A DNA stretch of 64,000 bases, from NCBI GenBank assembly GCA_016793805.1, contig JAEUIZ010000040.1, positions 62,001 through 126,000 on the forward strand, read 5' to 3'. The notes below the pieces were generated by a model, which ran no database searches, was not told where the DNA came from, and saw only the letters and a program-made list of their open reading frames with translations. Position numbers and translations under genes: made by a program. This document shows positions 1-64,000 of the stretch, piece by piece; within the stretch, counting starts at the first letter, position 1; each line of letters begins with the position of its first letter. The DNA is from Phycisphaerae bacterium (GTDB lineage: Bacteria > Planctomycetota > Phycisphaerae > Phycisphaerales > UBA1924).

Positions 1-816
1 CACGAACGCCTGCAGGAAGGCGACAAACAACTCCAGGAACGTGATCGCGATCGCCCCCGCCACCGAGACGATCGTCACCGGCGCGCCGATCAGCGGGCTC
101 TTGCCCACCAGCATGTCCAGCCCCTGCACCGCGAACATCAGCAGCGTCGCCAGCAGGATGTGGCCCGCCGTCATGTTCGCGAACAGACGCAGCGCCAGCG
201 CCACCGGCTTGATCAGCGTGCCCATGACCTCGATCGGAATCATCAGCGCCCACAGGTACGGCGGTGTCCCCGCCGTCAGGTGCTTGGCATAGCCCCCGAG
301 CCCCAGTTCACGCACGCCCGCGATGTTGATGACCAGCGCGGAGATCAGGGCGAGGATGCCGGTGACAAACAGGTTCTGTGTCGCTGTTCCACCAAACGGC
401 AGCGAGTGCGACGCCTTCCACGAGGGCACGACCAAGTGGATCAGGTCGCCGATCGGGATGAGCCCGAGCAAGTTGTTGATCAGGATGAAGAAGAAGAGCG
501 TCCAGAGGTACGGCAGGAACGCGTTCGTCCGGTGCCCGAGCATGGGCTTGATCGTGTTGTCGCGGAGGTAGATGCAGATGACCTCGAGCATGTGCGCGAG
601 TTTGCCGCGGGCGACGTAGCGCTCGTGCCCGAGCGACTCGTGGCCCGTGGCGATCTTCGAGGCCAGGTACGGGAACGCCAGGAGCATGATCAGGCCCGAG
701 AGCAGCAGGTTGCCGACGTGCCCGGACCACAGCCACCAGCCGTCGGACACGATGAACTTGTGGTTGATGACGTGCTCGACGGGATTGGCGGCGAGAACGA
801 GCGTGGTCAGGGTCAT
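1..816 (-). CDS. atpB: ATP synthase F0 subunit a (partial, C-terminus beyond window)
   Basis: This is the membrane subunit a of the F-type ATP synthase, which forms the two proton half-channels against the c-ring. The translated frame has several membrane spans and the family hallmark ALRLFANMTAGH. Its arginine falls at residue 210, the number of the essential arginine in E. coli subunit a. A further conserved stretch, NNLLGLIP, lies upstream. The ATG overlaps the stop of the upstream atpI-like gene (ATGA). The 3' end is cut off by the window edge, so only the last part of the final helix is missing. The rest of the ATP synthase operon should follow outside the window. Confidence 0.95.
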   Translation of the reverse strand, partial: MTLTTLVLAANPVEHVINHKFIVSDGWWLWSGHVGNLLLSGLIMLLAFPYLASKIATGHESLGHERYVARGKLAHMLEVICIYLRDNTIKPMLGHRTNAFLPYLWTLFFFILINNLLGLIPIGDLIHLVVPSWKASHSLPFGGTATQNLFVTGILALISALVINIAGVRELGLGGYAKHLTAGTPPYLWALMIPIEVMGTLIKPVALALRLFANMTAGHILLATLLMFAVQGLDMLVGKSPLIGAPVTIVSVAGAIAITFLELFVAFLQAFV

Positions 817-1265
817 GCGGCACCTTTGTCGTCGAGCATGGCGGCCCGAACGATGACAACTTCGACGGCCAGAACGGCAAGAAGCCCGGCGAGCACGCAC
901 GCCCAGAAGGGCACACGCGCGGGCGACACGCCGCCCGCGATCGAGGCGGCCGCACCGAGCGCGACGACCATCCGGATCACCTGCGCTGCCAGCACCAGGC
1001 CCGCCCAGCGGAACGCGGATCGCGGCGAGAACGAGGAGAGGAATCCGAGCGATGCCACTAGGCCAGCGGCAACAGCGCCGCAGGCGTACAAGCCCGCGAG
1101 GGATGCGCCCGCGACCGCCAGGCCGACGACCTGCGACACCCCCAGCACCACCGCCAGCACGAGCACGCACCGTGCCGCAAGGCGGATCAAGGGCAGCCGG
1201 ATCGCTCGATCCGCGCGCGGGCCCGCGTGGGTCGGCGCGTGCGTCGAGATCATGGGCGTCGTCAT
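813..1265 (-). CDS. AtpI-like small membrane protein of the ATP synthase operon
   Basis: The 150-residue protein has four hydrophobic segments after a basic N-terminus, the size and layout of AtpI/AtpQ-like proteins that precede atpB in many F-ATPase operons. Those proteins help assemble the c-ring or affect magnesium supply. Sequence identity to AtpI is not obvious, so the call rests mainly on position: it lies directly upstream of atpB and overlaps it by 4 bp. A GGAG five bases before the ATG at 1265 supports this start; a second in-frame ATG lies at 1253. I see no clear promoter in the 165 bp upstream. Confidence 0.7.
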   Translation of the reverse strand: MTTPMISTHAPTHAGPRADRAIRLPLIRLAARCVLVLAVVLGVSQVVGLAVAGASLAGLYACGAVAAGLVASLGFLSSFSPRSAFRWAGLVLAAQVIRMVVALGAAASIAGGVSPARVPFWACVLAGLLAVLAVEVVIVRAAMLDDKGAA

Positions 1266-1430
1266 GGCGGCTCCGTCCGGCGCGGGACACCTTCCCGCTC
1301 AGGGACCGCAAGGATATGGGGCCTCCCGGCACTTGGCCAGTGCGCGCGACACTCGCTTCGACTGGCTGAACAGAAGCCGCGATGCCTCAGTTGCCCCCAG
1401 ACGATCCGAACCCGCGATGGGCCGATCCAC

Positions 1431-2138
1431 TCACTGAAGCGGCCGGATCCAGATGTTCCGGAACTGCACGCTGTGCCCGTGCTCCTGGAGCATCAGCGGC
1501 CCCTTGGCGACCTCGCCCTTGCCGTGGGCCCCGCCCGTGGGGCCGGTGACGCGAACGTGATCGTGGATCAGCACCCCGTTGTGGAAGACGGTGATCACGG
1601 CGTCGGCCGTCTTCCGGTCGCCCTCGAACCGGGGCGCCCGAAAGATGATGTCGTACGTCTGCCAAACCCCCGCCGCCCGGCACACGTTCACCAGCGGGAT
1701 CGCTTGCCCATAGATCGCCCCGCACTGCCCGTCCGGATACGTCTGGCTCTGGTACGAATCGAGAACCTGTACCTCGTAGCGCCCGTGGATGTAGACCCCG
1801 CTGTTCCCCCGGTCCTGGCCCTCGCCCGCGGTCACGGGCGTGGCGAACTCGACGTGGATCTGCGCGTCCCCGAACTCCGCCGTCGTGACGATGTTCCCCT
1901 TGCCCGGAACGGCGACCATCGATCCGCCCAACCGCTTCTCGCAGGCCCATTGCGCAGCCTTGCCGTCGAGCGCTCGCCACCCGTCCAGCGACGCGCCGTC
2001 AAACAGGAAGGTCGCGTCCGCGGGAATCGGCGCGGGGCCAAGGTACGCCCCGGGATCGACAATCGGAGGCGGCACCTTCTCGCCCTTGGTTGCTGGGGGC
2101 TGGATCGCGGCCATCGCGGCGACGAGAACGAGGATCAT
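1431..2138 (-). CDS. Secreted DUF1080 (3-keto-disaccharide hydrolase-like) protein
   Basis: This 235-residue secreted protein is of the DUF1080 family, concanavalin-like beta sandwiches that are abundant in planctomycetes and thought to act on carbohydrates. It opens with a short signal peptide (MILVLVAAMAAIQ). The fold's recognisable pieces follow: LFDGASLDGWRALDG, NSGVYIHGRYEVQVLDSY, and a C-terminal VQFRNIWIRPL typical of the family. Two start codons are close: ATG 2144 has GGGAG touching it, while ATG 2138 has GGGAG six bases upstream, so I chose 2138. It lies between dnaB and atpI on the same strand with no obvious functional link. The substrate is unknown. Confidence 0.85.
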   Translation of the reverse strand: MILVLVAAMAAIQPPATKGEKVPPPIVDPGAYLGPAPIPADATFLFDGASLDGWRALDGKAAQWACEKRLGGSMVAVPGKGNIVTTAEFGDAQIHVEFATPVTAGEGQDRGNSGVYIHGRYEVQVLDSYQSQTYPDGQCGAIYGQAIPLVNVCRAAGVWQTYDIIFRAPRFEGDRKTADAVITVFHNGVLIHDHVRVTGPTGGAHGKGEVAKGPLMLQEHGHSVQFRNIWIRPLQ

Positions 2139-2197
2139 GGTCATCTCCCGCGTGCAGATCGGACGGGCACGCCCGCTTCGGCCTCCCGCTGCGTCGA

Positions 2198-3868
2198 TCA
2201 TATCGGCAGGTCGTCGTCCGCATCGGGACCGCCGCCATCGCGGAAGTTCTCGACTGGCCCCGTTCGACCCCCCGCCGGAAACCCGCCCGGTGACGGGTAG
2301 CCGGACCTCGGTGGGGGTTTCGGCTCCGCGTCGAACGGTGCCGCAAACGGGGACTCGAACGAGTCGTACCCGCCCGATGCCGACGAGTGACTCTTGAACC
2401 GCGTCGTGCGATTGTCCCACGTCAGCCGAACCGTGCCCGTCGGGCCATTGCGCTGCTTGGCAACGATCAACTCCGCGACCCCGATCTTGTCCGGGTTGTT
2501 CGCGGCCCACTCGTCGTTGCCCTGGTGGTAGTAGTCCTCGCGATGGAGCAGCACCACCACGTCGGCGTCCTGCTCGATGGAGCCCGACTCGCGGAGGTCG
2601 CTCATCCGCGGCCGGTTGCCCTCCCGCTGCTCGCTGGCGCGGTTGAGCTGCGACAGGCAGACCACCGGCACGCTCAGTTCTCGCGCCAGCGCCTTGATCC
2701 CGCGGCTGATCGCCGAGACCTCGACCTGCCGGCTCTCGCGGGCCGACCCTGGCGCGGAGAGCAACTGGAGATAGTCGATGAACACCGCCCGCACCCCGTG
2801 CTGCGCGACCATTCGTCGCGCACGCGCCCGCAGCGAGAGCACCGTCAGCCCCGGCGTGTCGTCGATGAACAGCGGCGTCTCGGCCAGCCCCTCGGCGTGC
2901 GTCTGCAGGGACGCCATCTCGATCGCCGAGAGGTGCCCGGTGCGGAGCCGATGCCCGTCGATGTTCGCGAAGGCCGAGAGCAACCGCTGGACGAGCGCCG
3001 CCTTGCTCATCTCCAGCGAGAAGATGCCCACCGGCGCGGGCGGACCCTTGGGCGCGTCGCCCGGGCTGCGACCGCCGCGGGCGATCTGCTCCGCCAGGTT
3101 CAGCGCCAGCGCCGTCTTGCCCATGCTCGGGCGGGCCGCGACGATGATCATCTCGCCCGGCTGCAGCCCCGACAGGATCCGATCGAGGTCGGGATACCCG
3201 GTCGGCAGCCCCGTGAGCCGTCCATCCGCGCTGGCCAGCCGCTCCAGTTCCAGGTCCAGCAGCCGCGCCAGCGATTGCGGGTCGGCCTTCTGGTCCTCCT
3301 GCGCGATCTCGAACACCACCCGCTCGGCCGCGTCGATCACCTCGCGGGCCCCGTCGATCTGCGAGACGTTCAGCGCGTCATAGATGATCTGGTCCGCCGC
3401 GTCGATGAGCCGCCGCAGGCGGGCCTTGTCCGCGACGATGCGGGCATATCGCAGCGCGCCCGCCGCCGAGGGCGTCTCGGCCGCGAGTTTGGTCAGGTAG
3501 TCCGCCCCGCCGACGCGCTCCAACTGGTCGCGCCCGCGCAGCACCTCCTGGATCGCCACGAGGTCCGCTTTCGGGTCCTTGTCATACGTCTCGATGAGCG
3601 CCTGGTAGATCGCCGCGTGCCCCGCGTCGTGGAAGTCATCCGCCGACGACACCACCCCGATCACGTCCGGCGCGACCTCCGGCCCGATGATGAGGGCCCC
3701 CAGCAACGCCATCTCGGCCTCGAGCGAGTACGGCAGCGGCCGCTCGTAGAGTTTCGAGAACGACTCCCTCGCAGCGGGCCGTCGGCCCGATCGCTCCTCG
3801 CGCCGGCCGTTGCCGCCGGTTGCCGACGCTGGGTTGGGTTCGTACTGGCTCATCCAGGCATCATCCAT
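2198..3868 (-). CDS. dnaB: Replicative DNA helicase DnaB
   Basis: This is the hexameric helicase that unwinds DNA at the replication fork and recruits primase. The N-terminal DnaB domain starts at PYSLEAEMALLGALI. The RecA-like ATPase core has the Walker A motif ARPSMGKTALALN, Walker B-like VFIDYLQLL, and the DLRESGSIEQDADVV segment. The C-terminus carries an extra glycine/proline-rich tail of about 50 residues (PPPRSGYPSPGGFPAGG), probably disordered. At 556 residues it is longer than the usual 450-480 because of an N-terminal extension and this tail. The start is uncertain: ATG 3868 follows a GGGGG, and ATG 3853 (MSQYEP) is an alternative. It is divergent from gatB. Confidence 0.95.
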   Translation of the reverse strand: MDDAWMSQYEPNPASATGGNGRREERSGRRPAARESFSKLYERPLPYSLEAEMALLGALIIGPEVAPDVIGVVSSADDFHDAGHAAIYQALIETYDKDPKADLVAIQEVLRGRDQLERVGGADYLTKLAAETPSAAGALRYARIVADKARLRRLIDAADQIIYDALNVSQIDGAREVIDAAERVVFEIAQEDQKADPQSLARLLDLELERLASADGRLTGLPTGYPDLDRILSGLQPGEMIIVAARPSMGKTALALNLAEQIARGGRSPGDAPKGPPAPVGIFSLEMSKAALVQRLLSAFANIDGHRLRTGHLSAIEMASLQTHAEGLAETPLFIDDTPGLTVLSLRARARRMVAQHGVRAVFIDYLQLLSAPGSARESRQVEVSAISRGIKALARELSVPVVCLSQLNRASEQREGNRPRMSDLRESGSIEQDADVVVLLHREDYYHQGNDEWAANNPDKIGVAELIVAKQRNGPTGTVRLTWDNRTTRFKSHSSASGGYDSFESPFAAPFDAEPKPPPRSGYPSPGGFPAGGRTGPVENFRDGGGPDADDDLPI

Positions 3869-4004
3869 GAACCCCCGACTCGCGGCCGCCCGCCGCCAGG
3901 TTGTCAACAGGGTACTCAGGTGCCGCAACGCCCGGACCGACTCGCTTCCGCCGCCCGTTCGCCGACCCTCGCCACGCGGGCAACGGGTACCATGCCCCGC
4001 ACGC

Positions 4005-5561
4005 ATGGCACGGATCGTCTCAACGCGGCTCACCATCGGGATGGAGGTCCACGTCGAACTGTCCACGCGCTCCAAGATGTTCTCGCGCGCTCCCAACCCC
4101 GCCTGCCGCGAGTTCGACGCCTCTCCGCCCAACTCCCTCATCGACCCCACCGTCCTTGGGCTGCCGGGCGCGCTCCCCGTGATGAACCGCTCGGCCGTCG
4201 AACTCTCGATCCTCGTCGGGCTCGCGCTCGGGTGCCGAATCGCCGACGCCGCCGTCTGGGACCGCAAGGGCTACTTCTATCCCGACCTCCCCAAGGGCTA
4301 CCAGATCAGCCAGTACGCCCTCCCCCTCTGCGGCCAGGGCCGCCTGGACGTGCCCGCCCTCGACGACCGCGGGCGCGTGGACCTTGACGCGCCCACCCAC
4401 ACCGTCCGCATTCGTCGCGCCCACCTCGAGGAAGACGCCGGCAAACTCCTCCACGAGGCCCCGGGCGGCGGGCCCATCGACGGCTCGATCATTGACCTCA
4501 ACCGCGCCGGCACACCGCTCCTCGAGATCGTCACCGAGCCCGACTTCACCACCGCCGAACAGGCCGTCTCCTTCGCCCGGATGCTCCGGGACATCTGCCG
4601 ATTCGTCGGCGCCACCGAGGGCGTGATGCAGAAGGGCCACATGCGCTTCGAGCCCAACATCAACTCGGTCCTCACGCTCGACGACGGCCGCGAGGTCGCC
4701 ACGCCCATCGTCGAGATCAAGAACCTCAACTCGTTCAAGTCCCTCCGCGGCGCCATCGAGCACGAGGCCGCCGCCCAGCCCGCACGCTGGGAAGCCGACG
4801 GCCTCACCCTCGCGCCCGGCACCAAACGCACCCTCGGCTGGGACGACGCTCGCGGCATCACCCTCCCGCAGCGAGAAAAAGAGGAAGCCCACGACTACCG
4901 CTACTTCCCTGACCCCGACCTCCCGCCCGTCGTCATCGACGCCGCCTGGCGCGAGGCGATCGCCGCCCGCCTGCCGGAACTCCCCCTCTCGCGCCACCGC
5001 CGATACGTGACCTCGCTCGGCCTGTCCGCTCAAGAAGCCGCCGCACTCTCCGAGGAACGCGCAACCTCAGACCTCTTCGAGGAGGCGATGGCCGCCGCGA
5101 TCGCCTCGGGACTCGCCCAGGACCGCGCCGCTCGCGCCACCGCGAACGTGCTCCTCCAGAGCGGGCTCAAACGCGCCAACGAGCGCGGGATCGCGGTCCA
5201 CGACCTCGGCCTGCATCCCGCCGAGATCGCCGAACTCGGCTCGCTCCGCGAGCGCGGCTTGCTCGGCTCCAATGCCGCCGACGAACTCTTCGGGCTCCTC
5301 GCCGACCGCCCGTGCGCGAGCGGGCCACGCTCCGTCGAGTCCCTCGCCCGCGAGCGCAGCCTGCTCACGCTCCGCGACGACGCGGCCCTGGACGCCTGGT
5401 GCCGCGCCGCCATCGCCGCCCATCCCAAGGCCGCCGACGACGTCCGCGCCGGAAAGCCGGCGGCGATCGGTCGGCTCGTGGGAGAGGCGATGAAGGCCAG
5501 CGCGGGACGGGGCGACGCCGCCGCCATCCGTCAGCGCTTGGCCTCGCTGCTCTCGGGTTGA
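4005..5561 (+). CDS. gatB: Asp-tRNA(Asn)/Glu-tRNA(Gln) amidotransferase subunit B
   Basis: GatB is the tRNA-binding and kinase-like subunit of the GatCAB amidotransferase, which converts misacylated Glu-tRNA(Gln) or Asp-tRNA(Asn) to the amide form. The N-terminal hallmark TIGMEVHVEL, the LPGALPVMN stretch, DRKGYFYPDLPKGYQISQ and the YRYFPDPDLPP motif are all present. The C-terminal third is the helical YqeY/GatB domain. It has 518 residues, normal for the family. ATG 4005 is chosen because the conserved N-terminus begins there; the upstream in-frame extension is not family-like. gatA and gatC are not beside it. Its last 31 bp overlap the end of nrdR on the opposite strand. Confidence 0.96.
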   Translation: MARIVSTRLTIGMEVHVELSTRSKMFSRAPNPACREFDASPPNSLIDPTVLGLPGALPVMNRSAVELSILVGLALGCRIADAAVWDRKGYFYPDLPKGYQISQYALPLCGQGRLDVPALDDRGRVDLDAPTHTVRIRRAHLEEDAGKLLHEAPGGGPIDGSIIDLNRAGTPLLEIVTEPDFTTAEQAVSFARMLRDICRFVGATEGVMQKGHMRFEPNINSVLTLDDGREVATPIVEIKNLNSFKSLRGAIEHEAAAQPARWEADGLTLAPGTKRTLGWDDARGITLPQREKEEAHDYRYFPDPDLPPVVIDAAWREAIAARLPELPLSRHRRYVTSLGLSAQEAAALSEERATSDLFEEAMAAAIASGLAQDRAARATANVLLQSGLKRANERGIAVHDLGLHPAEIAELGSLRERGLLGSNAADELFGLLADRPCASGPRSVESLARERSLLTLRDDAALDAWCRAAIAAHPKAADDVRAGKPAAIGRLVGEAMKASAGRGDAAAIRQRLASLLSG

Positions 5562-6055
5562 GGCCGCTCGAACAGCGATCGCTGCGACTTCACGTCCCTC
5601 GGCCGCTCGTTGAGTTGGTGGATCTCCGCCAGCAACTCCCCCGCAGACCCCAGTTTCAGGTACTCGCTCGCGAAACGGATATACGCCACCTCGTCCAGAT
5701 CACGCAGCCGCCGCATCACGCGCTCCCCGATCACCCGGCTCTCGACCTCGCGATCAAACTCGCGGTGCAACTCCTCCTCCACCTCGTCCACCAGCCGTGC
5801 CTTGGACTCCTCCGTGATCCGCCGCTTCCCGCACGCGATCTGCACGCCCTTGAGGATGTTCTCGCGGTTGAACGGCACGTGCGTCCCGTCCCGCTTGATC
5901 ACCACCAGCCGCGCCGTCTGCTCGACGCGCTCATACGTCGTGAACCGCCGGTCGCATCCAAGGCACTGCCGACGCCGACGGATCACCGAACCGCCCTCGC
6001 TCGAACGCGAGTCGATCACCTTGTCGTCGTTGACGCCGCAGTACGGGCAAATCAC
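5531..6055 (-). CDS. nrdR: Transcriptional repressor NrdR
   Basis: NrdR represses ribonucleotide reductase genes in response to dATP/ATP. It has an N-terminal zinc ribbon with cysteines at 3, 6, 31 and 34 (CPYC and CLGC), then an ATP-cone domain (RLVVIKRDGTHVPFNRENI). The start is taken as GTG 6055, because the family begins Met-x-Cys-Pro-x-Cys; the in-frame extension upstream is unlike NrdR. The 174-residue length is slightly longer than usual because of a charged C-terminal tail. No nrdA/B genes lie in the window. The final 31 bp overlap gatB tail to tail. Confidence 0.95.
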   Translation of the reverse strand: MICPYCGVNDDKVIDSRSSEGGSVIRRRRQCLGCDRRFTTYERVEQTARLVVIKRDGTHVPFNRENILKGVQIACGKRRITEESKARLVDEVEEELHREFDREVESRVIGERVMRRLRDLDEVAYIRFASEYLKLGSAGELLAEIHQLNERPRDVKSQRSLFERPQPESSEAKR

Positions 6056-6127
6056 GGCCAAGTCCCGGTGGTGAAAGGGAGCACGAACGAGCCGGCAGCA
6101 TACCGCCAACGCCCGCCCCGGGCCAGC

Positions 6128-7345
6128 CTACGCCGCCAGCAGCCCCAGCAGCCCGTCGAAGTTCCTCACCTCGTCCCGGGTCGCTTCCTCCAGCCCGAGC
6201 GCGGCCAGGATCACGCTCGCCGGCTCCGAGCCGATCCGGAACGAGTGCGCAAACAGCCGCCGCCCCGACCCGTCACGGACGTACGCGACGACCGTGCCCT
6301 CGCTCTCTCGCTCCACCTCGACCACCTGCCCACCGATCTCGACCGCCGCCGGGGTCGCCGCCGTCTCTCGGCGGATGTCCGAGGCCATCGAGTTGTCCAT
6401 CGCCTCCACCAGTTGCCGCTGCACCTGGTCGCCCAGTTTGTCCAGGTCGCGGATCGAGTCCGCCACGTCCCGGAATACCTCCTGCAGCGCCGTGCACTCC
6501 GCACGCGAACGCTGCACCACCGCCCGCAGATCGTCCGACGACAACTTCAGCGTGCGGCTGGCCATCGTCGGGAGCGGCGTCGTCTCGTCCGGGAGTTGCT
6601 CCGCGTTCAGTTCGACCGCGCCCACGTAGTACGAGATCCGATGCACCCATTGCAGAGGCCCGGGCGTGCCCCCGTCGCCCGGCGCGCTATGGTGCCACTC
6701 GATCGGCTTGGCCAGCACGTCGGGCAACTTCCACCGCCGCGCCATCGCCGCCGCCACGTCCACGTGCGTCAGCCGCAGCGTCTCGTACTCCGCCCGGAAG
6801 TGCCGCGTCGGCCCCAGCCTCTGGTCGATGATCGCCGTCGCCTCAGCCCCGACGAAACGCTCCACCAGCGGAACCCCGGAATCCAGCATGAGCCCGGCCA
6901 CGAACGCCTCGGGCGCCTGCGCCGGGCACAGCCGCCGCGCGATCTCCCCCGCCAGGCACGCGCGATACACGCCCTCGCCCCAGATCCGCCGCGAGAGCGC
7001 CGCACGAGGGTCCCCTACCGCCGCTCGACTCAAATAGAACCCCAGCGACAACGCCTTCAGCCGCTCGATCCCCAGCAGCACGCACGCACGCTCCAGGTTC
7101 GACACCGGCTGGCGCTGCGCGAAAAACGCCGAGTTCGCCATCCGCAAAAGGCGCCCGGAGAGCGCCGCGTCCATCTTGATCACCGCCGCAAAGTCGCGAA
7201 GCCCGGACTTCGGGTCCGACACGAGTTTCACAACCCGCGCCGCCACCTCCGGCTGCGTGTCCATCCCCACGCCCGACAGTTTCTGCTCGAGCCCCGCCCG
7301 CAGTTCCTCCACCTCCGCCGATGACAGGTCCTTGCGGGGCTTCAT
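6128..7345 (-). CDS. HDOD domain protein
   Basis: The protein (405 residues) carries an HDOD domain, a catalytically modified HD fold found in bacterial signalling proteins. Recognisable parts are the N-terminal helical segment with VVKLVSDPKSGLRDFAAVI, the DAALSGRLLRMANSAFF motif, and the later LLGIERLKALSLG. The histidine-aspartate pair of true HD phosphohydrolases is not evident at the usual place, as expected for HDOD. The C-terminal 120 residues are a less conserved alpha/beta tail. The start is uncertain: ATG 7345 is preferred, and an in-frame GTG lies at 7360. It may take part in a regulatory pathway, but the neighbours give no clue. Confidence 0.85.
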   Translation of the reverse strand: MKPRKDLSSAEVEELRAGLEQKLSGVGMDTQPEVAARVVKLVSDPKSGLRDFAAVIKMDAALSGRLLRMANSAFFAQRQPVSNLERACVLLGIERLKALSLGFYLSRAAVGDPRAALSRRIWGEGVYRACLAGEIARRLCPAQAPEAFVAGLMLDSGVPLVERFVGAEATAIIDQRLGPTRHFRAEYETLRLTHVDVAAAMARRWKLPDVLAKPIEWHHSAPGDGGTPGPLQWVHRISYYVGAVELNAEQLPDETTPLPTMASRTLKLSSDDLRAVVQRSRAECTALQEVFRDVADSIRDLDKLGDQVQRQLVEAMDNSMASDIRRETAATPAAVEIGGQVVEVERESEGTVVAYVRDGSGRRLFAHSFRIGSEPASVILAALGLEEATRDEVRNFDGLLGLLAA

Positions 7346-7381
7346 GAACGGCTCGGGCACCCGGGTGCTAAGGCGGAATCC

Positions 7382-7449
7382 CCAAGGCCCGCGGCCTTGG
7401 CGTAGGAAGACTCGCCCTTACCCCTTCTTTCGACCCCCCAGGCCGGGGG
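7382..7449 (-). terminator. Two hairpins downstream of pdxH
   Basis: The gap between pdxH and the HDOD gene contains a perfect 8-bp stem with a 3-base loop at 7382-7400 (CCAAGGCC/GGCCTTGG) and a 5-bp C/G stem at 7435-7449. Both lie just after the pdxH stop on the minus strand. Neither has a clear U-tract, so this is only a candidate terminator or transcript-end structure. Confidence 0.35.
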
Positions 7450-7471
7450 CTTCAGTGCTCCGTCCCGAAAC

Positions 7472-8161
7472 TCACGGCTGAAGCCGCGTCGCGGCCCACA
7501 TGCCGCCCACAAACGTCCGGTCCGCTCCCGGCGTCAGTCGTCGCTCCCAGCACGCACGATCGTGGAGTCGCCCGTTCCCAGCGACCCATAACTCCACCCG
7601 TTCCGCGTAGATCCGATAACCACCCCAGTGCGGCGGACGGGGGATCGCCGCGGCACCCGACAGAACCTCCGCGACGCCGAACCGAGCCACGGCTTCGGCG
7701 ACCTTCTGCTCCAACGCTGCACGCGACTCGATCGGCTCGCTCTGGTCGCTCGCCCACGCGCCGACGCGGCGCTCGATGGGGCGGGTCTGGAAATACGCGT
7801 CGCTCTCGGACGCGGGCGCGCGCACAACCGGGCCCTCGACGCGCGCCTGGAGGTCCAGCGCGTCCCAGTGGAACACGACCGCCGCACGCGGGTTGGCCTC
7901 CAGGGCGCGACCCTTGCGGCTGCGGTAGTTGGTGTGGAAGACGAGGTACCCGGCGTTGGGCTCGATGGCCTTGCAGAGCACGATCCGGGCCGAGGGCCGG
8001 CCGTCAGGGTCCACGGTCGCGAGGGTCATGGCGTTCGGGTTGGGCTGCACGGCCCGCTCGTGGGCCTCGGTGAACCACGCTAGGAGCAGGGGCATGGGGT
8101 CGGCGGGGAGCGGGTCTGGGAGGGTGCGCTCGCCGGAGGTTGACATGTCGAGGATCGCCAT
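7472..8161 (-). CDS. pdxH: Pyridoxamine 5'-phosphate oxidase
   Basis: PdxH is an FMN enzyme that oxidises pyridoxamine or pyridoxine 5'-phosphate to pyridoxal 5'-phosphate, the last step of vitamin B6 synthesis and salvage. The sequence has AMTLATVDPDGRPSARIVL, the FHTNYRSRKGRALEANPRA FMN-binding stretch, VRAPASESDAYFQTRP, and the C-terminal WGGYRIYAERVELW and ERRLTPG. The usual C-terminal Arg-Leu-x-Pro is present as RLQP. Its 229 residues match the family. The start is taken at ATG 8161; ATG 8146 is possible. It follows the APH-like gene by nine bases, suggesting one transcript running from the HAD gene at 10957. Confidence 0.93.
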   Translation of the reverse strand: MAILDMSTSGERTLPDPLPADPMPLLLAWFTEAHERAVQPNPNAMTLATVDPDGRPSARIVLCKAIEPNAGYLVFHTNYRSRKGRALEANPRAAVVFHWDALDLQARVEGPVVRAPASESDAYFQTRPIERRVGAWASDQSEPIESRAALEQKVAEAVARFGVAEVLSGAAAIPRPPHWGGYRIYAERVELWVAGNGRLHDRACWERRLTPGADRTFVGGMWAATRLQP

Positions 8162-8170
8162 TGGCAAAGG

Positions 8171-9178
8171 CTAGTGCGCGAACTGCGGGAGGATCCGCTC
8201 GATGGTTTCGAGAGCGGCGTGGAGGTACTTGGGGCTGCTCTCGCCTCCTCCGGCGATCATGTTCACCGGGGCGATCGAGGCCATGAGGAGCCGACGGAGG
8301 TTGGCGACCGCCCCGTAGTCGCCGTCGGTGGGAAGGCCCATCTCGCGGCGGTGGCGGGCGAGGACCGAGACGGTGTGGAGCCCGAACAACTGGTCCATGT
8401 GCCCCCAGAACTGGCGTTCGAGATAGACGGCGTCCTCGACCCAGTGACCGGCGTGGACGAGGGCGAGGTCGATCAGGACGCAGGGCGCACGCGCCGGAGA
8501 CGTGGCGTCGCCGGGTGTGGGCCCGCTGGCGGGCATTCGGCGCATGGCGTTGCCGGGATGAAGGTCCCCGTGGCACCAGGCGTTGATGGGGCGCGCCTGC
8601 CAGCGCTGCACGAGCCGGGGGAGGGCACGCTGGACCTTTTTGACGGCCTCGTTCCAGTGCTGGGCCTCGGGCAAGGCCGACTCGCGGGCCAGGTCGCGGG
8701 CACGTTGGATGAGGCGGTCCCAATCCAGCGGCGGGGGCGGGGCGGTCGGCGAGGCGACCTGGGCGGCGCGGCCCTGGAAGGCGGCGGCGGCTTGCAGGAG
8801 GTCATCCGCGGAGTCGTGGGTCCACTCATGGGTGAGCGTGTGCCCGTCGAGCCGCTCGACCACGAGCCATGCGAGGTCGTACCCGCCGAGGCGATCGTCG
8901 CCGGCGAGGACCCGCGGCGTCGGCGCGTGGCGATCGCTCCCATCACCCAGCGAGCGCGTCCAGCGGAACTCGGTGGGCCCGACGGGGACCTTCACGATGA
9001 CGGGGATCGGTCCGTCGTCGGCGTGCCAGGTGGCGAAGGCGGTCGCGGACCCGCCGCGTTGCCAGGTGGATCGGAACCAGGAGGCGCCGGTGAGCCGCCC
9101 GCCGCAGTGCTGGACGAGGATCGGTCCGAGGGTGGCGGCCAGTTCGGATGAGTCGACAGCGTGCGAGGGATCGTTCAT
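8171..9178 (-). CDS. Aminoglycoside phosphotransferase (APH)-like kinase
   Basis: This 335-residue protein has the APH/choline kinase fold. The catalytic loop WCHGDLHPGNAM and the metal-binding VLIDLALVHAGHWVEDAVYL are clear. In the latter the DFG-like position reads IDLAL, where most kinases of the family have D-[FW]-[ED], so the second metal site may be altered. The N-lobe contains PVIVKVPVG, with the ATP-binding lysine. The substrate is unknown; it could be a sugar, an amino alcohol or a small metabolite, and resistance should not be assumed. It overlaps rsmA by 4 bp (ATGA), so the two are co-translated. Confidence 0.8.
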   Translation of the reverse strand: MNDPSHAVDSSELAATLGPILVQHCGGRLTGASWFRSTWQRGGSATAFATWHADDGPIPVIVKVPVGPTEFRWTRSLGDGSDRHAPTPRVLAGDDRLGGYDLAWLVVERLDGHTLTHEWTHDSADDLLQAAAAFQGRAAQVASPTAPPPPLDWDRLIQRARDLARESALPEAQHWNEAVKKVQRALPRLVQRWQARPINAWCHGDLHPGNAMRRMPASGPTPGDATSPARAPCVLIDLALVHAGHWVEDAVYLERQFWGHMDQLFGLHTVSVLARHRREMGLPTDGDYGAVANLRRLLMASIAPVNMIAGGGESSPKYLHAALETIERILPQFAH

Positions 9179-10062
9179 GGTCGCCGCGGGTGGTCCTTCT
9201 CGGCGCCCCGGGGAGCGCGTCCAAGGTTAGCCTCGCTCAGGGCGACGACGGCAGGGGTCGGCAGTTCCTCGATGCGCTGCTCGGGGCGGACCCCCGCGGG
9301 CCATGGGAAGTCGCGCCCGAGGACGGACCCGAGTTGCTTGCGACGGGAGGCGAACATGGCCTGGCAGAAGTCCGCGAGCGCGCGCGCGGGAAGGGTCGGG
9401 GGGAGCGCGGACGCGGGCGCGCGCACGATCGAGACCATCGTGCTGGCGACCTCGGGCCTGGGCCAGAAGCACTCGGCGGGGAGGTCGGCGATGCGATCCG
9501 CGCGGGCGAGGGCCTGGGCGACGATGCCGAGCGGACCGCGCTCGGAGGTGCCCGGCGGCGCGAGCAGCCGATCGGCGACCTCGCGCTGGATGGTGACGTG
9601 CATGGAGCCGCAGCGTGGGTGGTCGAGGAGGAGGGCGAGGATGACGCCGGTGGCGGCGCCGTAGGGGAGGTTGGCGACAAGGCGGAACGGCCCGTCGCCC
9701 AGGGCCGCCCGCAGCGGCTCGGCGAGGCGGGACTTGCCGGCGAGGCAGTCGCCCTCGACGAGGGTGAGGGAGGCTTGGGGATGGAACGAGGCGGCGCGCG
9801 GGAGCAGTTCGGCGCGCAGGAGGGCGGCAAGGCCGCGGTCGAGTTCGCAGGCGACGACGCGGGCGCCGCGCTCGAGGAGGCCCTCGGTGAGCGTGCCGGT
9901 GCCTGGGCCGATTTCAAGGACGAGGTCGCCGGGCTGGAGGCCGGAGGCGTCGAGGAGCCGGCGGATGAGATTGTGGTCGATGAGGAAGTTCTGTCCGAGG
10001 GCCTTGCGCGGGGAGAGGCCGTGCGAGTCGAGGAGGGCGCGGATCTGGGTGAGCGTCTGCAT
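9175..10062 (-). CDS. rsmA: 16S rRNA adenine(1518/1519) dimethyltransferase
   Basis: RsmA (KsgA) dimethylates two adjacent adenines in the 3' helix of 16S rRNA during small-subunit maturation. The sequence shows GQNFLIDHNLI at the N-terminus, the SAM-binding VLEIGPGTGTLTEGLL, acidic VVACELD, and the catalytic NLPYG motif. The usual residue after NLPY is Asn or Tyr; here it is Gly. A C-terminal helical domain with ARALADFCQAMFASRRKQL follows. Length is 295, normal. The end overlaps the APH-like gene and the start is 4 bp after the HAD gene's stop. Confidence 0.94.
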   Translation of the reverse strand: MQTLTQIRALLDSHGLSPRKALGQNFLIDHNLIRRLLDASGLQPGDLVLEIGPGTGTLTEGLLERGARVVACELDRGLAALLRAELLPRAASFHPQASLTLVEGDCLAGKSRLAEPLRAALGDGPFRLVANLPYGAATGVILALLLDHPRCGSMHVTIQREVADRLLAPPGTSERGPLGIVAQALARADRIADLPAECFWPRPEVASTMVSIVRAPASALPPTLPARALADFCQAMFASRRKQLGSVLGRDFPWPAGVRPEQRIEELPTPAVVALSEANLGRAPRGAEKDHPRRP

Positions 10063-10066
10063 GGGC

Positions 10067-10957
10067 CTACCACTCGCCGTCGAGGACGCGGCGGATGGCG
10101 TGGGCGACGCCGTCCTCGTCGTGGCGGAGGGTTTGGCGCCGCGCGGCGGCGCGGACGCTGGGCACGGCGTTGCCCATCGCGATGCCGAGCCCGGCCTGCG
10201 CGATCATGGGCAGGTCGTTGACCTCATCGCCGATGGCGCAGATGCGCTGGGCGGGGATGCCGTCGTGGTCGGCGAGCCAACGGATGGCGGACCACTTGCT
10301 GGCACGGGCGTCGAAGATCTCAAGGATGTGGGGCTGGTCGTCGGGGTGCTCATCGCCGGCGTGGTTGTGGATCACGCGTCCGAAGGCGTGCATCACGGCG
10401 CGGCCCTGGACCTGGCGCTCGAGTTCGGCGGCGATCCGCGCGAGCCGCCCCGCGGGCCCGCTTACCCCGAAGCGGACGGTGTGGTCCGGGTGTTCGTCCT
10501 GCTCGACGTGCTCCACGAAGCGGACACGGACACGCCAGCGAGCGAACCAGTCATGCATGTCGGGCTCGAGGTCGTGGCGGCCTGTGCCGTGGACCACGAC
10601 GTAGTCGAGCGAGGCGGGCTCGGGGTCCTTGAGGATGAGGACGGGTCGCTCGTAGCCCAGGAGCGTGCGCGCGGCGGAAGCGACGAGATCGGGGTCGAGC
10701 GCGAAGCGATGGAGTGTGCGACGCTGGCGCGGGCAGGCGATGATCGAGCCCCCCGCGACGGCGACGGGGTCGTTCTGGGCGATGCGGTCGAGGGTGTGCG
10801 CGCACTCCGGCAGGGCGCGGCCGGTGCAGATGACGACGCGAAGGCCGGCGGCACGGGCGTCGTCGAGGGCGCGGAGGTTGGCGTCGGAGACCTCGCGGGA
10901 GGAGTTGAGGAGGGTGCCGTCGAGGTCGATGGCGAGCATGTCGTAGCGAGGCGGCAT
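10067..10957 (-). CDS. HAD superfamily hydrolase, Cof type (IIB)
   Basis: The protein is a Cof-like phosphatase. Motif I is MLAIDLDGTLLNS near residues 7-19, motif II is VVICTGRAL, and motifs III and IV are the lysine in ASKWSAIRWL and IGDEVNDLPMI. A large C2-type cap sits between motifs II and III, as in phosphatases of sugar phosphates and FMN/PLP. The substrate cannot be told from sequence, although pdxH four genes downstream makes a role in PLP turnover conceivable. It appears to head a co-directional cluster HAD-rsmA-APH-pdxH. Confidence 0.88.
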   Translation of the reverse strand: MPPRYDMLAIDLDGTLLNSSREVSDANLRALDDARAAGLRVVICTGRALPECAHTLDRIAQNDPVAVAGGSIIACPRQRRTLHRFALDPDLVASAARTLLGYERPVLILKDPEPASLDYVVVHGTGRHDLEPDMHDWFARWRVRVRFVEHVEQDEHPDHTVRFGVSGPAGRLARIAAELERQVQGRAVMHAFGRVIHNHAGDEHPDDQPHILEIFDARASKWSAIRWLADHDGIPAQRICAIGDEVNDLPMIAQAGLGIAMGNAVPSVRAAARRQTLRHDEDGVAHAIRRVLDGEW

Positions 10958-11264
10958 GGGTTGGTTGGGAAGTCGATCCGGGCGGGGTCGGTGGGGGCTG
11001 GCTGAGTGCGAGTCGCGAGTGCTTTCCGGGGCGAATGAAGGGGATGGGTGAGGCCATTATTCGCACCCCGCTCCGCGGTTTATTCTGTTGCATCGGGCGG
11101 CGAGGCGCGGTAATCTGCGGCGTCGGGCGCTGCTGCCGCTTCCCTTCCTGCGATCCCTTCGCAAATCACGGGAGGCGCGGGCCGTCGCTCGTGTCGATCC
11201 GTGGTCCAGGGCTCGGCCGATCAGTGGGTACACGAACCCCGCGTCGGCACGAAAGGAGCGGACG
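10958..11264. other. Intergenic region between divergent genes
   Basis: This 307-bp gap separates the minus-strand HAD gene from the plus-strand RCC1-like gene. I see no gene in it. It must hold both promoters. A weak candidate for the plus strand is TTGCAT at 11088-11093 and TAATCT at 11111-11116 with a 17-base spacer, each matching consensus at only about half of its positions. Confidence 0.4.
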
Positions 11265-11272
11265 ATGAAGAC

Positions 11273-11308
11273 CTCGCACTCTCGCACTCTCGCACTCTCG
11301 CAGTCTCG
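11273..11308 (+). repeat. 8-bp tandem repeat (CTCGCACT) across a start region
   Basis: There are three perfect copies of CTCGCACT (11273-11296), one copy with a single change (11297-11304) and half a copy. The array sits inside a short reading frame that begins at ATG 11265, six bases after a strong AAGGAG (11253-11258), and stops with TAA at 11310-11312. Loss of exactly one unit, or gain of two, would join ATG 11265 in frame to the RCC1-like gene. Confidence 0.9.
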
Positions 11309-11311
11309 GTA

Positions 11312-12277
11312 ATGGTTGCGTTCGCGGCCATCGTGGGGCTTGGTGAGCGAGCACGCGCGCAGGCGGGCTATTTCTTCGGTTGGGGGAGTAATGCTCACAA
11401 TGTGCTGACAACGGCTCCGACGGGTGCCAAATGGACTCAGGTCGGTGCCGGTGACGGCTTCGCGGTTGCGCTCAACTTGGACGGCACGCTGGCGGCATGG
11501 GGCAACTCCGCCAACGGGCGCACGATTGTCCCGACGACCGGGCCGTACACACAGATCGCAGTAGGCTGGGATTGCTCGTTCGCCCTTCGCGCCGATGGCG
11601 CGGTTGATGCATGGGGCAACTTGTCCACAACCACCATGCGCCCGCCTGACGGGCTGCGGGCGAGCGCGATCGCCGCAGGCGAGACCTTCGGTCTCGCGAT
11701 TCGTGCAGACGGAGAGCGGAATGGCGAAATTGTTGCATGGGGGGACTCCGGTGTCGTCAGCGGCGCGCCATCAGGGCAGTTCGTTGTGATCGTTGCGGGC
11801 GCTCACTTCGCAATGGCACGTACTGCGGAAGGCGCCATCGCCGTCTGGGGTGGCTCGACGCATCCGGAGTGTGCCAACGCCGGGCTCATCCCGCCTCGTT
11901 ACTCGCCAACCCAAGTGCCCGCCAATCTACCCAGGGTTGTTGCGCTTGGGTCGGGCCATTGCACGGCCTACGCGATCGACGGCTCTGGCTCTGTGTGGGC
12001 GTGGGGCGGGGCCATCACTTGTTCGCAGACGTTTGTGCCCGCCCTCACGTATACCGAGGTTACCGGCGGGTACGGACACGGTGTTGGCAAGCGCCCGGAT
12101 GGGCGTGTGCATACATGGGGTCCGGCGCACGAGCCGCTGTGCCCGCCTGACAACTGCAGCCCGCTGGCGAGCTACTACGTGCCCGTGCCGAGCTCGCTTG
12201 ACTTGATTCCCGTTCTCAAACTCTACAAGAGTCACTCGGCGCGGTTCACGTTGGTCATCATCCCATCGCAGCCGTGA
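11312..12277 (+). CDS. RCC1/BLIP-II-like repeat protein, signal-peptide start out of frame
   Basis: The protein consists of RCC1-type beta-propeller repeats of about 45-50 residues, each with a DGTLAAWG-like core (ALNLDGTLAAWGNS, ALRADGAVDAWGNL, AYAIDGSGSVWAWGG). As written, the in-frame ATG is 11312, sharing its A with the TAA of the short frame 11265-11312 (TAATG), which could permit coupled reinitiation. That start yields only MVAFAAIVGLGERARAQA, a weak leader with no basic n-region. With one 8-bp unit fewer, ATG 11265 would give MKTSHSRTLAVSVMVAFAA followed by the same Ala-x-Ala site, a textbook signal peptide. This is either a phase-variable gene or a frameshift. Unlike its neighbour it has no GC-type tail. 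Confidence 0.75.
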   Translation: MVAFAAIVGLGERARAQAGYFFGWGSNAHNVLTTAPTGAKWTQVGAGDGFAVALNLDGTLAAWGNSANGRTIVPTTGPYTQIAVGWDCSFALRADGAVDAWGNLSTTTMRPPDGLRASAIAAGETFGLAIRADGERNGEIVAWGDSGVVSGAPSGQFVVIVAGAHFAMARTAEGAIAVWGGSTHPECANAGLIPPRYSPTQVPANLPRVVALGSGHCTAYAIDGSGSVWAWGGAITCSQTFVPALTYTEVTGGYGHGVGKRPDGRVHTWGPAHEPLCPPDNCSPLASYYVPVPSSLDLIPVLKLYKSHSARFTLVIIPSQP

Positions 12278-12287
12278 CGGGGCGCTG

Positions 12288-13334
12288 ATGACGTTGCACA
12301 GCCACAACCGCCTTGCTTGCCGAGCGATCCTGGTCGCATCGGTGGCTGGCGTCGTCACGGTCGCTCCAGCCCGCGCGCAACCGGCGCCTGTTGTGGCATG
12401 GGGTTCAAACTCCAATGGGCAACTGAGCGTGCCTCCCGGCTCGTATCTCGCCGCTTCCGCCGGCACGGAGTTCGCCATCGGCATTCGTCACGACCGCACG
12501 CTCGTCGGTTGGGGCGCGAACTGGGACGGCCAACTGAATGTCCCGCCGGGCGAGTTTGTCGCCGTCTCGGCAGGGTTCTGGGGCGCGGCGGCGATTCGCG
12601 CGGATGGCACGCTGGCCGCATGGGGATCCAACATCTACGGGTTGGCAACGCCGCCGTCGGGGACATTCACCCGTGTTTCGGTGGGGACGAGCCTCGCCAT
12701 CGCGGTCCGCACCGACGGCACGCTGGCGGGGTGGGGCGCGATGTGGCTGCCGATCCCGACGGGGACGTTCCACGACGCTCAGGGCGGCCGGGACTTCGTG
12801 GTCGGGCTGCGGACCGACGGCACGCTGGTGGCTTGGGGCGATGAGTTCGCCGGCGTACTGAATGTTCCACCCGGTCAGTTCGTCGCCATCGCCGCCACCG
12901 ACAAACATGGACTGGCAATGCGGTCGGACGGATCGGTCGTCGGCTGGGGCAACAACAGCAGCGGACAACTGAACGCGCCCCCGGGTCCGTTCGTCTCCAT
13001 CGCCGTCGGAGACGGGTGGGGCGCGGGCATACGCCGGGACGGCACGCTCGCGGTGTGGGGCGACGGGAGTTACGGCATGACGCTACCCCCCGTCGGTCGA
13101 TTCACGTCGGTTGATTTGGGCGACTCGTTTGCCGTCGCCCTCCGCGCCTGCGCGGCCAACTGCGACCACTCGACCACGCCGCCGGCGCTCAACGTGAACG
13201 ATTTCGTCTGCTTCGTGAACCGGTACGCCGCGGCCGAGTCGTACGCGAACTGCGACGCGAGCACCACGACGCCGGTGCTGAGCGTCAACGACTTCGTCTG
13301 CTTCCTCAACGCCTACGCGGCGGGCTGCCCGTGA
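12288..13334 (+). CDS. Secreted RCC1/BLIP-II-like protein with GC-type dockerin tail
   Basis: A signal peptide (LVASVAGVVTVAPARAQ) is followed by about seven RCC1-like repeats with the core DGTLxAWGxNxxGQLxxPPG, then two C-terminal units beginning ANCDHSTTPPALN and ANCDASTTTPVLS. The protein ends in AAGCP. RCC1/BLIP-II propellers act as binding scaffolds; the ligand here is unknown. The GC-type tail is known from Phycisphaerae as a presumed surface anchoring or sorting module. The gene starts 10 bp after the preceding paralogue's stop, so the two likely form a unit that arose by duplication. The 348-residue length fits a single propeller plus tail. Confidence 0.85.
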   Translation: MTLHSHNRLACRAILVASVAGVVTVAPARAQPAPVVAWGSNSNGQLSVPPGSYLAASAGTEFAIGIRHDRTLVGWGANWDGQLNVPPGEFVAVSAGFWGAAAIRADGTLAAWGSNIYGLATPPSGTFTRVSVGTSLAIAVRTDGTLAGWGAMWLPIPTGTFHDAQGGRDFVVGLRTDGTLVAWGDEFAGVLNVPPGQFVAIAATDKHGLAMRSDGSVVGWGNNSSGQLNAPPGPFVSIAVGDGWGAGIRRDGTLAVWGDGSYGMTLPPVGRFTSVDLGDSFAVALRACAANCDHSTTPPALNVNDFVCFVNRYAAAESYANCDASTTTPVLSVNDFVCFLNAYAAGCP

Positions 13335-13452
13335 AGGTCGGCTTAGCCCGGCCCCCAACCGCCCCGTCGGAAGCCGATGCCACGAAGGCCGGAGCGCTCA
13401 CGCACGCACGCGCCTTGTCAACGTGCTCGGGGCTCATCAGATTGGACGCACG

Positions 13453-13503
13453 GGCGGGACGCCCATGCCACACCGGCACACACTGGCGGGACGGCGGTGC
13501 CAC
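13453..13503. repeat. Pair of 19-bp direct repeats
   Basis: Two copies of GGCGGGACGxCxxTGCCAC lie at 13453-13471 and 13485-13503, 32 bp apart, differing at three positions. They sit in the 184-bp gap between two convergent genes, where no gene is visible. Conceptual translation gives GRDAHAT/GGTAV-like peptides, a pattern I recall from short dispersed repeats in many bacterial genomes. Confidence 0.5.
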
Positions 13504-13518
13504 CATCTGAAGCGGGGC

Positions 13519-14241
13519 TCAACCCGCCGGAGAGAGCCCTTCGCCGCGGACGGGCACGAGGGCGAGGGTGCAGGCGGCGTTGCCGAGGAGGTCGGAGACT
13601 GGGAGGCGGATGCGGATGGGCGTAGCGATGGGGAGGTCGCGGTCGAGCATGCGGTGCGCCAGGACGCCGAGGTCGTGGTCGGCGGTCTGGGCGTCGGCGG
13701 TGAAGAGGACAACGAGGACGGCGGCGTGGAGGATGAGCGGGTCGCGGGCGAGTTTGGCGGCGTCGGCGATGGGCCCGCGGAGGAGTTCGGAGGCGTAGGT
13801 CTTGTTGGGGGCAAGGACGCCGGCGGAGAGGCCGTGCTGCGCGATGACCTTGACTTCGAGCCAGAGGGCGTCGGTGGGCGGGATGCCCGGCGGCTCGGCG
13901 GGGGCGGCGTGGGCGAAGAGGGTGCCTTCGAGGGCGGCGTGCTCGCGCTCGCGCGTGACGGCGTCGGCGATGATGCCGGGGTGATGGGTGAGGGCGAGGT
14001 CGCAGCGTTCGCGTTCGCTGTGGCGAGGGAGGCGCCGAGGCGGGGTTGGGTAGGGCTGTTCCTGATGGACGCCGAACCCGGCGTGGGCGAAGGCGTCAGC
14101 GAGGATGGAATGGAACTCGAGTTCGGTGAGGGAATCCAACCCGCGGACGGCCTGCTCGGCGTCGAGTTGGCGGGCGCGGCCCGCGAGCGCGTCTGCCGCG
14201 ATCTGGGCCACGGCGTCGTATGACCACATCCCCGGCAGCAT
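13519..14241 (-). CDS. Protein of unknown function, possible PD-(D/E)xK-like fold
   Basis: I do not recognise this 240-residue protein. The N-terminal part is helical (TELEFHSILADAFAHAGFGV). The middle has ERCDLALTH and, about 50 residues later, DALWLEVKVI. An acidic residue followed by a hydrophobic E-x-K strand is the pattern of PD-(D/E)xK nuclease-like folds. The C-terminal half has a hydrophobic strand (AAVLVVLFTADAQ) as in such folds. No methylase, helicase or toxin partner is adjacent. The start is uncertain: ATG 14241 or 14229, neither with a good ribosome site. It is divergent from livK by 74 bp. Confidence 0.6.
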   Translation of the reverse strand: MLPGMWSYDAVAQIAADALAGRARQLDAEQAVRGLDSLTELEFHSILADAFAHAGFGVHQEQPYPTPPRRLPRHSERERCDLALTHHPGIIADAVTREREHAALEGTLFAHAAPAEPPGIPPTDALWLEVKVIAQHGLSAGVLAPNKTYASELLRGPIADAAKLARDPLILHAAVLVVLFTADAQTADHDLGVLAHRMLDRDLPIATPIRIRLPVSDLLGNAACTLALVPVRGEGLSPAG

Positions 14242-14315
14242 AGGCTTTGGCGGAACCGATGCCCCTTGTGGGGCGACGGGCGGAATCTCTTGAGGGTCAC
14301 GAAGAAGGAAGAGCC

Positions 14316-15482
14316 ATGAGGACACTTCGCAGTCGGCTGGTTCGAGCGGGGCTGGCCTTGGCGGGCGTGGCGGCGCTGGCGTCGCCCGCGTGCGGCCGGC
14401 AGCCCACCGAGACGATCAAGATCGGGCACTACGCCTCGCTGACGGGCTCGGAGGCGACATTCGGGAAATCGACGGACAACGGGATCCGGCTGGCGGTGGA
14501 CGAGGTGAACGCCAAGGGCGGGGTCACGATCGCGGGGAAGACGTACAAGATCGAGTTGGTCTCGGACGACACGGAAGGGAAGCCCGAGAAGGCGGGGACG
14601 GTGGTGACGAAACTCATCACCAAGGACAAGGTGAAGGCGGTCTTGGGCGAGGTGGCGTCGAGCGTGTCGCTGCAGGGGGCGCCGGTGTGCCAGGCGTACG
14701 GGGTGCCGATGATCACGCCGAGTTCGACGAACTACACGGTGACGCAGAAGGGGAACATGATCTTCCGGGTGTGCTTCATCGACCCGTTCCAGGGCTTCGC
14801 GTGCGCGAAGTTCGCGAAGGACGAGTTGAAGTTGACGAAGGCGGCGATCCTGTTCGACCAGGCGGCGGCGTACTCGGTGGGCCTGAAGGACGAGTTCATC
14901 AAGCACTTCAAGAGCATGGGCGGGACGATCGTCAGCGAGCAGGCGTACACGAAGGGGGCGTCGGACTTCAACGCGCAACTCACGAGGATCCGCGAGACGA
15001 ATCCGGAGGTGATCTTCATCCCGGGGTACTACAGCGACGTGGCCAAGATCTCGATCCAGGCCCGGAAACTGGGGATGACGATGCCGCTGCTGGGCGGGGA
15101 CGGGTGGGACTCGGAGGAACTGGCGAAGAACGCGGGCGAGGCGATCGACGGGTGCTTCTACTCGAACCACTACGCGCCGGACCAGCCGACAGAAGCGATC
15201 CAGACGTTCGTGAGCAAGTACCAGCAGCGGTTCGGGGGCATCCCGGACGGGCTGGCGGCGCTGGGATACGACGCGGCGAACGTGCTCTTTGACGCGATGG
15301 CGCGGGCCAAGAGCCATAGCGGGAAGGACCTCCGCGACGCGATCGCGGCCACGAAGAACTTCAAGGCCGTCACCGGGACGATCACGATCAACGACCAGCG
15401 GGACGCGGTGAAGCCGGCGGTGATCGTGGAGCGCAAGGGCGGGAAGTGGGCGTTCCGTGCGGCGATCGAGCCGCAGCGGTAG
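14316..15482 (+). CDS. livK: Branched-chain amino acid ABC transporter, substrate-binding protein
   Basis: LivK-type periplasmic binding protein (family Peripla_BP_6). After a basic N-terminus and hydrophobic stretch, a cysteine at residue 26 (ALASPACG) suggests a lipoprotein, although the lipobox is atypical. The mature part begins IKIGHYASLTGSEATFGKS, with the binding-loop segments VIGEVASS-like VLGEVASSVSLQ, MITPSSTNYTVT and GYDAANVLFDAM. An AAGGAAG lies upstream of ATG 14316. It is the first gene of livKHMG and is separated from livH by a hairpin, which could make it the most abundant product. Binding proteins of this family take amino acids, but also urea or amides, so the ligand is not certain. 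Confidence 0.9.
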   Translation: MRTLRSRLVRAGLALAGVAALASPACGRQPTETIKIGHYASLTGSEATFGKSTDNGIRLAVDEVNAKGGVTIAGKTYKIELVSDDTEGKPEKAGTVVTKLITKDKVKAVLGEVASSVSLQGAPVCQAYGVPMITPSSTNYTVTQKGNMIFRVCFIDPFQGFACAKFAKDELKLTKAAILFDQAAAYSVGLKDEFIKHFKSMGGTIVSEQAYTKGASDFNAQLTRIRETNPEVIFIPGYYSDVAKISIQARKLGMTMPLLGGDGWDSEELAKNAGEAIDGCFYSNHYAPDQPTEAIQTFVSKYQQRFGGIPDGLAALGYDAANVLFDAMARAKSHSGKDLRDAIAATKNFKAVTGTITINDQRDAVKPAVIVERKGGKWAFRAAIEPQR

Positions 15483-15516
15483 GCGGTCGGTATCCCATCG
15501 AGCGTGATCGACGCCG

Positions 15517-15541
15517 AGGCAGGGAGCGAACCTCCCTGCCT
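15517..15541 (+). terminator. Hairpin between livK and livH
   Basis: A 9-bp perfect stem (AGGCAGGGA/TCCCTGCCT) with a 7-base loop lies 35 bp after the livK stop. No U-tract follows. A TATACT at 15545-15550 directly after it resembles a -10 element. The hairpin could partly terminate or stabilise the livK message. Confidence 0.5.
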
Positions 15542-15589
15542 CGTTATACTTGGCCCTCCCCGGGGCGGACCCCGGGGGCAGGAATCGCC

Positions 15590-16516
15590 GTGGATCAGTT
15601 CCTCCAGACGCTCATGGGTGCCTTGGCCATCGGGAGCCTGTACGCGCTGATCGCGCTGGGCTACACGATGGTGTACGGCATCTTGAAGTTCATCAACTTC
15701 GCGCACAGCGACGTGGTGGTCCTCGGGGCGTGGGGCTCGCTGGTGTTCGCGAGGTGGGCCGAGCGGACGGCGGGCTGGTCGCAGACGCCCTGGTACCTCG
15801 GTGGCGTGGTGCTGATCGCGGCGATGGTGCTCTGCGGGACGGTGGGATTCCTGGTCGAGCGCCTCGCGTACAAGCCCCTGCGGCGAGCGCCACGCATCAA
15901 CGTGCTCATCACCGCCATCGGCGTCTCGCTGTTTCTTCAGAACACGGGCCAGTTGGAGGCGGTCTTTGGCACCCGCCCGGCCTCGATTCCCCGCCTCGTC
16001 GGCGATCGCACCATCGCCCAGATCGGGCTGGTCAAGATCGAGATGCTGGACGTGGTGGGCCTGTTCACGGCGCTGAGTTTCATGCTCGGACTGGACTGGC
16101 TGGTTTTCCGCACCAAGATCGGCCGGGCCATGCGGGCGGTGAGTTTCAACCCGCAGACGGCGGGCCTGATGGGCGTGCCGGTGGATCGCGTGATCAGTTT
16201 CACGTTCGTGCTGGGCTCGATGCTGGCCGCCACGGGCGGGTTCCTCTGGGCGCTGAAGTACTCGCAGGTGAACCAGCCCGCGGACACGGGGTGGACCCTG
16301 CTGGGGCTCAAGGCGTTCGTGGCCGCGGTCGTCGGGGGCATCGGGAACGTCCGCGGCGCGATGCTCGGCGGGCTGGCGATCGGGCTGCTCGAACAGTTCG
16401 GATCGGCCTACCTCAGTTCCAGCCTTTCGGACGTGTACGTGTTCAGCCTGCTCATCGTCGTTCTGTTGTTCCGCCCCAGCGGAATCCTGGGGAGCACCGC
16501 CGTCGAGAAGGTCTAG
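15590..16516 (+). CDS. livH: Branched-chain amino acid ABC transporter permease LivH
   Basis: One of the two membrane permeases of a Liv-type importer. The sequence begins DQFLQTLMGALAIGSLYALIALGYTMVYGILKFINFAH, the characteristic LivH opening (shown here in parts: SLYALIALGYTMVYG and KFINFAHSD). The permease loop that contacts the ATPase is around RAMRAVSFNPQTAGLMGV, and the end is SGILGSTAVEKV. The start is GTG 15590, with AGGA seven bases before it; the upstream in-frame sequence does not look like protein. The 308-residue length is standard. It follows livK and precedes livM. Confidence 0.93.
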   Translation: MDQFLQTLMGALAIGSLYALIALGYTMVYGILKFINFAHSDVVVLGAWGSLVFARWAERTAGWSQTPWYLGGVVLIAAMVLCGTVGFLVERLAYKPLRRAPRINVLITAIGVSLFLQNTGQLEAVFGTRPASIPRLVGDRTIAQIGLVKIEMLDVVGLFTALSFMLGLDWLVFRTKIGRAMRAVSFNPQTAGLMGVPVDRVISFTFVLGSMLAATGGFLWALKYSQVNQPADTGWTLLGLKAFVAAVVGGIGNVRGAMLGGLAIGLLEQFGSAYLSSSLSDVYVFSLLIVVLLFRPSGILGSTAVEKV

Positions 16517-16522
16517 CCCCCT

Positions 16523-16543
16523 CCCCCCCCCCCACCACCACCA
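16523..16543 (+). repeat. Poly-C tract and CCA repeat between livH and livM
   Basis: A run of 11 C (16523-16533) is followed by four CCA-type units in the 94-bp gap between livH and livM. Homopolymers of this length are unusual here. It could vary in length and change spacing, or it may be a sequencing artefact. Confidence 0.75.
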
Positions 16544-16610
16544 CCCACGCACTCTCCCCCACGCATCTCGCTCGTAACCGACGCCCAGCATCGACCCCCG
16601 TTCGCCGAGA

Positions 16611-17762
16611 ATGTCGCACGAAACGCCTCCAACGCCCGGCCTCGTCTCAAGCCTTGTGCGCGGCTACATGCCGTTCGTGGTGGCGGTGGGCGTGGCGATC
16701 GTGATGCAGGTGGTGGTGAGGCCCAACGTGGACCCGTATCCAGCGAAACTGCTGCTGGACATCGGGATCAACTGCATCCTGGCGGTCTCGCTGACGATGG
16801 TCAACGGGTTCACGGGGCAGTTCTCGATGGGCCATGCCGGGTTCATGGCGGTGGGCGGGTACGCCTCGGGCGCGATCACGTACTACACGTCGATGCGGGT
16901 GTGGGGCGCGGGCGAGGCACGCGGGGGCGTGCTCAGCGGGATGCTCGGGGGCGAGGGGCTGCCGTGGCTGACGGTGGGCGACGGGCTGTTCCTGTTCTCG
17001 CTCATCGTCGGGGGCGTCGTCGCGGCGGGGCTGGGGTACCTGGTCGGCCTGCCGTCGCTGCGGCTCAAGGGCGACTACCTGGCGATCGTGACGCTGGGCT
17101 TTGGGGAGATCGTGCGCGTGGTGATCCAGCAGACCTCGCCGGTGCTGACGAGCGCCGAGGAGGTCCGGCAGGCGACGATCCTGCAACTGCCGACGCACGT
17201 GGGCGGGTCGCTGGGGTTCTCGGGGATCCCGTACTACACGGGGCTGTTCTGGGTGTACCTCGGGGTGTGCGTGACGCTGATCGTGGCGTTCCGCCTCAAG
17301 ACGAGCACGTTCGGGCGGGCGTTCCTGTCGATCCGCAACGACGAGATCGCGGCCGAGGCGATGGGGGTGAACACGACGCGGTACAAGGTGTGGGCGTTCG
17401 TGATCGCGGCGTTCTTCGCGGGGATCGCGGGCGGGTTGTTCTCGCACACGCTGGGGGTGGGTTTATCGCCCGAGGCCGCGGGGTTCCTGCGGAGTTTCGA
17501 CGTCATCATCATGGTGGTTCTGGGCGGGCTGGGGAGCATCTCGGGCGCGGTGGCGGCGGCGATCATCGTGACGCTGCTCCCGGAGTGGCTGCGGGGCGTG
17601 GCCGAGTACCGCATGATCATCTATGCGCTCGCGCTCATCCTCATCATGATCTTCCGGCCCAAGGGGCTCTTCGGGGTGCGCGAGGTCTGGGACCGGGCGA
17701 CCTGGGCGTGGCTGAGCCGTCGCAAGTCGGGAACGGGAGCGAGGGGGGGTGCGCGCGAATGA
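16611..17762 (+). CDS. livM: Branched-chain amino acid ABC transporter permease LivM
   Basis: Second membrane permease of the Liv-type importer. It has about ten hydrophobic segments. Diagnostic parts are [40 protein letters not shown] and the coupling-helix region [19 protein letters not shown] with [14 protein letters not shown] loop of about 25 glycine-rich residues between the second and third segments ([16 protein letters not shown]) is longer than usual. It ends in a short basic tail and overlaps livG by 4 bp (ATGA), so the two are translationally coupled. It pairs with LivH. Confidence 0.93.
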
Positions 17763-18526
17763 GCGAGGCGATCCTCCAGGCCAGGGGCGTGTCGAAGTCA
17801 TTCGGCGGGTTGCGGGCGGTGTCCGAGTTCTCGCTCTCGCTGCCGGCTCGGGGTCTGCACGGGCTGATCGGCCCCAACGGCGCGGGCAAGACGACGGTGT
17901 TCAACCTGCTCACGGGGGTCTACCACCCGAGCGAGGGCGAGATCAGCCTGGCGGGCGAGTCGCTGCTGGGCCTCAAGCCCCACAAGCGGGCCGCGGCGGG
18001 CCTGGCTCGCACCTTCCAGAACATCCGGCTGTTCGCGGAGTTGTCGGTGCTGGACAACGTGCGGATCGCGTGCCACCTTCGGACGACGCACTCGATGGGG
18101 AGCGCGATCCTGCGCCTGCCGAAGCATCGTCGCGAGGAGCGAGCGATCGTTCGGCGATCGATGGAACTGCTCGAGGTCTTCGACCTGGCCGGACGGGCGA
18201 GTGAGGATGCGCGGAACCTGCCTTATGGCGACCAGCGGCGATTGGAGATCGCACGGGCGCTGGCGACCGAGCCCAAGTGCCTGCTGCTGGACGAGCCGGC
18301 GGCGGGGATGAACCCGCAGGAGAAGGTGGACCTGCGGAAACTGATCCACCAGATCCGCGAGCGGTTCGGGGTGGCGATCCTGTTGATCGAGCACGACATG
18401 GGCGTGGTGATGAACCTGTGCGAGCGCATCACGGTGTTGAACTTCGGGCAGACGATCGCCGCGGGCACGCCCGAGCACGTGCAGTCGGATCCGAAGGTGA
18501 TCGAGGCGTATCTCGGGACGGAGTAG
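17759..18526 (+). CDS. livG: Branched-chain amino acid ABC transporter ATP-binding protein LivG
   Basis: ABC ATPase of the Liv importer. It has Walker [17 protein letters not shown], the family-specific [18 protein letters not shown], a signature that reads [16 protein letters not shown] (YGDQ where most ABC proteins have LSGGQ, but YG-Q is normal for LivG), Walker [13 protein letters not shown] and the switch histidine in [10 protein letters not shown]. Its 255 residues match LivG rather than LivF. The expected partner LivF does not follow; the next gene is on the other strand. Either LivF is elsewhere or LivG works as a homodimer. Confidence 0.93.
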
Positions 18527-18543
18527 CATCCCGACGGGAGCCG

Positions 18544-18876
18544 CTACACGGGCCTCTTCCAGCCGTAGTCGGGGTCCTTGGCGAGCACGCCGGCGGACTG
18601 GCGGACGCAGCGAAGGCAGGCGGATGCGCCGGTGGCGCCGAGCCACATGATCTCGTTGCGGCGTTCGAGGCAGAGGCGGCACTCTTCGCCGGGGCTGGCG
18701 GTGCCGCGACTCTCAAGAACGAGCGCCCGGTAGGCGTTGGTGAGGCAAGTTCCGCAGACGACGGCGCCGCGGTGGCCCTCGACGAGCGGGACGCCCTCGG
18801 CCCATGGCGCAGCGCAGAAGTCGCACAGGACGTCTTCCATCCGGACGTTCTCGGGGTCGATTCCCGGGCGGTGCAT
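18544..18876 (-). CDS. Small double zinc-ribbon protein, unknown function
   Basis: The 110-residue protein has four CxxC motifs (CDFC, CGTC, CRLC, CLRC) arranged as two zinc ribbons separated by about 25 residues, with little else. Such proteins bind nucleic acid or protein partners. The family is not one I can name. The start is uncertain: ATG 18876 or ATG 18840 (MEDVLCDFC). It is divergent from the flavoprotein gene, 51 bp apart, so their promoters must overlap. Its 3' end lies 17 bp from the end of livG. Confidence 0.7.
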   Translation of the reverse strand: MHRPGIDPENVRMEDVLCDFCAAPWAEGVPLVEGHRGAVVCGTCLTNAYRALVLESRGTASPGEECRLCLERRNEIMWLGATGASACLRCVRQSAGVLAKDPDYGWKRPV

Positions 18877-18927
18877 GGGCGAAGGTAGGCGTGCGGAGCG
18901 GGCCGGGCTTCGGTAGACTTGGAGGAG

Positions 18928-20505
18928 ATGGAGGAACGCGACTACGACGCGGTGATCATCGGCGGGGCCTTTGCGGGGGCGTCGGCGGCGATCCTGCTTC
19001 GTCGCCTCCGGCCCGAGGGCCGCGTGCTCGTGGTCGAGCGAAAGGAAGCGTTTGACGAGAAGGTGGGCGAGGCGACCACCGAGATGTCGGCGATGTTCCT
19101 GACCCGGCGTCTGGCTCTGTGGGGGCACCTCGAGCGCGAGCACCTTCCCAAGGAGGGGCTGCGGTACTGGTTCGTGAACGAACGGGTGCGTGGGCACGCC
19201 GAGGCGGGCGAGACGGGTGGGTTTCTGCGGAGCGCGGTGCCCGCGTTCCAGTTGCGACGCGACGCGCTGGACGAGCACCTGCTGCGGCTCGCGCGCGAGG
19301 GTGGCGCGGAGGTGCTCCGGCCCGCGACGGTGCGGGACGTGGAACTTGGGGACTTTGACAGCCGCGTGACGATCGATCGGGCCGGCGAGCGGTTCGTGGC
19401 CCGCACGCGGTGGGTGCTGGACGCGTCGGGTCGGGCAACGTTCCTGTCGAGGCGGCTGGGGTTGTTCGAGTGGAACGACGCGCACCCGATCGCGTCGGCG
19501 TGGGCGAGGTGGACCGGGGTTCGGCACCTGGACGATCTCGCGGCCCGCGGCCCGGCGCACCTGTCGCGAGGGAACGTGTCGTCGCGGAGATTGGCGACGA
19601 ACCACTACATGGGCCGGGGGCATTGGACGTGGGTGATCCCGCTGGGCAACGGGCAGACGAGCGTCGGGATCGTGTGGGACAAGCGGCTGGTGGACCTGCA
19701 CAAGTCGCCGCGGATTCGGGAGGACTACCGCGAGCACCTCATGGCGAATCCGGCGCTGCGCGAGTTGCTCGAGGGCGCGACGATGCGCGAGGAGGACTTC
19801 CGGTCTCTGTCGCGTGCGGCCTACCGATCGAAGCAGTACATGGGTCGCGGCTGGGCGCTGCTGGGCGACTCGGCGTCGTTCCTGGATCCGTACTACTCGC
19901 CGGGCCTGGATCATGCGTCGTTCACGGTCGAGGCGACGACGGCGATCGTGGCCAAGCACGCGCGGGGCAAGGCCATCGACGATGAGATCGCGGAGCACAA
20001 CCGCGCGTTCGACTGCTCCTATACCCGGTTCTTCGAGGCGGTGTACCGCGACAAGTACCGCTACATGGGAGAGCGGGACCTCGTGTCCGCGGCGTTTCTG
20101 ATGGATACGGCGCAGTACTACCTGTTCGTGGTGATGTACGCGTACCGGGTGCTGGGCCGGTTCTTCTGGATGCCGGTGCTGGCGCAGCCTCAGGCGCACC
20201 TGAGTTACCTGCTGATGCGATTCACGCATCGGCGGTTCGTGCGGATTGCGGACCGCAGACACCGGCTTGGAGTCTGCGGGGAGCGGAACGATCGGCGGCG
20301 GATCAAGGTGCTTTTCAACCTCGGTGCCGCGCCGGCCCGGATGCTGCTCAAGGGGCTGGCGTTGTGGGTTCGGGCCGAGGCGGGCAACGTGTGGCTGTCG
20401 CTCGTGGGCGCGCCCGCCCCGTCGGCGGTCAAGCGCGGCCCGGAGGTCATCGGGGCCGTCCTCTCGGAGCCGAAGCCCGCTGCGATGGACGCGGCGGTTC
20501 GGTAA
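18928..20505 (+). CDS. FAD-dependent oxidoreductase of the flavin halogenase type
   Basis: A 525-residue flavoprotein with the N-terminal dinucleotide-binding motif AVIIGGAFAGASAAILL, the KVGEATTEMSAMFL segment aligning with the GEAT/S region of flavin-dependent halogenases, and WALLGDSASFLDPYYSPG in the FAD pyrophosphate loop. It contains WTWVIP, matching the WxWxIP motif of halogenases that lowers monooxygenase activity. A lysine in HLPKEGLRYWF may be the active-site lysine, but I cannot align it with certainty. The C-terminal 120 residues are hydrophobic and basic, suggesting membrane association. ATG 18928 follows GGAGG; an in-frame TTG lies at 18919. No flavin reductase is adjacent. Alternatives are a general FAD monooxygenase or reductase. 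Confidence 0.75.
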   Translation: MEERDYDAVIIGGAFAGASAAILLRRLRPEGRVLVVERKEAFDEKVGEATTEMSAMFLTRRLALWGHLEREHLPKEGLRYWFVNERVRGHAEAGETGGFLRSAVPAFQLRRDALDEHLLRLAREGGAEVLRPATVRDVELGDFDSRVTIDRAGERFVARTRWVLDASGRATFLSRRLGLFEWNDAHPIASAWARWTGVRHLDDLAARGPAHLSRGNVSSRRLATNHYMGRGHWTWVIPLGNGQTSVGIVWDKRLVDLHKSPRIREDYREHLMANPALRELLEGATMREEDFRSLSRAAYRSKQYMGRGWALLGDSASFLDPYYSPGLDHASFTVEATTAIVAKHARGKAIDDEIAEHNRAFDCSYTRFFEAVYRDKYRYMGERDLVSAAFLMDTAQYYLFVVMYAYRVLGRFFWMPVLAQPQAHLSYLLMRFTHRRFVRIADRRHRLGVCGERNDRRRIKVLFNLGAAPARMLLKGLALWVRAEAGNVWLSLVGAPAPSAVKRGPEVIGAVLSEPKPAAMDAAVR

Positions 20506-20561
20506 CGGAGCGAGTCACGGCTCGCGGGGCACGCCAAGGTACCGGTGCGGGAAATGAGAAA

Positions 20562-20595
20562 GGCCCCGCCCCCCAGTGCGGCGAGGGACGGGGCC
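20562..20595 (-). terminator. Rho-independent-like terminator between convergent genes
   Basis: An 11-bp GC-rich stem with one mismatch (GGCCCCGCCCC at 20562-20572 against GGGACGGGGCC at 20585-20595) lies between two convergent genes. On the minus strand it is followed by CTTTCTCATTTC, pyrimidine-rich with several T, so it best fits the gene ending at 20645. It could act in both directions. Confidence 0.6.
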
Positions 20596-20644
20596 GAGAA
20601 CGGACTGACGCGGGCGGCGCGCCGGTCCGGTTGGTGGGCCGTGG

Positions 20645-23308
20645 TTACGGGCAGCCGATGGCGAACTGGTTGAGGAAGCAGGTGAAGTCGTTGACGTTCA
20701 GGACCGGCGGCGTCGTCGAGCCGTCGCAGTTGGCGTAGGGATCGGCGGCGGCGAACTTGTTGAGGAAGCAGGTGAAGTCGTTGACGTTCAGGACCGGCGG
20801 CGTCGTCGAGCCGTCGCAGTTGGCGTAGCAGGCTCCCAGGCCCAGCGCGGCGTTGATGGCGTCAAGATCGGCATGGTTGACGATCAGGTCGCCGGTCATG
20901 TCGGCGGAGAGGTCAAACCCGACGGCCTCGGCAAGATCGGTCCAAGTGGCATTCCCGTCGGTGACGAAGGGGTTGCCGATGAACTGGTCGCGGACGTAGT
21001 TGACGTCCTGAGAGTTGATCACGCCGTCGGCGCCCACGGGGGCCCACCCGCGGGCGATGCCGCCGGATCCAATGACGTCGAAGCGGGACTCGCCAGCGAC
21101 GTAGGCGCCGCCTGAGGCCTTGGTGGTGCCGAAGAAGTTGTTGCTCCCGGTGAGGGAGAACCAGGCGTTGTCGATGGCCTCGAAGCCCTTCTTGCGGTCG
21201 AGCTTGCCGGTGACGGGGTCGATGGCGAGGCCGTCGGCCCAGTAGCGGACGTCCTTGGCGTCGAAGTTCCCGTCGCAGTTGAAGTCGCCGAGGATCTCGA
21301 TGACGGCGTCGGAGCCCGCGGTCCCGGAGCCGGGATTGGGCCCGGTGAAGGCCGGAGCAACCCAGACCGGCCCGCCGGTGCGCTGGCGGAAAGCACGGAG
21401 CATGTCGGTCGCGTCGTTGAGGTTGCGGAGCCCGTCGCCGTTGAAGTCGCCGGCGATGCGGTTGCGCGTGGCGAGGGTGGTGTTGTAGCCGACGACAGCA
21501 CCGCCCTGGTTGATGTAGTTCGCGCCGTTGGCGACGCCGTCGCTGTAGGTGATGCCCGCGCCGGTTCGACGGGCAGGGGACTGACCCGCGAGGTTGGCCG
21601 AACCGGTGCCGAAGGACTGGAACTGGGCATCGTCGAGGACGCTGAAGGGGGGCAGAGCCGCATAAAGCGAGGCGTTGTAGTTGGGGTTGGGAGTGAGTTG
21701 GGTGGGGTTGGTGAGGCTGTTGACGTACTGCCTCGCCGGGTTGAGCACAAGGAGCGTGGCGGCCCACTCGCCGGGCATGCCGAAAGTCTGCGGGGTGCCG
21801 GGGACGGAAATGAAGTTCTCGATGGAGCGGGTGATGTTGTTGACGAACTTGGCGGCCTCGATGTTGGCCATGGGGGGGTTTGAGTTCCCGATTGTTCCGC
21901 CGAGGACGGCTTGGTTCCGCGGATCGCCGACGGTGGCGAGGATGGCGGGGCCGCCGATGGAGTAGAGAGATGGATTCAGGCTGGGGTTGTTCTCGCAGAT
22001 GTTGGCAAGGGTTGGGCGTGCGTACTGGGTGCCGCCGGCGAGGCTGCAACGAATCGCCACGAGGTCGTAGCGTGCCGAGTTGGCGACGGTGAATCGTTCG
22101 GCACCTGAGTAGCCCATCCCGAGCCGGGTGTTTCGGATGGTGGTCTCGACGTCGCCGGAGCCGATCTTGTTGCAGGGCTCGTAGAGGCTTCCGACGACGT
22201 TGCCGTTGCCGGTGGAGCCGTTCTGCGGGGCGGTGCCGCCGACGTTGTCGCCGACGCCCCAGGCGGGGTCGATGCCGGCCGTGTTGTTGAACCCGTTGCG
22301 GGTGCCCGAGCCGATCTCGCGGGTGACGGCGATGAGGTTCTCGCCGTTGATCATCCGACCCGTGGCATAGAAGTGGTTGACCTCGGTCTGGTCCATCTGG
22401 CGGACGCCGGTGCCGAAACTGGTCAGCATCGCGATGGGCGCCCAAGCGAGGGGCGAGTCGAAGATGGTGTCGCAATCGGGCGATGTCACATTCAGGTTGC
22501 GGCTGGTGCCGAGGTTGGCAAGGGTGTATTGGAACCCGCCGCCGGTTCCGTTGACCCCGACCGAGGTGCGCGGGTTGACGCCGTAGCCGGGCTGGGTTGG
22601 GAGACGTCCGAAGCCGTTGGGTCCGCTGGATGCCTGGACGGCCCAGATGCTGGGTACGTCGACGGGGGCGATGTCGACCCGGAAGCCGCCGTTGGCGGGA
22701 GCGCCGGCGACCGCAGCAAGCGTGACGAGGTTGGCGGCCATGGGAAGTCCGGCGACATTGCTGGGGGTGTAGAGCGCCCCGAAGAACTGCGGATTGGCGG
22801 TGGTGTCATAAACGAGCGTGCCGTTGTAATACTGCTTCGACGCGTTGGCGTTGGTGACGGGGCCGGCCCCGGTGTTGCCGAAGACGACGTTGGGCGGGTT
22901 GACGAGCCCGACGGCGCCCGTGACCCAGTTGCCGGGCCACATCGAGGGGTTGGAGCAGGACCCGGCGGCCTTGGGCCCGAAGTCGATCAACTCCTGGTAC
23001 CCGGCGACGGACCCGGACACGCGATAGGTCACGACCCAGTGGTCGTTGCCACTGGGCACGGCGAGGTTGTTAGTCCACGCGGTGCTGGTGGTGGTGGGCG
23101 TGAGGTTGTCGATGGAACTGGGCACGAGGCTGCCGGCGAAACCGTCGCCATCGCAGTCGAGGTAGTCGTTGGTGGCGGCGGGTGCTTTCAGGAAGTTCTC
23201 CAGCAGGGTGGCGCCGGAGAGGGTGACGACCGCGGGCTGGGCATAGGCGCTCACCGCCAGGCCCGCCGCGGCCAGGAGGCTCATCGAACACTGAGTCTTG
23301 AACGTCAT
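20645..23308 (-). CDS. Secreted PBP-like protein with dockerin-type EF-hands and GC-type tail
   Basis: An 887-residue exported protein. The signal peptide is SLLAAAGLAVSAYAQP. The N-terminal half resembles phosphate-binding-protein-like (PBP) domains: VVTLSGATLLENFL and, near residue 330, VTREIGSGTRNGFNN, like the SGT loop of PstS-type proteins. Near residues 618, 674 and 802 are calcium-loop repeats of the dockerin type (GDFNGDGLRNLNDATDML, GDFNCDGNFDAKDVRYW). The last 65 residues are two GC-type units ending AIGCP. A GGGAG lies about seven bases before ATG 23308. It is probably a cell-surface protein; the bound ligand is unknown. Confidence 0.8.
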   Translation of the reverse strand: MTFKTQCSMSLLAAAGLAVSAYAQPAVVTLSGATLLENFLKAPAATNDYLDCDGDGFAGSLVPSSIDNLTPTTTSTAWTNNLAVPSGNDHWVVTYRVSGSVAGYQELIDFGPKAAGSCSNPSMWPGNWVTGAVGLVNPPNVVFGNTGAGPVTNANASKQYYNGTLVYDTTANPQFFGALYTPSNVAGLPMAANLVTLAAVAGAPANGGFRVDIAPVDVPSIWAVQASSGPNGFGRLPTQPGYGVNPRTSVGVNGTGGGFQYTLANLGTSRNLNVTSPDCDTIFDSPLAWAPIAMLTSFGTGVRQMDQTEVNHFYATGRMINGENLIAVTREIGSGTRNGFNNTAGIDPAWGVGDNVGGTAPQNGSTGNGNVVGSLYEPCNKIGSGDVETTIRNTRLGMGYSGAERFTVANSARYDLVAIRCSLAGGTQYARPTLANICENNPSLNPSLYSIGGPAILATVGDPRNQAVLGGTIGNSNPPMANIEAAKFVNNITRSIENFISVPGTPQTFGMPGEWAATLLVLNPARQYVNSLTNPTQLTPNPNYNASLYAALPPFSVLDDAQFQSFGTGSANLAGQSPARRTGAGITYSDGVANGANYINQGGAVVGYNTTLATRNRIAGDFNGDGLRNLNDATDMLRAFRQRTGGPVWVAPAFTGPNPGSGTAGSDAVIEILGDFNCDGNFDAKDVRYWADGLAIDPVTGKLDRKKGFEAIDNAWFSLTGSNNFFGTTKASGGAYVAGESRFDVIGSGGIARGWAPVGADGVINSQDVNYVRDQFIGNPFVTDGNATWTDLAEAVGFDLSADMTGDLIVNHADLDAINAALGLGACYANCDGSTTPPVLNVNDFTCFLNKFAAADPYANCDGSTTPPVLNVNDFTCFLNQFAIGCP
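20660..20828 (-). repeat. Two nearly identical 79-bp units encoding the GC-type tail
   Basis: Bases 20660-20738 and 20750-20828 differ at a single position (Gln versus Lys codon). The period is 90 bp, or 30 codons. The equivalent units in the other two tailed proteins of this window are much more diverged, so this pair looks recently duplicated or homogenised. Confidence 0.95.
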
Positions 23309-23461
23309 GGCGTGATCTCCCTCAAGAAGGAACAGATACGAGCGCGCCGCGTCCGCGAGTGCCGCGCACTCGTCAGGACCCAGTCGCTCGACCTCATCAA
23401 TCGCCCCGCCCGCGCTCTCGCGCGAGCGGGCGCTTTCCACTCTCCTCCGAGTGGCGTGAAC

Positions 23462-24514
23462 TTACGGCGCGTCGGGGTTCGTCCCGCCGTTGGGCCCCCA
23501 CCCCTTCTTGATACGGTTATCCCCGGTGAGGCTGTAGAAGCCGTCGCCCCACAGGCGGCGGCGGAGCGTCTCCTTGACGTGCATCGTCTCGGCGTGCCCG
23601 TCGACGAAGGCGAACGCCCCCGCCCCGCCGTCGACCTTGTCTGAGCCCTTGCCGGGATGCGACCGCCCCACGCAGTTCAGGAGCGAGAGGTTGGGCGTGT
23701 CGATGGCGTAGGCGGGGACCTGCGCGAGCGGTTTGACGGCCTGGGTCGTGGGGTAGTAGAACCGCGGGCCGCCGGGCGGCTCGGAGTACGTCGCGGAGCC
23801 CGAGGAGATGCCGAGAAAGGGGCTGATGGCGCGGTGGCTCTTGCTCTCGAAGCCCCCGCCGGCCGAGGCGCCGATGACGCTCCAGTCGCCGGTGCTGATG
23901 AACTCGGCAGCGAGGATGGTCTTGGAGGCGCCGGACTGGCTCCCGTCGACGAGCGAGGGATTGACGAACTGGTTCTTGCGTGGGCCGGAGCCGTTGAACT
24001 TGTTGCGAGGGAAGATGGCGGCATTGCCGGTGTATCCCATGCGCTTGACCTGACGGTCGATGGGCTGGGATGTCCCTTGCGAACCGCCCGTCCCGTTGAC
24101 CTGACCGGGCTCCCAGTTGTCCGCGTCGGGGCCTGGGTTCGTGGCGGGCGCACCCCCACGGACGGCCGCGGGGTTCTTGAAGGCCTCCTCGGGCAGTCCG
24201 CCGTTCTCGAAGAGGAACTGGCTCCAATGCAGATACCCGTTCCCGGGCGTCGGATGGCTCTCGACCTGATCGACGAGCCGCCATTCGAGGGAGTCGGGGT
24301 CCTTCGGATAGAGATAGGCGGCGGGGAAGTATCGCTCGGAAACGGTGTAGATCGTCACGCCTTGTGCGATCGTTCGGCAGTTCGATGCCGACTTCATGGC
24401 CCGGCCGGCCGCCCGCGCGCCCGCGAGCGAGGGCAGGAGGATGCCGATGAGGAGCGCGATGATGGCGATGACGACGAGCAGTTCGATCAGGGTGAACCCA
24501 CGGTCTCTGCGCAT
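23462..24514 (-). CDS. Type II secretion pseudopilin-like protein (DUF1559 type)
   Basis: The N-terminus MRRDRGFTLIELLVVIAII is a class III prepilin leader: cleavage after the glycine would leave a Phe-initiated helix with Glu5. The C-terminal part contains the FAFVDGHAETM motif typical of the large planctomycete family of DUF1559 pseudopilin-like proteins. The body is 300 residues of low-complexity beta-type sequence, rich in Ser, Gly and Pro. AAGGA lies seven bases before ATG 24514. It is placed between two secreted GC-tailed proteins on the same strand, which suggests a shared envelope role, though the exact function is unknown. Confidence 0.85.
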   Translation of the reverse strand: MRRDRGFTLIELLVVIAIIALLIGILLPSLAGARAAGRAMKSASNCRTIAQGVTIYTVSERYFPAAYLYPKDPDSLEWRLVDQVESHPTPGNGYLHWSQFLFENGGLPEEAFKNPAAVRGGAPATNPGPDADNWEPGQVNGTGGSQGTSQPIDRQVKRMGYTGNAAIFPRNKFNGSGPRKNQFVNPSLVDGSQSGASKTILAAEFISTGDWSVIGASAGGGFESKSHRAISPFLGISSGSATYSEPPGGPRFYYPTTQAVKPLAQVPAYAIDTPNLSLLNCVGRSHPGKGSDKVDGGAGAFAFVDGHAETMHVKETLRRRLWGDGFYSLTGDNRIKKGWGPNGGTNPDAP

Positions 24515-24672
24515 AGTGATGTCCTTCCGCACAAGGTCGGTCCTTCGTTCACGACGCCGCGACTCACTCCCGCTCCGGCGGAGGACAATACCGGGCGAGC
24601 GACCGGAATGGACTGCGGTTGCGCTTGGTTTGGGTAAAGGTTGCGCGAAACCGGCCCAGGCCTATCGCTCGA

Positions 24673-27357
24673 TCACGGGCAGCCCGCGTTGAAGCGATTG
24701 GTGAAGCAGGTGAAGTCGGCCACGTTGAACACGGGTGCCGCGGTGCTTCCGTCGCAGTTGGCGTAGGGCTTGCCCATCGCGAAGGCGTCGATGAAGCACA
24801 CGTAGTCGAGGATGTTCAGCACGGGCGGGACCGTGCTGCGATCGCAGTTGGCGTAGCAGACATTGCCGATCGAGAGGTTGGCCGCGGCACTGATCGTCTG
24901 CCCGCAGGCGTTGATGAGCAGGCAGGAGTAGTTCCCCTCGTGCTGCGGGCCGACGGCGGGAATGGCGTAGAGCGGCTGGTTCGCGCCGGGGAGGAGGCTG
25001 CCGTCCAGCCGCCACTGGTAACTCACGCCGGCCGAGGACGTGGCGACGGTGAAGGTGGCGGCGGCGCCGGACTGCACCACGAGCGATTGCGGCTGCGTCG
25101 TGATGGTGGGTCCTGGTTCGACGACGAGGACAGCGGGATCGCTGGTCGCGGAGCCGCAGGAGTTGGTGGCGACGCAGGTGTAGGTTCCGGACGCGCCCAC
25201 CGTGGCGTTGGTGATGGTGTACGTCGGCGAGGTCGCGCCGGCGATGTTCACGCCGTTCCGCCGCCACTGGAACGTGGGCGTGGGCGAGCCGACGGCGGAG
25301 ACCTGGAACTGCACGCCCGCGCCGACGCAGATCGTCCCGCCGGTGGGTTGCCCCGTGAACTGCGGGCAGGGGTTTCCGGGCGCGATGGTGAGGATGCCGG
25401 TCGCGGACGAAGCGCTCTGGCCGTCGGGGTTGGTGACGCTGATCGTGCGCGCGCCAAGGGCCGCGGCGCCGGTCGCCGTGACGTTCAGGACGATCTGGGT
25501 GGGATTGGTGAACAAGACGCTGTTGACGGTGACGCCGGTGCCCCCGACGAGGGCCTGGAGGCGGCTGGGAAAGGAGGCGTCGGTGTCGTAGAACCCCGAG
25601 CCGCCGGCCGAGGTTCCGGTGAGCGTGACGTTGACGTTGGACTGCCCCTGCATCACGGAACTCGGATTGCACGAGGCGGGCGTGGCGGGTGGCGGTGCGA
25701 TGAGCCGCGTGGCGCGGACGGCCCACTGGCCCCCGGAGGCGGCGTACTCCTGGAAGGTCCAGAGCGTCTGATCGTCGGCGGGATCGACGACGGTGGCGGA
25801 ATAGTCGCCCCAGCGCTGCATGCCGGGCTCCTGGTTGTACGCCGCGGCACCGGCAACAATGGTGGCGGGTGCCTGGGTGGTGCCGAGGGCGTCGGTGGAG
25901 AGCCGACCCGCGGCGACCACGCTGGCGAACTGCGCGGCACCGGCCGAACTGGCGGCGATGGCCATGTGGCCCTGGCCCGAGGCGGCGACGGAAGGGATCC
26001 AGATGTGGCGCGCGCCGGTGGCATCAAAGAGGGTGCCGGATTGGGTGAGGCTGGGCGTGCCGGTGAGGTTGCTGACCTGGTACCAGCGGGAGCCGTTCTT
26101 CCCGCCGCTGGTGACCGCCACGCCGGAGGTGTTGACCTGGATGTTGTGAGCGGTCCAAAGGCTGCGGACGCCGGTCGCGCGGTTGCGGCGGATCTGGGCG
26201 GCAAAGAGCCGGTCGTCGAGGGCGTCGAGCGGATCGGCGCTGCCCTGGGCCACCACGTCCACCGGGAAACTCGTCGCCGGGACGGTCAGGTTGATGTTGG
26301 AGGACATCGTGGGCGAGGTGCCCGGGCTGCTGACGCGTCGGAGCACGAGTCGCCCGAACGTGCCGGAGTCGGCCCCGATGAAGTAGCCCTCCGTGGCGGC
26401 GGAGTCGTCGTTGTCCACGCCGCGGGGCGAGGTCGGCCCGTTGCCCGCGACGATGAGGTTGCGGAAGGCGTTGGCGACGATCGGCCCGCCGGAGAGGACG
26501 GAGGACTTGCGCACGACCCACGCGGAGGTGTTCACGAAGCCACCGTTGAACATGTCCGCGCCGATGTAGAGGGCGTTGTTGTCGACGCCGAGCGAGGCGT
26601 AGTCGGCGAGCAGCCCGGTGTTGCCGGCGGGGGTGACCTGATCTTGGACGAAAAAGTAGAAACTGAAGTTGGCCTGGGCCGTGATCGTCGCGCCGGAACT
26701 GACGGCGATCATGATTCGATTGGGCTCGGTGAAAGTAATGGCCGAGACGAACCACCGCTGCGAGATTCGGTCGAAGCGCACCTGCGGATCGCCGCAGGTC
26801 GCATTGCCTCGGACCGAGGCGAAGAAGGCGTCGAGGGTGACATTCAGCGGCCCGACGGCGCCGTTGGACTTCGCGAGGACCTTGATCCGGCCGTTGGTCA
26901 GCACGATGAGTTGGGTCAGCCCGACGGCTCCCTGGGAATCGGGTGGAAAGGAGAACGACTCGGCCTGGGTGATTCCAACGACGTTGAGGCCGATGCTCTG
27001 AGGTGCGTCGAGCCAGGTATTGGCGATCTGAGCGGGCCTGGGTGCGACGGGATCCCAAGGCCACATGGGAACAAACTCGGCACCGGGAGCCTGTGGCAAC
27101 CCCCTGCGATCGGGGTACTCTCGCTCGTCGCGGATGATGGGTCGAGGCGGCCTGGGGGTGGCGCGGTCGCGGGCGACGATCTGCTCGACGGACTCCACGA
27201 TCGGCGACATGCCCACCCACGGCTCGTAGGGGCCGAGGTCCTGAGCCCTCGCGGTAGGGGCCAAGAGCGGGAGAATCGTGGCCGCGGCACCAGCAAGGGC
27301 CCGGAGCGAGCGCGCGCCGCGGTCGATGCAGGCCGACAATGATCGCGGTTGACTCAC
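24673..27357 (-). CDS. Secreted Ig-domain protein with GC-type dockerin tail
   Basis: An 894-residue exported protein. A GTG start at 27357 follows GGAG nine bases upstream, and the signal peptide is LAGAAATILPLLAPTARAQ. The first 550 residues have beta-propeller-like features, including RWGDYSATVVDPADDQTLW. An IPT/TIG-like domain spans roughly 560-660. Two Ig-like domains follow, each with a QWR-x10-GTYTC-type tail (GASGTYTCVATNSCG, HEGNYSCLLINACG). The last 55 residues are two GC-type units ending NAGCP. It is likely an adhesive surface protein; the ligand is unknown. It lies divergent from dnaA with 208 bp between. Confidence 0.8.
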   Translation of the reverse strand: MSQPRSLSACIDRGARSLRALAGAAATILPLLAPTARAQDLGPYEPWVGMSPIVESVEQIVARDRATPRPPRPIIRDEREYPDRRGLPQAPGAEFVPMWPWDPVAPRPAQIANTWLDAPQSIGLNVVGITQAESFSFPPDSQGAVGLTQLIVLTNGRIKVLAKSNGAVGPLNVTLDAFFASVRGNATCGDPQVRFDRISQRWFVSAITFTEPNRIMIAVSSGATITAQANFSFYFFVQDQVTPAGNTGLLADYASLGVDNNALYIGADMFNGGFVNTSAWVVRKSSVLSGGPIVANAFRNLIVAGNGPTSPRGVDNDDSAATEGYFIGADSGTFGRLVLRRVSSPGTSPTMSSNINLTVPATSFPVDVVAQGSADPLDALDDRLFAAQIRRNRATGVRSLWTAHNIQVNTSGVAVTSGGKNGSRWYQVSNLTGTPSLTQSGTLFDATGARHIWIPSVAASGQGHMAIAASSAGAAQFASVVAAGRLSTDALGTTQAPATIVAGAAAYNQEPGMQRWGDYSATVVDPADDQTLWTFQEYAASGGQWAVRATRLIAPPPATPASCNPSSVMQGQSNVNVTLTGTSAGGSGFYDTDASFPSRLQALVGGTGVTVNSVLFTNPTQIVLNVTATGAAALGARTISVTNPDGQSASSATGILTIAPGNPCPQFTGQPTGGTICVGAGVQFQVSAVGSPTPTFQWRRNGVNIAGATSPTYTITNATVGASGTYTCVATNSCGSATSDPAVLVVEPGPTITTQPQSLVVQSGAAATFTVATSSAGVSYQWRLDGSLLPGANQPLYAIPAVGPQHEGNYSCLLINACGQTISAAANLSIGNVCYANCDRSTVPPVLNILDYVCFIDAFAMGKPYANCDGSTAAPVFNVADFTCFTNRFNAGCP

Positions 27358-27454
27358 TTTGGAGGTCTCCACGGCCCAGGTGTCGGCCTGACCACCGTCC
27401 CGGCCCAAACCTAGGTTGACGACTTTTCCGTCCGTGTCAAGCCCCACCCGCGGA

Positions 27455-27484
27455 TTGACTGGACACCCGGGAGGAGAGTACGTT
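27455..27484 (+). promoter_or_regulatory. dnaA: Candidate dnaA promoter
   Basis: TTGACT (27455-27460), an 18-base spacer and TACGTT (27479-27484) lie about 80 bp before the dnaA start. The -35 is good, the -10 is weak. A 10-bp palindrome AACCTAGGTT is at 27408-27417. No DnaA boxes were seen in the 208-bp gap. Confidence 0.3.
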
Positions 27485-27565
27485 TGCGTTCGGGCGGCCC
27501 GGGCGGGCCGTCCGTCGGTGCGTCTCCTTCCCGACTGGCACGGTGGGCGATCGCGGAGCGATTCG

Positions 27566-28909
27566 GTGGCGGACCCTGAGGCACGCATCTGGGCTGAGGT
27601 GCAGTCCTACCTGCGCTCGCACTACCCCGGCCTTCGCCGGCAGTGGTTCGAGGAGTTGGAACTGCTCGGGATCGACGCGGGGATCGCGCGCGTCCGCGCC
27701 CAGACCTCGGTCCATCGAGATTACCTGCATCGGCAGTGCCTGGACGCCTTTGGCGAAGCAATCCGCGCGGTGACGGGTCGGCTGCTCACGGTGCGGTTCC
27801 TCGGGCCCGAGGACGACCCCGAGGCGCCGTACGACCACGGGCTGTCGGCGTTCCGCGGCCTGCCCATGCCGGAGGCGATCGTCCTCAATCCCGACAACTC
27901 GTTCGAGCACTTTATCGTCGGGCCCTCGAACCGGATGGCGCACGCGGCGGCGATGGCGGTCGCGGATCAGCCGGGACGGTCGTACAACCCGCTCTTTATC
28001 CACGGGGGCGTGGGCCTCGGCAAGACGCACCTGCTCCAGGCGATCTGCCTGCGGCTGGGCGATCGGCACCCGGGGGCCTCGATCCACTACACCTCGTGCG
28101 ACGGGTTCATCACGCAGTACTTCGAGTCGGTCCAGGCGGGCCAGATGGCGGCGTTCCGCGACAAGTTCCGCGGGGTGGACGTGCTCGTCATCGACGACAT
28201 CCACTTCCTGGCCAAGCGCGGGCGATCGCAGGAGGAGTTCTTCCACACGTACAACAGCGTGATGCAGTCGGGGCGGCAGATCATCGTCTCGTCCGACGCG
28301 CCGCCGGAGGTCATCCCGCACCTCGAGGAGCGCCTGATCAGCCGGTTCCGGCAGGGGATGGTCGCGGGCATCGACCCCCCGGACCTCGAGACGCGCGTGG
28401 CGATCCTCAAGGGCAAGGCGCGAATGCGCGGGATCCCGCTCCCGGACGACGCCGCGTTCCATGTCGCCGCGTGCATCGACTCGAACATCCGCGAACTCGA
28501 GGGCGCGATCACGAGCCTGCAACTGGCCGCGGGGGTGGACGGGGTCGCGGTGGACCTCGCGCTGGCGCGCCGGGTGCTCGGCGAGACGCCCGCCGCTCGC
28601 GCGGAGAGCCCCACCATCCACACCGTGATCGCCGCGGTGACGGAGTTCTACGGCGTTCGGCTCACCGATCTGCAGAGCAAGCGCCGGCACCGGTCGGTGA
28701 CGATGCCGCGGCAGGTGTGCATGTACCTCGCCCGCACGCACACGCGGCACTCGCTCGAAGAGATCGGGGGGCACTTCGGCGGGCGCGACCACACGACCGT
28801 GATGCACGCGATACGGGCCGTCGATTCTCGGCGGAAAAGCGACCCGACCTTCGATCAGCAGGTCGTCTCGCTCGACGAGCGGCTGCGGCACCCGATTCGC
28901 CCGGGCTGA
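27566..28909 (+). CDS. dnaA: Chromosomal replication initiator DnaA
   Basis: DnaA binds DnaA boxes and melts oriC. The 447-residue protein has an N-terminal domain I (IWAEVQSYLRSHYPG), an AAA+ core with Walker A GGVGLGKTHLLQA near residue 147 and Walker B VLVIDDIHFLAKR near 206, and the C-terminal DNA-binding helices including GGHFGGRDHTTVMHAI. GTG 27566 is chosen because GGAG lies seven bases upstream and the homologous N-terminus begins there. No dnaN, recF or gyrB follows, so this is not the classical dnaA-dnaN operon, and no oriC-like DnaA-box cluster was visible nearby. Confidence 0.93.
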   Translation: MADPEARIWAEVQSYLRSHYPGLRRQWFEELELLGIDAGIARVRAQTSVHRDYLHRQCLDAFGEAIRAVTGRLLTVRFLGPEDDPEAPYDHGLSAFRGLPMPEAIVLNPDNSFEHFIVGPSNRMAHAAAMAVADQPGRSYNPLFIHGGVGLGKTHLLQAICLRLGDRHPGASIHYTSCDGFITQYFESVQAGQMAAFRDKFRGVDVLVIDDIHFLAKRGRSQEEFFHTYNSVMQSGRQIIVSSDAPPEVIPHLEERLISRFRQGMVAGIDPPDLETRVAILKGKARMRGIPLPDDAAFHVAACIDSNIRELEGAITSLQLAAGVDGVAVDLALARRVLGETPAARAESPTIHTVIAAVTEFYGVRLTDLQSKRRHRSVTMPRQVCMYLARTHTRHSLEEIGGHFGGRDHTTVMHAIRAVDSRRKSDPTFDQQVVSLDERLRHPIRPG

Positions 28910-28933
28910 GGCCGAGGTGGGCGGCGATCGTGG

Positions 28934-29563
28934 TCAGTCGTCATCCGGGCGGAGAGGCCGCGACACGCGATAGGACCCGGTGAACCAGCCGTGCAAATCC
29001 GCGAGCCGCGCTCGCTCGTCGGCGAATGGAAACGTGGGGCAGTCGGGCGGGACGGCTCGGGACGTGATCGGACAGACGGCCCACGTCGGGCCGCCGAGGC
29101 GCGCCAGCGCCGGCCGAGCCAGCCAGGTGTTCGGCACGTCGAGATGGACTGTTCTGGAGGTCTCGCCCGCGTGCTCCATGCGCACCCGAGCCGTGCTCGA
29201 GTGGAGTGAGTCCGTGGCGAGGCCCAGTCGTGACGCCCACTCGACCAGGATGATCCGAGGAGCGTCGGACTCGAGACCGAGGACGCCCGCGTCCTCGGTG
29301 CCGTGCATTCGGTAGGCGTCGATGTGGGCGACGGTTGGCCGACCCGGCGCGCGGTACTCGTGGGCGAGCACGAAAGTTGGGCTGGAGACGGCGGAGGCGT
29401 CGTGCCCGAGGGCCGCGACGATCGAGCGGATCAGCGTCGTCTTGCCCGCGCCGAGTTCGCCGTCGATGAGCACGGCATCGCCGGGCTTCAGCACGCGGGC
29501 GAGGTCGCCCGCGAGGCGGTGCGTCTCATCCTCGGTCCGGGAATGGCGCACGATCGTCGTCAT
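28934..29563 (-). CDS. tsaE: TsaE tRNA t6A ATPase fused to a degenerate YacG-like zinc ribbon
   Basis: TsaE is the ATPase that supports the TsaBD complex in making t6A37 of ANN-decoding tRNAs. Residues 1-150 show Walker A GELGAGKTTLIR (36-47), SSPTFVLAHEY, HIDAYRM and LVEWASRLG. The usual length is about 150; this protein has 209 residues. The extra C-terminal part, 160-209, resembles YacG (DUF329), the DNA gyrase inhibitor. The spacing Cys164-x2-Thr167-x13-Ala181-x3-Ala185 matches its zinc ribbon with three of four cysteines replaced, and PFADERARLADLHGWF matches YacG's PFCSxRCxLxDLxxW. It overlaps the GNAT gene by 4 bp (ATGA). Confidence 0.85.
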   Translation of the reverse strand: MTTIVRHSRTEDETHRLAGDLARVLKPGDAVLIDGELGAGKTTLIRSIVAALGHDASAVSSPTFVLAHEYRAPGRPTVAHIDAYRMHGTEDAGVLGLESDAPRIILVEWASRLGLATDSLHSSTARVRMEHAGETSRTVHLDVPNTWLARPALARLGGPTWAVCPITSRAVPPDCPTFPFADERARLADLHGWFTGSYRVSRPLRPDDD

Positions 29564-30159
29564 GAATCGGTCCCGGACAGTTCGGCCCGGACACTCTGGG
29601 GGCCGCTGGTGTCAGGACTGGCACCGTGGGCAAGGCGCTCGAGGTTCGAGTCCGAAAGGCGGTAGGCGAGCGCGCCGGTCTTTCTCACGGCGCCGAGCGA
29701 CTCATAGAACGCGATGGCGCGCGGGTTGTCCTCGCGGACGGTCCACTCGACGCCCACGCAACCCCGTTCGATCGCTTCGGCAGCGAGCCAGGCCATGAAC
29801 CGGCCGCCCAACCCTCTCCCGCGAGCGGCGGCGTCGACAAAGAGGTCTTCGAGGTAGAGCACGGGCCGCGCGGTGAACGTGGGCACGAGGATGTAGAACC
29901 ACGCGTAGCCGACGATGGCGTCGTGGCGGACGGGCGGGCCGCCGACGGGGTCGCGCGCGAGTGAGTCGTCAAGCAAGATGACGGCCTCGGCACGGGCGGG
30001 CGTGCCGAAGAGGGCCGAGGCGATGGCAGCCTCGGTGCAGACAGCAAGTTCTGGGCGGCCCTCGTGGGTCGCGAGACCGCGGATCATGCGGACGATGTGC
30101 GGCACGTCGGCAGGACGGGCGGCACGGATCCAGCCGGGCATGTCGGCAGCGCGGGCCAT
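29560..30159 (-). CDS. GNAT family N-acetyltransferase
   Basis: A 199-residue acetyltransferase. The acetyl-CoA-binding motif A is VDAAARGRGLGGRFMAWLA, preceded by PVLYLEDLFV, and motif B is WTVREDNPRAIAFYESLGA. The LYLEDLFV pattern is typical of the spermidine/spermine N1-acetyltransferase (SSAT)-like branch, so a diamine, polyamine or amino acid could be the substrate. It is not RimI-like despite standing beside tsaE. It is translationally coupled to tsaE by an ATGA overlap. A C-terminal tail of about 35 residues has no clear family match. Confidence 0.85.
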   Translation of the reverse strand: MARAADMPGWIRAARPADVPHIVRMIRGLATHEGRPELAVCTEAAIASALFGTPARAEAVILLDDSLARDPVGGPPVRHDAIVGYAWFYILVPTFTARPVLYLEDLFVDAAARGRGLGGRFMAWLAAEAIERGCVGVEWTVREDNPRAIAFYESLGAVRKTGALAYRLSDSNLERLAHGASPDTSGPQSVRAELSGTDS

Positions 30160-30233
30160 GCGGGATGGTAAACGCGCAGCGTCGTGACGTTTGGAGTACC
30201 GAACCGCCGGACCTGGAGGCGTCGGCGATTGCT

Positions 30234-33200
30234 CTAGGCACGCCGCGGGAATGCGAGGAAGACGCCGGTGCGGGTCCGATCCTGGCCCAGCAGGTGCTCG
30301 AGGAAGTCAACTTGTGTGCCGATGGGATCGGACGAGAACCCGACGTCGACCTTCTTCGCGAGGATGACGTCCTCGTCCTCGGTCTCGCCGATGACGGTGG
30401 CGCGGACGCGGACCGGCCGCTCGACAAAGCCCGTGGTGCGCACCTGGAAGAGATTGGCGAGCAGTTGGACGAAGTCCTCGGTCAGCGGATTGATGAAGTT
30501 GAAGACGTGGACCTGGGCATCGACCGGGAAGGCCTTGCGGACGTCGGCGAGCCGCACCGGCGTGCCATCGACGTTGATGTCGCCCGCGGCCAGGAGCGTG
30601 ACGAGCGCCCTGGTGTCGACGTTGAGGAAAGGCCGGGCGGCGTCGGTGCGGGGCTCGTCGTCGGGGGACTCCTGTCCCTTGGTGTAGATGATGTCGATGT
30701 TGAAGTCGAGGCGATCGACGGTGGACGAGTGGGCGACAATGTTGAGCGTCTTGACGCTGCCGACGGGCGCGAGCGAGAGGGACTTGAGCAGCGCGTCGAA
30801 CCCGCGCCCGAAGACCCGGCGGTAGCCGAGAAGCAGGTCGCGCAGCGCCTTGAAGTCCGGGAAGAAGATGCCCGTCGTGACGACCTCGGCGAGTTCCTGC
30901 CCGAAGAGCGGCTCGATCTCGGCCGATGGAGACGCGCGGAACGAGAGCGAGGACGGCCCGATGAAGTCCCACTCTTGGAGCGGGACGCCCTCGGCGGTGA
31001 TGGCCGGCGTGGGAACGGGCGAGTCGGCGGGAAGGCCGAGGAACTCGCGGCGTGAGGCGTCATTGCCGATGATGCGGTCGAGCGCGGAGTTGCCGGTCGA
31101 CACGGGCGCGACGGGAGCCGTGCCACCACCGGTGCCGCCCGTCGGCTTGGTGCCGCTGGAGCCCGAGATTGCGCCGCTGGGCGTGACGCCGCTGCCGCCC
31201 GATCCTCCGGTGCCCGCGTTAGCGCCGCCCGCGGTGCCCGCGGCCTTGGCGGCCTCGGCGGCCTTTTTCTTCGCGGCCTCCTCGGCGTTGACCACCGCGC
31301 CCGCCTCGGTGATGTTCTTGTCCTGGAGCGACTTCCCGAGTTTGGCCTTCTCCAGGTCGGCAGCAATCTTGCGACGCTCGACGTCCGCCGTCAGCGATGC
31401 CTTGAGGCTGTCGGTGGCCTGGCTCCCGGCCGAGGTCGCGCCCGCGGCGGAGAGTTTCGCGGTCTCGGTGGCGAGTTTGATCGTGTCGGCCAGCCCGCTC
31501 ATGTCGCGGAAGATGTTGCCGTTCTGGATGGCGGTGAACGCCGCGGCGAGGCCGGTCGGGTCGGGGAGCGTCGGGGGCTGCTGGATGCTCACGAGCGGGC
31601 TGCTGAACTGCCCGGGCGTGAGGTTCTCTTCCGACTTGCGCGTGCCGGTCTGGATGGCCGCGATGTCCGACGGCTGGATGGGGATCGGCGAGTCCTGCCA
31701 GTTGAAGAATCGAGTGAGATCGAGTTTCTCGGCGCAGTTGGAGCGTCCGAGGACGGCCTCGGCGAAGATCCCGCCGCTGGAGAGGGGCACGATGTCGACC
31801 TTGGACTGGCCCAGCGCGAGCCCGCGAGAGGCCATGAACGCGCGCCACTCGGCGTCGTTGATCGGATCCGTGTTGATGCGGAAGGCCAGCGCGTTGCCGA
31901 CGATCCGCAGCGGCGTGGGCTCGGCGACCTGCACCAGCGAGACGGACTGGCCGTTGATCGTGACGCTGAAGGGCGAGAGGAGGCCCGCGATCATCGCCGC
32001 GTCGAGCGAGCGATACACGGCCTGGCTGTAGTGCAGGCGGTTGTCCATGAGATGCTGGACGAGGTTGACGTCGGCGCCCGCGGCCCGCACGTCGATCAGC
32101 CGCGTTTCTGCCGTTGACTTCGGCACGGTCACCGTGGGCAGTTCGAGCGGGAAGACGATGCCGTTGCGAGAGAGCGCGAGAACGCCCGTGGCCTGCACGT
32201 CGGCGGCGGCGTCGCTGCCCTCGAGGGAGATGCGATCGACCTCGGCCATGGGCACCCCGGTGGTCAGGTTCGTCACGCGGGTCCCGTCGCGCATGATGAG
32301 CGCGAGGCGAATGGCGCGGGAGGTGCTCTGCACGGCCACTTCCTCGATGCGGACGTCGGAGGGCACGAAGAGGGACTGCGAGCCGCGTCGAATGGTGGGC
32401 GACTTGAGGAACGCGGAGAGCCGGCTCGCGGCGTTCTCCCAGAGATTGTCGGCGATGTCGTCCGGGGCCGGGGGACGGGGCGGGCGCGGCGGCGTGGGCG
32501 GAGGAGGCTCGGGCGGCTCGACGGGGCCGGGCGTGCCCGGATCACCCGCACGCCGACGGAGAAGCACCGTTGGCGTGAGCACCCTGGCGCGAGTCAGCAC
32601 GTCGCCGACGGTGCCGCCGAGGTCGGGGAAGACCGCGCGTCGCTCGGGCGCGAGTTCGAGCGTGTCGAAGTTGAGCAGCGCGTCGCGGACGGCCTCGGTG
32701 AGGGCGGCATCCACGAGCGCGCCGCGGAACCGACGGAGCAGGTCCGCGTTCGTGAAGTCCACGAGCCGGAAGGGCACGAACACGACACGGTCGCACCGCG
32801 CGAGGGACGTCTCAGTGCGGTAGACCTGCACGACCTCGTAGTACTGGACCGTCAGGGCGTGCATGTGGTTGTAGTTGGTGATCACCCGCGTCGAGACGCT
32901 CTCGTGCTCGGTCTGGCTCACCTCGCGGACCACCGAGGCCCGTCGCGTCCGGGCGGCGTGCGCGTTCTGGTGCGTGCGGTCGCTGACGTTCTGGAGCATC
33001 GAGGCGCCGATCTCGCGGCTCCCGGCGCTGGTCGCGTAACTGTCCGCCGAGGTCTTGGTCTTGGAGATGCTGGCGCTCGCGCCACCGCCAAACGGCCCGA
33101 TGGAGACGCCCGCGGACGCCCCGGCCTGCTTGGTGGTCGAGGTGCTCTCGGTGTGCGAGAACCCGGACTGCGACTCCTTGGCGACCGCCTCGGTCACCTC

Positions 33201-34067
33201 GCTGATGCTGCGGTTCCGCGTCAGGTCGTTGCTGAGGTCCTCGGTCTCGCCCAGCAGTTCCGTCTGGCCCGCGCTCACCTTGCGGCTCCAGTCGACGACG
33301 GCGATGCGCGTGCTCTCGCCGGCGGCCAGCGCCATGCTGTGCAGCAGGTGCCCGAGCGTCACGCCCTGCATGAACCACGACTGGTTGAACGTGAGCAGCA
33401 TGCCCAGCCCGAGCGTGCTGAACCCGAACCCCGCGTCGGCGACCGGTCCCACGTCGATGGGACGGAAGTCGGCACCCGCCAGGTCGATGAGCGGCGGCGC
33501 GTTGGCCGGCCGAACGATCGAGTCCAGCACCAGCGTCGAGTACTGCACGCGCTCGGTCGGGAACTCGCCGGACTTGGGGAGGAGGTCGGCGGGACGTTCC
33601 GGGTCGAACTCGTCGAGTTGCTCCGGGAAGAAGGCGCGGTTGAGGATCTCGCGGGCCGCGCGGAACGGCGGGTAGACCGAGAGGTCGCGCACGGTGACGA
33701 CGCCGAGTGCGGCCTGCACCGCCGCGGCGTCCGCGATGTCCGCGAGCACGGCGATCGACTCGTTGCGCAGGTCCGGGATCGACGCGCCGACCGCCACGCC
33801 GGGCTTGAGCAGGTCGGAGATCGGCCGGCCGAAGCGGTTCATCGCGTTGGCGGGGTTGTCGGCGGCGTCCTCGATCTGCAGCGCGGCGTTGAAGACGCGC
33901 GACATCGCCAGGTCAAAGACGCTGCGGACTCCCAGGTCGGCGAGCGCACCCAGCGCAGCGCCGGAAACGCCCAGCAACCGATCGGGCGGCAGCGAGAGCA
34001 CCTCGGCCAGCGGCACATTCTGCGCCTCGGACACCAGCAGGTCCGTCGGATTCGTCGCAATCGCCAC
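30234..34067 (-). CDS. Giant 1277-residue protein of unknown function
   Basis: I do not recognise this protein, which is the largest in the window. Layout from the N-terminus: a helical domain (1-130) with an HhH-like LLGVSGAALGALADLG; a beta-type core to about 510 with GESTRIAVVDWSRKVS; near 300-320 a Ser/Thr/Gly/Lys-rich amphipathic stretch (SIGPFGGGASASISKTKT) followed by NYNHMHALTVQYYEVVQVYR; a proline-rich linker (514-535); a second folded region; a predicted coiled coil (894-942); a Gly/Thr linker; and a C-terminal domain (1030-1277) with LNIVAHSSTVDRLDF. No signal peptide or membrane span is evident. GTG 34067 has GGGAG nine bases upstream. It is transcribed alone. Confidence 0.75.
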   Translation of the reverse strand: MAIATNPTDLLVSEAQNVPLAEVLSLPPDRLLGVSGAALGALADLGVRSVFDLAMSRVFNAALQIEDAADNPANAMNRFGRPISDLLKPGVAVGASIPDLRNESIAVLADIADAAAVQAALGVVTVRDLSVYPPFRAAREILNRAFFPEQLDEFDPERPADLLPKSGEFPTERVQYSTLVLDSIVRPANAPPLIDLAGADFRPIDVGPVADAGFGFSTLGLGMLLTFNQSWFMQGVTLGHLLHSMALAAGESTRIAVVDWSRKVSAGQTELLGETEDLSNDLTRNRSISEVTEAVAKESQSGFSHTESTSTTKQAGASAGVSIGPFGGGASASISKTKTSADSYATSAGSREIGASMLQNVSDRTHQNAHAARTRRASVVREVSQTEHESVSTRVITNYNHMHALTVQYYEVVQVYRTETSLARCDRVVFVPFRLVDFTNADLLRRFRGALVDAALTEAVRDALLNFDTLELAPERRAVFPDLGGTVGDVLTRARVLTPTVLLRRRAGDPGTPGPVEPPEPPPPTPPRPPRPPAPDDIADNLWENAASRLSAFLKSPTIRRGSQSLFVPSDVRIEEVAVQSTSRAIRLALIMRDGTRVTNLTTGVPMAEVDRISLEGSDAAADVQATGVLALSRNGIVFPLELPTVTVPKSTAETRLIDVRAAGADVNLVQHLMDNRLHYSQAVYRSLDAAMIAGLLSPFSVTINGQSVSLVQVAEPTPLRIVGNALAFRINTDPINDAEWRAFMASRGLALGQSKVDIVPLSSGGIFAEAVLGRSNCAEKLDLTRFFNWQDSPIPIQPSDIAAIQTGTRKSEENLTPGQFSSPLVSIQQPPTLPDPTGLAAAFTAIQNGNIFRDMSGLADTIKLATETAKLSAAGATSAGSQATDSLKASLTADVERRKIAADLEKAKLGKSLQDKNITEAGAVVNAEEAAKKKAAEAAKAAGTAGGANAGTGGSGGSGVTPSGAISGSSGTKPTGGTGGGTAPVAPVSTGNSALDRIIGNDASRREFLGLPADSPVPTPAITAEGVPLQEWDFIGPSSLSFRASPSAEIEPLFGQELAEVVTTGIFFPDFKALRDLLLGYRRVFGRGFDALLKSLSLAPVGSVKTLNIVAHSSTVDRLDFNIDIIYTKGQESPDDEPRTDAARPFLNVDTRALVTLLAAGDINVDGTPVRLADVRKAFPVDAQVHVFNFINPLTEDFVQLLANLFQVRTTGFVERPVRVRATVIGETEDEDVILAKKVDVGFSSDPIGTQVDFLEHLLGQDRTRTGVFLAFPRRA

Positions 34068-34293
34068 CGTGGCACGCTCCCTTTCTGACCGCGGCGCGGT
34101 CTGTGCAACTGGGCCGCTGCGGGGGCTTCTACGACCCTCGCGCTGCTCCAAGCGTGAAAGTCGGTGCGAGCGGTCAGGATTCCTAGTCTTGGAGTCCGCT
34201 CGCTCGCGGCTCGAACTGCTCGCGGACGTCTTCCGATCGACGTAACCTTTGAACCCGTCCGGACTTCCGGCTCCCGGCTGCGGAAACCTCCCT

Positions 34294-36753
34294 ATGTTGC
34301 GTGATCTCTCCAGTAGCGGGTGGATGCTCGTCGCGATCGACGGCCCCATGCCGACAGACGTGGCGAGGCGGCTCGCGGGACGCGGCATCCCGGCGTGTGT
34401 GCCCGGATGCGTCCATCAGGATCTGCTTCGTGCCCGGCTCATCCCCGATCCGGCGCACGACCGCAACGAACTGGCCGTGCAGTGGATCGGGCGCACGCGG
34501 TGGCGGTATGAGCGCCGCTTCGACTCGCCGCGGCCGCCACACGTCGGACGAGTGGACCTCGTGTTTGATCGCCTGGACACGATCGCGCGCGTACGGCTCA
34601 ACGGCGCTCATCTCGGCGACGCCGCGAACGCCCACCACCCCCATCGTTTCGATGCTCGCGGCGCGCTGCGCGAGGGCGAGAACCTGCTGGCCGTCGACTT
34701 CGCCGCGCCACTGGATCACATTCGCACCGAGGAGCGTCGCCTCGGTGCTCGACCGGTCAATGGCGACTGGGACCCGTTCATCTTCCTCCGCAAGCCCGCG
34801 TGCAATCTGGGCTGGGACTGGGGCCCGCGGCTCGCCACGGTCGGCATCGGGCCGGTTCGGATAGAACACTGGGGCGGCGCGCGGCTCGACGCGATTCGTC
34901 CGCTCGTGCAGGCGACGCGCGACGAGGCCGTGGTGGACGTGCACGTGGACTTCGATTGGGACGACGCCGCGCCGGCGGTGCAAGTGTGGGTCGAACTGCT
35001 CGATCCGCATGGCGCCCTCGTCGCCTCGGCACGCGCCGATGCCTCGCGCGGCCGAGCCGGCCCGCTCGGTTCGCTTCGCGTGCCGCGACCTCGCCTCTGG
35101 TGGCCTCGGGGCCATGGCGATCAGCCCCTGTACACGCTGCGCGTGCGCGTCCACTCCGATCCACCCCAGGAAGCACTAATCCGAATCGGGCTTCGGAGCG
35201 TGGCGTTGGATACCGGCTCTGAGCGCGACGGCTCGCGATTCCGACTCGACGTGAACGGAGCACCCATCTTCTGCAAAGGCGCGAACTGGATCCCGGAGGG
35301 CCTGTTTCCAGGGCTGGCCGATGCCGCCGTGATTCGCCAGCGCGTGCGGCAGGCTGCGGACGCGGGCTTGAACACGCTCCGCGTGTGGGGCGGCGGGCTC
35401 TACGAGTCCGACGACTTCTTCGACGCGTGCGACGAACTTGGCGTTCTCGTCTGGCAGGACTTCGCGTTCGCCTGCGCGATGTATCCAGAGGAGCCGCCAT
35501 ACCCCGCGCTCGTCGAGCGCGAAGCACGGCACAACATCGCACGGCTGGCTCGGCATCCGTCGCTCGCGCTCTGGTGCGGCGGCAACGAGTGCGTCTGGGG
35601 GCACGACTCCTGGGGCTGGAAGGAGCGGCTCGGCGAGGGACAGTCGTGGGGCGCGGGCTACTTCTTCGACCGCTTGCCCAAGTTGGTTGCCGAACTCGAC
35701 CCGACGCGCCCATACTGGCCCAACAGCCCTTGGTCGGGCGAGCCGTCGCGGCCCGCGAACGACCCCCGCCACGGCGATCGCCACATCTGGGACACGCCGC
35801 TGACGCTGGCGACCCGCGACGTGCCGCGGTTCGTCAGCGAGTTTGGGCACCAGAGCCCGCCGACGCGCGCCACGCTCGCTGCCGTGGTCCCACCGGAGCA
35901 CCTGCGACACGGCTCGGCGTCGCTCGCCCATCGGCAGCGCGGCACGGGGGGCGACGCCCGGCACATCGACGGCCCGCTTGCCGAGTGGTTCCGCGCGCCC
36001 GAGGCCCTGGACGACTGGATGTATCTCGCCCACGTGATGCAGGCACGAACGCTGCGGACGCACCTGACCTGGCTACGAGTGCATCGCGAGCGATGCGGGG
36101 GGGCGCTGCTGTGGCAACTCAACGACTGCTGGGCCGGGATGAGTTGGTCGATCATCGACGCGGGCGGCAGACCCAAGCCGGCGTGGTTTGCGGTGCGCCG
36201 GGCGCTGGCGCCGCGGCTGCTCGCGCTGCATCGCGTGGGGTCGCGCGTGACGCTCTTTGCCGACAACGACACCGATGAGCGCTGGCACGAGGAGGTCCGG
36301 CTGCGGTGGCTGGACGCGGACGGGAGGACGCACCGTGAGCGAGGGGTGGCTCTTGATCTTCCGCCACGCTCGGCGGGGGCGATCGCCGACGCGACGCCCT
36401 CGCTGGGAGCGCCGATCGTCGATGCCCGCTGCGATTCGGCCCGCGACCTCATGCTGCCGGACGGGGCGCTGCCGCCCGCGCGAGTGGACCTCTCGATCGA
36501 GCGCTCGGGTCACTCGCATCGCGTCACGCTCACGGCGGTGTCGGTCGTGCGAGAGTTGGTGCTGGCCGTCGACTCCATCGACCCGCTCGCCACGGCCTCC
36601 GATCAGTTCCTGACGTTGCTCCCCGGCGAGTCGTGCGTGGTCGAGGTCGAGTCGGCGCGGGGCCTGGCGCCGGACGACCTCACGTCGCCCGCGGTGCTTC
36701 GAACGACGAACACGCTGGCGCGCCGCTCACTCCTTGAGCCCCTCGGCGCCTGA
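34294..36753 (+). CDS. Glycoside hydrolase family 2, beta-mannosidase-like
   Basis: An 819-residue retaining exo-glycosidase. The order is an N-terminal jelly-roll (WRYERRFDS, RVRLNGAHLGDAANAH), an Ig-like domain, the (beta/alpha)8 barrel and a C-terminal beta domain. The acid/base glutamate is Glu432 in WCGGNECVWG; the nucleophile is Glu516 in RFVSEFGHQ, both as in GH2 beta-mannosidases. RVWGGGLYE and WNWGP-like NLGWDWGPRL are also diagnostic. No signal peptide is evident, so it probably acts in the cytoplasm on imported oligomannosides. It overlaps the neighbouring permease gene tail to tail by 27 bp, linking it to the transporter. ATG 34294 is the chosen start. Confidence 0.9.
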   Translation: MLRDLSSSGWMLVAIDGPMPTDVARRLAGRGIPACVPGCVHQDLLRARLIPDPAHDRNELAVQWIGRTRWRYERRFDSPRPPHVGRVDLVFDRLDTIARVRLNGAHLGDAANAHHPHRFDARGALREGENLLAVDFAAPLDHIRTEERRLGARPVNGDWDPFIFLRKPACNLGWDWGPRLATVGIGPVRIEHWGGARLDAIRPLVQATRDEAVVDVHVDFDWDDAAPAVQVWVELLDPHGALVASARADASRGRAGPLGSLRVPRPRLWWPRGHGDQPLYTLRVRVHSDPPQEALIRIGLRSVALDTGSERDGSRFRLDVNGAPIFCKGANWIPEGLFPGLADAAVIRQRVRQAADAGLNTLRVWGGGLYESDDFFDACDELGVLVWQDFAFACAMYPEEPPYPALVEREARHNIARLARHPSLALWCGGNECVWGHDSWGWKERLGEGQSWGAGYFFDRLPKLVAELDPTRPYWPNSPWSGEPSRPANDPRHGDRHIWDTPLTLATRDVPRFVSEFGHQSPPTRATLAAVVPPEHLRHGSASLAHRQRGTGGDARHIDGPLAEWFRAPEALDDWMYLAHVMQARTLRTHLTWLRVHRERCGGALLWQLNDCWAGMSWSIIDAGGRPKPAWFAVRRALAPRLLALHRVGSRVTLFADNDTDERWHEEVRLRWLDADGRTHRERGVALDLPPRSAGAIADATPSLGAPIVDARCDSARDLMLPDGALPPARVDLSIERSGHSHRVTLTAVSVVRELVLAVDSIDPLATASDQFLTLLPGESCVVEVESARGLAPDDLTSPAVLRTTNTLARRSLLEPLGA

Positions 36754-37563
36754 GCCCTCGACGAACCACCGCCGCGTGAGGGCATAGATGGCCATGACCG
36801 GGAGCACCGTGAGCGTCGTGGCCGCCATGACGAGGTTCCAGGGCGTGCCCCCGTGCTGCGACTGGTACTGCTGGAGTCCGAGCGGGAGCGTGTACAACTC
36901 GCGGTGGTTGAGGAACACGAGCGGCCCGAGGAAGTCGTTCCATGACGCAACGACCTGGAAGAGCGCCGCCGACGCCAGCGCGGGCTTCGAGAGCGGGAGC
37001 ACGACGCGCCAGAACACGCCAAAGGTCGAGCACCCGTCGAGTCGGGCGGCTTCGTCGAGGTCGCGCGGGATGGTGAGGAAGAACTGCCGCAGGAGGAAGA
37101 CGCTGAACGCGCCCCCGAACCACGCGGGCAGCCAGAGCGGCGCCAGCGTTCCGATCAGCCCGAGTTCTCGCATGAGCAGGTACTGCGGCGCGACGAGCAC
37201 GGGCCCGGGGATCATCAGGGTCGCGAGGAGCACAAGGAACACGGCGTCGCGCCCGCGCCAACACAGCCGCGAGAGACCGAACGCGGTGACCGCGCTCGCC
37301 GCGACCATGCCGAGCGTGCTCGCGCCGGCGATGAGGAGCGAGTTGCGGAGATACCGGGGGAAGTTCGCGGTCGGATCGGCCCAGACGGCGGCGTAGTTCT
37401 CCGCGGCCCGGCCGAGCACGCCCGCCGACGACCCGGGCGCGGGCCGCACCGAGCCGGCGACCATCCAGACGAGCGGGAGCGCGAACGCAGCGCCGCAGAG
37501 CCAGAGCACCAGGGTCGGCCATGCCCCGCGTCCACCCGTGTTGTCGCGACGATCCCTTGGCAT
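36727..37563 (-). CDS. Sugar ABC transporter permease, MalG/inner-membrane type II
   Basis: One of two permeases in a CUT1-type carbohydrate importer. Six hydrophobic segments are seen, with the EAA coupling loop reading DEAARLDGCSTFGVFWRVVLP, which contacts the missing ATPase. VVASWNDFLGPLVFL is the typical MalG C-terminal helix. It is 278 residues, normal. It lies three bases after the MalF-like gene and is last in the operon. Its 3' end overlaps the beta-mannosidase gene by 27 bp. Confidence 0.93.
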   Translation of the reverse strand: MPRDRRDNTGGRGAWPTLVLWLCGAAFALPLVWMVAGSVRPAPGSSAGVLGRAAENYAAVWADPTANFPRYLRNSLLIAGASTLGMVAASAVTAFGLSRLCWRGRDAVFLVLLATLMIPGPVLVAPQYLLMRELGLIGTLAPLWLPAWFGGAFSVFLLRQFFLTIPRDLDEAARLDGCSTFGVFWRVVLPLSKPALASAALFQVVASWNDFLGPLVFLNHRELYTLPLGLQQYQSQHGGTPWNLVMAATTLTVLPVMAIYALTRRWFVEGSGAEGLKE

Positions 37564-37566
37564 GAG

Positions 37567-38469
37567 TCATCCCGCGCGATACACGACCGCTCGACGCGCC
37601 AGCGCGAGCACGAGGATGGTGAGCGCCAGCGTGATGAGCAGTTGGACCCAGGCGAGCGCGCACGCGTAGCCCATCCGCCCGTACACGAACGCGTTGAGGT
37701 ACACCGACATCGAGACCGTGTGCGTCGAGAGCGCCGGGCCTCCTCGCGTCATGATGAGCGGCGCGGCGAAGAGTTGCAGGGACCAGATGACGGCCATGAC
37801 GACGTTGAAGAGCACCGCCGGGGCGATGCCGGGAATGGTCACGTGCCACCATCTGCTCACCGGGCCCGCGCCGTCGACCTCGGCGGCCTCGTAGACGGCG
37901 CGCGGGACGCCGCGGATCGCCGCGGAATAGACCACGACGGCGCTCCCGACCGACCAGAGGCCCATGAAGGCCAGCGAGGGCAGCGCCCACCGCGCGTCGC
38001 CGAGGAAGTTGGGGCTCGACGCGCCAACCGCCCGCAGCCCGCGAGCGAGCGGCCCATCGCCGGGGTTGTAGAGCCAGAGCCACACCATCGCCGCGGACGC
38101 CGGCGGCGCGAGGGTCGGGGCGAACACGATCGCCCGCACCAGCCCCGAGCCGCGGAGCCCACGCTCCAGCAGCGGCGCGAGCACGAGCGAGAGCGCCGTT
38201 CCACCAACGACGGCCATCGCGGCATACGCCAGCGTGTTTCGCGTCGCCGCGCGGACGACGGGATCGGCCGCCAGTTCGCGGTAGTTCGCTAGACCGACAA
38301 AGACGGGACGCTCCAGGAGCGAGTAGTCCGTCAGGCTGAACCAGAGGCTCAGGACGGCAGGAACGGCGGTGAAGATCGCGAAGCCGACGAGCCAGGGACT
38401 GGCCCAGAGCAGCCCGCGGGCGACCTCTCGCGGCGTGCGCCCGTCGCTCGCGTGGGCCGGACCCCTCAT
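37567..38469 (-). CDS. Sugar ABC transporter permease, MalF/UgpA type
   Basis: The partner permease of the CUT1 importer, with a basic N-terminus, six membrane spans, the conserved FTAVPAVLSLWFSLTDYSL start, ANYRELAADPVVRAA, and an EAA loop (YEAAEVDGAGPVSRWWHVTIP). It is 300 residues long. The ATG overlaps the stop of the binding-protein gene (ATGA), showing translational coupling. The operon is binding protein, MalF-like, MalG-like, with no ATPase; a shared MsmK/UgpC-type ATPase elsewhere in the genome is the usual solution. Confidence 0.93.
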   Translation of the reverse strand: MRGPAHASDGRTPREVARGLLWASPWLVGFAIFTAVPAVLSLWFSLTDYSLLERPVFVGLANYRELAADPVVRAATRNTLAYAAMAVVGGTALSLVLAPLLERGLRGSGLVRAIVFAPTLAPPASAAMVWLWLYNPGDGPLARGLRAVGASSPNFLGDARWALPSLAFMGLWSVGSAVVVYSAAIRGVPRAVYEAAEVDGAGPVSRWWHVTIPGIAPAVLFNVVMAVIWSLQLFAAPLIMTRGGPALSTHTVSMSVYLNAFVYGRMGYACALAWVQLLITLALTILVLALARRAVVYRAG

Positions 38470-39848
38470 GCGTGCGTCCCCGTGCGACGCTGTCGCAACG
38501 CTCTCGCTTGGTCGAGCACGGCCTGCGCTCGCGCGTTGACGCGCGCGAGCGTCTCGGCCACGCTCGCCCCGGACCAGATCGCGTCGAACGCGCCTGCGGT
38601 CAGGTCCGAGTATTGCTGCCACGCGCGCGTCTGCGGGAGCACCCGCACCCGCGGGCTCTTTGCCACACGGTCGTGAACGGCGACGAACGCGTTGTCGTGC
38701 CCACGCCAGAACTCGTCCGAGACCTTGGCCATCGGCGAACTCTTGCAGTGGTCTCGCGCCAGCAACTCCTGCACGTCCTGCCGCTGGGTGTAGCGAACGA
38801 ACTCCCAGGCCGCGTCGAGGTGTCGGCACCCGCGGGGGATCGCGATCACGTCCGCCTCGAGCAGGCCCGCGGGACCGCCGCCGATCTCGCTGGCGTTGCC
38901 CGCGCCCGTCGCCTCCGGCAGAGGAACGCAGCCGTAATCGAGCCCCGGAGCCACACGCCGCGCGAAGTTCGCGATCCACGGCCCCTGCGCGATCATGGAA
39001 ACGCGGCCGCTGAGGAACGGGTCGGCGGCCGAGTGGTACGTCCCCGCGAACGACGACGCGAAGCGGCGCGAGTCGACGCGACCCAACTGCTCGGCCGTCC
39101 GGGAGACCCACTCATACGCCGCGAGCGACTCCGGCTCCGTCAGTGTCGCACGGTTCGTGGCTGGGTCGAACAGCCGCCCGCCGAAGACCACGGGCCAGAC
39201 GTACGGCCACCAGAACGGGAGGCTCTGGAGGAACCCCGCTCGCTCGATTCTCCCGGCACGGTCGCGCACGGTGAGTTGCCGCGAGCATTCATCGAGTTCC
39301 TCGATCGTCCCCGGCGGCCCGCCGATCCCCGCCTCGCGGAAGTGGCTCGCGTTGTAGTACAGCGCGAGCGTGTAGCAGGTGTTGACGCCCGCCCACTGTC
39401 GACCCTCGTGTGAGAGCAGCCGCCCCACCGCCGGCGCGTACATCGGCATCAACCGATCACCACCCGGCAACGAGTCCAGCGGCACCAACGCGCCCGCCTC
39501 CGCGAACAGCGGGATGTTGTAACTGTACAGCCCGACGACATCCGGCGGGTCGCCGCCGCCGATCGCGACCATGGCCTTGCTGACAATGTCGCTGATGGGG
39601 ATCCGCTCGACCCAGACGCGGTCCTGCGACCCGTTGAAGCCGTCGACGACCCGCTGGATCGCCTGGCCCTCGGCCCCGGTCCACTTCTCCCAATACCGGA
39701 TCGCGACCCGCCCTCGCGGCATCGGCTCCCGCCGCGCCGGCAGCACTACGGCCCCGACCGCCGCGGCACCTAGCGCGCCCAGCGCCGCCCGGCGCGTCCA
39801 CGCTCGAGTTCCTCCATCGCCATCAGCACCCCCGTCACGTCGGCCCAT
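38466..39848 (-). CDS. Sugar ABC transporter, extracellular solute-binding protein
   Basis: Family 1 solute-binding protein of 460 residues. The N-terminus has TRRAALGALGAAAVGAVV, a twin-arginine-like export signal. The mature part begins VAIRYWEKWTGAEGQAIQRV, typical of bacterial extracellular solute-binding proteins, with GGGDPPDVVGLYS and a C-terminal repeat region. With two permeases behind it, and the beta-mannosidase next to them, mannosides or related oligosaccharides are the plausible ligands. ATG 39848 has no good ribosome site, so the start is uncertain. It is divergent from mqnC. Confidence 0.88.
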   Translation of the reverse strand: MGRRDGGADGDGGTRAWTRRAALGALGAAAVGAVVLPARREPMPRGRVAIRYWEKWTGAEGQAIQRVVDGFNGSQDRVWVERIPISDIVSKAMVAIGGGDPPDVVGLYSYNIPLFAEAGALVPLDSLPGGDRLMPMYAPAVGRLLSHEGRQWAGVNTCYTLALYYNASHFREAGIGGPPGTIEELDECSRQLTVRDRAGRIERAGFLQSLPFWWPYVWPVVFGGRLFDPATNRATLTEPESLAAYEWVSRTAEQLGRVDSRRFASSFAGTYHSAADPFLSGRVSMIAQGPWIANFARRVAPGLDYGCVPLPEATGAGNASEIGGGPAGLLEADVIAIPRGCRHLDAAWEFVRYTQRQDVQELLARDHCKSSPMAKVSDEFWRGHDNAFVAVHDRVAKSPRVRVLPQTRAWQQYSDLTAGAFDAIWSGASVAETLARVNARAQAVLDQARALRQRRTGTHA

Positions 39849-39945
39849 CGCGGGATGATACAGGCTGCAGACGCCATGCCCGCAGGGCTTCGGCCACCAG
39901 CCGCCGGACGCAGAACCACGCAGGAAGCCGTCATAGAGTTGTCGC

Positions 39946-41445
39946 ATGCACAACAGTGCCTTGGAGAGCGTGTATCGGCCTCCCCCGACCCACCCCGAGA
40001 GTGACGCCTTGGACCGCGGCCTGCTCGCTGCAGTCGTCGCCGGCGAGGCACGACTGACACCCGAGCAGGGTCTCGACATCTTCCGGCGGATGCCGCTGCT
40101 CGAACTCGGTCGATGGGCCGACGCGAGAGCCCGACGAGTCCACGGCGACGCGTACCGCACCTACATCATCGACCGCAACATCAACTACACCAACGTCTGC
40201 AACGCCCGCTGCACGTTCTGCGCCTTCCGCCGCGACGGCCACGAGCACGACGCCTACACGCTCTCGACCGAGCAGATCCACGAAAAGATCGCCGCCCTGG
40301 TCGAGATCGGTGGGACGCAGATCCTCATGCAGGGCGGCATGAACCCGGCGCTCCCGCTCTCGTGGTACACCGACCTCCTCTCTTCGATCAAGTCGCGGTT
40401 CCCGCGGTTGCACGTCCACGCTTTCAGCCCGCCGGAGATGATCGAGTTCGTGCACTTCTTCGATCCGCCGGGCGCGACGCTCGCCGAGAAGTTGCGCTGG
40501 GTGCTGGTCCGCCTGCGCGACGCGGGGCTCGACTCGCTCCCGGGCGGAGGGGGCGAGATCTTCGCGCCCGCCGTCCGGCGCAAGATCGGGCTGGGCAAGT
40601 GCGACGCCGAGGCCTGGCTGACGACCATGAACGTCGCCCACTCGCTGGGGATGTTCACGAGTGCGACGATGATGTTCGGGCACATCGAGGGCCACGCCGA
40701 TCGCGTGCACCACATGGATCTCGTTCGCCAGTGGCAGGATCGGGCGCTCCTCGGGAAGCACGAGGCCGCGATGGAGCGCACGATTGACGGCCGCGCCGGC
40801 CCGCACGGCGGGCACTACGTCTCCTTTATCTCCTGGCCCTTCCAACGCGAGAACACGCCCCTCGGACGCGTCCCGGACTGGGGATCGCAGGACGGCGAAC
40901 GCGACGCGGAGTTCCCGGGAGACGCCGTCGCCCGCGCCGCCGACTGGTACCGCGACGCGAACGGCCACGCCATCGACCACAAGACGCTCGACCCGCGCGA
41001 GTACCCCACGGCCGCGCTCTTCGGCCGCCGCGTCCGCATGTCCGGCTCCACCGACTACCTCCGCACGCAGGCGCTCTCGCGGCTCTATCTCGACAACATC
41101 TACTCCATCGGGGCATCGTGGGTCACGATGGGCCCGCACATCGGGCAGGTCGCGCTCGCCTTTGGCGCCAACGACATGGGCAGCGTGATGATGGAGGAGA
41201 ACGTGGTGTCGTCGGCGGGCACGACGTACTGCCTCGACGAGGCGGTGCTCTGCCGGCTGATCCGCGGCGCGGGGTTTACGCCGGCGCAGCGCGACAACAC
41301 CTACGACATCCTGCGGGCGCACACCGGGCCGGATTCGCCGGACCTTCGCGTCGAGGACTGGTCGTCGCACCGCGTGAAGCGGCTGCACGTCGAGGCCCCG
41401 CGCACGCCGAAGGTCGCCGTCACCGTCGCGGGGCGATCGACGTGA
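39946..41445 (+). CDS. mqnC: Cyclic dehypoxanthinyl futalosine synthase (radical SAM)
   Basis: MqnC cyclises dehypoxanthinyl futalosine in the futalosine route to menaquinone. The radical SAM cysteine motif is CNARCTFC (CxxxCxxC), preceded by NINYTNV. MQGGMNPALPLSWYTDLL, the SLPGGGGEIFAPAVR stretch, and TSATMMFGHIEGHADRVHH match MqnC rather than MqnE. At 499 residues it is about 100 longer than usual: an insert of roughly 57 residues lies at about 308-365, between PFQRENTPLG and MSGSTDYLR, plus a C-terminal tail. It overlaps gmhA by 4 bp (GTGA). No other mqn gene is in the window. Confidence 0.88.
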   Translation: MHNSALESVYRPPPTHPESDALDRGLLAAVVAGEARLTPEQGLDIFRRMPLLELGRWADARARRVHGDAYRTYIIDRNINYTNVCNARCTFCAFRRDGHEHDAYTLSTEQIHEKIAALVEIGGTQILMQGGMNPALPLSWYTDLLSSIKSRFPRLHVHAFSPPEMIEFVHFFDPPGATLAEKLRWVLVRLRDAGLDSLPGGGGEIFAPAVRRKIGLGKCDAEAWLTTMNVAHSLGMFTSATMMFGHIEGHADRVHHMDLVRQWQDRALLGKHEAAMERTIDGRAGPHGGHYVSFISWPFQRENTPLGRVPDWGSQDGERDAEFPGDAVARAADWYRDANGHAIDHKTLDPREYPTAALFGRRVRMSGSTDYLRTQALSRLYLDNIYSIGASWVTMGPHIGQVALAFGANDMGSVMMEENVVSSAGTTYCLDEAVLCRLIRGAGFTPAQRDNTYDILRAHTGPDSPDLRVEDWSSHRVKRLHVEAPRTPKVAVTVAGRST

Positions 41446-42026
41446 CCACCCCCGAGTCGGCCGTGCGCGGTGCGCTCGACGGGGCCCAGGCCGCGCTGCG
41501 TGCGCTGGCCGCCGATGCTCCGACGCTTGCCGCCGCCGAGCGCCTCACCGCGCTCTGCGCCGAGCGCATCGACGCCGGGCACAAGATCCTCGTCTGCGGC
41601 AACGGGGGCTCGGCCTGCGACGCGATGCACTTCGCCGAGGAACTCACGGGCCGCTTCCGCGATGAACGCCCGCCGCTCGCCGCCATCGCCTGCACCGACC
41701 CCGGGCACCTCACCTGCACCGCTAACGACTTCGGGTTCGAGCACGTCTTCGCACGCTGGGTCCGCGCCCTTGGCCGATCGGGCGATGTCCTCGTCGTCCT
41801 CTCCACCAGCGGCAACTCGCCCAACATCCTCGCCGCGCTCGAGGCCGGCTCGGCGCTCGGGCTGCGCACGGTGGCGCTCCTGGGCAAGGACGGCGGCCGC
41901 GCCCGCTCGCTCGCCGAACTCTCCATTGTCGTCCCCGGCGATTCGAGCGAACGAATCCAGGAACTGCACATGCTCCTGCTCCACGCCGTCGTCGACGGCA
42001 TCGAGCGGATCCTCTTCGCGCGATAG
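41442..42026 (+). CDS. gmhA: Phosphoheptose isomerase (SIS domain)
   Basis: GmhA converts sedoheptulose 7-phosphate to glycero-manno-heptose 7-phosphate, the first step of heptose supply for lipopolysaccharide or glycoproteins. The SIS motifs are KILVCGNGGSACDAMHFAEEL, FARWVRALGRSGDVLVVLST and SGNSPNILAALEAG. The C-terminal helix has ERIQELHMLLLHAVVDGIE. Length is 194, standard. The GTG start overlaps the mqnC stop. Other heptose genes (hldE, gmhB) are not beside it. A related SIS protein such as DiaA is a less likely alternative. Confidence 0.88.
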   Translation: MTTPESAVRGALDGAQAALRALAADAPTLAAAERLTALCAERIDAGHKILVCGNGGSACDAMHFAEELTGRFRDERPPLAAIACTDPGHLTCTANDFGFEHVFARWVRALGRSGDVLVVLSTSGNSPNILAALEAGSALGLRTVALLGKDGGRARSLAELSIVVPGDSSERIQELHMLLLHAVVDGIERILFAR

Positions 42027-42085
42027 CGTCGCGCAGTCGGCAGCGCCGCCCGCGGCATCGCCAACGCTCGCGCGCCACCGCCGCG

Positions 42086-42985
42086 CTACGGCACCAGGAC
42101 CGTTCCCTCGCTCGTCGTCAACTCGCGAAACAACCCGCGCAGGCGCTCCGTGATCGGGCGCGGCCCGCCGCCGATCTCGCGACCGTCGGCACGCAGCACC
42201 GGCACCAGTTCCCCCATCGTCCCCGTGCAGAACGCCTCGTCCGCGCGGTACAACTCCGTGAGCGACAGATCGCGGACCTCGTGCGGGATGCCGTGGCGCG
42301 CGCACAACTCCAGCACGACCGCTCGCGTGATCCCCTCTGGACACGCGGCGCACGTCGGCGTCCGCACCACGCCGCGCTCCACCACGAACAGGTGCGTCGC
42401 GTTCGTCTCGGCGATGAACCCGCGCGAGTCGAGCATGATCGCGTCGTCCGCCCCCGCCTGAATCGCCTGAATCTTCGCCAGGATCGATTGGATCAGGTTG
42501 CAGTGGTGGATCTTCGGATCCAGGCAATCCGGCGGGAAGCGCCGCACCGCCGAGGTGGCCAGCGTGATCCCGCCCGACCCATACACCGGCGGCTTGTGCT
42601 CGGCCAGCACGATCAGCGTCGGCCCGCTCGTGTTCAGCCGCGGGTCCATGCCGCTGGTGTATTTCACGCCCCGCGTGAGCGTCAGCCGGACGTGGACTCC
42701 GTCGCGCATCCCGTTGGCCTCGAGCGTCCGGCGGATCTCGTGCGTGATCCGCTCGTGCGACGGGATCTCGGCGAACGCGAGCGCCAGCGCAGAACTCCGC
42801 AGCCGATCCAGGTGCTCGGTCAGCCGGAAGACTCGGCCGCCATACAGCCGCAGTCCTTCCCACACCGCATCGCCGCCCTGCACCGAGGAGTCGAACGGAC
42901 TGACACCGGCCAGGTCTCGGTGCACGAGGTTGCCGTTGATGTTCACGATGAGGTCGCGGTTCCGCGGGTCGTACTGCTGGTGCAT
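42086..42985 (-). CDS. Class IV aminotransferase (branched-chain or D-amino acid type)
   Basis: A 299-residue PLP enzyme of fold type IV. The N-terminal segment is VNINGNLVHRDLAGVSPFDSS, the PLP lysine is the K of CLDPKIHHCNLIQSI, and FIAETNATHLFVV and EGITRAVVLELC follow. Members of this class include IlvE, D-alanine transaminase and aminodeoxychorismate lyase; the SGENIF-type motif is altered to TNATHLF, so the substrate is uncertain. It lies 44 bp after a P-loop sulfotransferase-like gene on the same strand. Plant proteins fuse these two domains in the same order. Confidence 0.85.
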   Translation of the reverse strand: MHQQYDPRNRDLIVNINGNLVHRDLAGVSPFDSSVQGGDAVWEGLRLYGGRVFRLTEHLDRLRSSALALAFAEIPSHERITHEIRRTLEANGMRDGVHVRLTLTRGVKYTSGMDPRLNTSGPTLIVLAEHKPPVYGSGGITLATSAVRRFPPDCLDPKIHHCNLIQSILAKIQAIQAGADDAIMLDSRGFIAETNATHLFVVERGVVRTPTCAACPEGITRAVVLELCARHGIPHEVRDLSLTELYRADEAFCTGTMGELVPVLRADGREIGGGPRPITERLRGLFRELTTSEGTVLVP

Positions 42986-43029
42986 GCGCGCAGCGTATCG
43001 CGACGTCGCCGCCGCCGACGGCAGGGTCC

Positions 43030-43767
43030 TCACGCCGTCAGTCGATGCCGATGCATCCGCTCGTAGAGACCCCTCGCCTCGCGCAGCACCGGCTCCAGTC
43101 CCTCCGGCAAGGGTTCCGCTCGCTCGCGATACGGCTCGAAGCCCGTGCTCGCTTCCACGTTCGCGTACCAGTGCCGCGCCCACACCCCGTCGGTCGGCCT
43201 CGGCCCGGGCGCCCATTGCAGCATCCGCGCATCGAACGCCACCCCCACCGCCGCGCACAACGCCGCCAGCGTCCCCCGCGGGTCCTCGAGCACGTCCCGG
43301 GCATCCACCAGCGGCGGCACGCGGCCCGTCCGCGCCCGCTCAGCCTCGAACAACTCCACCTGCTGCGGGAGCCCCGTGTCGCGCAGCCCCGGGTTCGGCA
43401 TCACCTTCGCGAGCGACACCAGCACCTCGCGCGGCTCGCGGATCAGGAAGCAGTTGACCAGCGCTCCGCCAAGCACCCACTCGCGACCGATGCCCCCGAC
43501 GAGGTGGTGCGCCATGTGCTTCTGGTACCAGATCGGCTTGCCCCCGGGGATCTCGCCCGTGAGCGTTCGCGCGATCGCACGCCAGTCGCTCTCCATCGCC
43601 GCGATGACCTCGTCGCGCCCGGGGTGCGCCACCTCGGGTCGCGCGCGCAGATACACGCCGTAGAGCGGCTCGTCCGTCACCGCGCAGTCGCCCCGGCTCT
43701 CCCACGAGCGCATCATCGCCGTCGAGATGTTCCTCGGCCCGGACCACATCGCCACGCGCACCGGCAT
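43030..43767 (-). CDS. Sulfotransferase-like P-loop protein
   Basis: The 245-residue protein has a sulfotransferase-type PAPS-binding P-loop, WSGPRNISTAMMRSWESR (residues 8-25), followed by VTDEPLYGVYLR. ESDW and VNCFLIREPREVLVSLAKV are also sulfotransferase-like. Together these match a small branch found in bacteria and, fused to an aminotransferase, in plants as branched-chain aminotransferase-like proteins. The substrate is unknown. It starts nine bases before the stop of ccoS, on the same strand, and precedes the aminotransferase, so it may be co-transcribed with it. Confidence 0.8.
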   Translation of the reverse strand: MPVRVAMWSGPRNISTAMMRSWESRGDCAVTDEPLYGVYLRARPEVAHPGRDEVIAAMESDWRAIARTLTGEIPGGKPIWYQKHMAHHLVGGIGREWVLGGALVNCFLIREPREVLVSLAKVMPNPGLRDTGLPQQVELFEAERARTGRVPPLVDARDVLEDPRGTLAALCAAVGVAFDARMLQWAPGPRPTDGVWARHWYANVEASTGFEPYRERAEPLPEGLEPVLREARGLYERMHRHRLTA

Positions 43768-43776
43768 GGACGCAGT

Positions 43777-43938
43777 CTATCGCCTCGCACGCACGGCATC
43801 GTCGTCGTCCAGCGCCGCTCGCACGCCCGGGGTGTCCAGGTCGTCGAACTGTCCCCCGCGCACCGCCCAGATGAAGGCCCAGAGCGCCGCGCCCGCGATC
43901 ACCACCGCCATCGGCACCACAAGATAGAGCACGGACAT
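43777..43938 (-). CDS. ccoS: cbb3 oxidase maturation protein CcoS
   Basis: A 53-residue protein with one N-terminal membrane span (MSVLYLVVPMAVVIAGAALW) and the CcoS signature GGQFDDLDTPGVRAALDDD. CcoS is needed to insert heme and copper into cbb3 oxidase. Its ATG shares a base with the ccoI stop (TGATG). It is the last gene of the cco cluster. It is too short for most gene callers. Confidence 0.93.
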   Translation of the reverse strand: MSVLYLVVPMAVVIAGAALWAFIWAVRGGQFDDLDTPGVRAALDDDDAVRARR

Positions 43939-46457
43939 CAGGAGCCTCCAAACCGCCGTTGCCGCAGCGACGACCCGAGCACCGTCAGCGAACTCGCGGG
44001 CATCAGGATCGCCGCGATCAGCGGCGTGATCACTCCCGCCATCGCCAGCGCCGCGGCCCCGACGTTGTAGAAGAGCGACGCGGCAAGGTTGCGATAGATC
44101 ACGCGCATCGTCCCGCGGGCCGCGTGCGTCAGCGACACGATCGCGCCGAGTCCCGGCTCGCGCAGATACACGTCCGCCGCCGCGAGGCTCGCCTCCGCGC
44201 CCCCGTGCACAGCGATCCCAACGTCCGCCGACGCCAGCGCCGCGGCGTCGTTCACGCCGTCGCCCACCATGACAACACGCCCGCGCGACTTCTGCTCGCG
44301 AACGATGCGCACCTTCTCTTCCGGCGTCGCGCCGCCCCAGGTCAACCCGGGCTCGATGCCGAGTGCGCCCGCCACGGCACGCACGATCGAAGGGTGGTCA
44401 CCCGAGAGGATGCCCACCCGCCACCCGGCTCGACGGAGCGCCGCGATCATCGCCCCCGCATCATCCCGCACCGGATCGCCCACGCCCGCCACCGCCTCCA
44501 CCCGCCCGTTTCCTGCCACGAGCACGGGCGTGAGTCCGTCAGCAACCATCGACCGTTCCGAGTCCCGCACCCATTCCGGCTCCACGACGGCACGCGCACG
44601 CACAAAGGCGCACGACCCGATCGCCACCTCGACGCCCCCGACCTGCCCCACCATCCCGCCACCCGTGGTCTCCGTTGCCTCCACGCCGTCCGCGTTGCCG
44701 CCAGCGCTGCCGCACCCCGCCACCAGTGCCCGTGCCACCGGGTGCGCCGACCGCGACTCGATCGCCGCGACCATCGGCATCAGCCCACGATCCCCCTCCC
44801 ACCGCACCATCGTCATCGCTCCGCGCGTCAGCGTGCCCGTCTTGTCCAGCAGCATCGTCCCAGGCATGGCCAACTGCTGGAGCGCGTCGCCACCCTTGAT
44901 GAGCACGCCGGCTCGAGCCGCTCGCCCGATCGCGACCGTCACCGCGAGCGGAGTTGCCAGGCCCAGCGCACACGGGCAGGTCACGATCAGCAGCGCCGTG
45001 GCGTGGTCGATCGCCTCGGCGGGGTTGATCCAGGCCCAGGCGAGCGCCGTCGCCGCCGCCAGCGCCAGCATCACAACCACGAAGTGCCCCGCGATGCGAT
45101 CGGTGAGTCTGACGATCGGCGCCCGACGCCGCGTGGCGTCCTCGACCAGTTCCATCAGCCGCCCGACTCGGGTCTCGCGCCCGGCCGCCTCAACGCGGAC
45201 GACCAGCCGACCCGCGAGATTCACCGACCCCGCCGCGACACGCTCTCCATGCCTCACGCCGATCGGCCTCGACTCGCCCGTCAGCAGCGACTGGTCCACC
45301 GACGACTCGCCCTCGAGCACCACGCCGTCCACGGGCACCGAGTCGCCGGCACGCACTTCCACCACATCCCCCGCTGCCAGCGCCTCCACCGGCGTCTCTC
45401 TCGCCTCGCTCCAGGTTGAGCCCTCGCGCGACACCACCCGCGCGCTCGACGGCGTGAGCGAGTACAGCAGTTCCATTGAATCCGACGCCCAGCGCTGCTG
45501 CCGCCGCTGCACCCAGCGCCCCACCAGCAGCACGAACACCAGCACGCTCAGCGAGTCGAAGTAGATCTCACCCGTCCCGCGGATCGTGTTCAGCACGCCC
45601 CACACCGCCCCCGCCAGCAGCCCCACCGCGATCGGCAGGTCCAGGTGCGGCGTGCGCGTCCGCAGCGCCGCGATCGCACCCTTGAAGAACACCCGCCCAG
45701 GCCACGCCAGCGACAGCACCCCGATCCCCATGCTCAGCCAGCGGAAGAACTCTCGATACCCCGGCTCCATCGCGTCGAACGTGCCCGAATACAGCGCAAA
45801 CGCCAGCAGCATGACGTTGCCCGCGCACGCCCCGGCCACGCCCAGCCGCACGATGCCCGCGCGGTCCTCGCGACGCCTCGCCTCTCGTGCGCTCGCCTCG
45901 CGCCCCGGGTGCGGCACATAGCCCATGCGGTCCAGCGCTCGCGCCGCGTCCGAGAGCGTCGTCGTCCCGCCGTCCCACGTCACCCGCACCAACCCGCGCC
46001 GCAGATCGAGCCTGGACTCGACGACGCCCGGGACCACCGCGGGCAACTTCTCGACCAGCCACACGCACGCCGCGCAGTGCACTCCTTCAAGAAAGAGTTC
46101 GGTGCTCAGCAGCCCGCCCGGAGCGGGCCGACAGTAGAGGCTCGCGAACGTCGGATCGTCCATCTCCTCGTAGCGGCGCCCCGTGCCGCGCGCCGGCTTG
46201 CCCCCCGCGTCGCGCACGCGGTAGTACCGCTCGAGCCCGCATCCGTGGATGATCTCCCACGCCGCCTTGCACCCGTTGCAGCAGAACGCGGGCGCTTCGC
46301 CGGTCTCGAGTCCGCTCCGCTGGCCCGGCTCGGCCGAGAGTGCCGAGACGATCGCCGCCGACGCGGGCGTCGAGAGGCCGCAGTGTGCGCACGACACCGC
46401 TGCGGACGGTGAAGCCGCGGGCGTAACCGCACCGGCCTGGAGCGCCTCACTCACCAT
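43938..46457 (-). CDS. ccoI: Copper-translocating P-type ATPase CcoI (FixI)
   Basis: CcoI exports copper for cbb3 oxidase assembly. It has an N-terminal cysteine-rich region (CAHC, CCNGCKAAW), a metal-binding domain with GVHCAACVWLVEKLP, eight membrane helices, the metal-transport TCPCALG motif, the phosphorylation site LLDKTGTLTRG, and GDGVNDAAALASADVGIAV. Length is 839, near the family norm. The start overlaps the safE gene end by 11 bp. It lies in the order safE-ccoI-ccoS, as in other CcoGHIS clusters. Confidence 0.95.
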   Translation of the reverse strand: MVSEALQAGAVTPAASPSAAVSCAHCGLSTPASAAIVSALSAEPGQRSGLETGEAPAFCCNGCKAAWEIIHGCGLERYYRVRDAGGKPARGTGRRYEEMDDPTFASLYCRPAPGGLLSTELFLEGVHCAACVWLVEKLPAVVPGVVESRLDLRRGLVRVTWDGGTTTLSDAARALDRMGYVPHPGREASAREARRREDRAGIVRLGVAGACAGNVMLLAFALYSGTFDAMEPGYREFFRWLSMGIGVLSLAWPGRVFFKGAIAALRTRTPHLDLPIAVGLLAGAVWGVLNTIRGTGEIYFDSLSVLVFVLLVGRWVQRRQQRWASDSMELLYSLTPSSARVVSREGSTWSEARETPVEALAAGDVVEVRAGDSVPVDGVVLEGESSVDQSLLTGESRPIGVRHGERVAAGSVNLAGRLVVRVEAAGRETRVGRLMELVEDATRRRAPIVRLTDRIAGHFVVVMLALAAATALAWAWINPAEAIDHATALLIVTCPCALGLATPLAVTVAIGRAARAGVLIKGGDALQQLAMPGTMLLDKTGTLTRGAMTMVRWEGDRGLMPMVAAIESRSAHPVARALVAGCGSAGGNADGVEATETTGGGMVGQVGGVEVAIGSCAFVRARAVVEPEWVRDSERSMVADGLTPVLVAGNGRVEAVAGVGDPVRDDAGAMIAALRRAGWRVGILSGDHPSIVRAVAGALGIEPGLTWGGATPEEKVRIVREQKSRGRVVMVGDGVNDAAALASADVGIAVHGGAEASLAAADVYLREPGLGAIVSLTHAARGTMRVIYRNLAASLFYNVGAAALAMAGVITPLIAAILMPASSLTVLGSSLRQRRFGGS

Positions 46458-47220
46458 GGCAGCACGGCGACTCCTCCGCCTTCAGGGCCTTGACTCGCTC
46501 GACCGCGCGCCTCTGGTCCATCTCGCCCCGGCCCTCGCGCCCCGCCGCCGCATGGACCGGCGCCATCGTGCGGCCGAGCATCGTCCACATCCCGACGAGA
46601 ACCACGACCACCGATGCCGCCGCCGCGAGTTGGCCCCGCAGCGCCCCGGCCAGCCGCTGCACTCCGATGCCCAGCGCCAGCATCATCGGGAGCGTCCCGG
46701 CCCAAAAGACTGCCATCGTCACCACGCCCGTTGCCGGGCCCCCCGTCCCCGCCGCCGTCACCACGAACGCATACAGCCACCCGCACGGCAGCAGGGTGGT
46801 CAACAGCCCGATCGCGCCCGCTCGCGCCAACGGGGGCCAGGCCAACACGCCCCGATGCCCGCGCACCGCCAGACGCCGCATGAATCCGGGCACCGGAGGC
46901 TTGGGCACGCGCACGCCCGCGAGACGCAGCAGCGCCGCCACGCCCACGCCAACCATGACCGCGCCCGCGCCGATCGCCGCGGCCCGCTGCACGCCCAGCG
47001 CCGAGCCGCCGAGATCGACCGCCGCCCCGATCGCCCCGGCAATCGCGCCCAGCGTCACGTACGTGAAGAGTCGCCCGAGGTTGTACGCCGCGTGCAGCCG
47101 CGCGCCGCCCCGTGCCGACTCGCCCGTGACCGCGATCGTGAGGAACGCGCCGCACATTCCCGCGCAGTGCGTGCTCCCCACCAGGCTCGCCACGAACACC
47201 GCCGCGACCAGTTCCGTCAT
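46447..47220 (-). CDS. SafE/TauE-type membrane protein of the cco cluster
   Basis: A six-to-seven-span membrane protein of 257 residues with the motif GSTHCAGMCGAFL near the N-terminus and TTLLPCGWLYAFV in the second half. This is the sulfite exporter TauE/SafE-like family member that commonly follows ccoH in cbb3 gene clusters and may help copper handling or assembly. The C-terminus carries a charged tail with CC (ESPCCHGE), possibly metal binding. It overlaps ccoH by 4 bp and ccoI by 11 bp. Confidence 0.85.
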   Translation of the reverse strand: MTELVAAVFVASLVGSTHCAGMCGAFLTIAVTGESARGGARLHAAYNLGRLFTYVTLGAIAGAIGAAVDLGGSALGVQRAAAIGAGAVMVGVGVAALLRLAGVRVPKPPVPGFMRRLAVRGHRGVLAWPPLARAGAIGLLTTLLPCGWLYAFVVTAAGTGGPATGVVTMAVFWAGTLPMMLALGIGVQRLAGALRGQLAAAASVVVVLVGMWTMLGRTMAPVHAAAGREGRGEMDQRRAVERVKALKAEESPCCHGE

Positions 47221-47681
47221 GGCGTCGCCCCAGAGACCACCTCAACCCGCGTGTCCGCCACGAACCGATCGCCCCCTCGCCGCGCCGACAGCCGGACCTC
47301 CCAAGTCCCCGGCCTCGTCATGCTCAACGCCCCGGCATACTCCCCCGGCGAACGCTCCACCAGATCCGTCGAGCGCCGGTCCGAGGGCCGAAGCGCGTGG
47401 AACACCTCTGCCCGAACCGTCGCATCCGCCACCGGCGATCCATCGGCATCCTTCATGCGAACAACGAGGCTCCCACCCTCGGCCCTTGCCGCAACCCGCC
47501 AGCCCAGCGCCTCGCTCCGCGACCGATCGCGCTTCACGTCGTCCCACGCCAGCGCCCGGCGGTCGTACTCCGGCTCCACGCCGAACGTCGCGTCGCTCGT
47601 CGCCGCATACACCGTCACTCCCACGATCGCCATGTTCAGCCCGATCAGCCCGAACACCACCTTCGGCCAGCGCTCGCTCAT
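47217..47681 (-). CDS. ccoH: CcoH/FixH family protein
   Basis: A 154-residue membrane-anchored protein. One N-terminal span (VVFGLIGLNMAIVGVTVYAA) is followed by a periplasmic Ig-like domain with ALAWDDVKRDRSRSEALGWRV, DADGSPVADATVRAEVFH, GEYAGALSM and TWEVRLSARRGGDRF, as in FixH. CcoH is required for stable cbb3 oxidase assembly. It overlaps both ccoG and the SafE-like gene by ATGA. Confidence 0.9.
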   Translation of the reverse strand: MSERWPKVVFGLIGLNMAIVGVTVYAATSDATFGVEPEYDRRALAWDDVKRDRSRSEALGWRVAARAEGGSLVVRMKDADGSPVADATVRAEVFHALRPSDRRSTDLVERSPGEYAGALSMTRPGTWEVRLSARRGGDRFVADTRVEVVSGATP

Positions 47682-49165
47682 CGCTTGCCTCCTTCGCTCT
47701 GCGTGCTCCCGGACGACACCGGCCGCGACGCCGGACCCACCAGCGTGTACGGCCGCTCCACCACCACGCCCCCCTCGCCCTCGAACCGCAGCCGCACGCG
47801 CACCGTCCCGTGCGTGAACGCGCTCGCCGGCACCACCAGCATCATCGGCGCGGTCTTCGACCCCCGCGGCGGCACCCGCACGGGATTCTCCTCCGCCGTC
47901 ACTCTCGCGCCCTCGATCCCCGCGATCACCACCCGGAACGTCGCCAGCGCGTCCGTGCGATTCACGATCTTCACACGCACCGGGTTCTCGACCTCCGCGA
48001 TCCCGCCCTCCGCCGCCGGCAACTCGGTGTACGGCCTTCCCAGCCCGCGGAGCACCACCACGTCCGCAGGGCCGCGCACCGCTAGTCCGATCCCCAACGC
48101 CGTGAGCACGATCGCCAGCACCATCGGATAGATCACCACGCGCGGCCGAAGGAACCGCCTCGGCTTGCCCGCGATCCCATCCTGCGAGCCGTATCGGATC
48201 AGCCCGCGCGGCCGGCCCAACATCGTCATCACCGCGTCGCACGCGTCGATGCACTGGGCGCAGTGGATGCACTCCATCTGCAGCCCGTTGCGGATGTCGA
48301 TGCCCGTCGGGCACGTCGCCACGCACAGCCCGCAGTCCACGCAGTCGCCCTGCGTCCGCTCGTGCCCGTTGACCACGGGGAGCGAGACCGAGCGCTTCCC
48401 GCGCGGCTCTCCGCGCTTCGGGTCATACGTCACGATCAGCGAACTGCGATCGAGGAGCGCCGACTGGAACCGCCCGTACGGACACGCCACCAGGCACGTC
48501 TGCTCGCGGAAGTACCCGAAATCAAAGAGCATCAGCCCCGTGACCGCCATGACGATGAGGAACCCCGCCGGGTGCTCCAGGGGCGAGCGCGTCACCCACT
48601 GCGCCAGACGCTCGACCCCGACGAAGTACGCCAGGAACGTGTGCGCGAGATAGAGCGAGACCAGCCCGAACGCCGCGAACTTCAGCACCTTGCCCAGCCC
48701 GCTCTCCGCGAGGAACCCCTTCTTCCGACGGCCCGGCGAGCCCTCGAAGAGCCGCTCGATCGGGCGATACACGAACTCCATGTAGACCGTCTGCGGGCAC
48801 GCCCACCCGCACCACACGCGCCCGAACAGGGCCGTGAGCAGGAAGATCGCCACGAACACCGACACCATGAACAGTGCCAGCAACACCGTATCCGTCGGCA
48901 AGAACGTCACGCCAAAGATCGTGAACCGCCGCGCCGGCAGGTCGAGCAGCACCAGCGGCCGACCCCCGATCTTGACGTATGGAATGGCCGTGAAGATCAG
49001 GATGAGCGCATACGCGACGAACCGCCGGCGCATCAGGAACCGCCCCGGAGAAACGCGCGGCTTGATCCACCGCCGACTCCCGTCGTCGTTCAACGTCGCC
49101 AAGACCCGGGGCGGCTCCCCCGGCGCTCTCGGCCCTGCATCCCTTGTCGTGGCACCCACGCTCAC
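47678..49165 (-). CDS. ccoG: Cytochrome c oxidase accessory protein CcoG
   Basis: CcoG is a membrane iron-sulfur protein with cupric reductase activity, needed for cbb3 maturation. It has several N-terminal spans, CGWACPQTVYMEFVYRPIER, two ferredoxin-like cysteine clusters (CVDCGLCVATCPTGIDIR and CIHCAQCIDACD), and a C-terminal FixG-type Ig-like domain. Length is 495, normal. GTG 49165 is the chosen start, one base after the ccoP stop. Confidence 0.95.
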   Translation of the reverse strand: MSVGATTRDAGPRAPGEPPRVLATLNDDGSRRWIKPRVSPGRFLMRRRFVAYALILIFTAIPYVKIGGRPLVLLDLPARRFTIFGVTFLPTDTVLLALFMVSVFVAIFLLTALFGRVWCGWACPQTVYMEFVYRPIERLFEGSPGRRKKGFLAESGLGKVLKFAAFGLVSLYLAHTFLAYFVGVERLAQWVTRSPLEHPAGFLIVMAVTGLMLFDFGYFREQTCLVACPYGRFQSALLDRSSLIVTYDPKRGEPRGKRSVSLPVVNGHERTQGDCVDCGLCVATCPTGIDIRNGLQMECIHCAQCIDACDAVMTMLGRPRGLIRYGSQDGIAGKPRRFLRPRVVIYPMVLAIVLTALGIGLAVRGPADVVVLRGLGRPYTELPAAEGGIAEVENPVRVKIVNRTDALATFRVVIAGIEGARVTAEENPVRVPPRGSKTAPMMLVVPASAFTHGTVRVRLRFEGEGGVVVERPYTLVGPASRPVSSGSTQSEGGKR

Positions 49166-49166
49166 C

Positions 49167-49739
49167 TCACTTCGATGGCCACGGCGGAATCACCTCGCCC
49201 TCGGGCGGCCGGCCCGGCGCGTTCCTGCCCCGCAGCGTCGCCGCGTACGCCGCCACGATGATCCGCTCGTTCTGCGACAACCGGTTCTCCCACGCGGGCA
49301 TCGCCCCCACGTTCGCGCCCTTGGTCACCACCGTGTACACGTCCGCCAGTTGCTTCACGTTCTTGTAGTTATTGTCGGTCAGATTCACCCCATTGATCCC
49401 CCCGCCCTCGCGCCCGTGGCACTGCGCGCAGTTGCCCACGAAGATCCCCTGCGCCACCGCCATCATCTTCTCGTCCTTCATCATCCGCAGCAGCGTCGCC
49501 TCGTCGGGCTTGAGGTCTCCGAGCGCCCCGAAGACCCGCTTGAACTCCGCCACCTGCGCCGCACGCCACGAGTCGTGGATCGTCGGCGCCAGCGGCGAGT
49601 AGTGCCAGAAGAAGTAGTAGAAGCACGAGAAGAACACCGTCCCGATGAAGATCAGGTGCCACCACCCGGGAGTCGGGTTGTCGAACTCCTGAATCCCGTC
49701 GTACTCGTGGTCCATGATCTGCGGTTCTCGCCGGCTCAT
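49167..49739 (-). CDS. ccoP: cbb3 oxidase subunit CcoP with a single heme c
   Basis: CcoP is the membrane-anchored c-type cytochrome that feeds electrons to the oxidase. The N-terminus has DNPTPGWWHLIFIGTVFFS, the diagnostic CcoP anchor. Only one heme motif is seen, CAQCH, whereas most CcoP have two. Heme iron's second ligand should be the methionine in VGAMPAWENRLSQ. At 190 residues it is about two thirds of the two-heme proteins. AAGGAG lies eight bases before ATG 49739, and its start overlaps ccoQ by ATGA. Confidence 0.92.
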   Translation of the reverse strand: MSRREPQIMDHEYDGIQEFDNPTPGWWHLIFIGTVFFSCFYYFFWHYSPLAPTIHDSWRAAQVAEFKRVFGALGDLKPDEATLLRMMKDEKMMAVAQGIFVGNCAQCHGREGGGINGVNLTDNNYKNVKQLADVYTVVTKGANVGAMPAWENRLSQNERIIVAAYAATLRGRNAPGRPPEGEVIPPWPSK

Positions 49740-49927
49740 CGCCCCGTCTCCTTCTCGCACGCCGTCCCGTCCTCGAGCGGCAGCCGCGCCGCCGATGCCA
49801 TCTCCGCTGCCCGATCACGCGACAGCACCCGCCGCACGATGAGCACGAATACCCCCGCAAAGATCACCAGCGCCGCCTCCGGCCAGACCGTCAGCCCCAT
49901 CTGGCTCATGATGTCGCTCAGTCGCAT
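49736..49927 (-). CDS. ccoQ: CcoQ-like small subunit
   Basis: A 63-residue protein with one membrane span (WPEAALVIFAGVFVLIVRRVL). CcoQ is weakly conserved; its position between the CcoN-O fusion and CcoP is the main evidence. It stabilises the oxidase. It starts three bases after the ccoNO stop and overlaps ccoP by ATGA. The C-terminus is polar. Confidence 0.8.
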   Translation of the reverse strand: MRLSDIMSQMGLTVWPEAALVIFAGVFVLIVRRVLSRDRAAEMASAARLPLEDGTACEKETGR

Positions 49928-49930
49928 GGC

Positions 49931-52291
49931 CTAGTTCCCTCCCGCCCCGCCCGTGGCGCCGCTCGCCGTCGCGTCCGCGGCCTTCTTCCCGTCGAACCCC
50001 TCATACGGGTTCCAGTCGTCCGGCTTGGACAGGTCCGTCCCCAGCCGTTGCAGATACGCAACCAGCGCGATGATCTTCTTGTCCGCCATGTCCGGGTACC
50101 CGCCTTGCGTCACCAGTTCCGTCGCGATCTTCGCCGCCTGCGCTCGCGCCAGTTCCGCCGCCCGCCCAGGCTTGACGGCCTCGCCGTACGGCACGCCCAG
50201 CATCGCCATCACCCCCACGCGACGCTGGATCGCCTCGAAGTCCAGTTTCTCACGGAGCAGGTGCGCATACCCCGGCATGATCGACTGCGCCACCAGTTGC
50301 CGCGGGTTCTCCATGTGCCGAACGTGCCAGTCGTGCGACTGCTTCCCGCCCTCCCGCGCCAGGTCCGGCCCGATCCGCCGGCTCCCCCACTGGAACGGAT
50401 GGTCATACACAAACTCGCCCGGCTTGCTGTACTCCCCGTACCGCTTCGTCTCCGCCCAGATCGGTCGGATCATCTGCGAGTGGCACGTGTAGCACCCCTC
50501 GGCGATGTAGATCTCCCGTCCCGCCAACTCCAGCGGCGTGTACGGCTTCACGCTCGCGATGCTCGGAACGTTCGATCGAATCAGGAACGTCGGAATGATC
50601 TCGAACGCCGACGCCACCAGCACCGCGATCACCACCCAGACCGTGAACTTCACGGGGAGCCGCTCCCACACCCGGTGCCACGCCCCCTGGAGCCACACGT
50701 CGCCCTTGTGCCCGATCCCGACCACCCCCGAGAGACGCGACGGCGGCGGGGGCGGGTCCACGTACGTCCGCGACAACGCCGGCGCCTCGTGCACCACCTC
50801 CTCGTACTTCGCCGGGCGGGACTGCCAGGTCTTGAAGTAGTTGAACGCCGCCAGCAGCGACCCGCCGACGTAGAGCGTCCCGCCGATCACCCGCACCCAG
50901 TACATCGGGATCAGCGCGTTGACGGTCTCGACGAAGTCGGGGTACTGCAGGTTGCCGGACTGGTCGAACGCCCGCCACATCAGGCCCTGCGTGAGCCCCG
51001 CCACGTAGATCGGGATCACGTACAGCAGGATGCCCACCGTCGCCAGCCAGAAGTGGGTCGTCGCCAGGCGAGTGCTGTAGAGTTTCGTCTGGAAGATCCG
51101 GGGGAGCAGCCAGTACATCATCCCGAACGTGAGCAGCCCGTTCCAGCCCAGCGCCCCGCCGTGGACGTGCGCGATCGTCCAGTCCGTGTAGTGCGACAGC
51201 GCGTTGACGCTCTTGATCGAGAGCATCGGGCCCTCGAACGTGGACATCCCGTAGAACGTCACCCCGACGACGAAGAACTTCAGCACCGGGTCCGTCGTCA
51301 CCTTGTTCCACGCGCCGCGAAGCGTCAGCAGCCCGTTGATCATCCCGCCCCAACTCGGCATCCACAGCATCAGGCTGAACAGCATCCCCAGCGAACTCGC
51401 CCACGCCGGCAACGCCGTGTAGTGCAGGTGGTGCGGCCCGGCCCAGATGTAGATGAACACCAGCGACCAGAAGTGGATGATCGACAACCGGTACGAGTAC
51501 ACCGGCCGCTCCGCCGCCTTCGGCATGAAGTAGTACATCAGCCCCAGGAACGGCGTCGTCAGAAAGAACGCCACCGCGTTGTGCCCGTACCACCACTGCA
51601 TGAACGCGTCCTGCACCCCCGCGTACACCGAGTAACTCTTGAACAGCCCCGCCGGAATCGCCAGGCTGTTCCCCACGTGCAGCACCGTCACCGTCGCGAT
51701 CGTCGCGATGTAGAACCACAGCGCCACGTACATGTGCCGCTCACGCCGATGCCGGAGCGTCTGGAAAAAGTTGACCCCGAAGAACCCCAGCCACACCACC
51801 GCGATCATCAGGTCGATCGGCCACTCCAGCTCCGCGTACTCCTTCCCGCTCGTGATCCCCAGCGGGAGCGTCAACGCCGCACACACGATGATGAGTTGCC
51901 ACCCCCAGAAGTGCAGCCGCCCCAGCGTGTCGCTCCACATCCGCGCCTTGCACAGCCGCTGCGTCGAGTAGTACACCGCCGCGAAGATCCCGTTGCCCGC
52001 AAACGCGAAGATCGCCGCGTTGGTGTGCAACGGCCGCAGCCGCCCAAAGTTCAACCACGATGTCTCGAAGATCACCGCCAGCCACGCGAACGGGCGAACC
52101 CCGTTCACCTCCCACGCCGCGGCCCGCGGCGCCACCAGTTCCAACGCGATGATCAGCCCCGCCAGGAACGCCACCACGCCCCAGACCATCGTCGCCGTCA
52201 GAAACTTCCTCACGATCGAGTCGTCATAAACAAACCGCTCCATCGGTGCGGCCGATGCGGTCGAGGTGTGCCGGGCAGCAATCGCGGTCAT
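49931..52291 (-). CDS. ccoNO: cbb3 cytochrome c oxidase CcoN-CcoO fusion
   Basis: Catalytic subunit I and mono-heme subunit II fused in one 786-residue chain. The CcoN part carries the membrane helices with heme and CuB ligands, e.g. QWWYGHNAVAFFLTTPFLG, WAGPHHLHYTALPAW and TDWTIAHVHGGALGWNG. The CcoO part has the heme motif CYTCHSQMIRP followed by WGSRRIGPDLAREGG, and ends in an Ala/Gly-rich tail. A linker with PPPPPSRLSG joins the two. GGAGG six bases before ATG 52291 supports the start. It leads the operon, behind a promoter and an inverted repeat. Confidence 0.95.
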   Translation of the reverse strand: MTAIAARHTSTASAAPMERFVYDDSIVRKFLTATMVWGVVAFLAGLIIALELVAPRAAAWEVNGVRPFAWLAVIFETSWLNFGRLRPLHTNAAIFAFAGNGIFAAVYYSTQRLCKARMWSDTLGRLHFWGWQLIIVCAALTLPLGITSGKEYAELEWPIDLMIAVVWLGFFGVNFFQTLRHRRERHMYVALWFYIATIATVTVLHVGNSLAIPAGLFKSYSVYAGVQDAFMQWWYGHNAVAFFLTTPFLGLMYYFMPKAAERPVYSYRLSIIHFWSLVFIYIWAGPHHLHYTALPAWASSLGMLFSLMLWMPSWGGMINGLLTLRGAWNKVTTDPVLKFFVVGVTFYGMSTFEGPMLSIKSVNALSHYTDWTIAHVHGGALGWNGLLTFGMMYWLLPRIFQTKLYSTRLATTHFWLATVGILLYVIPIYVAGLTQGLMWRAFDQSGNLQYPDFVETVNALIPMYWVRVIGGTLYVGGSLLAAFNYFKTWQSRPAKYEEVVHEAPALSRTYVDPPPPPSRLSGVVGIGHKGDVWLQGAWHRVWERLPVKFTVWVVIAVLVASAFEIIPTFLIRSNVPSIASVKPYTPLELAGREIYIAEGCYTCHSQMIRPIWAETKRYGEYSKPGEFVYDHPFQWGSRRIGPDLAREGGKQSHDWHVRHMENPRQLVAQSIMPGYAHLLREKLDFEAIQRRVGVMAMLGVPYGEAVKPGRAAELARAQAAKIATELVTQGGYPDMADKKIIALVAYLQRLGTDLSKPDDWNPYEGFDGKKAADATASGATGGAGGN

Positions 52292-52334
52292 CGACGGCCT
52301 CCAATGGGTCAGGACTCTCACCCTGGCCTCTGAT

Positions 52335-52354
52335 TGCAGACTATATGATCTGCA
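52335..52354. promoter_or_regulatory. Inverted repeat, putative operator of the cco operon
   Basis: TGCAGA-N8-TCTGCA is a perfect 6-bp dyad centred in the ccoNO promoter, covering its -10 and part of the spacer. A repressor bound here would block polymerase. The divergent Rrf2 regulator is the natural candidate to bind, but the spacing is not that of known NsrR or IscR sites. Confidence 0.55.
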
Positions 52355-52368
52355 TATCCGCTTGTCCA
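52340..52368 (-). promoter_or_regulatory. ccoNO: ccoNO promoter
   Basis: On the minus strand TGGACA (52368-52363), a 17-base spacer and TATAGT (52345-52340) match the housekeeping consensus at five of six positions each. The predicted transcript start near 52332 leaves a leader of about 40 bases before the ccoNO ATG. This is the best promoter seen in the window. Confidence 0.65.
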
Positions 52369-52467
52369 GTTTATGCCAGCCAGACTGTGACGCTAGACAT
52401 GCCGGTTTTTTCCCTACTCTTTGGCGCACCGTCGTCATACATGCCCTTTGTATTGACGACTATTGGA

Positions 52468-52496
52468 TTGATTTGTCCGTTAGTGCGCGGTACTAT
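52468..52496 (+). promoter_or_regulatory. Candidate promoter of the Rrf2 regulator gene
   Basis: TTGATT (52468-52473), 17 bases, TACTAT (52491-52496). The AAGGAG ribosome site begins only about 8 bases after the -10, so the transcript leader would be very short. This makes the assignment doubtful. Confidence 0.3.
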
Positions 52497-52517
52497 TCCC
52501 ATCAAGGAGTTGGGTCC

Positions 52518-52970
52518 ATGATGAGCCAGGCGGTGGGATACGCGGCGACGGCGCTCGGCTTTGTGGCCGCCGCCGGGGGTCGTCCCGCCCTCGTCAAGGA
52601 CATCGCCGACGCCACCGGAATCCCGGCACCCTATCTCGCCAAGATCGTCCAATCCCTCGCGCGGCGAGGCATCGTCTCCACCCAACGCGGCGTCGGCGGC
52701 GGGGTCCTTCTCGCCAGGCCCGCGGCCGAGATCTCCCTCTATGACCTCTGCGTCGCTCTGGGCGACCCCGCAGTCGAATCGCGCTGCATGATGGGAACCG
52801 CCGCCTGCTCCGACGAGCGCGCGTGCCCCTGCCATTCCTTCTGGACCAAGCACCGCGCCGCCTCGATCGAGTTCCTCCGCTCCCAGACTGTCGCCGACGT
52901 CGCCGCCTTTGAGACCCGTCGTCGATGGAGGGGCGGGCCTCCGCCCACCGAGGCCGGGCAGACGGCCTGA
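52518..52970 (+). CDS. Rrf2 family transcriptional regulator with cysteine cluster
   Basis: A 150-residue winged-helix regulator of the Rrf2 family (IscR, NsrR, RirA). The DNA-binding part is LVKDIADATGIPAPYLAKIV with the wing STQRGVGGGVLLARP. Four cysteines are clustered at C-x6-C-x5-C-x-C (CMMGTAAC, CSDERACPC), able to hold an iron-sulfur cluster that senses oxygen, nitric oxide or iron. AAGGAG lies eight bases before ATG 52518. It is divergent from the cco operon, which it plausibly regulates. Confidence 0.88.
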   Translation: MMSQAVGYAATALGFVAAAGGRPALVKDIADATGIPAPYLAKIVQSLARRGIVSTQRGVGGGVLLARPAAEISLYDLCVALGDPAVESRCMMGTAACSDERACPCHSFWTKHRAASIEFLRSQTVADVAAFETRRRWRGGPPPTEAGQTA

Positions 52971-52982
52971 TACCATCCGCCC

Positions 52983-54125
52983 GTGATCTTCCCTCTTGGC
53001 ACCGACCGCCCGCTCGCTCGGCCCACGGTCGTCAACCACGTCCTCATCGGCCTCAACCTGCTCGTCTTCGCCATCGGCCCCATGCTCGAGCGCGTCGCGC
53101 CGAACTCTTGGAAGCCGCTGGAGGACTCGATGGTCCTCCATCCCACCTCGCTCCGCTGGTGGCAGCCGATCACCTACGCCTTCCTCCACGCCAACTTCTG
53201 GCACATCTTCGGCAACCTGCTCACGCTCTGGGTCTTTGGGCCCAATGTCGAGGACCGCTTCGGGCGGCTCGGGTACCTCGTGTTCTACCTCGCCGCCGCG
53301 GCCGCCGCGGGCCTGCTCCATGCCGCCTTCTACCCCAATCCCGTGCTCGGCGCCTCGGGCGCGATCGCGGGCGTCACCGGCGCCTACCTCGTCCTCTTCC
53401 CACGCACTACGATCCACGCGATCTTCCTGCTCTACCTCGGCGGCGCCATCGCGATCCCCGCGTGGTGGTTCATCGCGGGCCGAATCGCCTGGGACCTCCT
53501 GGCACAAGGCTCGGGTCGATCCGGCAACGTCGCCACGCTCGCGCACCTCGGCGGCTACGCCGTGGGCATCGCGATCAGTATGGCCCTGCTCTGGACACGA
53601 GTCCTCTCGCGCGAGCCCTTCGATCTCTTCACGATCTCGAAGCAGGCGGCCCGGCGGCGTCACTTCCGCGAGGCCGCCTTCCAGCAACGCCGACAAGCCG
53701 GCCGCGTAAAGGCCGATGCCGCCAGAACCCCCGTCGCCGACGACGCCGTCGCCCTCGCGCGGGCCGACGTCACCGCTCGCCTCGACTCGCAGGACCGCGC
53801 CGGCGCCATCGCTGCCTACCGCTCGCTCCTCGATCGCCACGGCAAACCGCACGCCCTCCTGAGCCGACGGCTGCAATACGAGATAGCCAACCACCTCTTC
53901 GCCGCGGGCGACTACCAGACCGCGCACACCGCCTACTCCATCTTCATCGACGCCTACCCGACCGACGCCGAGCGCCACGTCGTCGAACTCATGCTCGGGC
54001 TCATCAGCGCCCGGCACCTGAACGACCCCGTCCACGCCAAGCAGCGCCTGAACTCCGCCCTCCAGGGATTGCCCGAGGGTGAGCACCGATCTCTGGCCCA
54101 CGAGTTGCTCGCCGAACTGGGCTAG
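52983..54125 (+). CDS. Rhomboid family intramembrane serine protease with TPR-like tail
   Basis: An integral membrane protease of 380 residues. The catalytic serine is Ser125 in LGASGAIAGVTG and the histidine is His188 in ATLAHLGGYAVG. HANFWHIFGNLLTLWVFGP carries the conserved His-x-x-x-Asn of the first helices. After the six-helix core a cytoplasmic tail of about 170 residues contains helical TPR-like repeats (AAYRSLLDRH, FAAGDYQTAHTAYSIFIDAY), likely for partner binding. GTG 52983 is the start. It follows the Rrf2 gene by 12 bp. Confidence 0.88.
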   Translation: MIFPLGTDRPLARPTVVNHVLIGLNLLVFAIGPMLERVAPNSWKPLEDSMVLHPTSLRWWQPITYAFLHANFWHIFGNLLTLWVFGPNVEDRFGRLGYLVFYLAAAAAAGLLHAAFYPNPVLGASGAIAGVTGAYLVLFPRTTIHAIFLLYLGGAIAIPAWWFIAGRIAWDLLAQGSGRSGNVATLAHLGGYAVGIAISMALLWTRVLSREPFDLFTISKQAARRRHFREAAFQQRRQAGRVKADAARTPVADDAVALARADVTARLDSQDRAGAIAAYRSLLDRHGKPHALLSRRLQYEIANHLFAAGDYQTAHTAYSIFIDAYPTDAERHVVELMLGLISARHLNDPVHAKQRLNSALQGLPEGEHRSLAHELLAELG

Positions 54126-54158
54126 CCTGCCACCACCTCGCCACACTGGAACTCCGCC

Positions 54159-54788
54159 ATGCCCCGCACCCGGATCAAGATTTGCGGCATTCGCACGCCC
54201 GAGGCCGCCGCTGCCGCGGTCGATGCCGGCGCCGACGCCCTCGGGTTCATGTTCGTGCGCTCCTCGGTCCGCCACATTGAGCCCGCCGACGCCGCTGCCA
54301 TCATGTGGGGGCTGCCCCCGATGGTCACGACCGTCGGCGTCTTCATGAACGCCTCGGTGGACACGTTCGCCGACATCGAGGAGGAGTGCCCCACGCACCT
54401 CGTGCAACTCCACGGGAACGAGGACGAGTCGACGGTGCGCGCGTGCGGCCCGGCGATCAAGGCCGTGCGATTCGACCCCGCAACCATCCGCCGCGACCTC
54501 GAGCGCTGGGACGCCATCGATGAGGTGGACGCGATCCTCGTGGACGGCTCCACCGGCGGCGAGGGCGTGACGCTGGACTGGAAGTCGCTCGCCGACGCAG
54601 CGCAAGGAGTTCGCACCCCGATCATCCTCGCCGGCGGGCTGAACCCCGACAACGTCGCCGAGGCGATCCGCGTCGTGCGTCCGTTCGCGGTCGATGTCTC
54701 GTCGGGCGTCGAGCGGGTGCACGGCGTCAAGGACCCGTCCCTCATCGCGGCGTTCTGCGAGGCCGTGCGCGACGCGGACCGCGGATGA
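54159..54788 (+). CDS. trpF: Phosphoribosylanthranilate isomerase
   Basis: TrpF carries out the Amadori rearrangement of phosphoribosylanthranilate in tryptophan synthesis. The N-terminal KICGIRTPEAAAAAVDAG includes the general-base cysteine, and GADALGFMFVRSSVRHI, THLVQLHGNEDE, the aspartate in AILVDGS, and PIILAGGLNPDNVAEAI and VDVSSGVE complete the barrel. 209 residues, standard. No other trp gene is adjacent; aroK and aroC are nearby. Confidence 0.95.
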   Translation: MPRTRIKICGIRTPEAAAAAVDAGADALGFMFVRSSVRHIEPADAAAIMWGLPPMVTTVGVFMNASVDTFADIEEECPTHLVQLHGNEDESTVRACGPAIKAVRFDPATIRRDLERWDAIDEVDAILVDGSTGGEGVTLDWKSLADAAQGVRTPIILAGGLNPDNVAEAIRVVRPFAVDVSSGVERVHGVKDPSLIAAFCEAVRDADRG

Positions 54789-54794
54789 GGCCCG

Positions 54795-55325
54795 CTACCC
54801 CAGCCCCAATTCCCCCACGACCTCGGCCGCCGCTTCCTCCGGCGTCATCGCGTCGGTCTCCACGACGGCTTCGGCCAGTTCGCGGTACAACCCATCGCGC
54901 CGGTTCAGCACCGCCTCAATCTCGACGAGCGGATCAACGCCGGTGAGGCTCGGTCGCTGCGTCATGTCCGTCGCCGCCAGCCGACGCCGAAGCGTCTCCG
55001 CCTCGGCCGCGAGGTACACGATCCGCACCCGGCCCGCGTCCCGCTCCCGGCGGAGCATCTCCGCGATCCCCAGGCCGGTGGGCGTTCCACCGCCGAGCGC
55101 GACGACCTGCCCGGGACGCGACAGGGCCGTGGCCAGCGCGATGCCCTCGGCGTCACGAAACCGGGCCTCGCCAAACTTGGTGAACGCCTCGCCCGTCGTC
55201 GCGCACCCGAGGTGGCGGGTGGTGAGATCGTCGAGATCGACGAACGGGAGCGCGAGCCGCGTCGCCAGCAACCGACCGATCGTGGTCTTGCCGCTCCCGC
55301 GAAGCCCGATGAGGAGGAGGTTCAT
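54795..55325 (-). CDS. aroK: Shikimate kinase
   Basis: AroK phosphorylates shikimate in chorismate synthesis. It has the P-loop LIGLRGSGKTTIGRLLA, the shikimate-binding FVDLDDLTT, EARFRDAEGIAL and ALGGGTPTG, and a LID region with DMTQRPSLTG. It is 176 residues. It starts five bases after the efp stop on the same strand, so the two are probably co-transcribed. It converges on trpF. Confidence 0.95.
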   Translation of the reverse strand: MNLLLIGLRGSGKTTIGRLLATRLALPFVDLDDLTTRHLGCATTGEAFTKFGEARFRDAEGIALATALSRPGQVVALGGGTPTGLGIAEMLRRERDAGRVRIVYLAAEAETLRRRLAATDMTQRPSLTGVDPLVEIEAVLNRRDGLYRELAEAVVETDAMTPEEAAAEVVGELGLG

Positions 55326-55329
55326 GCGC

Positions 55330-55884
55330 TCACGCGCGCGACAGGTACGACCCGTCGGTGGTGCTGATGCGGATGGTTTCGCCGATCCCGATGAACTCCG
55401 GCACCTTGGTCTTGAGCCCCGTCTCGAGCGTGGCCTCCTTGAGCCGGTTCGTCGCGGTCGCGCCCTTGATGCCCGGGGGCGTGTCGGTCACCTGCAGGTC
55501 CACCGCCGCGGGAAGTTCGATCGAAACCGGGTTCCCATCGTGGCACAGGACGACCGCCGGCGTGTTGGGCCGCATGTAGAGGAGCGCGTCCCCGAGCACC
55601 TGCTTGGAGATCGTCGACTGGTCGTACGTCTCCTGGTCCATGAACGTCGCCCCGGAACTGTCCGAGTAGAGGTACTCCATCGGGCGCCGGTCGAGGTCCA
55701 CGACCTCCACGTCGTCCGACGAACTGAACCGCCGCTCCAGCGTCTTCCCCGACACGATCTCCCGATACGTCAGGTTGATGAACGCACGCAGGTTGCCCGG
55801 CGTGCGGTGCTCGAAGCGGGTGATGACGGCCAACTTGCCGTCGAGCTTGATGCCCAGTCCGGGGCGGAGTTCCGTGGCTTTCAT
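55330..55884 (-). CDS. efp: Elongation factor P
   Basis: EF-P relieves ribosome stalling at polyproline. It has three OB-like domains. The tip of domain I reads HRTPGNLRAF; Asn31 occupies the position of the modified Lys34 of E. coli or Arg32 of Pseudomonas, so the usual lysylation, hydroxylation or rhamnosylation cannot apply. PPGIKGATATNR and the C-terminal IRISTTDGSYLSR are typical. The length of 184 residues is normal. It is followed by aroK. Confidence 0.93.
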   Translation of the reverse strand: MKATELRPGLGIKLDGKLAVITRFEHRTPGNLRAFINLTYREIVSGKTLERRFSSSDDVEVVDLDRRPMEYLYSDSSGATFMDQETYDQSTISKQVLGDALLYMRPNTPAVVLCHDGNPVSIELPAAVDLQVTDTPPGIKGATATNRLKEATLETGLKTKVPEFIGIGETIRISTTDGSYLSRA

Positions 55885-55964
55885 GGTGTTCTCACGAGGG
55901 GCGTCTGGCCCGCAGGGGGCTATGCTAGGCGCTCGTCCGGTCGCGTTCGAGGAGCACCCCGCGC

Positions 55965-57161
55965 ATGCCCCGTTTGCTGGTCGAAGGCTGGCGTTTCTCG
56001 TTGACCTCCTATGCCGTGGTCAACCAGTACCAACTCCTCCAGATGCTCGACCGACCCGGGCTCGAGGTCTTCCACCGCGACATCCCCTTCTTCACCTCCT
56101 GGCGACACATTCCCGGACTCTTGCCGCCCGACGACGAGGGCCGCCTTCGCGCGATCCCCGAGCCCCCGCCCGGCCTTCCCATCGACGCCTCCCTCCGCAT
56201 CGCCCACCCCACCCTCGTCGCCACCACCGAGGCTCGCGACGCCTGGTGCTGGGTCGTCACCGAGTTCGGGATCCTCGAGCAGTCTCGCATCGCCGACGGC
56301 CGACCCGCCCGCGACGCCCTCAACACCCCAGGCGTCCGCTTCATCACTATCTCCAACTGGTCCCTCCAGGGCCTCATCCGCTCCGGCGTCGATCCCGCCC
56401 GCGTCGTGATCGTCCCCTGCGGCTTCGATCCCTCGCTCCTCCACCCGCTCGACCCCGCCCAGCGCGACGCGCTGCGCGCGTCCCTCGGCTGGAAGGACAA
56501 GTTCGTCTTCCTCAACGTGAGCACGCTCGTCTGGAACAAGGGCATCGCCGCGCTGCTCGGGGCCTTCGCCCAGATCGCCCAGAAGCACCCCAACGCTGTC
56601 TTGGTCATCAAGGGCAGCACCGAACTCCTGCAATCCGACCGCCGCCTGCGCGAGGCCCTCGCGGCCATGCCCGCGCCGATGGCCTCGCTGCTCTCGTCTC
56701 GAATCCAGTACCTCGGGCAGAACGCCACGCACGCCGACCTCGCCCGCTACTTCCAGGCCGCCGACGCCTACGTCTCGCCCTACCACGCCGAGGGCTTCAA
56801 CCTGCCCGTGCTCGAGGCCGGCGCGTGCGGGCTGCCCGTCATCGTCACCAAGGGCGGGAGCACCGACGACTTCACCCACCCCGACTTCGCACTCCACATC
56901 AACGCCAAGGTCATCTCGCACCCCGAACTCGACAAGAACCACGGCAAGGGCGCCTGCGCCCTGGTCGTCGACGGCGAGCACCTCGTCCACCTCATGAACC
57001 AGGCCATCACCGATCCCGCCGTCTCGCAGCGCGCCCGCGACCTCGGCCCGCCCTGGCTCCGCGAACGCTTCACCTGGGCCAAGGTCACCGACAGGCTCCT
57101 CGACGCGCTCTTCCCCGGCTTCGCGTCCCCCGGTGCCGCCACCACGGGGGTGGGCCGATGA
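55965..57161 (+). CDS. Glycosyltransferase family 4-like protein (copy 1)
   Basis: The first of three tandem paralogues (398 residues). It begins MPRLLVEGWRFSLTSYAVV, has VPCGFDPSLLHPL, then the GT4 nucleotide-sugar region FVFLNVSTLVWNKGI, and a donor-site motif SPYHAEGFNLPVLEAGACG with the catalytic E-x7-E pattern. GT4 enzymes transfer sugars retaining the anomeric configuration. The acceptor is unknown; envelope glycan or protein glycosylation is plausible. The stop overlaps the next copy's ATG (ATGA). Confidence 0.85.
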   Translation: MPRLLVEGWRFSLTSYAVVNQYQLLQMLDRPGLEVFHRDIPFFTSWRHIPGLLPPDDEGRLRAIPEPPPGLPIDASLRIAHPTLVATTEARDAWCWVVTEFGILEQSRIADGRPARDALNTPGVRFITISNWSLQGLIRSGVDPARVVIVPCGFDPSLLHPLDPAQRDALRASLGWKDKFVFLNVSTLVWNKGIAALLGAFAQIAQKHPNAVLVIKGSTELLQSDRRLREALAAMPAPMASLLSSRIQYLGQNATHADLARYFQAADAYVSPYHAEGFNLPVLEAGACGLPVIVTKGGSTDDFTHPDFALHINAKVISHPELDKNHGKGACALVVDGEHLVHLMNQAITDPAVSQRARDLGPPWLRERFTWAKVTDRLLDALFPGFASPGAATTGVGR

Positions 57162-58297
57162 AGTCGCTCATCGTCGAGGGCTGGCGTCAGATCGCCCACT
57201 CGTACGCCATCGTCTCGCAGAACTACCTGCTGGAACTCCGCCGGCGCGGGGACATCGCCCTCTATCACCGCGACGTGCCCTTCGCCTCGCCGGCGTGGAA
57301 GCGGGTCGCGGGCCTCTTCGGACCGGAGCGCGACGCCGCGATCATGGCCGTCCCCCCGCCGCCCGCGGGCCTCCGCGCCGATGCGGTGCTCCGCGCCGGC
57401 TTTCCCCACTTCTTCCGCGCCGACACCACCGCCGCACGCACCGTCGTCTGGGGAACCTCCGAGTTTGGGATTATCGAGCCCTCGGCGATCGGCGACCGAA
57501 TCCCGCCGCGAGAGGCCCTCTCCGCCGCCACCGCGCGCATCGTCGCCTGCTCCACCTGGGCCGCCTCCGGGTTCATCAATAGCGGCGCGAGCCCCGCCAA
57601 CGTCGCCGTCGTGCCCTGCGGCATCGACACGTCGATCTTCTTCCCGCCCACCCCCGAGCAGCGCGCCGCCCTCCGCAAGCAGTTCGGCTGGGAGGGCAAG
57701 TTCGTCATCCTCAACATCAGCGCCATGACGCGGAACAAGGGCGTCAACCTGCTCCTTCAGACCGTCGCCGCCCTTGCGCCCAAGCACCCCAACCTCCTCG
57801 TCGTCCTCAAGGGCTCCGACACCCTCTACAACTCCTCTCGCTTCGCCCAGACCAACTTCTCCATGCTCACCCCCGAGCAGGCCGCCCTCGTCGGCCCACG
57901 CATCGGCTACAGCGGCGATGCCCTCTCCGAGGCCCGCATGGCCGCCCTCTATCAGGCCGCCGACGCCTACGTCTCGCCCTATCGCGCCGAGGGCTTCAAC
58001 CTCCCCGTGCTCGAGGCCGCCGCGTGCGGGCTCCCCGTCGTCTGCACCCGCGGCGGATCGACCGACGACTTCACCGACGACGCCTTCGCCCTCCGCGTGG
58101 ACGCCTCGACCTCCGTGGACAATGAGGGTCGAACGTGGCGCGAGCCCTCGCTGCCCATGCTCATCGACCAGGTGGAGCGCACCATCGCCGACGCCTCATT
58201 CCGTGCCGCCGCCGCCGCGGCAGGCCCGGCCTGGGCCCGCGAGCGCTTCACCTGGGCACGCTCCGTTGATCGTCTGCTCCCGCATCTGTTCCCGTGA
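57158..58297 (+). CDS. Glycosyltransferase family 4-like protein (copy 2)
   Basis: Second paralogue, 379 residues, beginning MKSLIVEGWRQIAHSYAIV. The donor site is SPYRAEGFNLPVLEAAACG, with FVILNISAMTRNKGVN at the start of the C-terminal Rossmann domain. It shares the RDVPF/RDIPF and TEFGI/SEFGI segments with copy 1 over the N-terminal domain, showing duplication. It overlaps copy 1 by four bases and ends 8 bp before the ATG of copy 3, making a coupled operon. Confidence 0.85.
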   Translation: MKSLIVEGWRQIAHSYAIVSQNYLLELRRRGDIALYHRDVPFASPAWKRVAGLFGPERDAAIMAVPPPPAGLRADAVLRAGFPHFFRADTTAARTVVWGTSEFGIIEPSAIGDRIPPREALSAATARIVACSTWAASGFINSGASPANVAVVPCGIDTSIFFPPTPEQRAALRKQFGWEGKFVILNISAMTRNKGVNLLLQTVAALAPKHPNLLVVLKGSDTLYNSSRFAQTNFSMLTPEQAALVGPRIGYSGDALSEARMAALYQAADAYVSPYRAEGFNLPVLEAAACGLPVVCTRGGSTDDFTDDAFALRVDASTSVDNEGRTWREPSLPMLIDQVERTIADASFRAAAAAAGPAWARERFTWARSVDRLLPHLFP

Positions 58298-58305
58298 GGC
58301 CCCCG

Positions 58306-59526
58306 ATGCTCAGGCTCCTCGTCGAAGGCTGGCGATTCTGCCCGAACTCCTTCTCCGTCCTCAACCAGTACCAACTCGTCGAACTGATGAAGCGCCGCGA
58401 CGTGGCCCTCTTCCACCGCGACGTGCCCTACGACGCCAAGTGGTGGAAGTGGGAGCGCGGGCTCCTGCCGCCCGATCAGGAGGCCGCGATCGAGGGCCTC
58501 AAGGACCTCCCCGCCGGCGAGCGGGCCGACGTCTGCCTCCGCATCAGCCACCCGTACCGCATCTCGCGGTCCCCCGACGCCGACCGCACGTTCGTCTTTG
58601 GCACCGCCGAACTCGGGATCATCGAGGACCTCAAGATCCCCCGACCCGGGGGAGAAGGCGGCGGCGGCAGCGCGCGGGAGGCCCTCGCCACGCGCGACGC
58701 CTCCTTCCTCACCTGTTCCAAGTGGTCCGCGCACGGCTTTGTGCGCACGGGCGCGGCACCCGACAACGTCGCCATGGTCCACCTCGGCTTCGATCCCAAC
58801 GCCTTCAAGCCCCCCACCTTCGTCCAGCGCGACGCCCTCCGCAAGAAGTTCGGGTGGGAGGGCAAGTTCGTCTTCCTCAATGTCAGCACGCTCTCGTGGT
58901 ACAAGGGCATCCACCCGCTCCTCTTCGGCTTCGGCCTCATCGCCCAGAAGTTCCCCAACACGCTCCTGGCCATCAAGGGCGCCGACTCGCTCTACCGCAT
59001 GGACGACCGGCTCGACGGCGTGCTCAACGCCATGCCCACCGGGCTCCGCGCGCTCGTGAAAGAACGCATCCGCTACGTCGGCAAGACCCTCTCCCATGCC
59101 GAGGTCGCCGAGATGTACCAGGCCGGGGATTGCTACCTCACCCCCTATCACGGCGAGGGGTTCAACCTCCCCGTGCTCGAGGCCGCCGCGTGCGGGATGC
59201 CCACGATCGCCACCGCCGGCGGCCCCACCGACGAGTTCACCACGCCCGACTTCCTCCTGCCCATCAAGGCCACCACGATGACCAACCCCGACCTCGAACG
59301 CTCGCACGGACCGGGCGCCATCGCGTTCCGCGTCGATGGCGACCACCTCGTGGCCCAGATGGAGCGCGCGATCCAGGACGACTCGTTCCGCACCCGCGCC
59401 TTCATCGCCGGGCCCGACTTCGTCCGCGCCCGGTTCACCTGGAAGCACACCGTCGACAAGATGCTCGACGCCTTCACCGCCACGAATCGCGCCTCCTGCC
59501 CGGCGTTCAACTGGAAGGGCGCCTGA
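58306..59526 (+). CDS. Glycosyltransferase family 4-like protein (copy 3)
   Basis: Third paralogue, 406 residues, MLRLLVEGWRFCPNSFSVL. ATG 58306 is preferred over the overlapping GTG 58294, because copies 1 and 2 begin the same way and GAGG lies six bases upstream. It has the same donor site SPYHGEGFNLPVLEAAACG-type motif (here TPYHGEGFNLPVLEAAACG) and FVFLNVSTLSWYKGIH. A glycine-rich loop (GGEGGGGS) is inserted near residue 120, absent from the other two. It likely works with them in one glycan pathway. Confidence 0.85.
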   Translation: MLRLLVEGWRFCPNSFSVLNQYQLVELMKRRDVALFHRDVPYDAKWWKWERGLLPPDQEAAIEGLKDLPAGERADVCLRISHPYRISRSPDADRTFVFGTAELGIIEDLKIPRPGGEGGGGSAREALATRDASFLTCSKWSAHGFVRTGAAPDNVAMVHLGFDPNAFKPPTFVQRDALRKKFGWEGKFVFLNVSTLSWYKGIHPLLFGFGLIAQKFPNTLLAIKGADSLYRMDDRLDGVLNAMPTGLRALVKERIRYVGKTLSHAEVAEMYQAGDCYLTPYHGEGFNLPVLEAAACGMPTIATAGGPTDEFTTPDFLLPIKATTMTNPDLERSHGPGAIAFRVDGDHLVAQMERAIQDDSFRTRAFIAGPDFVRARFTWKHTVDKMLDAFTATNRASCPAFNWKGA

Positions 59527-59561
59527 GCGGATCACGCCGGCCGCGAGCGTTCGCGCCGGGC

Positions 59562-60314
59562 CTAGCCGACGAGGCGATCCAGGAACTCCATCACGCCCGC
59601 GACCTCCGCGCTCGCCGCGCGAAGGTCCGCTCTCGCCTTGATCACCTCGGCCGCGTTCGCCGGGCACCCGAACCACGCGACCCGGTCCGCGATCATGAGG
59701 TCGCCCGCGGTGTCGCCGAAGCCCGCGAGTCGCTCTCGGCCGATTCCCGTCGCGCGCGTCCAACGGTCGATCGCCGTGCCCTTGCTGACGTGCTCGAGGT
59801 CGCAGTTGATGTACAGCCACGTCATGCTGACGCGCAACGGCCAGCCGCGCCGCGCGAACTCCTCACGCACCCGCCCTTCCATCCCGCGGAGCACCTCCGT
59901 CCGCTCGTGATAGAGCGAGATCGACGCCGCCTTGCCCGGCTGCATCACCACGCCCATCGGGCCCAGGTCCCGCCGCACCCACCCTCGGGCCTCCTCGACT
60001 GCGACGAGGTGCCGCTCCTCGATACGCGGGTCCATGTCGTACCCGTTGACCGCCGGGTGGAACATCCACACTCCGTTCTCCGCGATGCACGGGAGCGTCT
60101 CGTTCCCGATGAGCCGGCACATCGCCTCGACGAACGGCTCGGGCCGACCCGAGCAGAGCGTCACGACGGGCCGATCGCCGCGATCCCGCGCCAGGCGGTT
60201 GTAGTCCGCGATCGTCGCCAACGCCGCGGCGTCGAACGGCGCCGACGTCTCCGCCGCCAGGCATCCGTCGATGTCGCAGATCACCGCGTCAAATCGTCGT
60301 GCCGGGCTCGTCAT
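59562..60314 (-). CDS. HAD superfamily phosphatase (IIB type)
   Basis: A 250-residue HAD hydrolase. Motif I FDAVICDIDGCLAAET carries the nucleophile Asp, motif II is VVTLCSGRPEP, and motifs III/IV are KGTAIDRW and AGFGDTAGDLMIADR. The cap resembles that of sucrose-phosphate or glucosyl-3-phosphoglycerate phosphatases and of archaeal phosphoglycolate phosphatase. With three glycosyltransferases beside it, a sugar-phosphate substrate is plausible but not proven. ATG 60314 is chosen over an upstream start because the family begins there. Confidence 0.82.
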   Translation of the reverse strand: MTSPARRFDAVICDIDGCLAAETSAPFDAAALATIADYNRLARDRGDRPVVTLCSGRPEPFVEAMCRLIGNETLPCIAENGVWMFHPAVNGYDMDPRIEERHLVAVEEARGWVRRDLGPMGVVMQPGKAASISLYHERTEVLRGMEGRVREEFARRGWPLRVSMTWLYINCDLEHVSKGTAIDRWTRATGIGRERLAGFGDTAGDLMIADRVAWFGCPANAAEVIKARADLRAASAEVAGVMEFLDRLVG

Positions 60315-60400
60315 GCCGCCGACTGTACGCCCCCACACCCGTGCGCCGGCCGCTCGCTCCTCCGGTATCTTGTCCGACACGGACCTCGTTGGAGTCCCGC

Positions 60401-62614
60401 GTGCTCGCGCTGCTCACCCTCACCATCTTCCTCGGCTCGGCGCTCCTGTTCCTCGTGCAGCCCATGGCCGCCAAGGAACTCCTCCCACGCCTCGGCGGAA
60501 GCCCCGCGGTCTGGACCGCAGCCATGCTCTTCTTCCAGACCGCTCTCCTGGCGGGCTACGCCTGGGCGCATGCCCTCGCCGCCCGCGCACGCCGGGGCCC
60601 GCTCGCTCATCTCATCCTCGCCGTCGCGACCTGCGCCCTGCTCCCCGTCGGGCTCCGCGCGAGCGACCCGGGCAACGCCCCCACCGCGTGGCTCCTCGGC
60701 GCGCTCGCCGTCGGCTACGGGCTGCCGTTCGTCGTGCTCGCCGCCGGCGCGCCGACCCTCCAACGCTGGTTCTCGCGCTGCGGGCACCCGCGCGCCCGCG
60801 ACCCCTACTTCCTCTACGTCGCCAGCAACGTCGGCAGCCTCGTCGCGCTCCTCGCCTATCCGCTGCTCGTCGAGCCCGCCCTCGCGCTCGCTCGCCAACG
60901 CACCCTCTGGTCCGTCGGCTATGGCGTCGTGATCGCCCTGACCGCGGCCTGCGCGATCGCGCTGCGCCGCGGAAGCACTCGCGGCGCCGATCCCGTTCCC
61001 GCCTCGACCCGGACGGCGCCGCCGACCATGCCCCTCGACTCTGCCGCGCCTTCCTGGCGTGCGCGGCTGACGTGGCTCATCCTCGCGGCGATCCCGTCGA
61101 GCCTCTGCCTCGGAGTCACGCAGCACCTCTCCACCGACGTCGCCGCCGCGCCGCTGCTCTGGGTGCTCCCGCTCTCGATCTACCTGCTCTCGTTCGTGGT
61201 CGCGTTCGCCTCAAGGCCCATCCTCGACCTCACCTCGCTCGCACGGCTCGCGCCGCTCATCGTCGTCGTGCTCGTGCTGGTGGCCCTCGTCCGCGGGTTC
61301 CGCCTGCCCGCGTTCGCGCTCGTCTCGGTGCACCTCCTTGGCCTCGCCATCCTGGCCACGCTCTGCCACTCCATCCTCGCGCTCCGCCGACCGCACCCGG
61401 CGCGCCTCACCGAGTTCTACCTTCTCCTCGCGCTCGGGGGCGCGCTGGGCGGCGTCTTCAACGCCATCGTCGCGCCCGCGATCTTCCACGGCGTCTACGA
61501 GTACCCCTTCGCCCTCGTGGCCGCCATCGCCACGCGTGCGCTCCTGCCCGTCGAGCGTGCCCCCATGCCGCGTGCGGCCCGCGCGGCCTCGCTCGTCCTC
61601 GACGCCGCGATCGCGCTGGCCATCGCCTCCGCCCTGCCCATCCTCTATCGCCTCACCGGTCGCGCGGGGATCGACGACGGCTCCGTCCGCGTCGGCATCG
61701 CGTGCGGCATCCCCGTGCTTCTCCTCTACCTCACGAAAGATCGGCCGGCGCGCTTCGCACTCGTCGCCGCCGCCCTGTTCCTTTCCGCGCACCTCCTCCC
61801 CGACGCCTCCGGCACGACCCTCCGCCGCGTCCGCACCTTCTTCGGCGTCTATCGCGTCTCGTCCACCGGCGCCGCCATCACCATCACGCACGGCACCACG
61901 GTCCACGGCAAGCAGTTCACCGACCCCTCGCGCCGCGCCGACCCGCTCACCTACTACCACCGCGACGGCCCGCTCGGCTCGCTCTGGGCCTCGCTCGGGC
62001 CGGAGCGCACTCGCCGCGTCGGCGCCGTCGGCCTCGGCGCCGGGGCCATCGCGGCCTACACCCAGCCCGGCGACTCGCTCACCTTCTTCGAGATCGACCC
62101 CGCCGTCGTCCGCATCGCGCGCGACCCGGCCATCTTCACGCACCTCGCCGACGCCAAGGGCGATGTCTCGATTGTCCTCGGCGACGGGCGTCGCTCGCTC
62201 GCCGCTGCGCCGCCCGCCTCCTTCGACCTGCTCATCCTCGACGCGTTCAGTTCCGACGCGATCCCCATGCACCTGCTGACGCGCGAGGCCCTGGCCGTGT
62301 ATCGTCGTGCCCTCGCCCCCGCAGGCGTGCTCGCGATCCACGCCTCGAACCAGTTCCTCGACCTCCCACCGATCATCGCCCGGCTCGCCGACGACGCGGG
62401 GCTCGAAGCCCTGAGCCGTTGGGACGACCGGGTGACGCCGATCGAGTCCATCCGCACCGGTCGACTCCAGAGCCATTGGATCGTGCTGGCCCGCCCAGCC
62501 AACATGCCGCCGTCGCTGCGCGCACGCGGTTGGCTCCCGCTCGCGCCCTCGCCCGGCACCCCGCTCTGGACCGACGACGCCGCGAGCATCGTCCCGATCA
62601 TCCTGTGGCGGTAG
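60401..62614 (+). CDS. Membrane-anchored spermidine synthase-like protein
   Basis: A 737-residue protein with about twelve hydrophobic segments in its first two thirds and a C-terminal methyltransferase-like domain. That domain has VGLGAGAIAAY, the acidic FFEIDPAVV, LGDGRRSL and LLILDAFSSDAIPMHLLT. These match fused spermidine-synthase-like proteins rather than true SpeE, which use a catalytic aspartate in a D-x-x-D segment. Activity on polyamines is therefore uncertain. GTG 60401 has GGAG about six bases upstream. It precedes aroC by 35 bp. Confidence 0.8.
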   Translation: MLALLTLTIFLGSALLFLVQPMAAKELLPRLGGSPAVWTAAMLFFQTALLAGYAWAHALAARARRGPLAHLILAVATCALLPVGLRASDPGNAPTAWLLGALAVGYGLPFVVLAAGAPTLQRWFSRCGHPRARDPYFLYVASNVGSLVALLAYPLLVEPALALARQRTLWSVGYGVVIALTAACAIALRRGSTRGADPVPASTRTAPPTMPLDSAAPSWRARLTWLILAAIPSSLCLGVTQHLSTDVAAAPLLWVLPLSIYLLSFVVAFASRPILDLTSLARLAPLIVVVLVLVALVRGFRLPAFALVSVHLLGLAILATLCHSILALRRPHPARLTEFYLLLALGGALGGVFNAIVAPAIFHGVYEYPFALVAAIATRALLPVERAPMPRAARAASLVLDAAIALAIASALPILYRLTGRAGIDDGSVRVGIACGIPVLLLYLTKDRPARFALVAAALFLSAHLLPDASGTTLRRVRTFFGVYRVSSTGAAITITHGTTVHGKQFTDPSRRADPLTYYHRDGPLGSLWASLGPERTRRVGAVGLGAGAIAAYTQPGDSLTFFEIDPAVVRIARDPAIFTHLADAKGDVSIVLGDGRRSLAAAPPASFDLLILDAFSSDAIPMHLLTREALAVYRRALAPAGVLAIHASNQFLDLPPIIARLADDAGLEALSRWDDRVTPIESIRTGRLQSHWIVLARPANMPPSLRARGWLPLAPSPGTPLWTDDAASIVPIILWR

Positions 62615-62649
62615 CCCGGCCGGCGCTCGCACGCCGATACCATCACCTG

Positions 62650-63843
62650 ATGCCCACGCTCGACGCCATCACCGCCGGCGAGTCCCACGGCCCGGCCCTC
62701 ATCGTCGTCATCTCCGGCCTGCCCTCCGGCGTGCCCATCGACCTCGCGTTCGTCAACGCGGAACTCGCACGGCGACAGGGTGGCTATGGCCGCGGCGCTC
62801 GCCAGCGCATCGAGCACGACGCCGCCGAAGTGCTCTCCGGCGTGCGCGGGGGCGTCACCCTGGGCTCCCCGCTCGCCATCCGAATCCCCAACGCGGATGC
62901 TCGCCTCGACGATCCGACGCGGACTCCGCCGCTGACTCGGCCAAGGCCCGGCCACGCCGACCTCGCGGGGTCGATCAAGTATCTCACGACCGACTGCCGC
63001 CCGATCCTCGAGCGGGCCTCGGCGCGAGAGACCGCTGCCCGAACCGCCGCGGGCGCCATCGCTCGCTGCTTTCTCCGTGTGTTCGACATCGAAGCCTTCG
63101 GCTTTGTGCGCTCGATCCGCGGCATCGCGACCGATGCCGTTCCGACGCCCGCGACCTGGCAGGCGTTGCGAGCGCTCCGCGATGCGTCGGAGACCTACTG
63201 CCCGGACGCGGCCGCGACCGCCGCCCAATGCGAGGCGATCCGCCAAGCCAAGATCGACAAGGACACCGTGGGCGGACTGGTCGAGGCGCACGTCTTCGGC
63301 TGTCCGCCGGGGCTCGGGTCGTGCATGGATTGGCGGGACAAACTCGACGCGCGGCTCGCCTACGCCGTCATGGGCATCCAGGCGATCAAATCGGTCGAAG
63401 TCGGGCTCGGCAAGGAGGCCGCGGATCGCGTCGGCTCGGCGTTCCACGATCCCATCCGATTCGATCGTTCCGCCGCCGACGGACCGACGCTCGGGTTCGT
63501 CCGCGACTCCAACAACGCCGGCGGCACCGAAGGCGGCATGAGCAACGGGCAGCCGATCGTCGTGCGGGCGGCGATGAAACCGATCTCGACGCTCCTGCGC
63601 GGGATGCCCAGCGTGGACCTGACCACGAAGGAGCCCGCGACGAGCACGTACGAGCGGAGCGACATCTGCGCGGTCTCGGCGGCGAGCGTCGTGCTCGAGA
63701 ACGTCGCCGCGTTCGAGGTCGCCCGCGCGTTCCGCGAGAAGTTCGGGGGCGACTCGCTGACCGAGGTCCGCGCGAACCACGCCAACTTCCTGCGCCTCGC
63801 CCGCATGATGCCGCTCGACCCCCCGAGCGCGACGTTGGCGTGA
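62650..63843 (+). CDS. aroC: Chorismate synthase
   Basis: AroC converts 5-enolpyruvylshikimate 3-phosphate to chorismate with reduced FMN. The signatures are ITAGESHGPALIVVI, RRQGGYGRGARQRIEHD, RPGHADLAGSIKY, RASARETAARTAAGAIAR, and SNNAGGTEGGMSNGQPI. The C-terminus has KEPATSTYERSDICAVSAAS. Length is 397, normal. With aroK and trpF nearby, aromatic amino acid genes are loosely clustered here. ATG 62650 starts the conserved sequence. Confidence 0.96.
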   Translation: MPTLDAITAGESHGPALIVVISGLPSGVPIDLAFVNAELARRQGGYGRGARQRIEHDAAEVLSGVRGGVTLGSPLAIRIPNADARLDDPTRTPPLTRPRPGHADLAGSIKYLTTDCRPILERASARETAARTAAGAIARCFLRVFDIEAFGFVRSIRGIATDAVPTPATWQALRALRDASETYCPDAAATAAQCEAIRQAKIDKDTVGGLVEAHVFGCPPGLGSCMDWRDKLDARLAYAVMGIQAIKSVEVGLGKEAADRVGSAFHDPIRFDRSAADGPTLGFVRDSNNAGGTEGGMSNGQPIVVRAAMKPISTLLRGMPSVDLTTKEPATSTYERSDICAVSAASVVLENVAAFEVARAFREKFGGDSLTEVRANHANFLRLARMMPLDPPSATLA

Positions 63844-63990
63844 GGCCGGTCCGATCTTTCTCGCCGGGTTCAGGGCGCGCTTGGGCTCGGTGCAGATCGC
63901 GCGAATTCCGCACGTCTCGCCCCGGATCGTCGCTCTCCGGCTGTGGCAACTCCCCGCCTCGCCTCGACAATTGACGAGGAAGGAGCGACC

Positions 63991-64000
63991 ATGCCCACCA
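63991..64000 (+). CDS. Start of a further gene (partial)
   Basis: ATG 63991 follows a strong AAGGAG (63980-63985) at a five-base spacing; only three codons (MPT) are in the window. The gap before it, 147 bp after aroC, holds no other gene. The product is unknown. Confidence 0.5.

Follow-up and report, generated by a model that had tools for sequence, protein, structure and literature searches.

The stretch of DNA analysed here (the window) comprises 64,000 nucleotides of a Phycisphaerae bacterium of the order Phycisphaerales and carries on its reverse strand, at positions 28934–29563, an open reading frame of 209 amino acids (P0001) in which tsaE is fused to yacG. Its start codon overlaps the stop codon of a GNAT acetyltransferase gene located directly upstream on the same strand (29560–30159), the two sharing four bases (ATGA), and this start is supported by an alignment with 48 relatives. 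On the forward strand, a dnaA-like gene (27416–28909; PF00308, 196 bits; PF08299, 96 bits; weak match to the DnaA N-terminal domain) converges with tsaE-yacG, the gene ends lying about 25 bases apart. Neither the DnaA nor the GNAT gene has been found near tsaE-yacG in the relatives examined. In four relatives (L065, L078, L107 and L126) the gene adjoining tsaE-yacG has an AIR-synthase (AIRS) N-terminal domain and is thiL-like. In other bacteria YacG has been linked to genes for coenzyme A; no coaE was seen among the neighbours of tsaE-yacG scanned in the relatives, and tsaE can now be added as a genomic partner of yacG.

The N-terminal part of the fusion, residues 9–138 (29150–29539, reverse strand), is a TsaE ATPase domain, matched along its whole length by Pfam PF02367 (106 bits) and by NCBIfam TIGR00150 above the cut-off of that model. 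In the alignment with the 48 relatives, the P-loop residues G38, G40, K41 and T42 are invariant, as are S61-P62-T63, H80-x-D82-x-Y84-R85 and E108-W109. When compared to TsaE (YjeE), the ATPase involved in t6A synthesis, the fusion therefore has a complete domain with all of its motifs, and differs in the additional YacG domain at its C-terminus. Since TsaD and a TsaB-like protein are also present, t6A synthesis is expected to work, and the TsaE domain would continue to make t6A with TsaD and TsaB.

A linker comprising residues 139–163 (29075–29149, reverse strand), the least conserved part of the fusion, is followed by the YacG domain at residues 164–208 (28940–29074, reverse strand), which is recognised by PF03884, by a profile of 50 zinc-less tails and by AlphaFold2 with Foldseek/VIA. 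An earlier note on this DNA had placed the tail at residues 155–209, which correspond to positions 28937–29101, and this placement holds. The same is true of its reading that three of the four cysteines have been replaced: on the reverse strand, the first is kept as C164 (29072–29074), while T167 (29063–29065), A181 (29021–29023) and A185 (29009–29011) occupy the positions of the second, third and fourth, leaving the tail without the canonical four-cysteine zinc site. A further cysteine, C175, lies outside the ligand positions. W193 (28985–28987, reverse strand) is the equivalent of the tryptophan that docks on GyrB, and the C-terminus, which ends at residue 209, is short and acidic (DDD).

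Assignment of the tail to the YacG family

Residues 164–208 match Pfam YacG (PF03884) with an E-value of 5e-5 and 23.4 bits, the curated cut-off being 25.5 bits, and NCBIfam PRK01343 matches the tail with 22.7 bits. The earlier note had proposed a fusion of TsaE with YacG, and PF02367 and PF03884 do match within the one open reading frame of 209 residues; the profile search with DUF329/PF03884 returned YacG, and when the isolated tail was compared to Pfam and NCBIfam no other family matched, let alone better. Equally zinc-less tails in many relatives score 26–35 bits against PF03884, above the cut-off. A search of the PDB with the window tail as a single sequence gave nothing useful, and only the profile built from 50 zinc-less tails succeeded, ranking two E. 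coli YacG chains (1LV3 and 4TMA) first with an E-value of 2e-4, followed by a next best match at 0.011.

The predicted structure agrees with these searches. An AlphaFold2 model of the tail has a pLDDT of 93–97 over the ribbon and the helix, and the model of the full-length fusion is likewise confident (mean pLDDT 92, pTM 0.81). The tail model matches best the four YacG chains that 4TMA shows in complex with gyrase (TM 0.67–0.80), with a Z of 6.5 and an rmsd of 1.7 Å over 45 residues, which is the YacG fold; AlphaFold2 was probably trained on YacG structures, and the match thus constitutes consistency and no independent proof. Because the zinc-less tails of the relatives, the profile of 50 tails and the predicted fold all point to YacG, family membership is settled, and the tail is a genuine YacG domain, classified as a zinc-less derivative of this family that is devoid of the canonical zinc finger. 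The relatives exclude a chance match: sister lineages carry a four-cysteine YacG at this very position, and 64 further distinct tails lack zinc ligands.

Published descriptions present YacG as a protein that docks on gyrase with its zinc finger. With this family (PF03884; 1LV3, 4TMA) the tail shares sequence, predicted fold, the PF-x-x-x-R-x-R...DLxxW...R signature, the acidic C-terminus and the docking tryptophan; it differs in the replacement of three of four zinc ligands and in being fused behind TsaE instead of occurring as a free protein. No second, intact YacG was detected elsewhere in the genome of the window, where the tail is the sole credible YacG match, and none of the genomes of relatives examined has a second convincing YacG, which indicates a single-copy gene. 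In the literature searched, to which most subscription journals did not belong, no description of a TsaE-YacG fusion or of a zinc-less YacG was found; the zinc-less YacG fused to TsaE is a newly described form of the known YacG family.

Distribution of the fusion and loss of the zinc ligands

Sixty relatives were searched with both the whole protein and the tail profile. Together with that of the window this amounts to 61 genomes, in 55 of which the tail adjoins TsaE: as a fused zinc-less domain in 24, all from the window's own family, as a fused domain with all four cysteines in 20, and as a separate four-cysteine yacG open reading frame directly behind tsaE in 11. The intact-cysteine fusions sought in related planctomycetes have thus been found. 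A scan of named genomes yielded an additional 53 loci, the majority of which carry the label Phycisphaerales, Phycisphaeraceae or Phycisphaerae, and all but four are zinc-less fusions, a proportion that gives no estimate of frequency, as the scan targeted the zinc-less motif. The set of 101 distinct tails consists of 65 zinc-less ones, all fused, and 36 with four cysteines, of which 22 are fused and 14 separate. In one genome of the same family (G329, locus L125), the TsaE open reading frame ends without a YacG-like tail and no YacG match is obtained at an E-value of 1e-3, possibly reflecting loss of YacG altogether.

Across the phylum, YacG is mostly encoded by a small free-standing gene. The adjacency looks specific to the order Phycisphaerales, because wherever both genes could be placed in further families of the class and phylum, tsaE and yacG were widely separated or belonged to different contigs. 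The four-cysteine fusions and tsaE-yacG pairs of the sister Phycisphaerales have the same domain order and gene position as the window locus, and differ in retaining all four cysteines and in having YacG sometimes as a separate gene. It is likely that yacG came to lie directly behind tsaE within this order and was then fused to its 3' end; YacG comes last in every fusion, an arrangement that leaves its own C-terminus free. One clade lost zinc ligands two to four, probably afterwards. A GyrB tree of 30 genomes, which is independent of TsaE, places the 18 zinc-less genomes in one group (support 100/97), and a single loss after fusion is for this reason the simplest history suggested by the sequences.

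At the former zinc site, the first cysteine is present in all 65 zinc-less tails, the second is replaced by threonine (59 tails) or serine (6), and alanine is found at the third position in 48 and at the fourth in 55. In 64 of the 65, cysteines two to four have all been replaced, and a three-cysteine form is absent among the 101 distinct tails. The remaining zinc-less tail, observed at L044 (and L090), is fused and keeps the first and fourth cysteines (CPIS...PFADEKCRMADL), and is a possible intermediate. The PF, R, DL, W and R residues and the acidic end are common to the zinc-less and four-cysteine tails, with PF, R, D and L nearly as fixed as the docking tryptophan. Two positions are held more strictly in the zinc-less form than in the four-cysteine form, namely the residue before PF, which is W, Y or F in 65 of 65, and a valine after the knuckle, present in 64 of 65. 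These changes may have substituted hydrophobic contacts for the zinc site. With the missing ligands suggesting that no zinc is bound, the ribbon probably folds without the metal, in whose place the first cysteine, the threonine at the second position, the fixed aromatic residue and the valine may serve as the core. The four-cysteine, unfused and two-cysteine forms of the sister lineages provide a series in which the requirement for zinc in gyrase docking can be tested, and the same series allows a test of the physiological meaning of the fusion.

Selection on the tail and its putative gyrase docking

The tail is better conserved than the enzyme to which it is joined, with a mean pairwise identity of 56% as compared to 49% for TsaE and 35% for the linker. 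In most close zinc-less pairs its dN/dS is approximately 0.01–0.28, in most cases below that of TsaE in the same pair, values that derive from about 42 codons with small counts and with synonymous sites near saturation in some pairs. A decaying, functionless relic of YacG would agree with the disappearance of three of four ligands and with a window score below the Pfam cut-off; it is extremely unlikely, given a dN/dS that stays far under 1 and is usually lower than the TsaE value, as well as invariant residues across 65 distinct tails, and this reading has been ruled out by the dN/dS values and the conservation. As the tail is preserved more strictly than TsaE, it very probably remains functional. 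In this clade, the only YacG present lacks a zinc site, is under strong selection and is joined to an unrelated core ATPase.

The known interaction of YacG with gyrase offers a candidate for this role. The zinc finger of YacG has been reported to bind GyrB by inserting a tryptophan, while its C-terminal region touches both gyrase subunits, GyrB as well as GyrA, and prevents DNA from binding (PMC10886550). Residue 40 of YacG docks on a GyrB pocket to which F513 contributes (PMC5507300); the YacG residue is printed as F40 in that publication, and position 40 of the YacG sequence in the PDB entries is tryptophan. The equivalent tryptophan is present in all 65 zinc-less and all 36 four-cysteine tails. 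On the gyrase side, gyrB was found in 30 of 30 genomes tested, and the phenylalanine equivalent to F513 is kept in each of the 30 proteins, with no clear difference around this residue between the GyrBs of the zinc-less and four-cysteine groups. F513 is widely conserved in GyrB regardless of YacG, and its retention is therefore weak evidence for docking. Purifying selection together with the retained docking tryptophan favours continued docking on gyrase, and a YacG domain that docks on gyrase without zinc, and that the fusion of neighbouring genes has attached to TsaE, is on balance the probable explanation of the locus. The tail would most likely dock on GyrB through W193 in the DLxxW helix, with the short acidic C-terminus pointing towards the DNA gate. 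Nonetheless, the same conservation would be expected if this face bound another partner, and the acidic C-terminus is shorter than that of E. coli YacG. Were docking to take place, every molecule of the t6A ATPase in the clade would carry a gyrase-docking domain.

The earlier note had envisaged either a link of t6A with the control of gyrase or a ribbon recruited for protein binding, both of which are hypotheses. The main rival to gyrase docking is that the YacG fold has been kept while gyrase binding was lost, the zinc-free tail now serving TsaE, for example by binding TsaD or TsaB or by stabilising the ATPase. The exclusive occurrence of zinc-less tails in fusions (65 of 65, none free), set against a four-cysteine YacG that occurs both ways, is in line with such a role, as is a conservation at least as strong as that of the enzyme core; the newly fixed threonine at the second cysteine position, W, Y or F before PF and valine after the knuckle point in addition to re-optimisation after zinc loss. 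The signatures outside the cysteines, including the docking tryptophan and the acidic C-terminal stretch, are however common to the four-cysteine YacG, and the lineages with a separate yacG indicate that TsaE needs no tail in the same chain, which makes this a possible, albeit rather unlikely, account. It may also be envisaged that the assembly or ATP state of TsaBDE determines how much YacG is free to dock and how much gyrase is held, coupling the supply of t6A, and with it tRNA modification, to DNA supercoiling. One TsaE and one YacG per genome, permanently joined, and the retention of the docking residues in YacG are compatible with this idea, which we consider improbable: it is unsupported, and adjacency followed by fusion suffices to account for the arrangement.

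A known response to zinc limitation involves zinc-free versions of ribosomal proteins that otherwise bind the metal (PMC5912738), and the zinc-free (C-) forms of L36 and L31 resemble the zinc-less YacG in being ribbons without ligands that keep the signature of their family. Such ribosomal proteins are often second copies for times of scarce zinc, whereas the zinc-less YacG is the only copy. The clade might have replaced its zinc ribbons throughout, YacG being one example, and some of its genomes do have a zinc-free L36. Among 29 genomes in which L36 was read, 17 have a zinc-less YacG, and 11 of these possess a four-ligand L36 as opposed to 6 with a zinc-free one; a zinc-free L36 also occurs in a genome with a four-cysteine YacG (G051), and no second, zinc-binding YacG has been kept. 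Contrary to what a joint zinc-sparing programme would produce, the zinc-less YacG does not track with the zinc-free L36, and such a programme is accordingly very unlikely. In the absence of an association with L36, the only ribbon compared, genome-wide zinc saving is unsupported. L36 was not found in the genome of the window (G000), which is approximately 83% complete. At seven loci from Phycisphaerales (L136–L138, L141, L142, L153 and L160), the zinc-free L36 has a single ligand cysteine (DCQIV), and in this respect it resembles the zinc-less YacG with its one cysteine.
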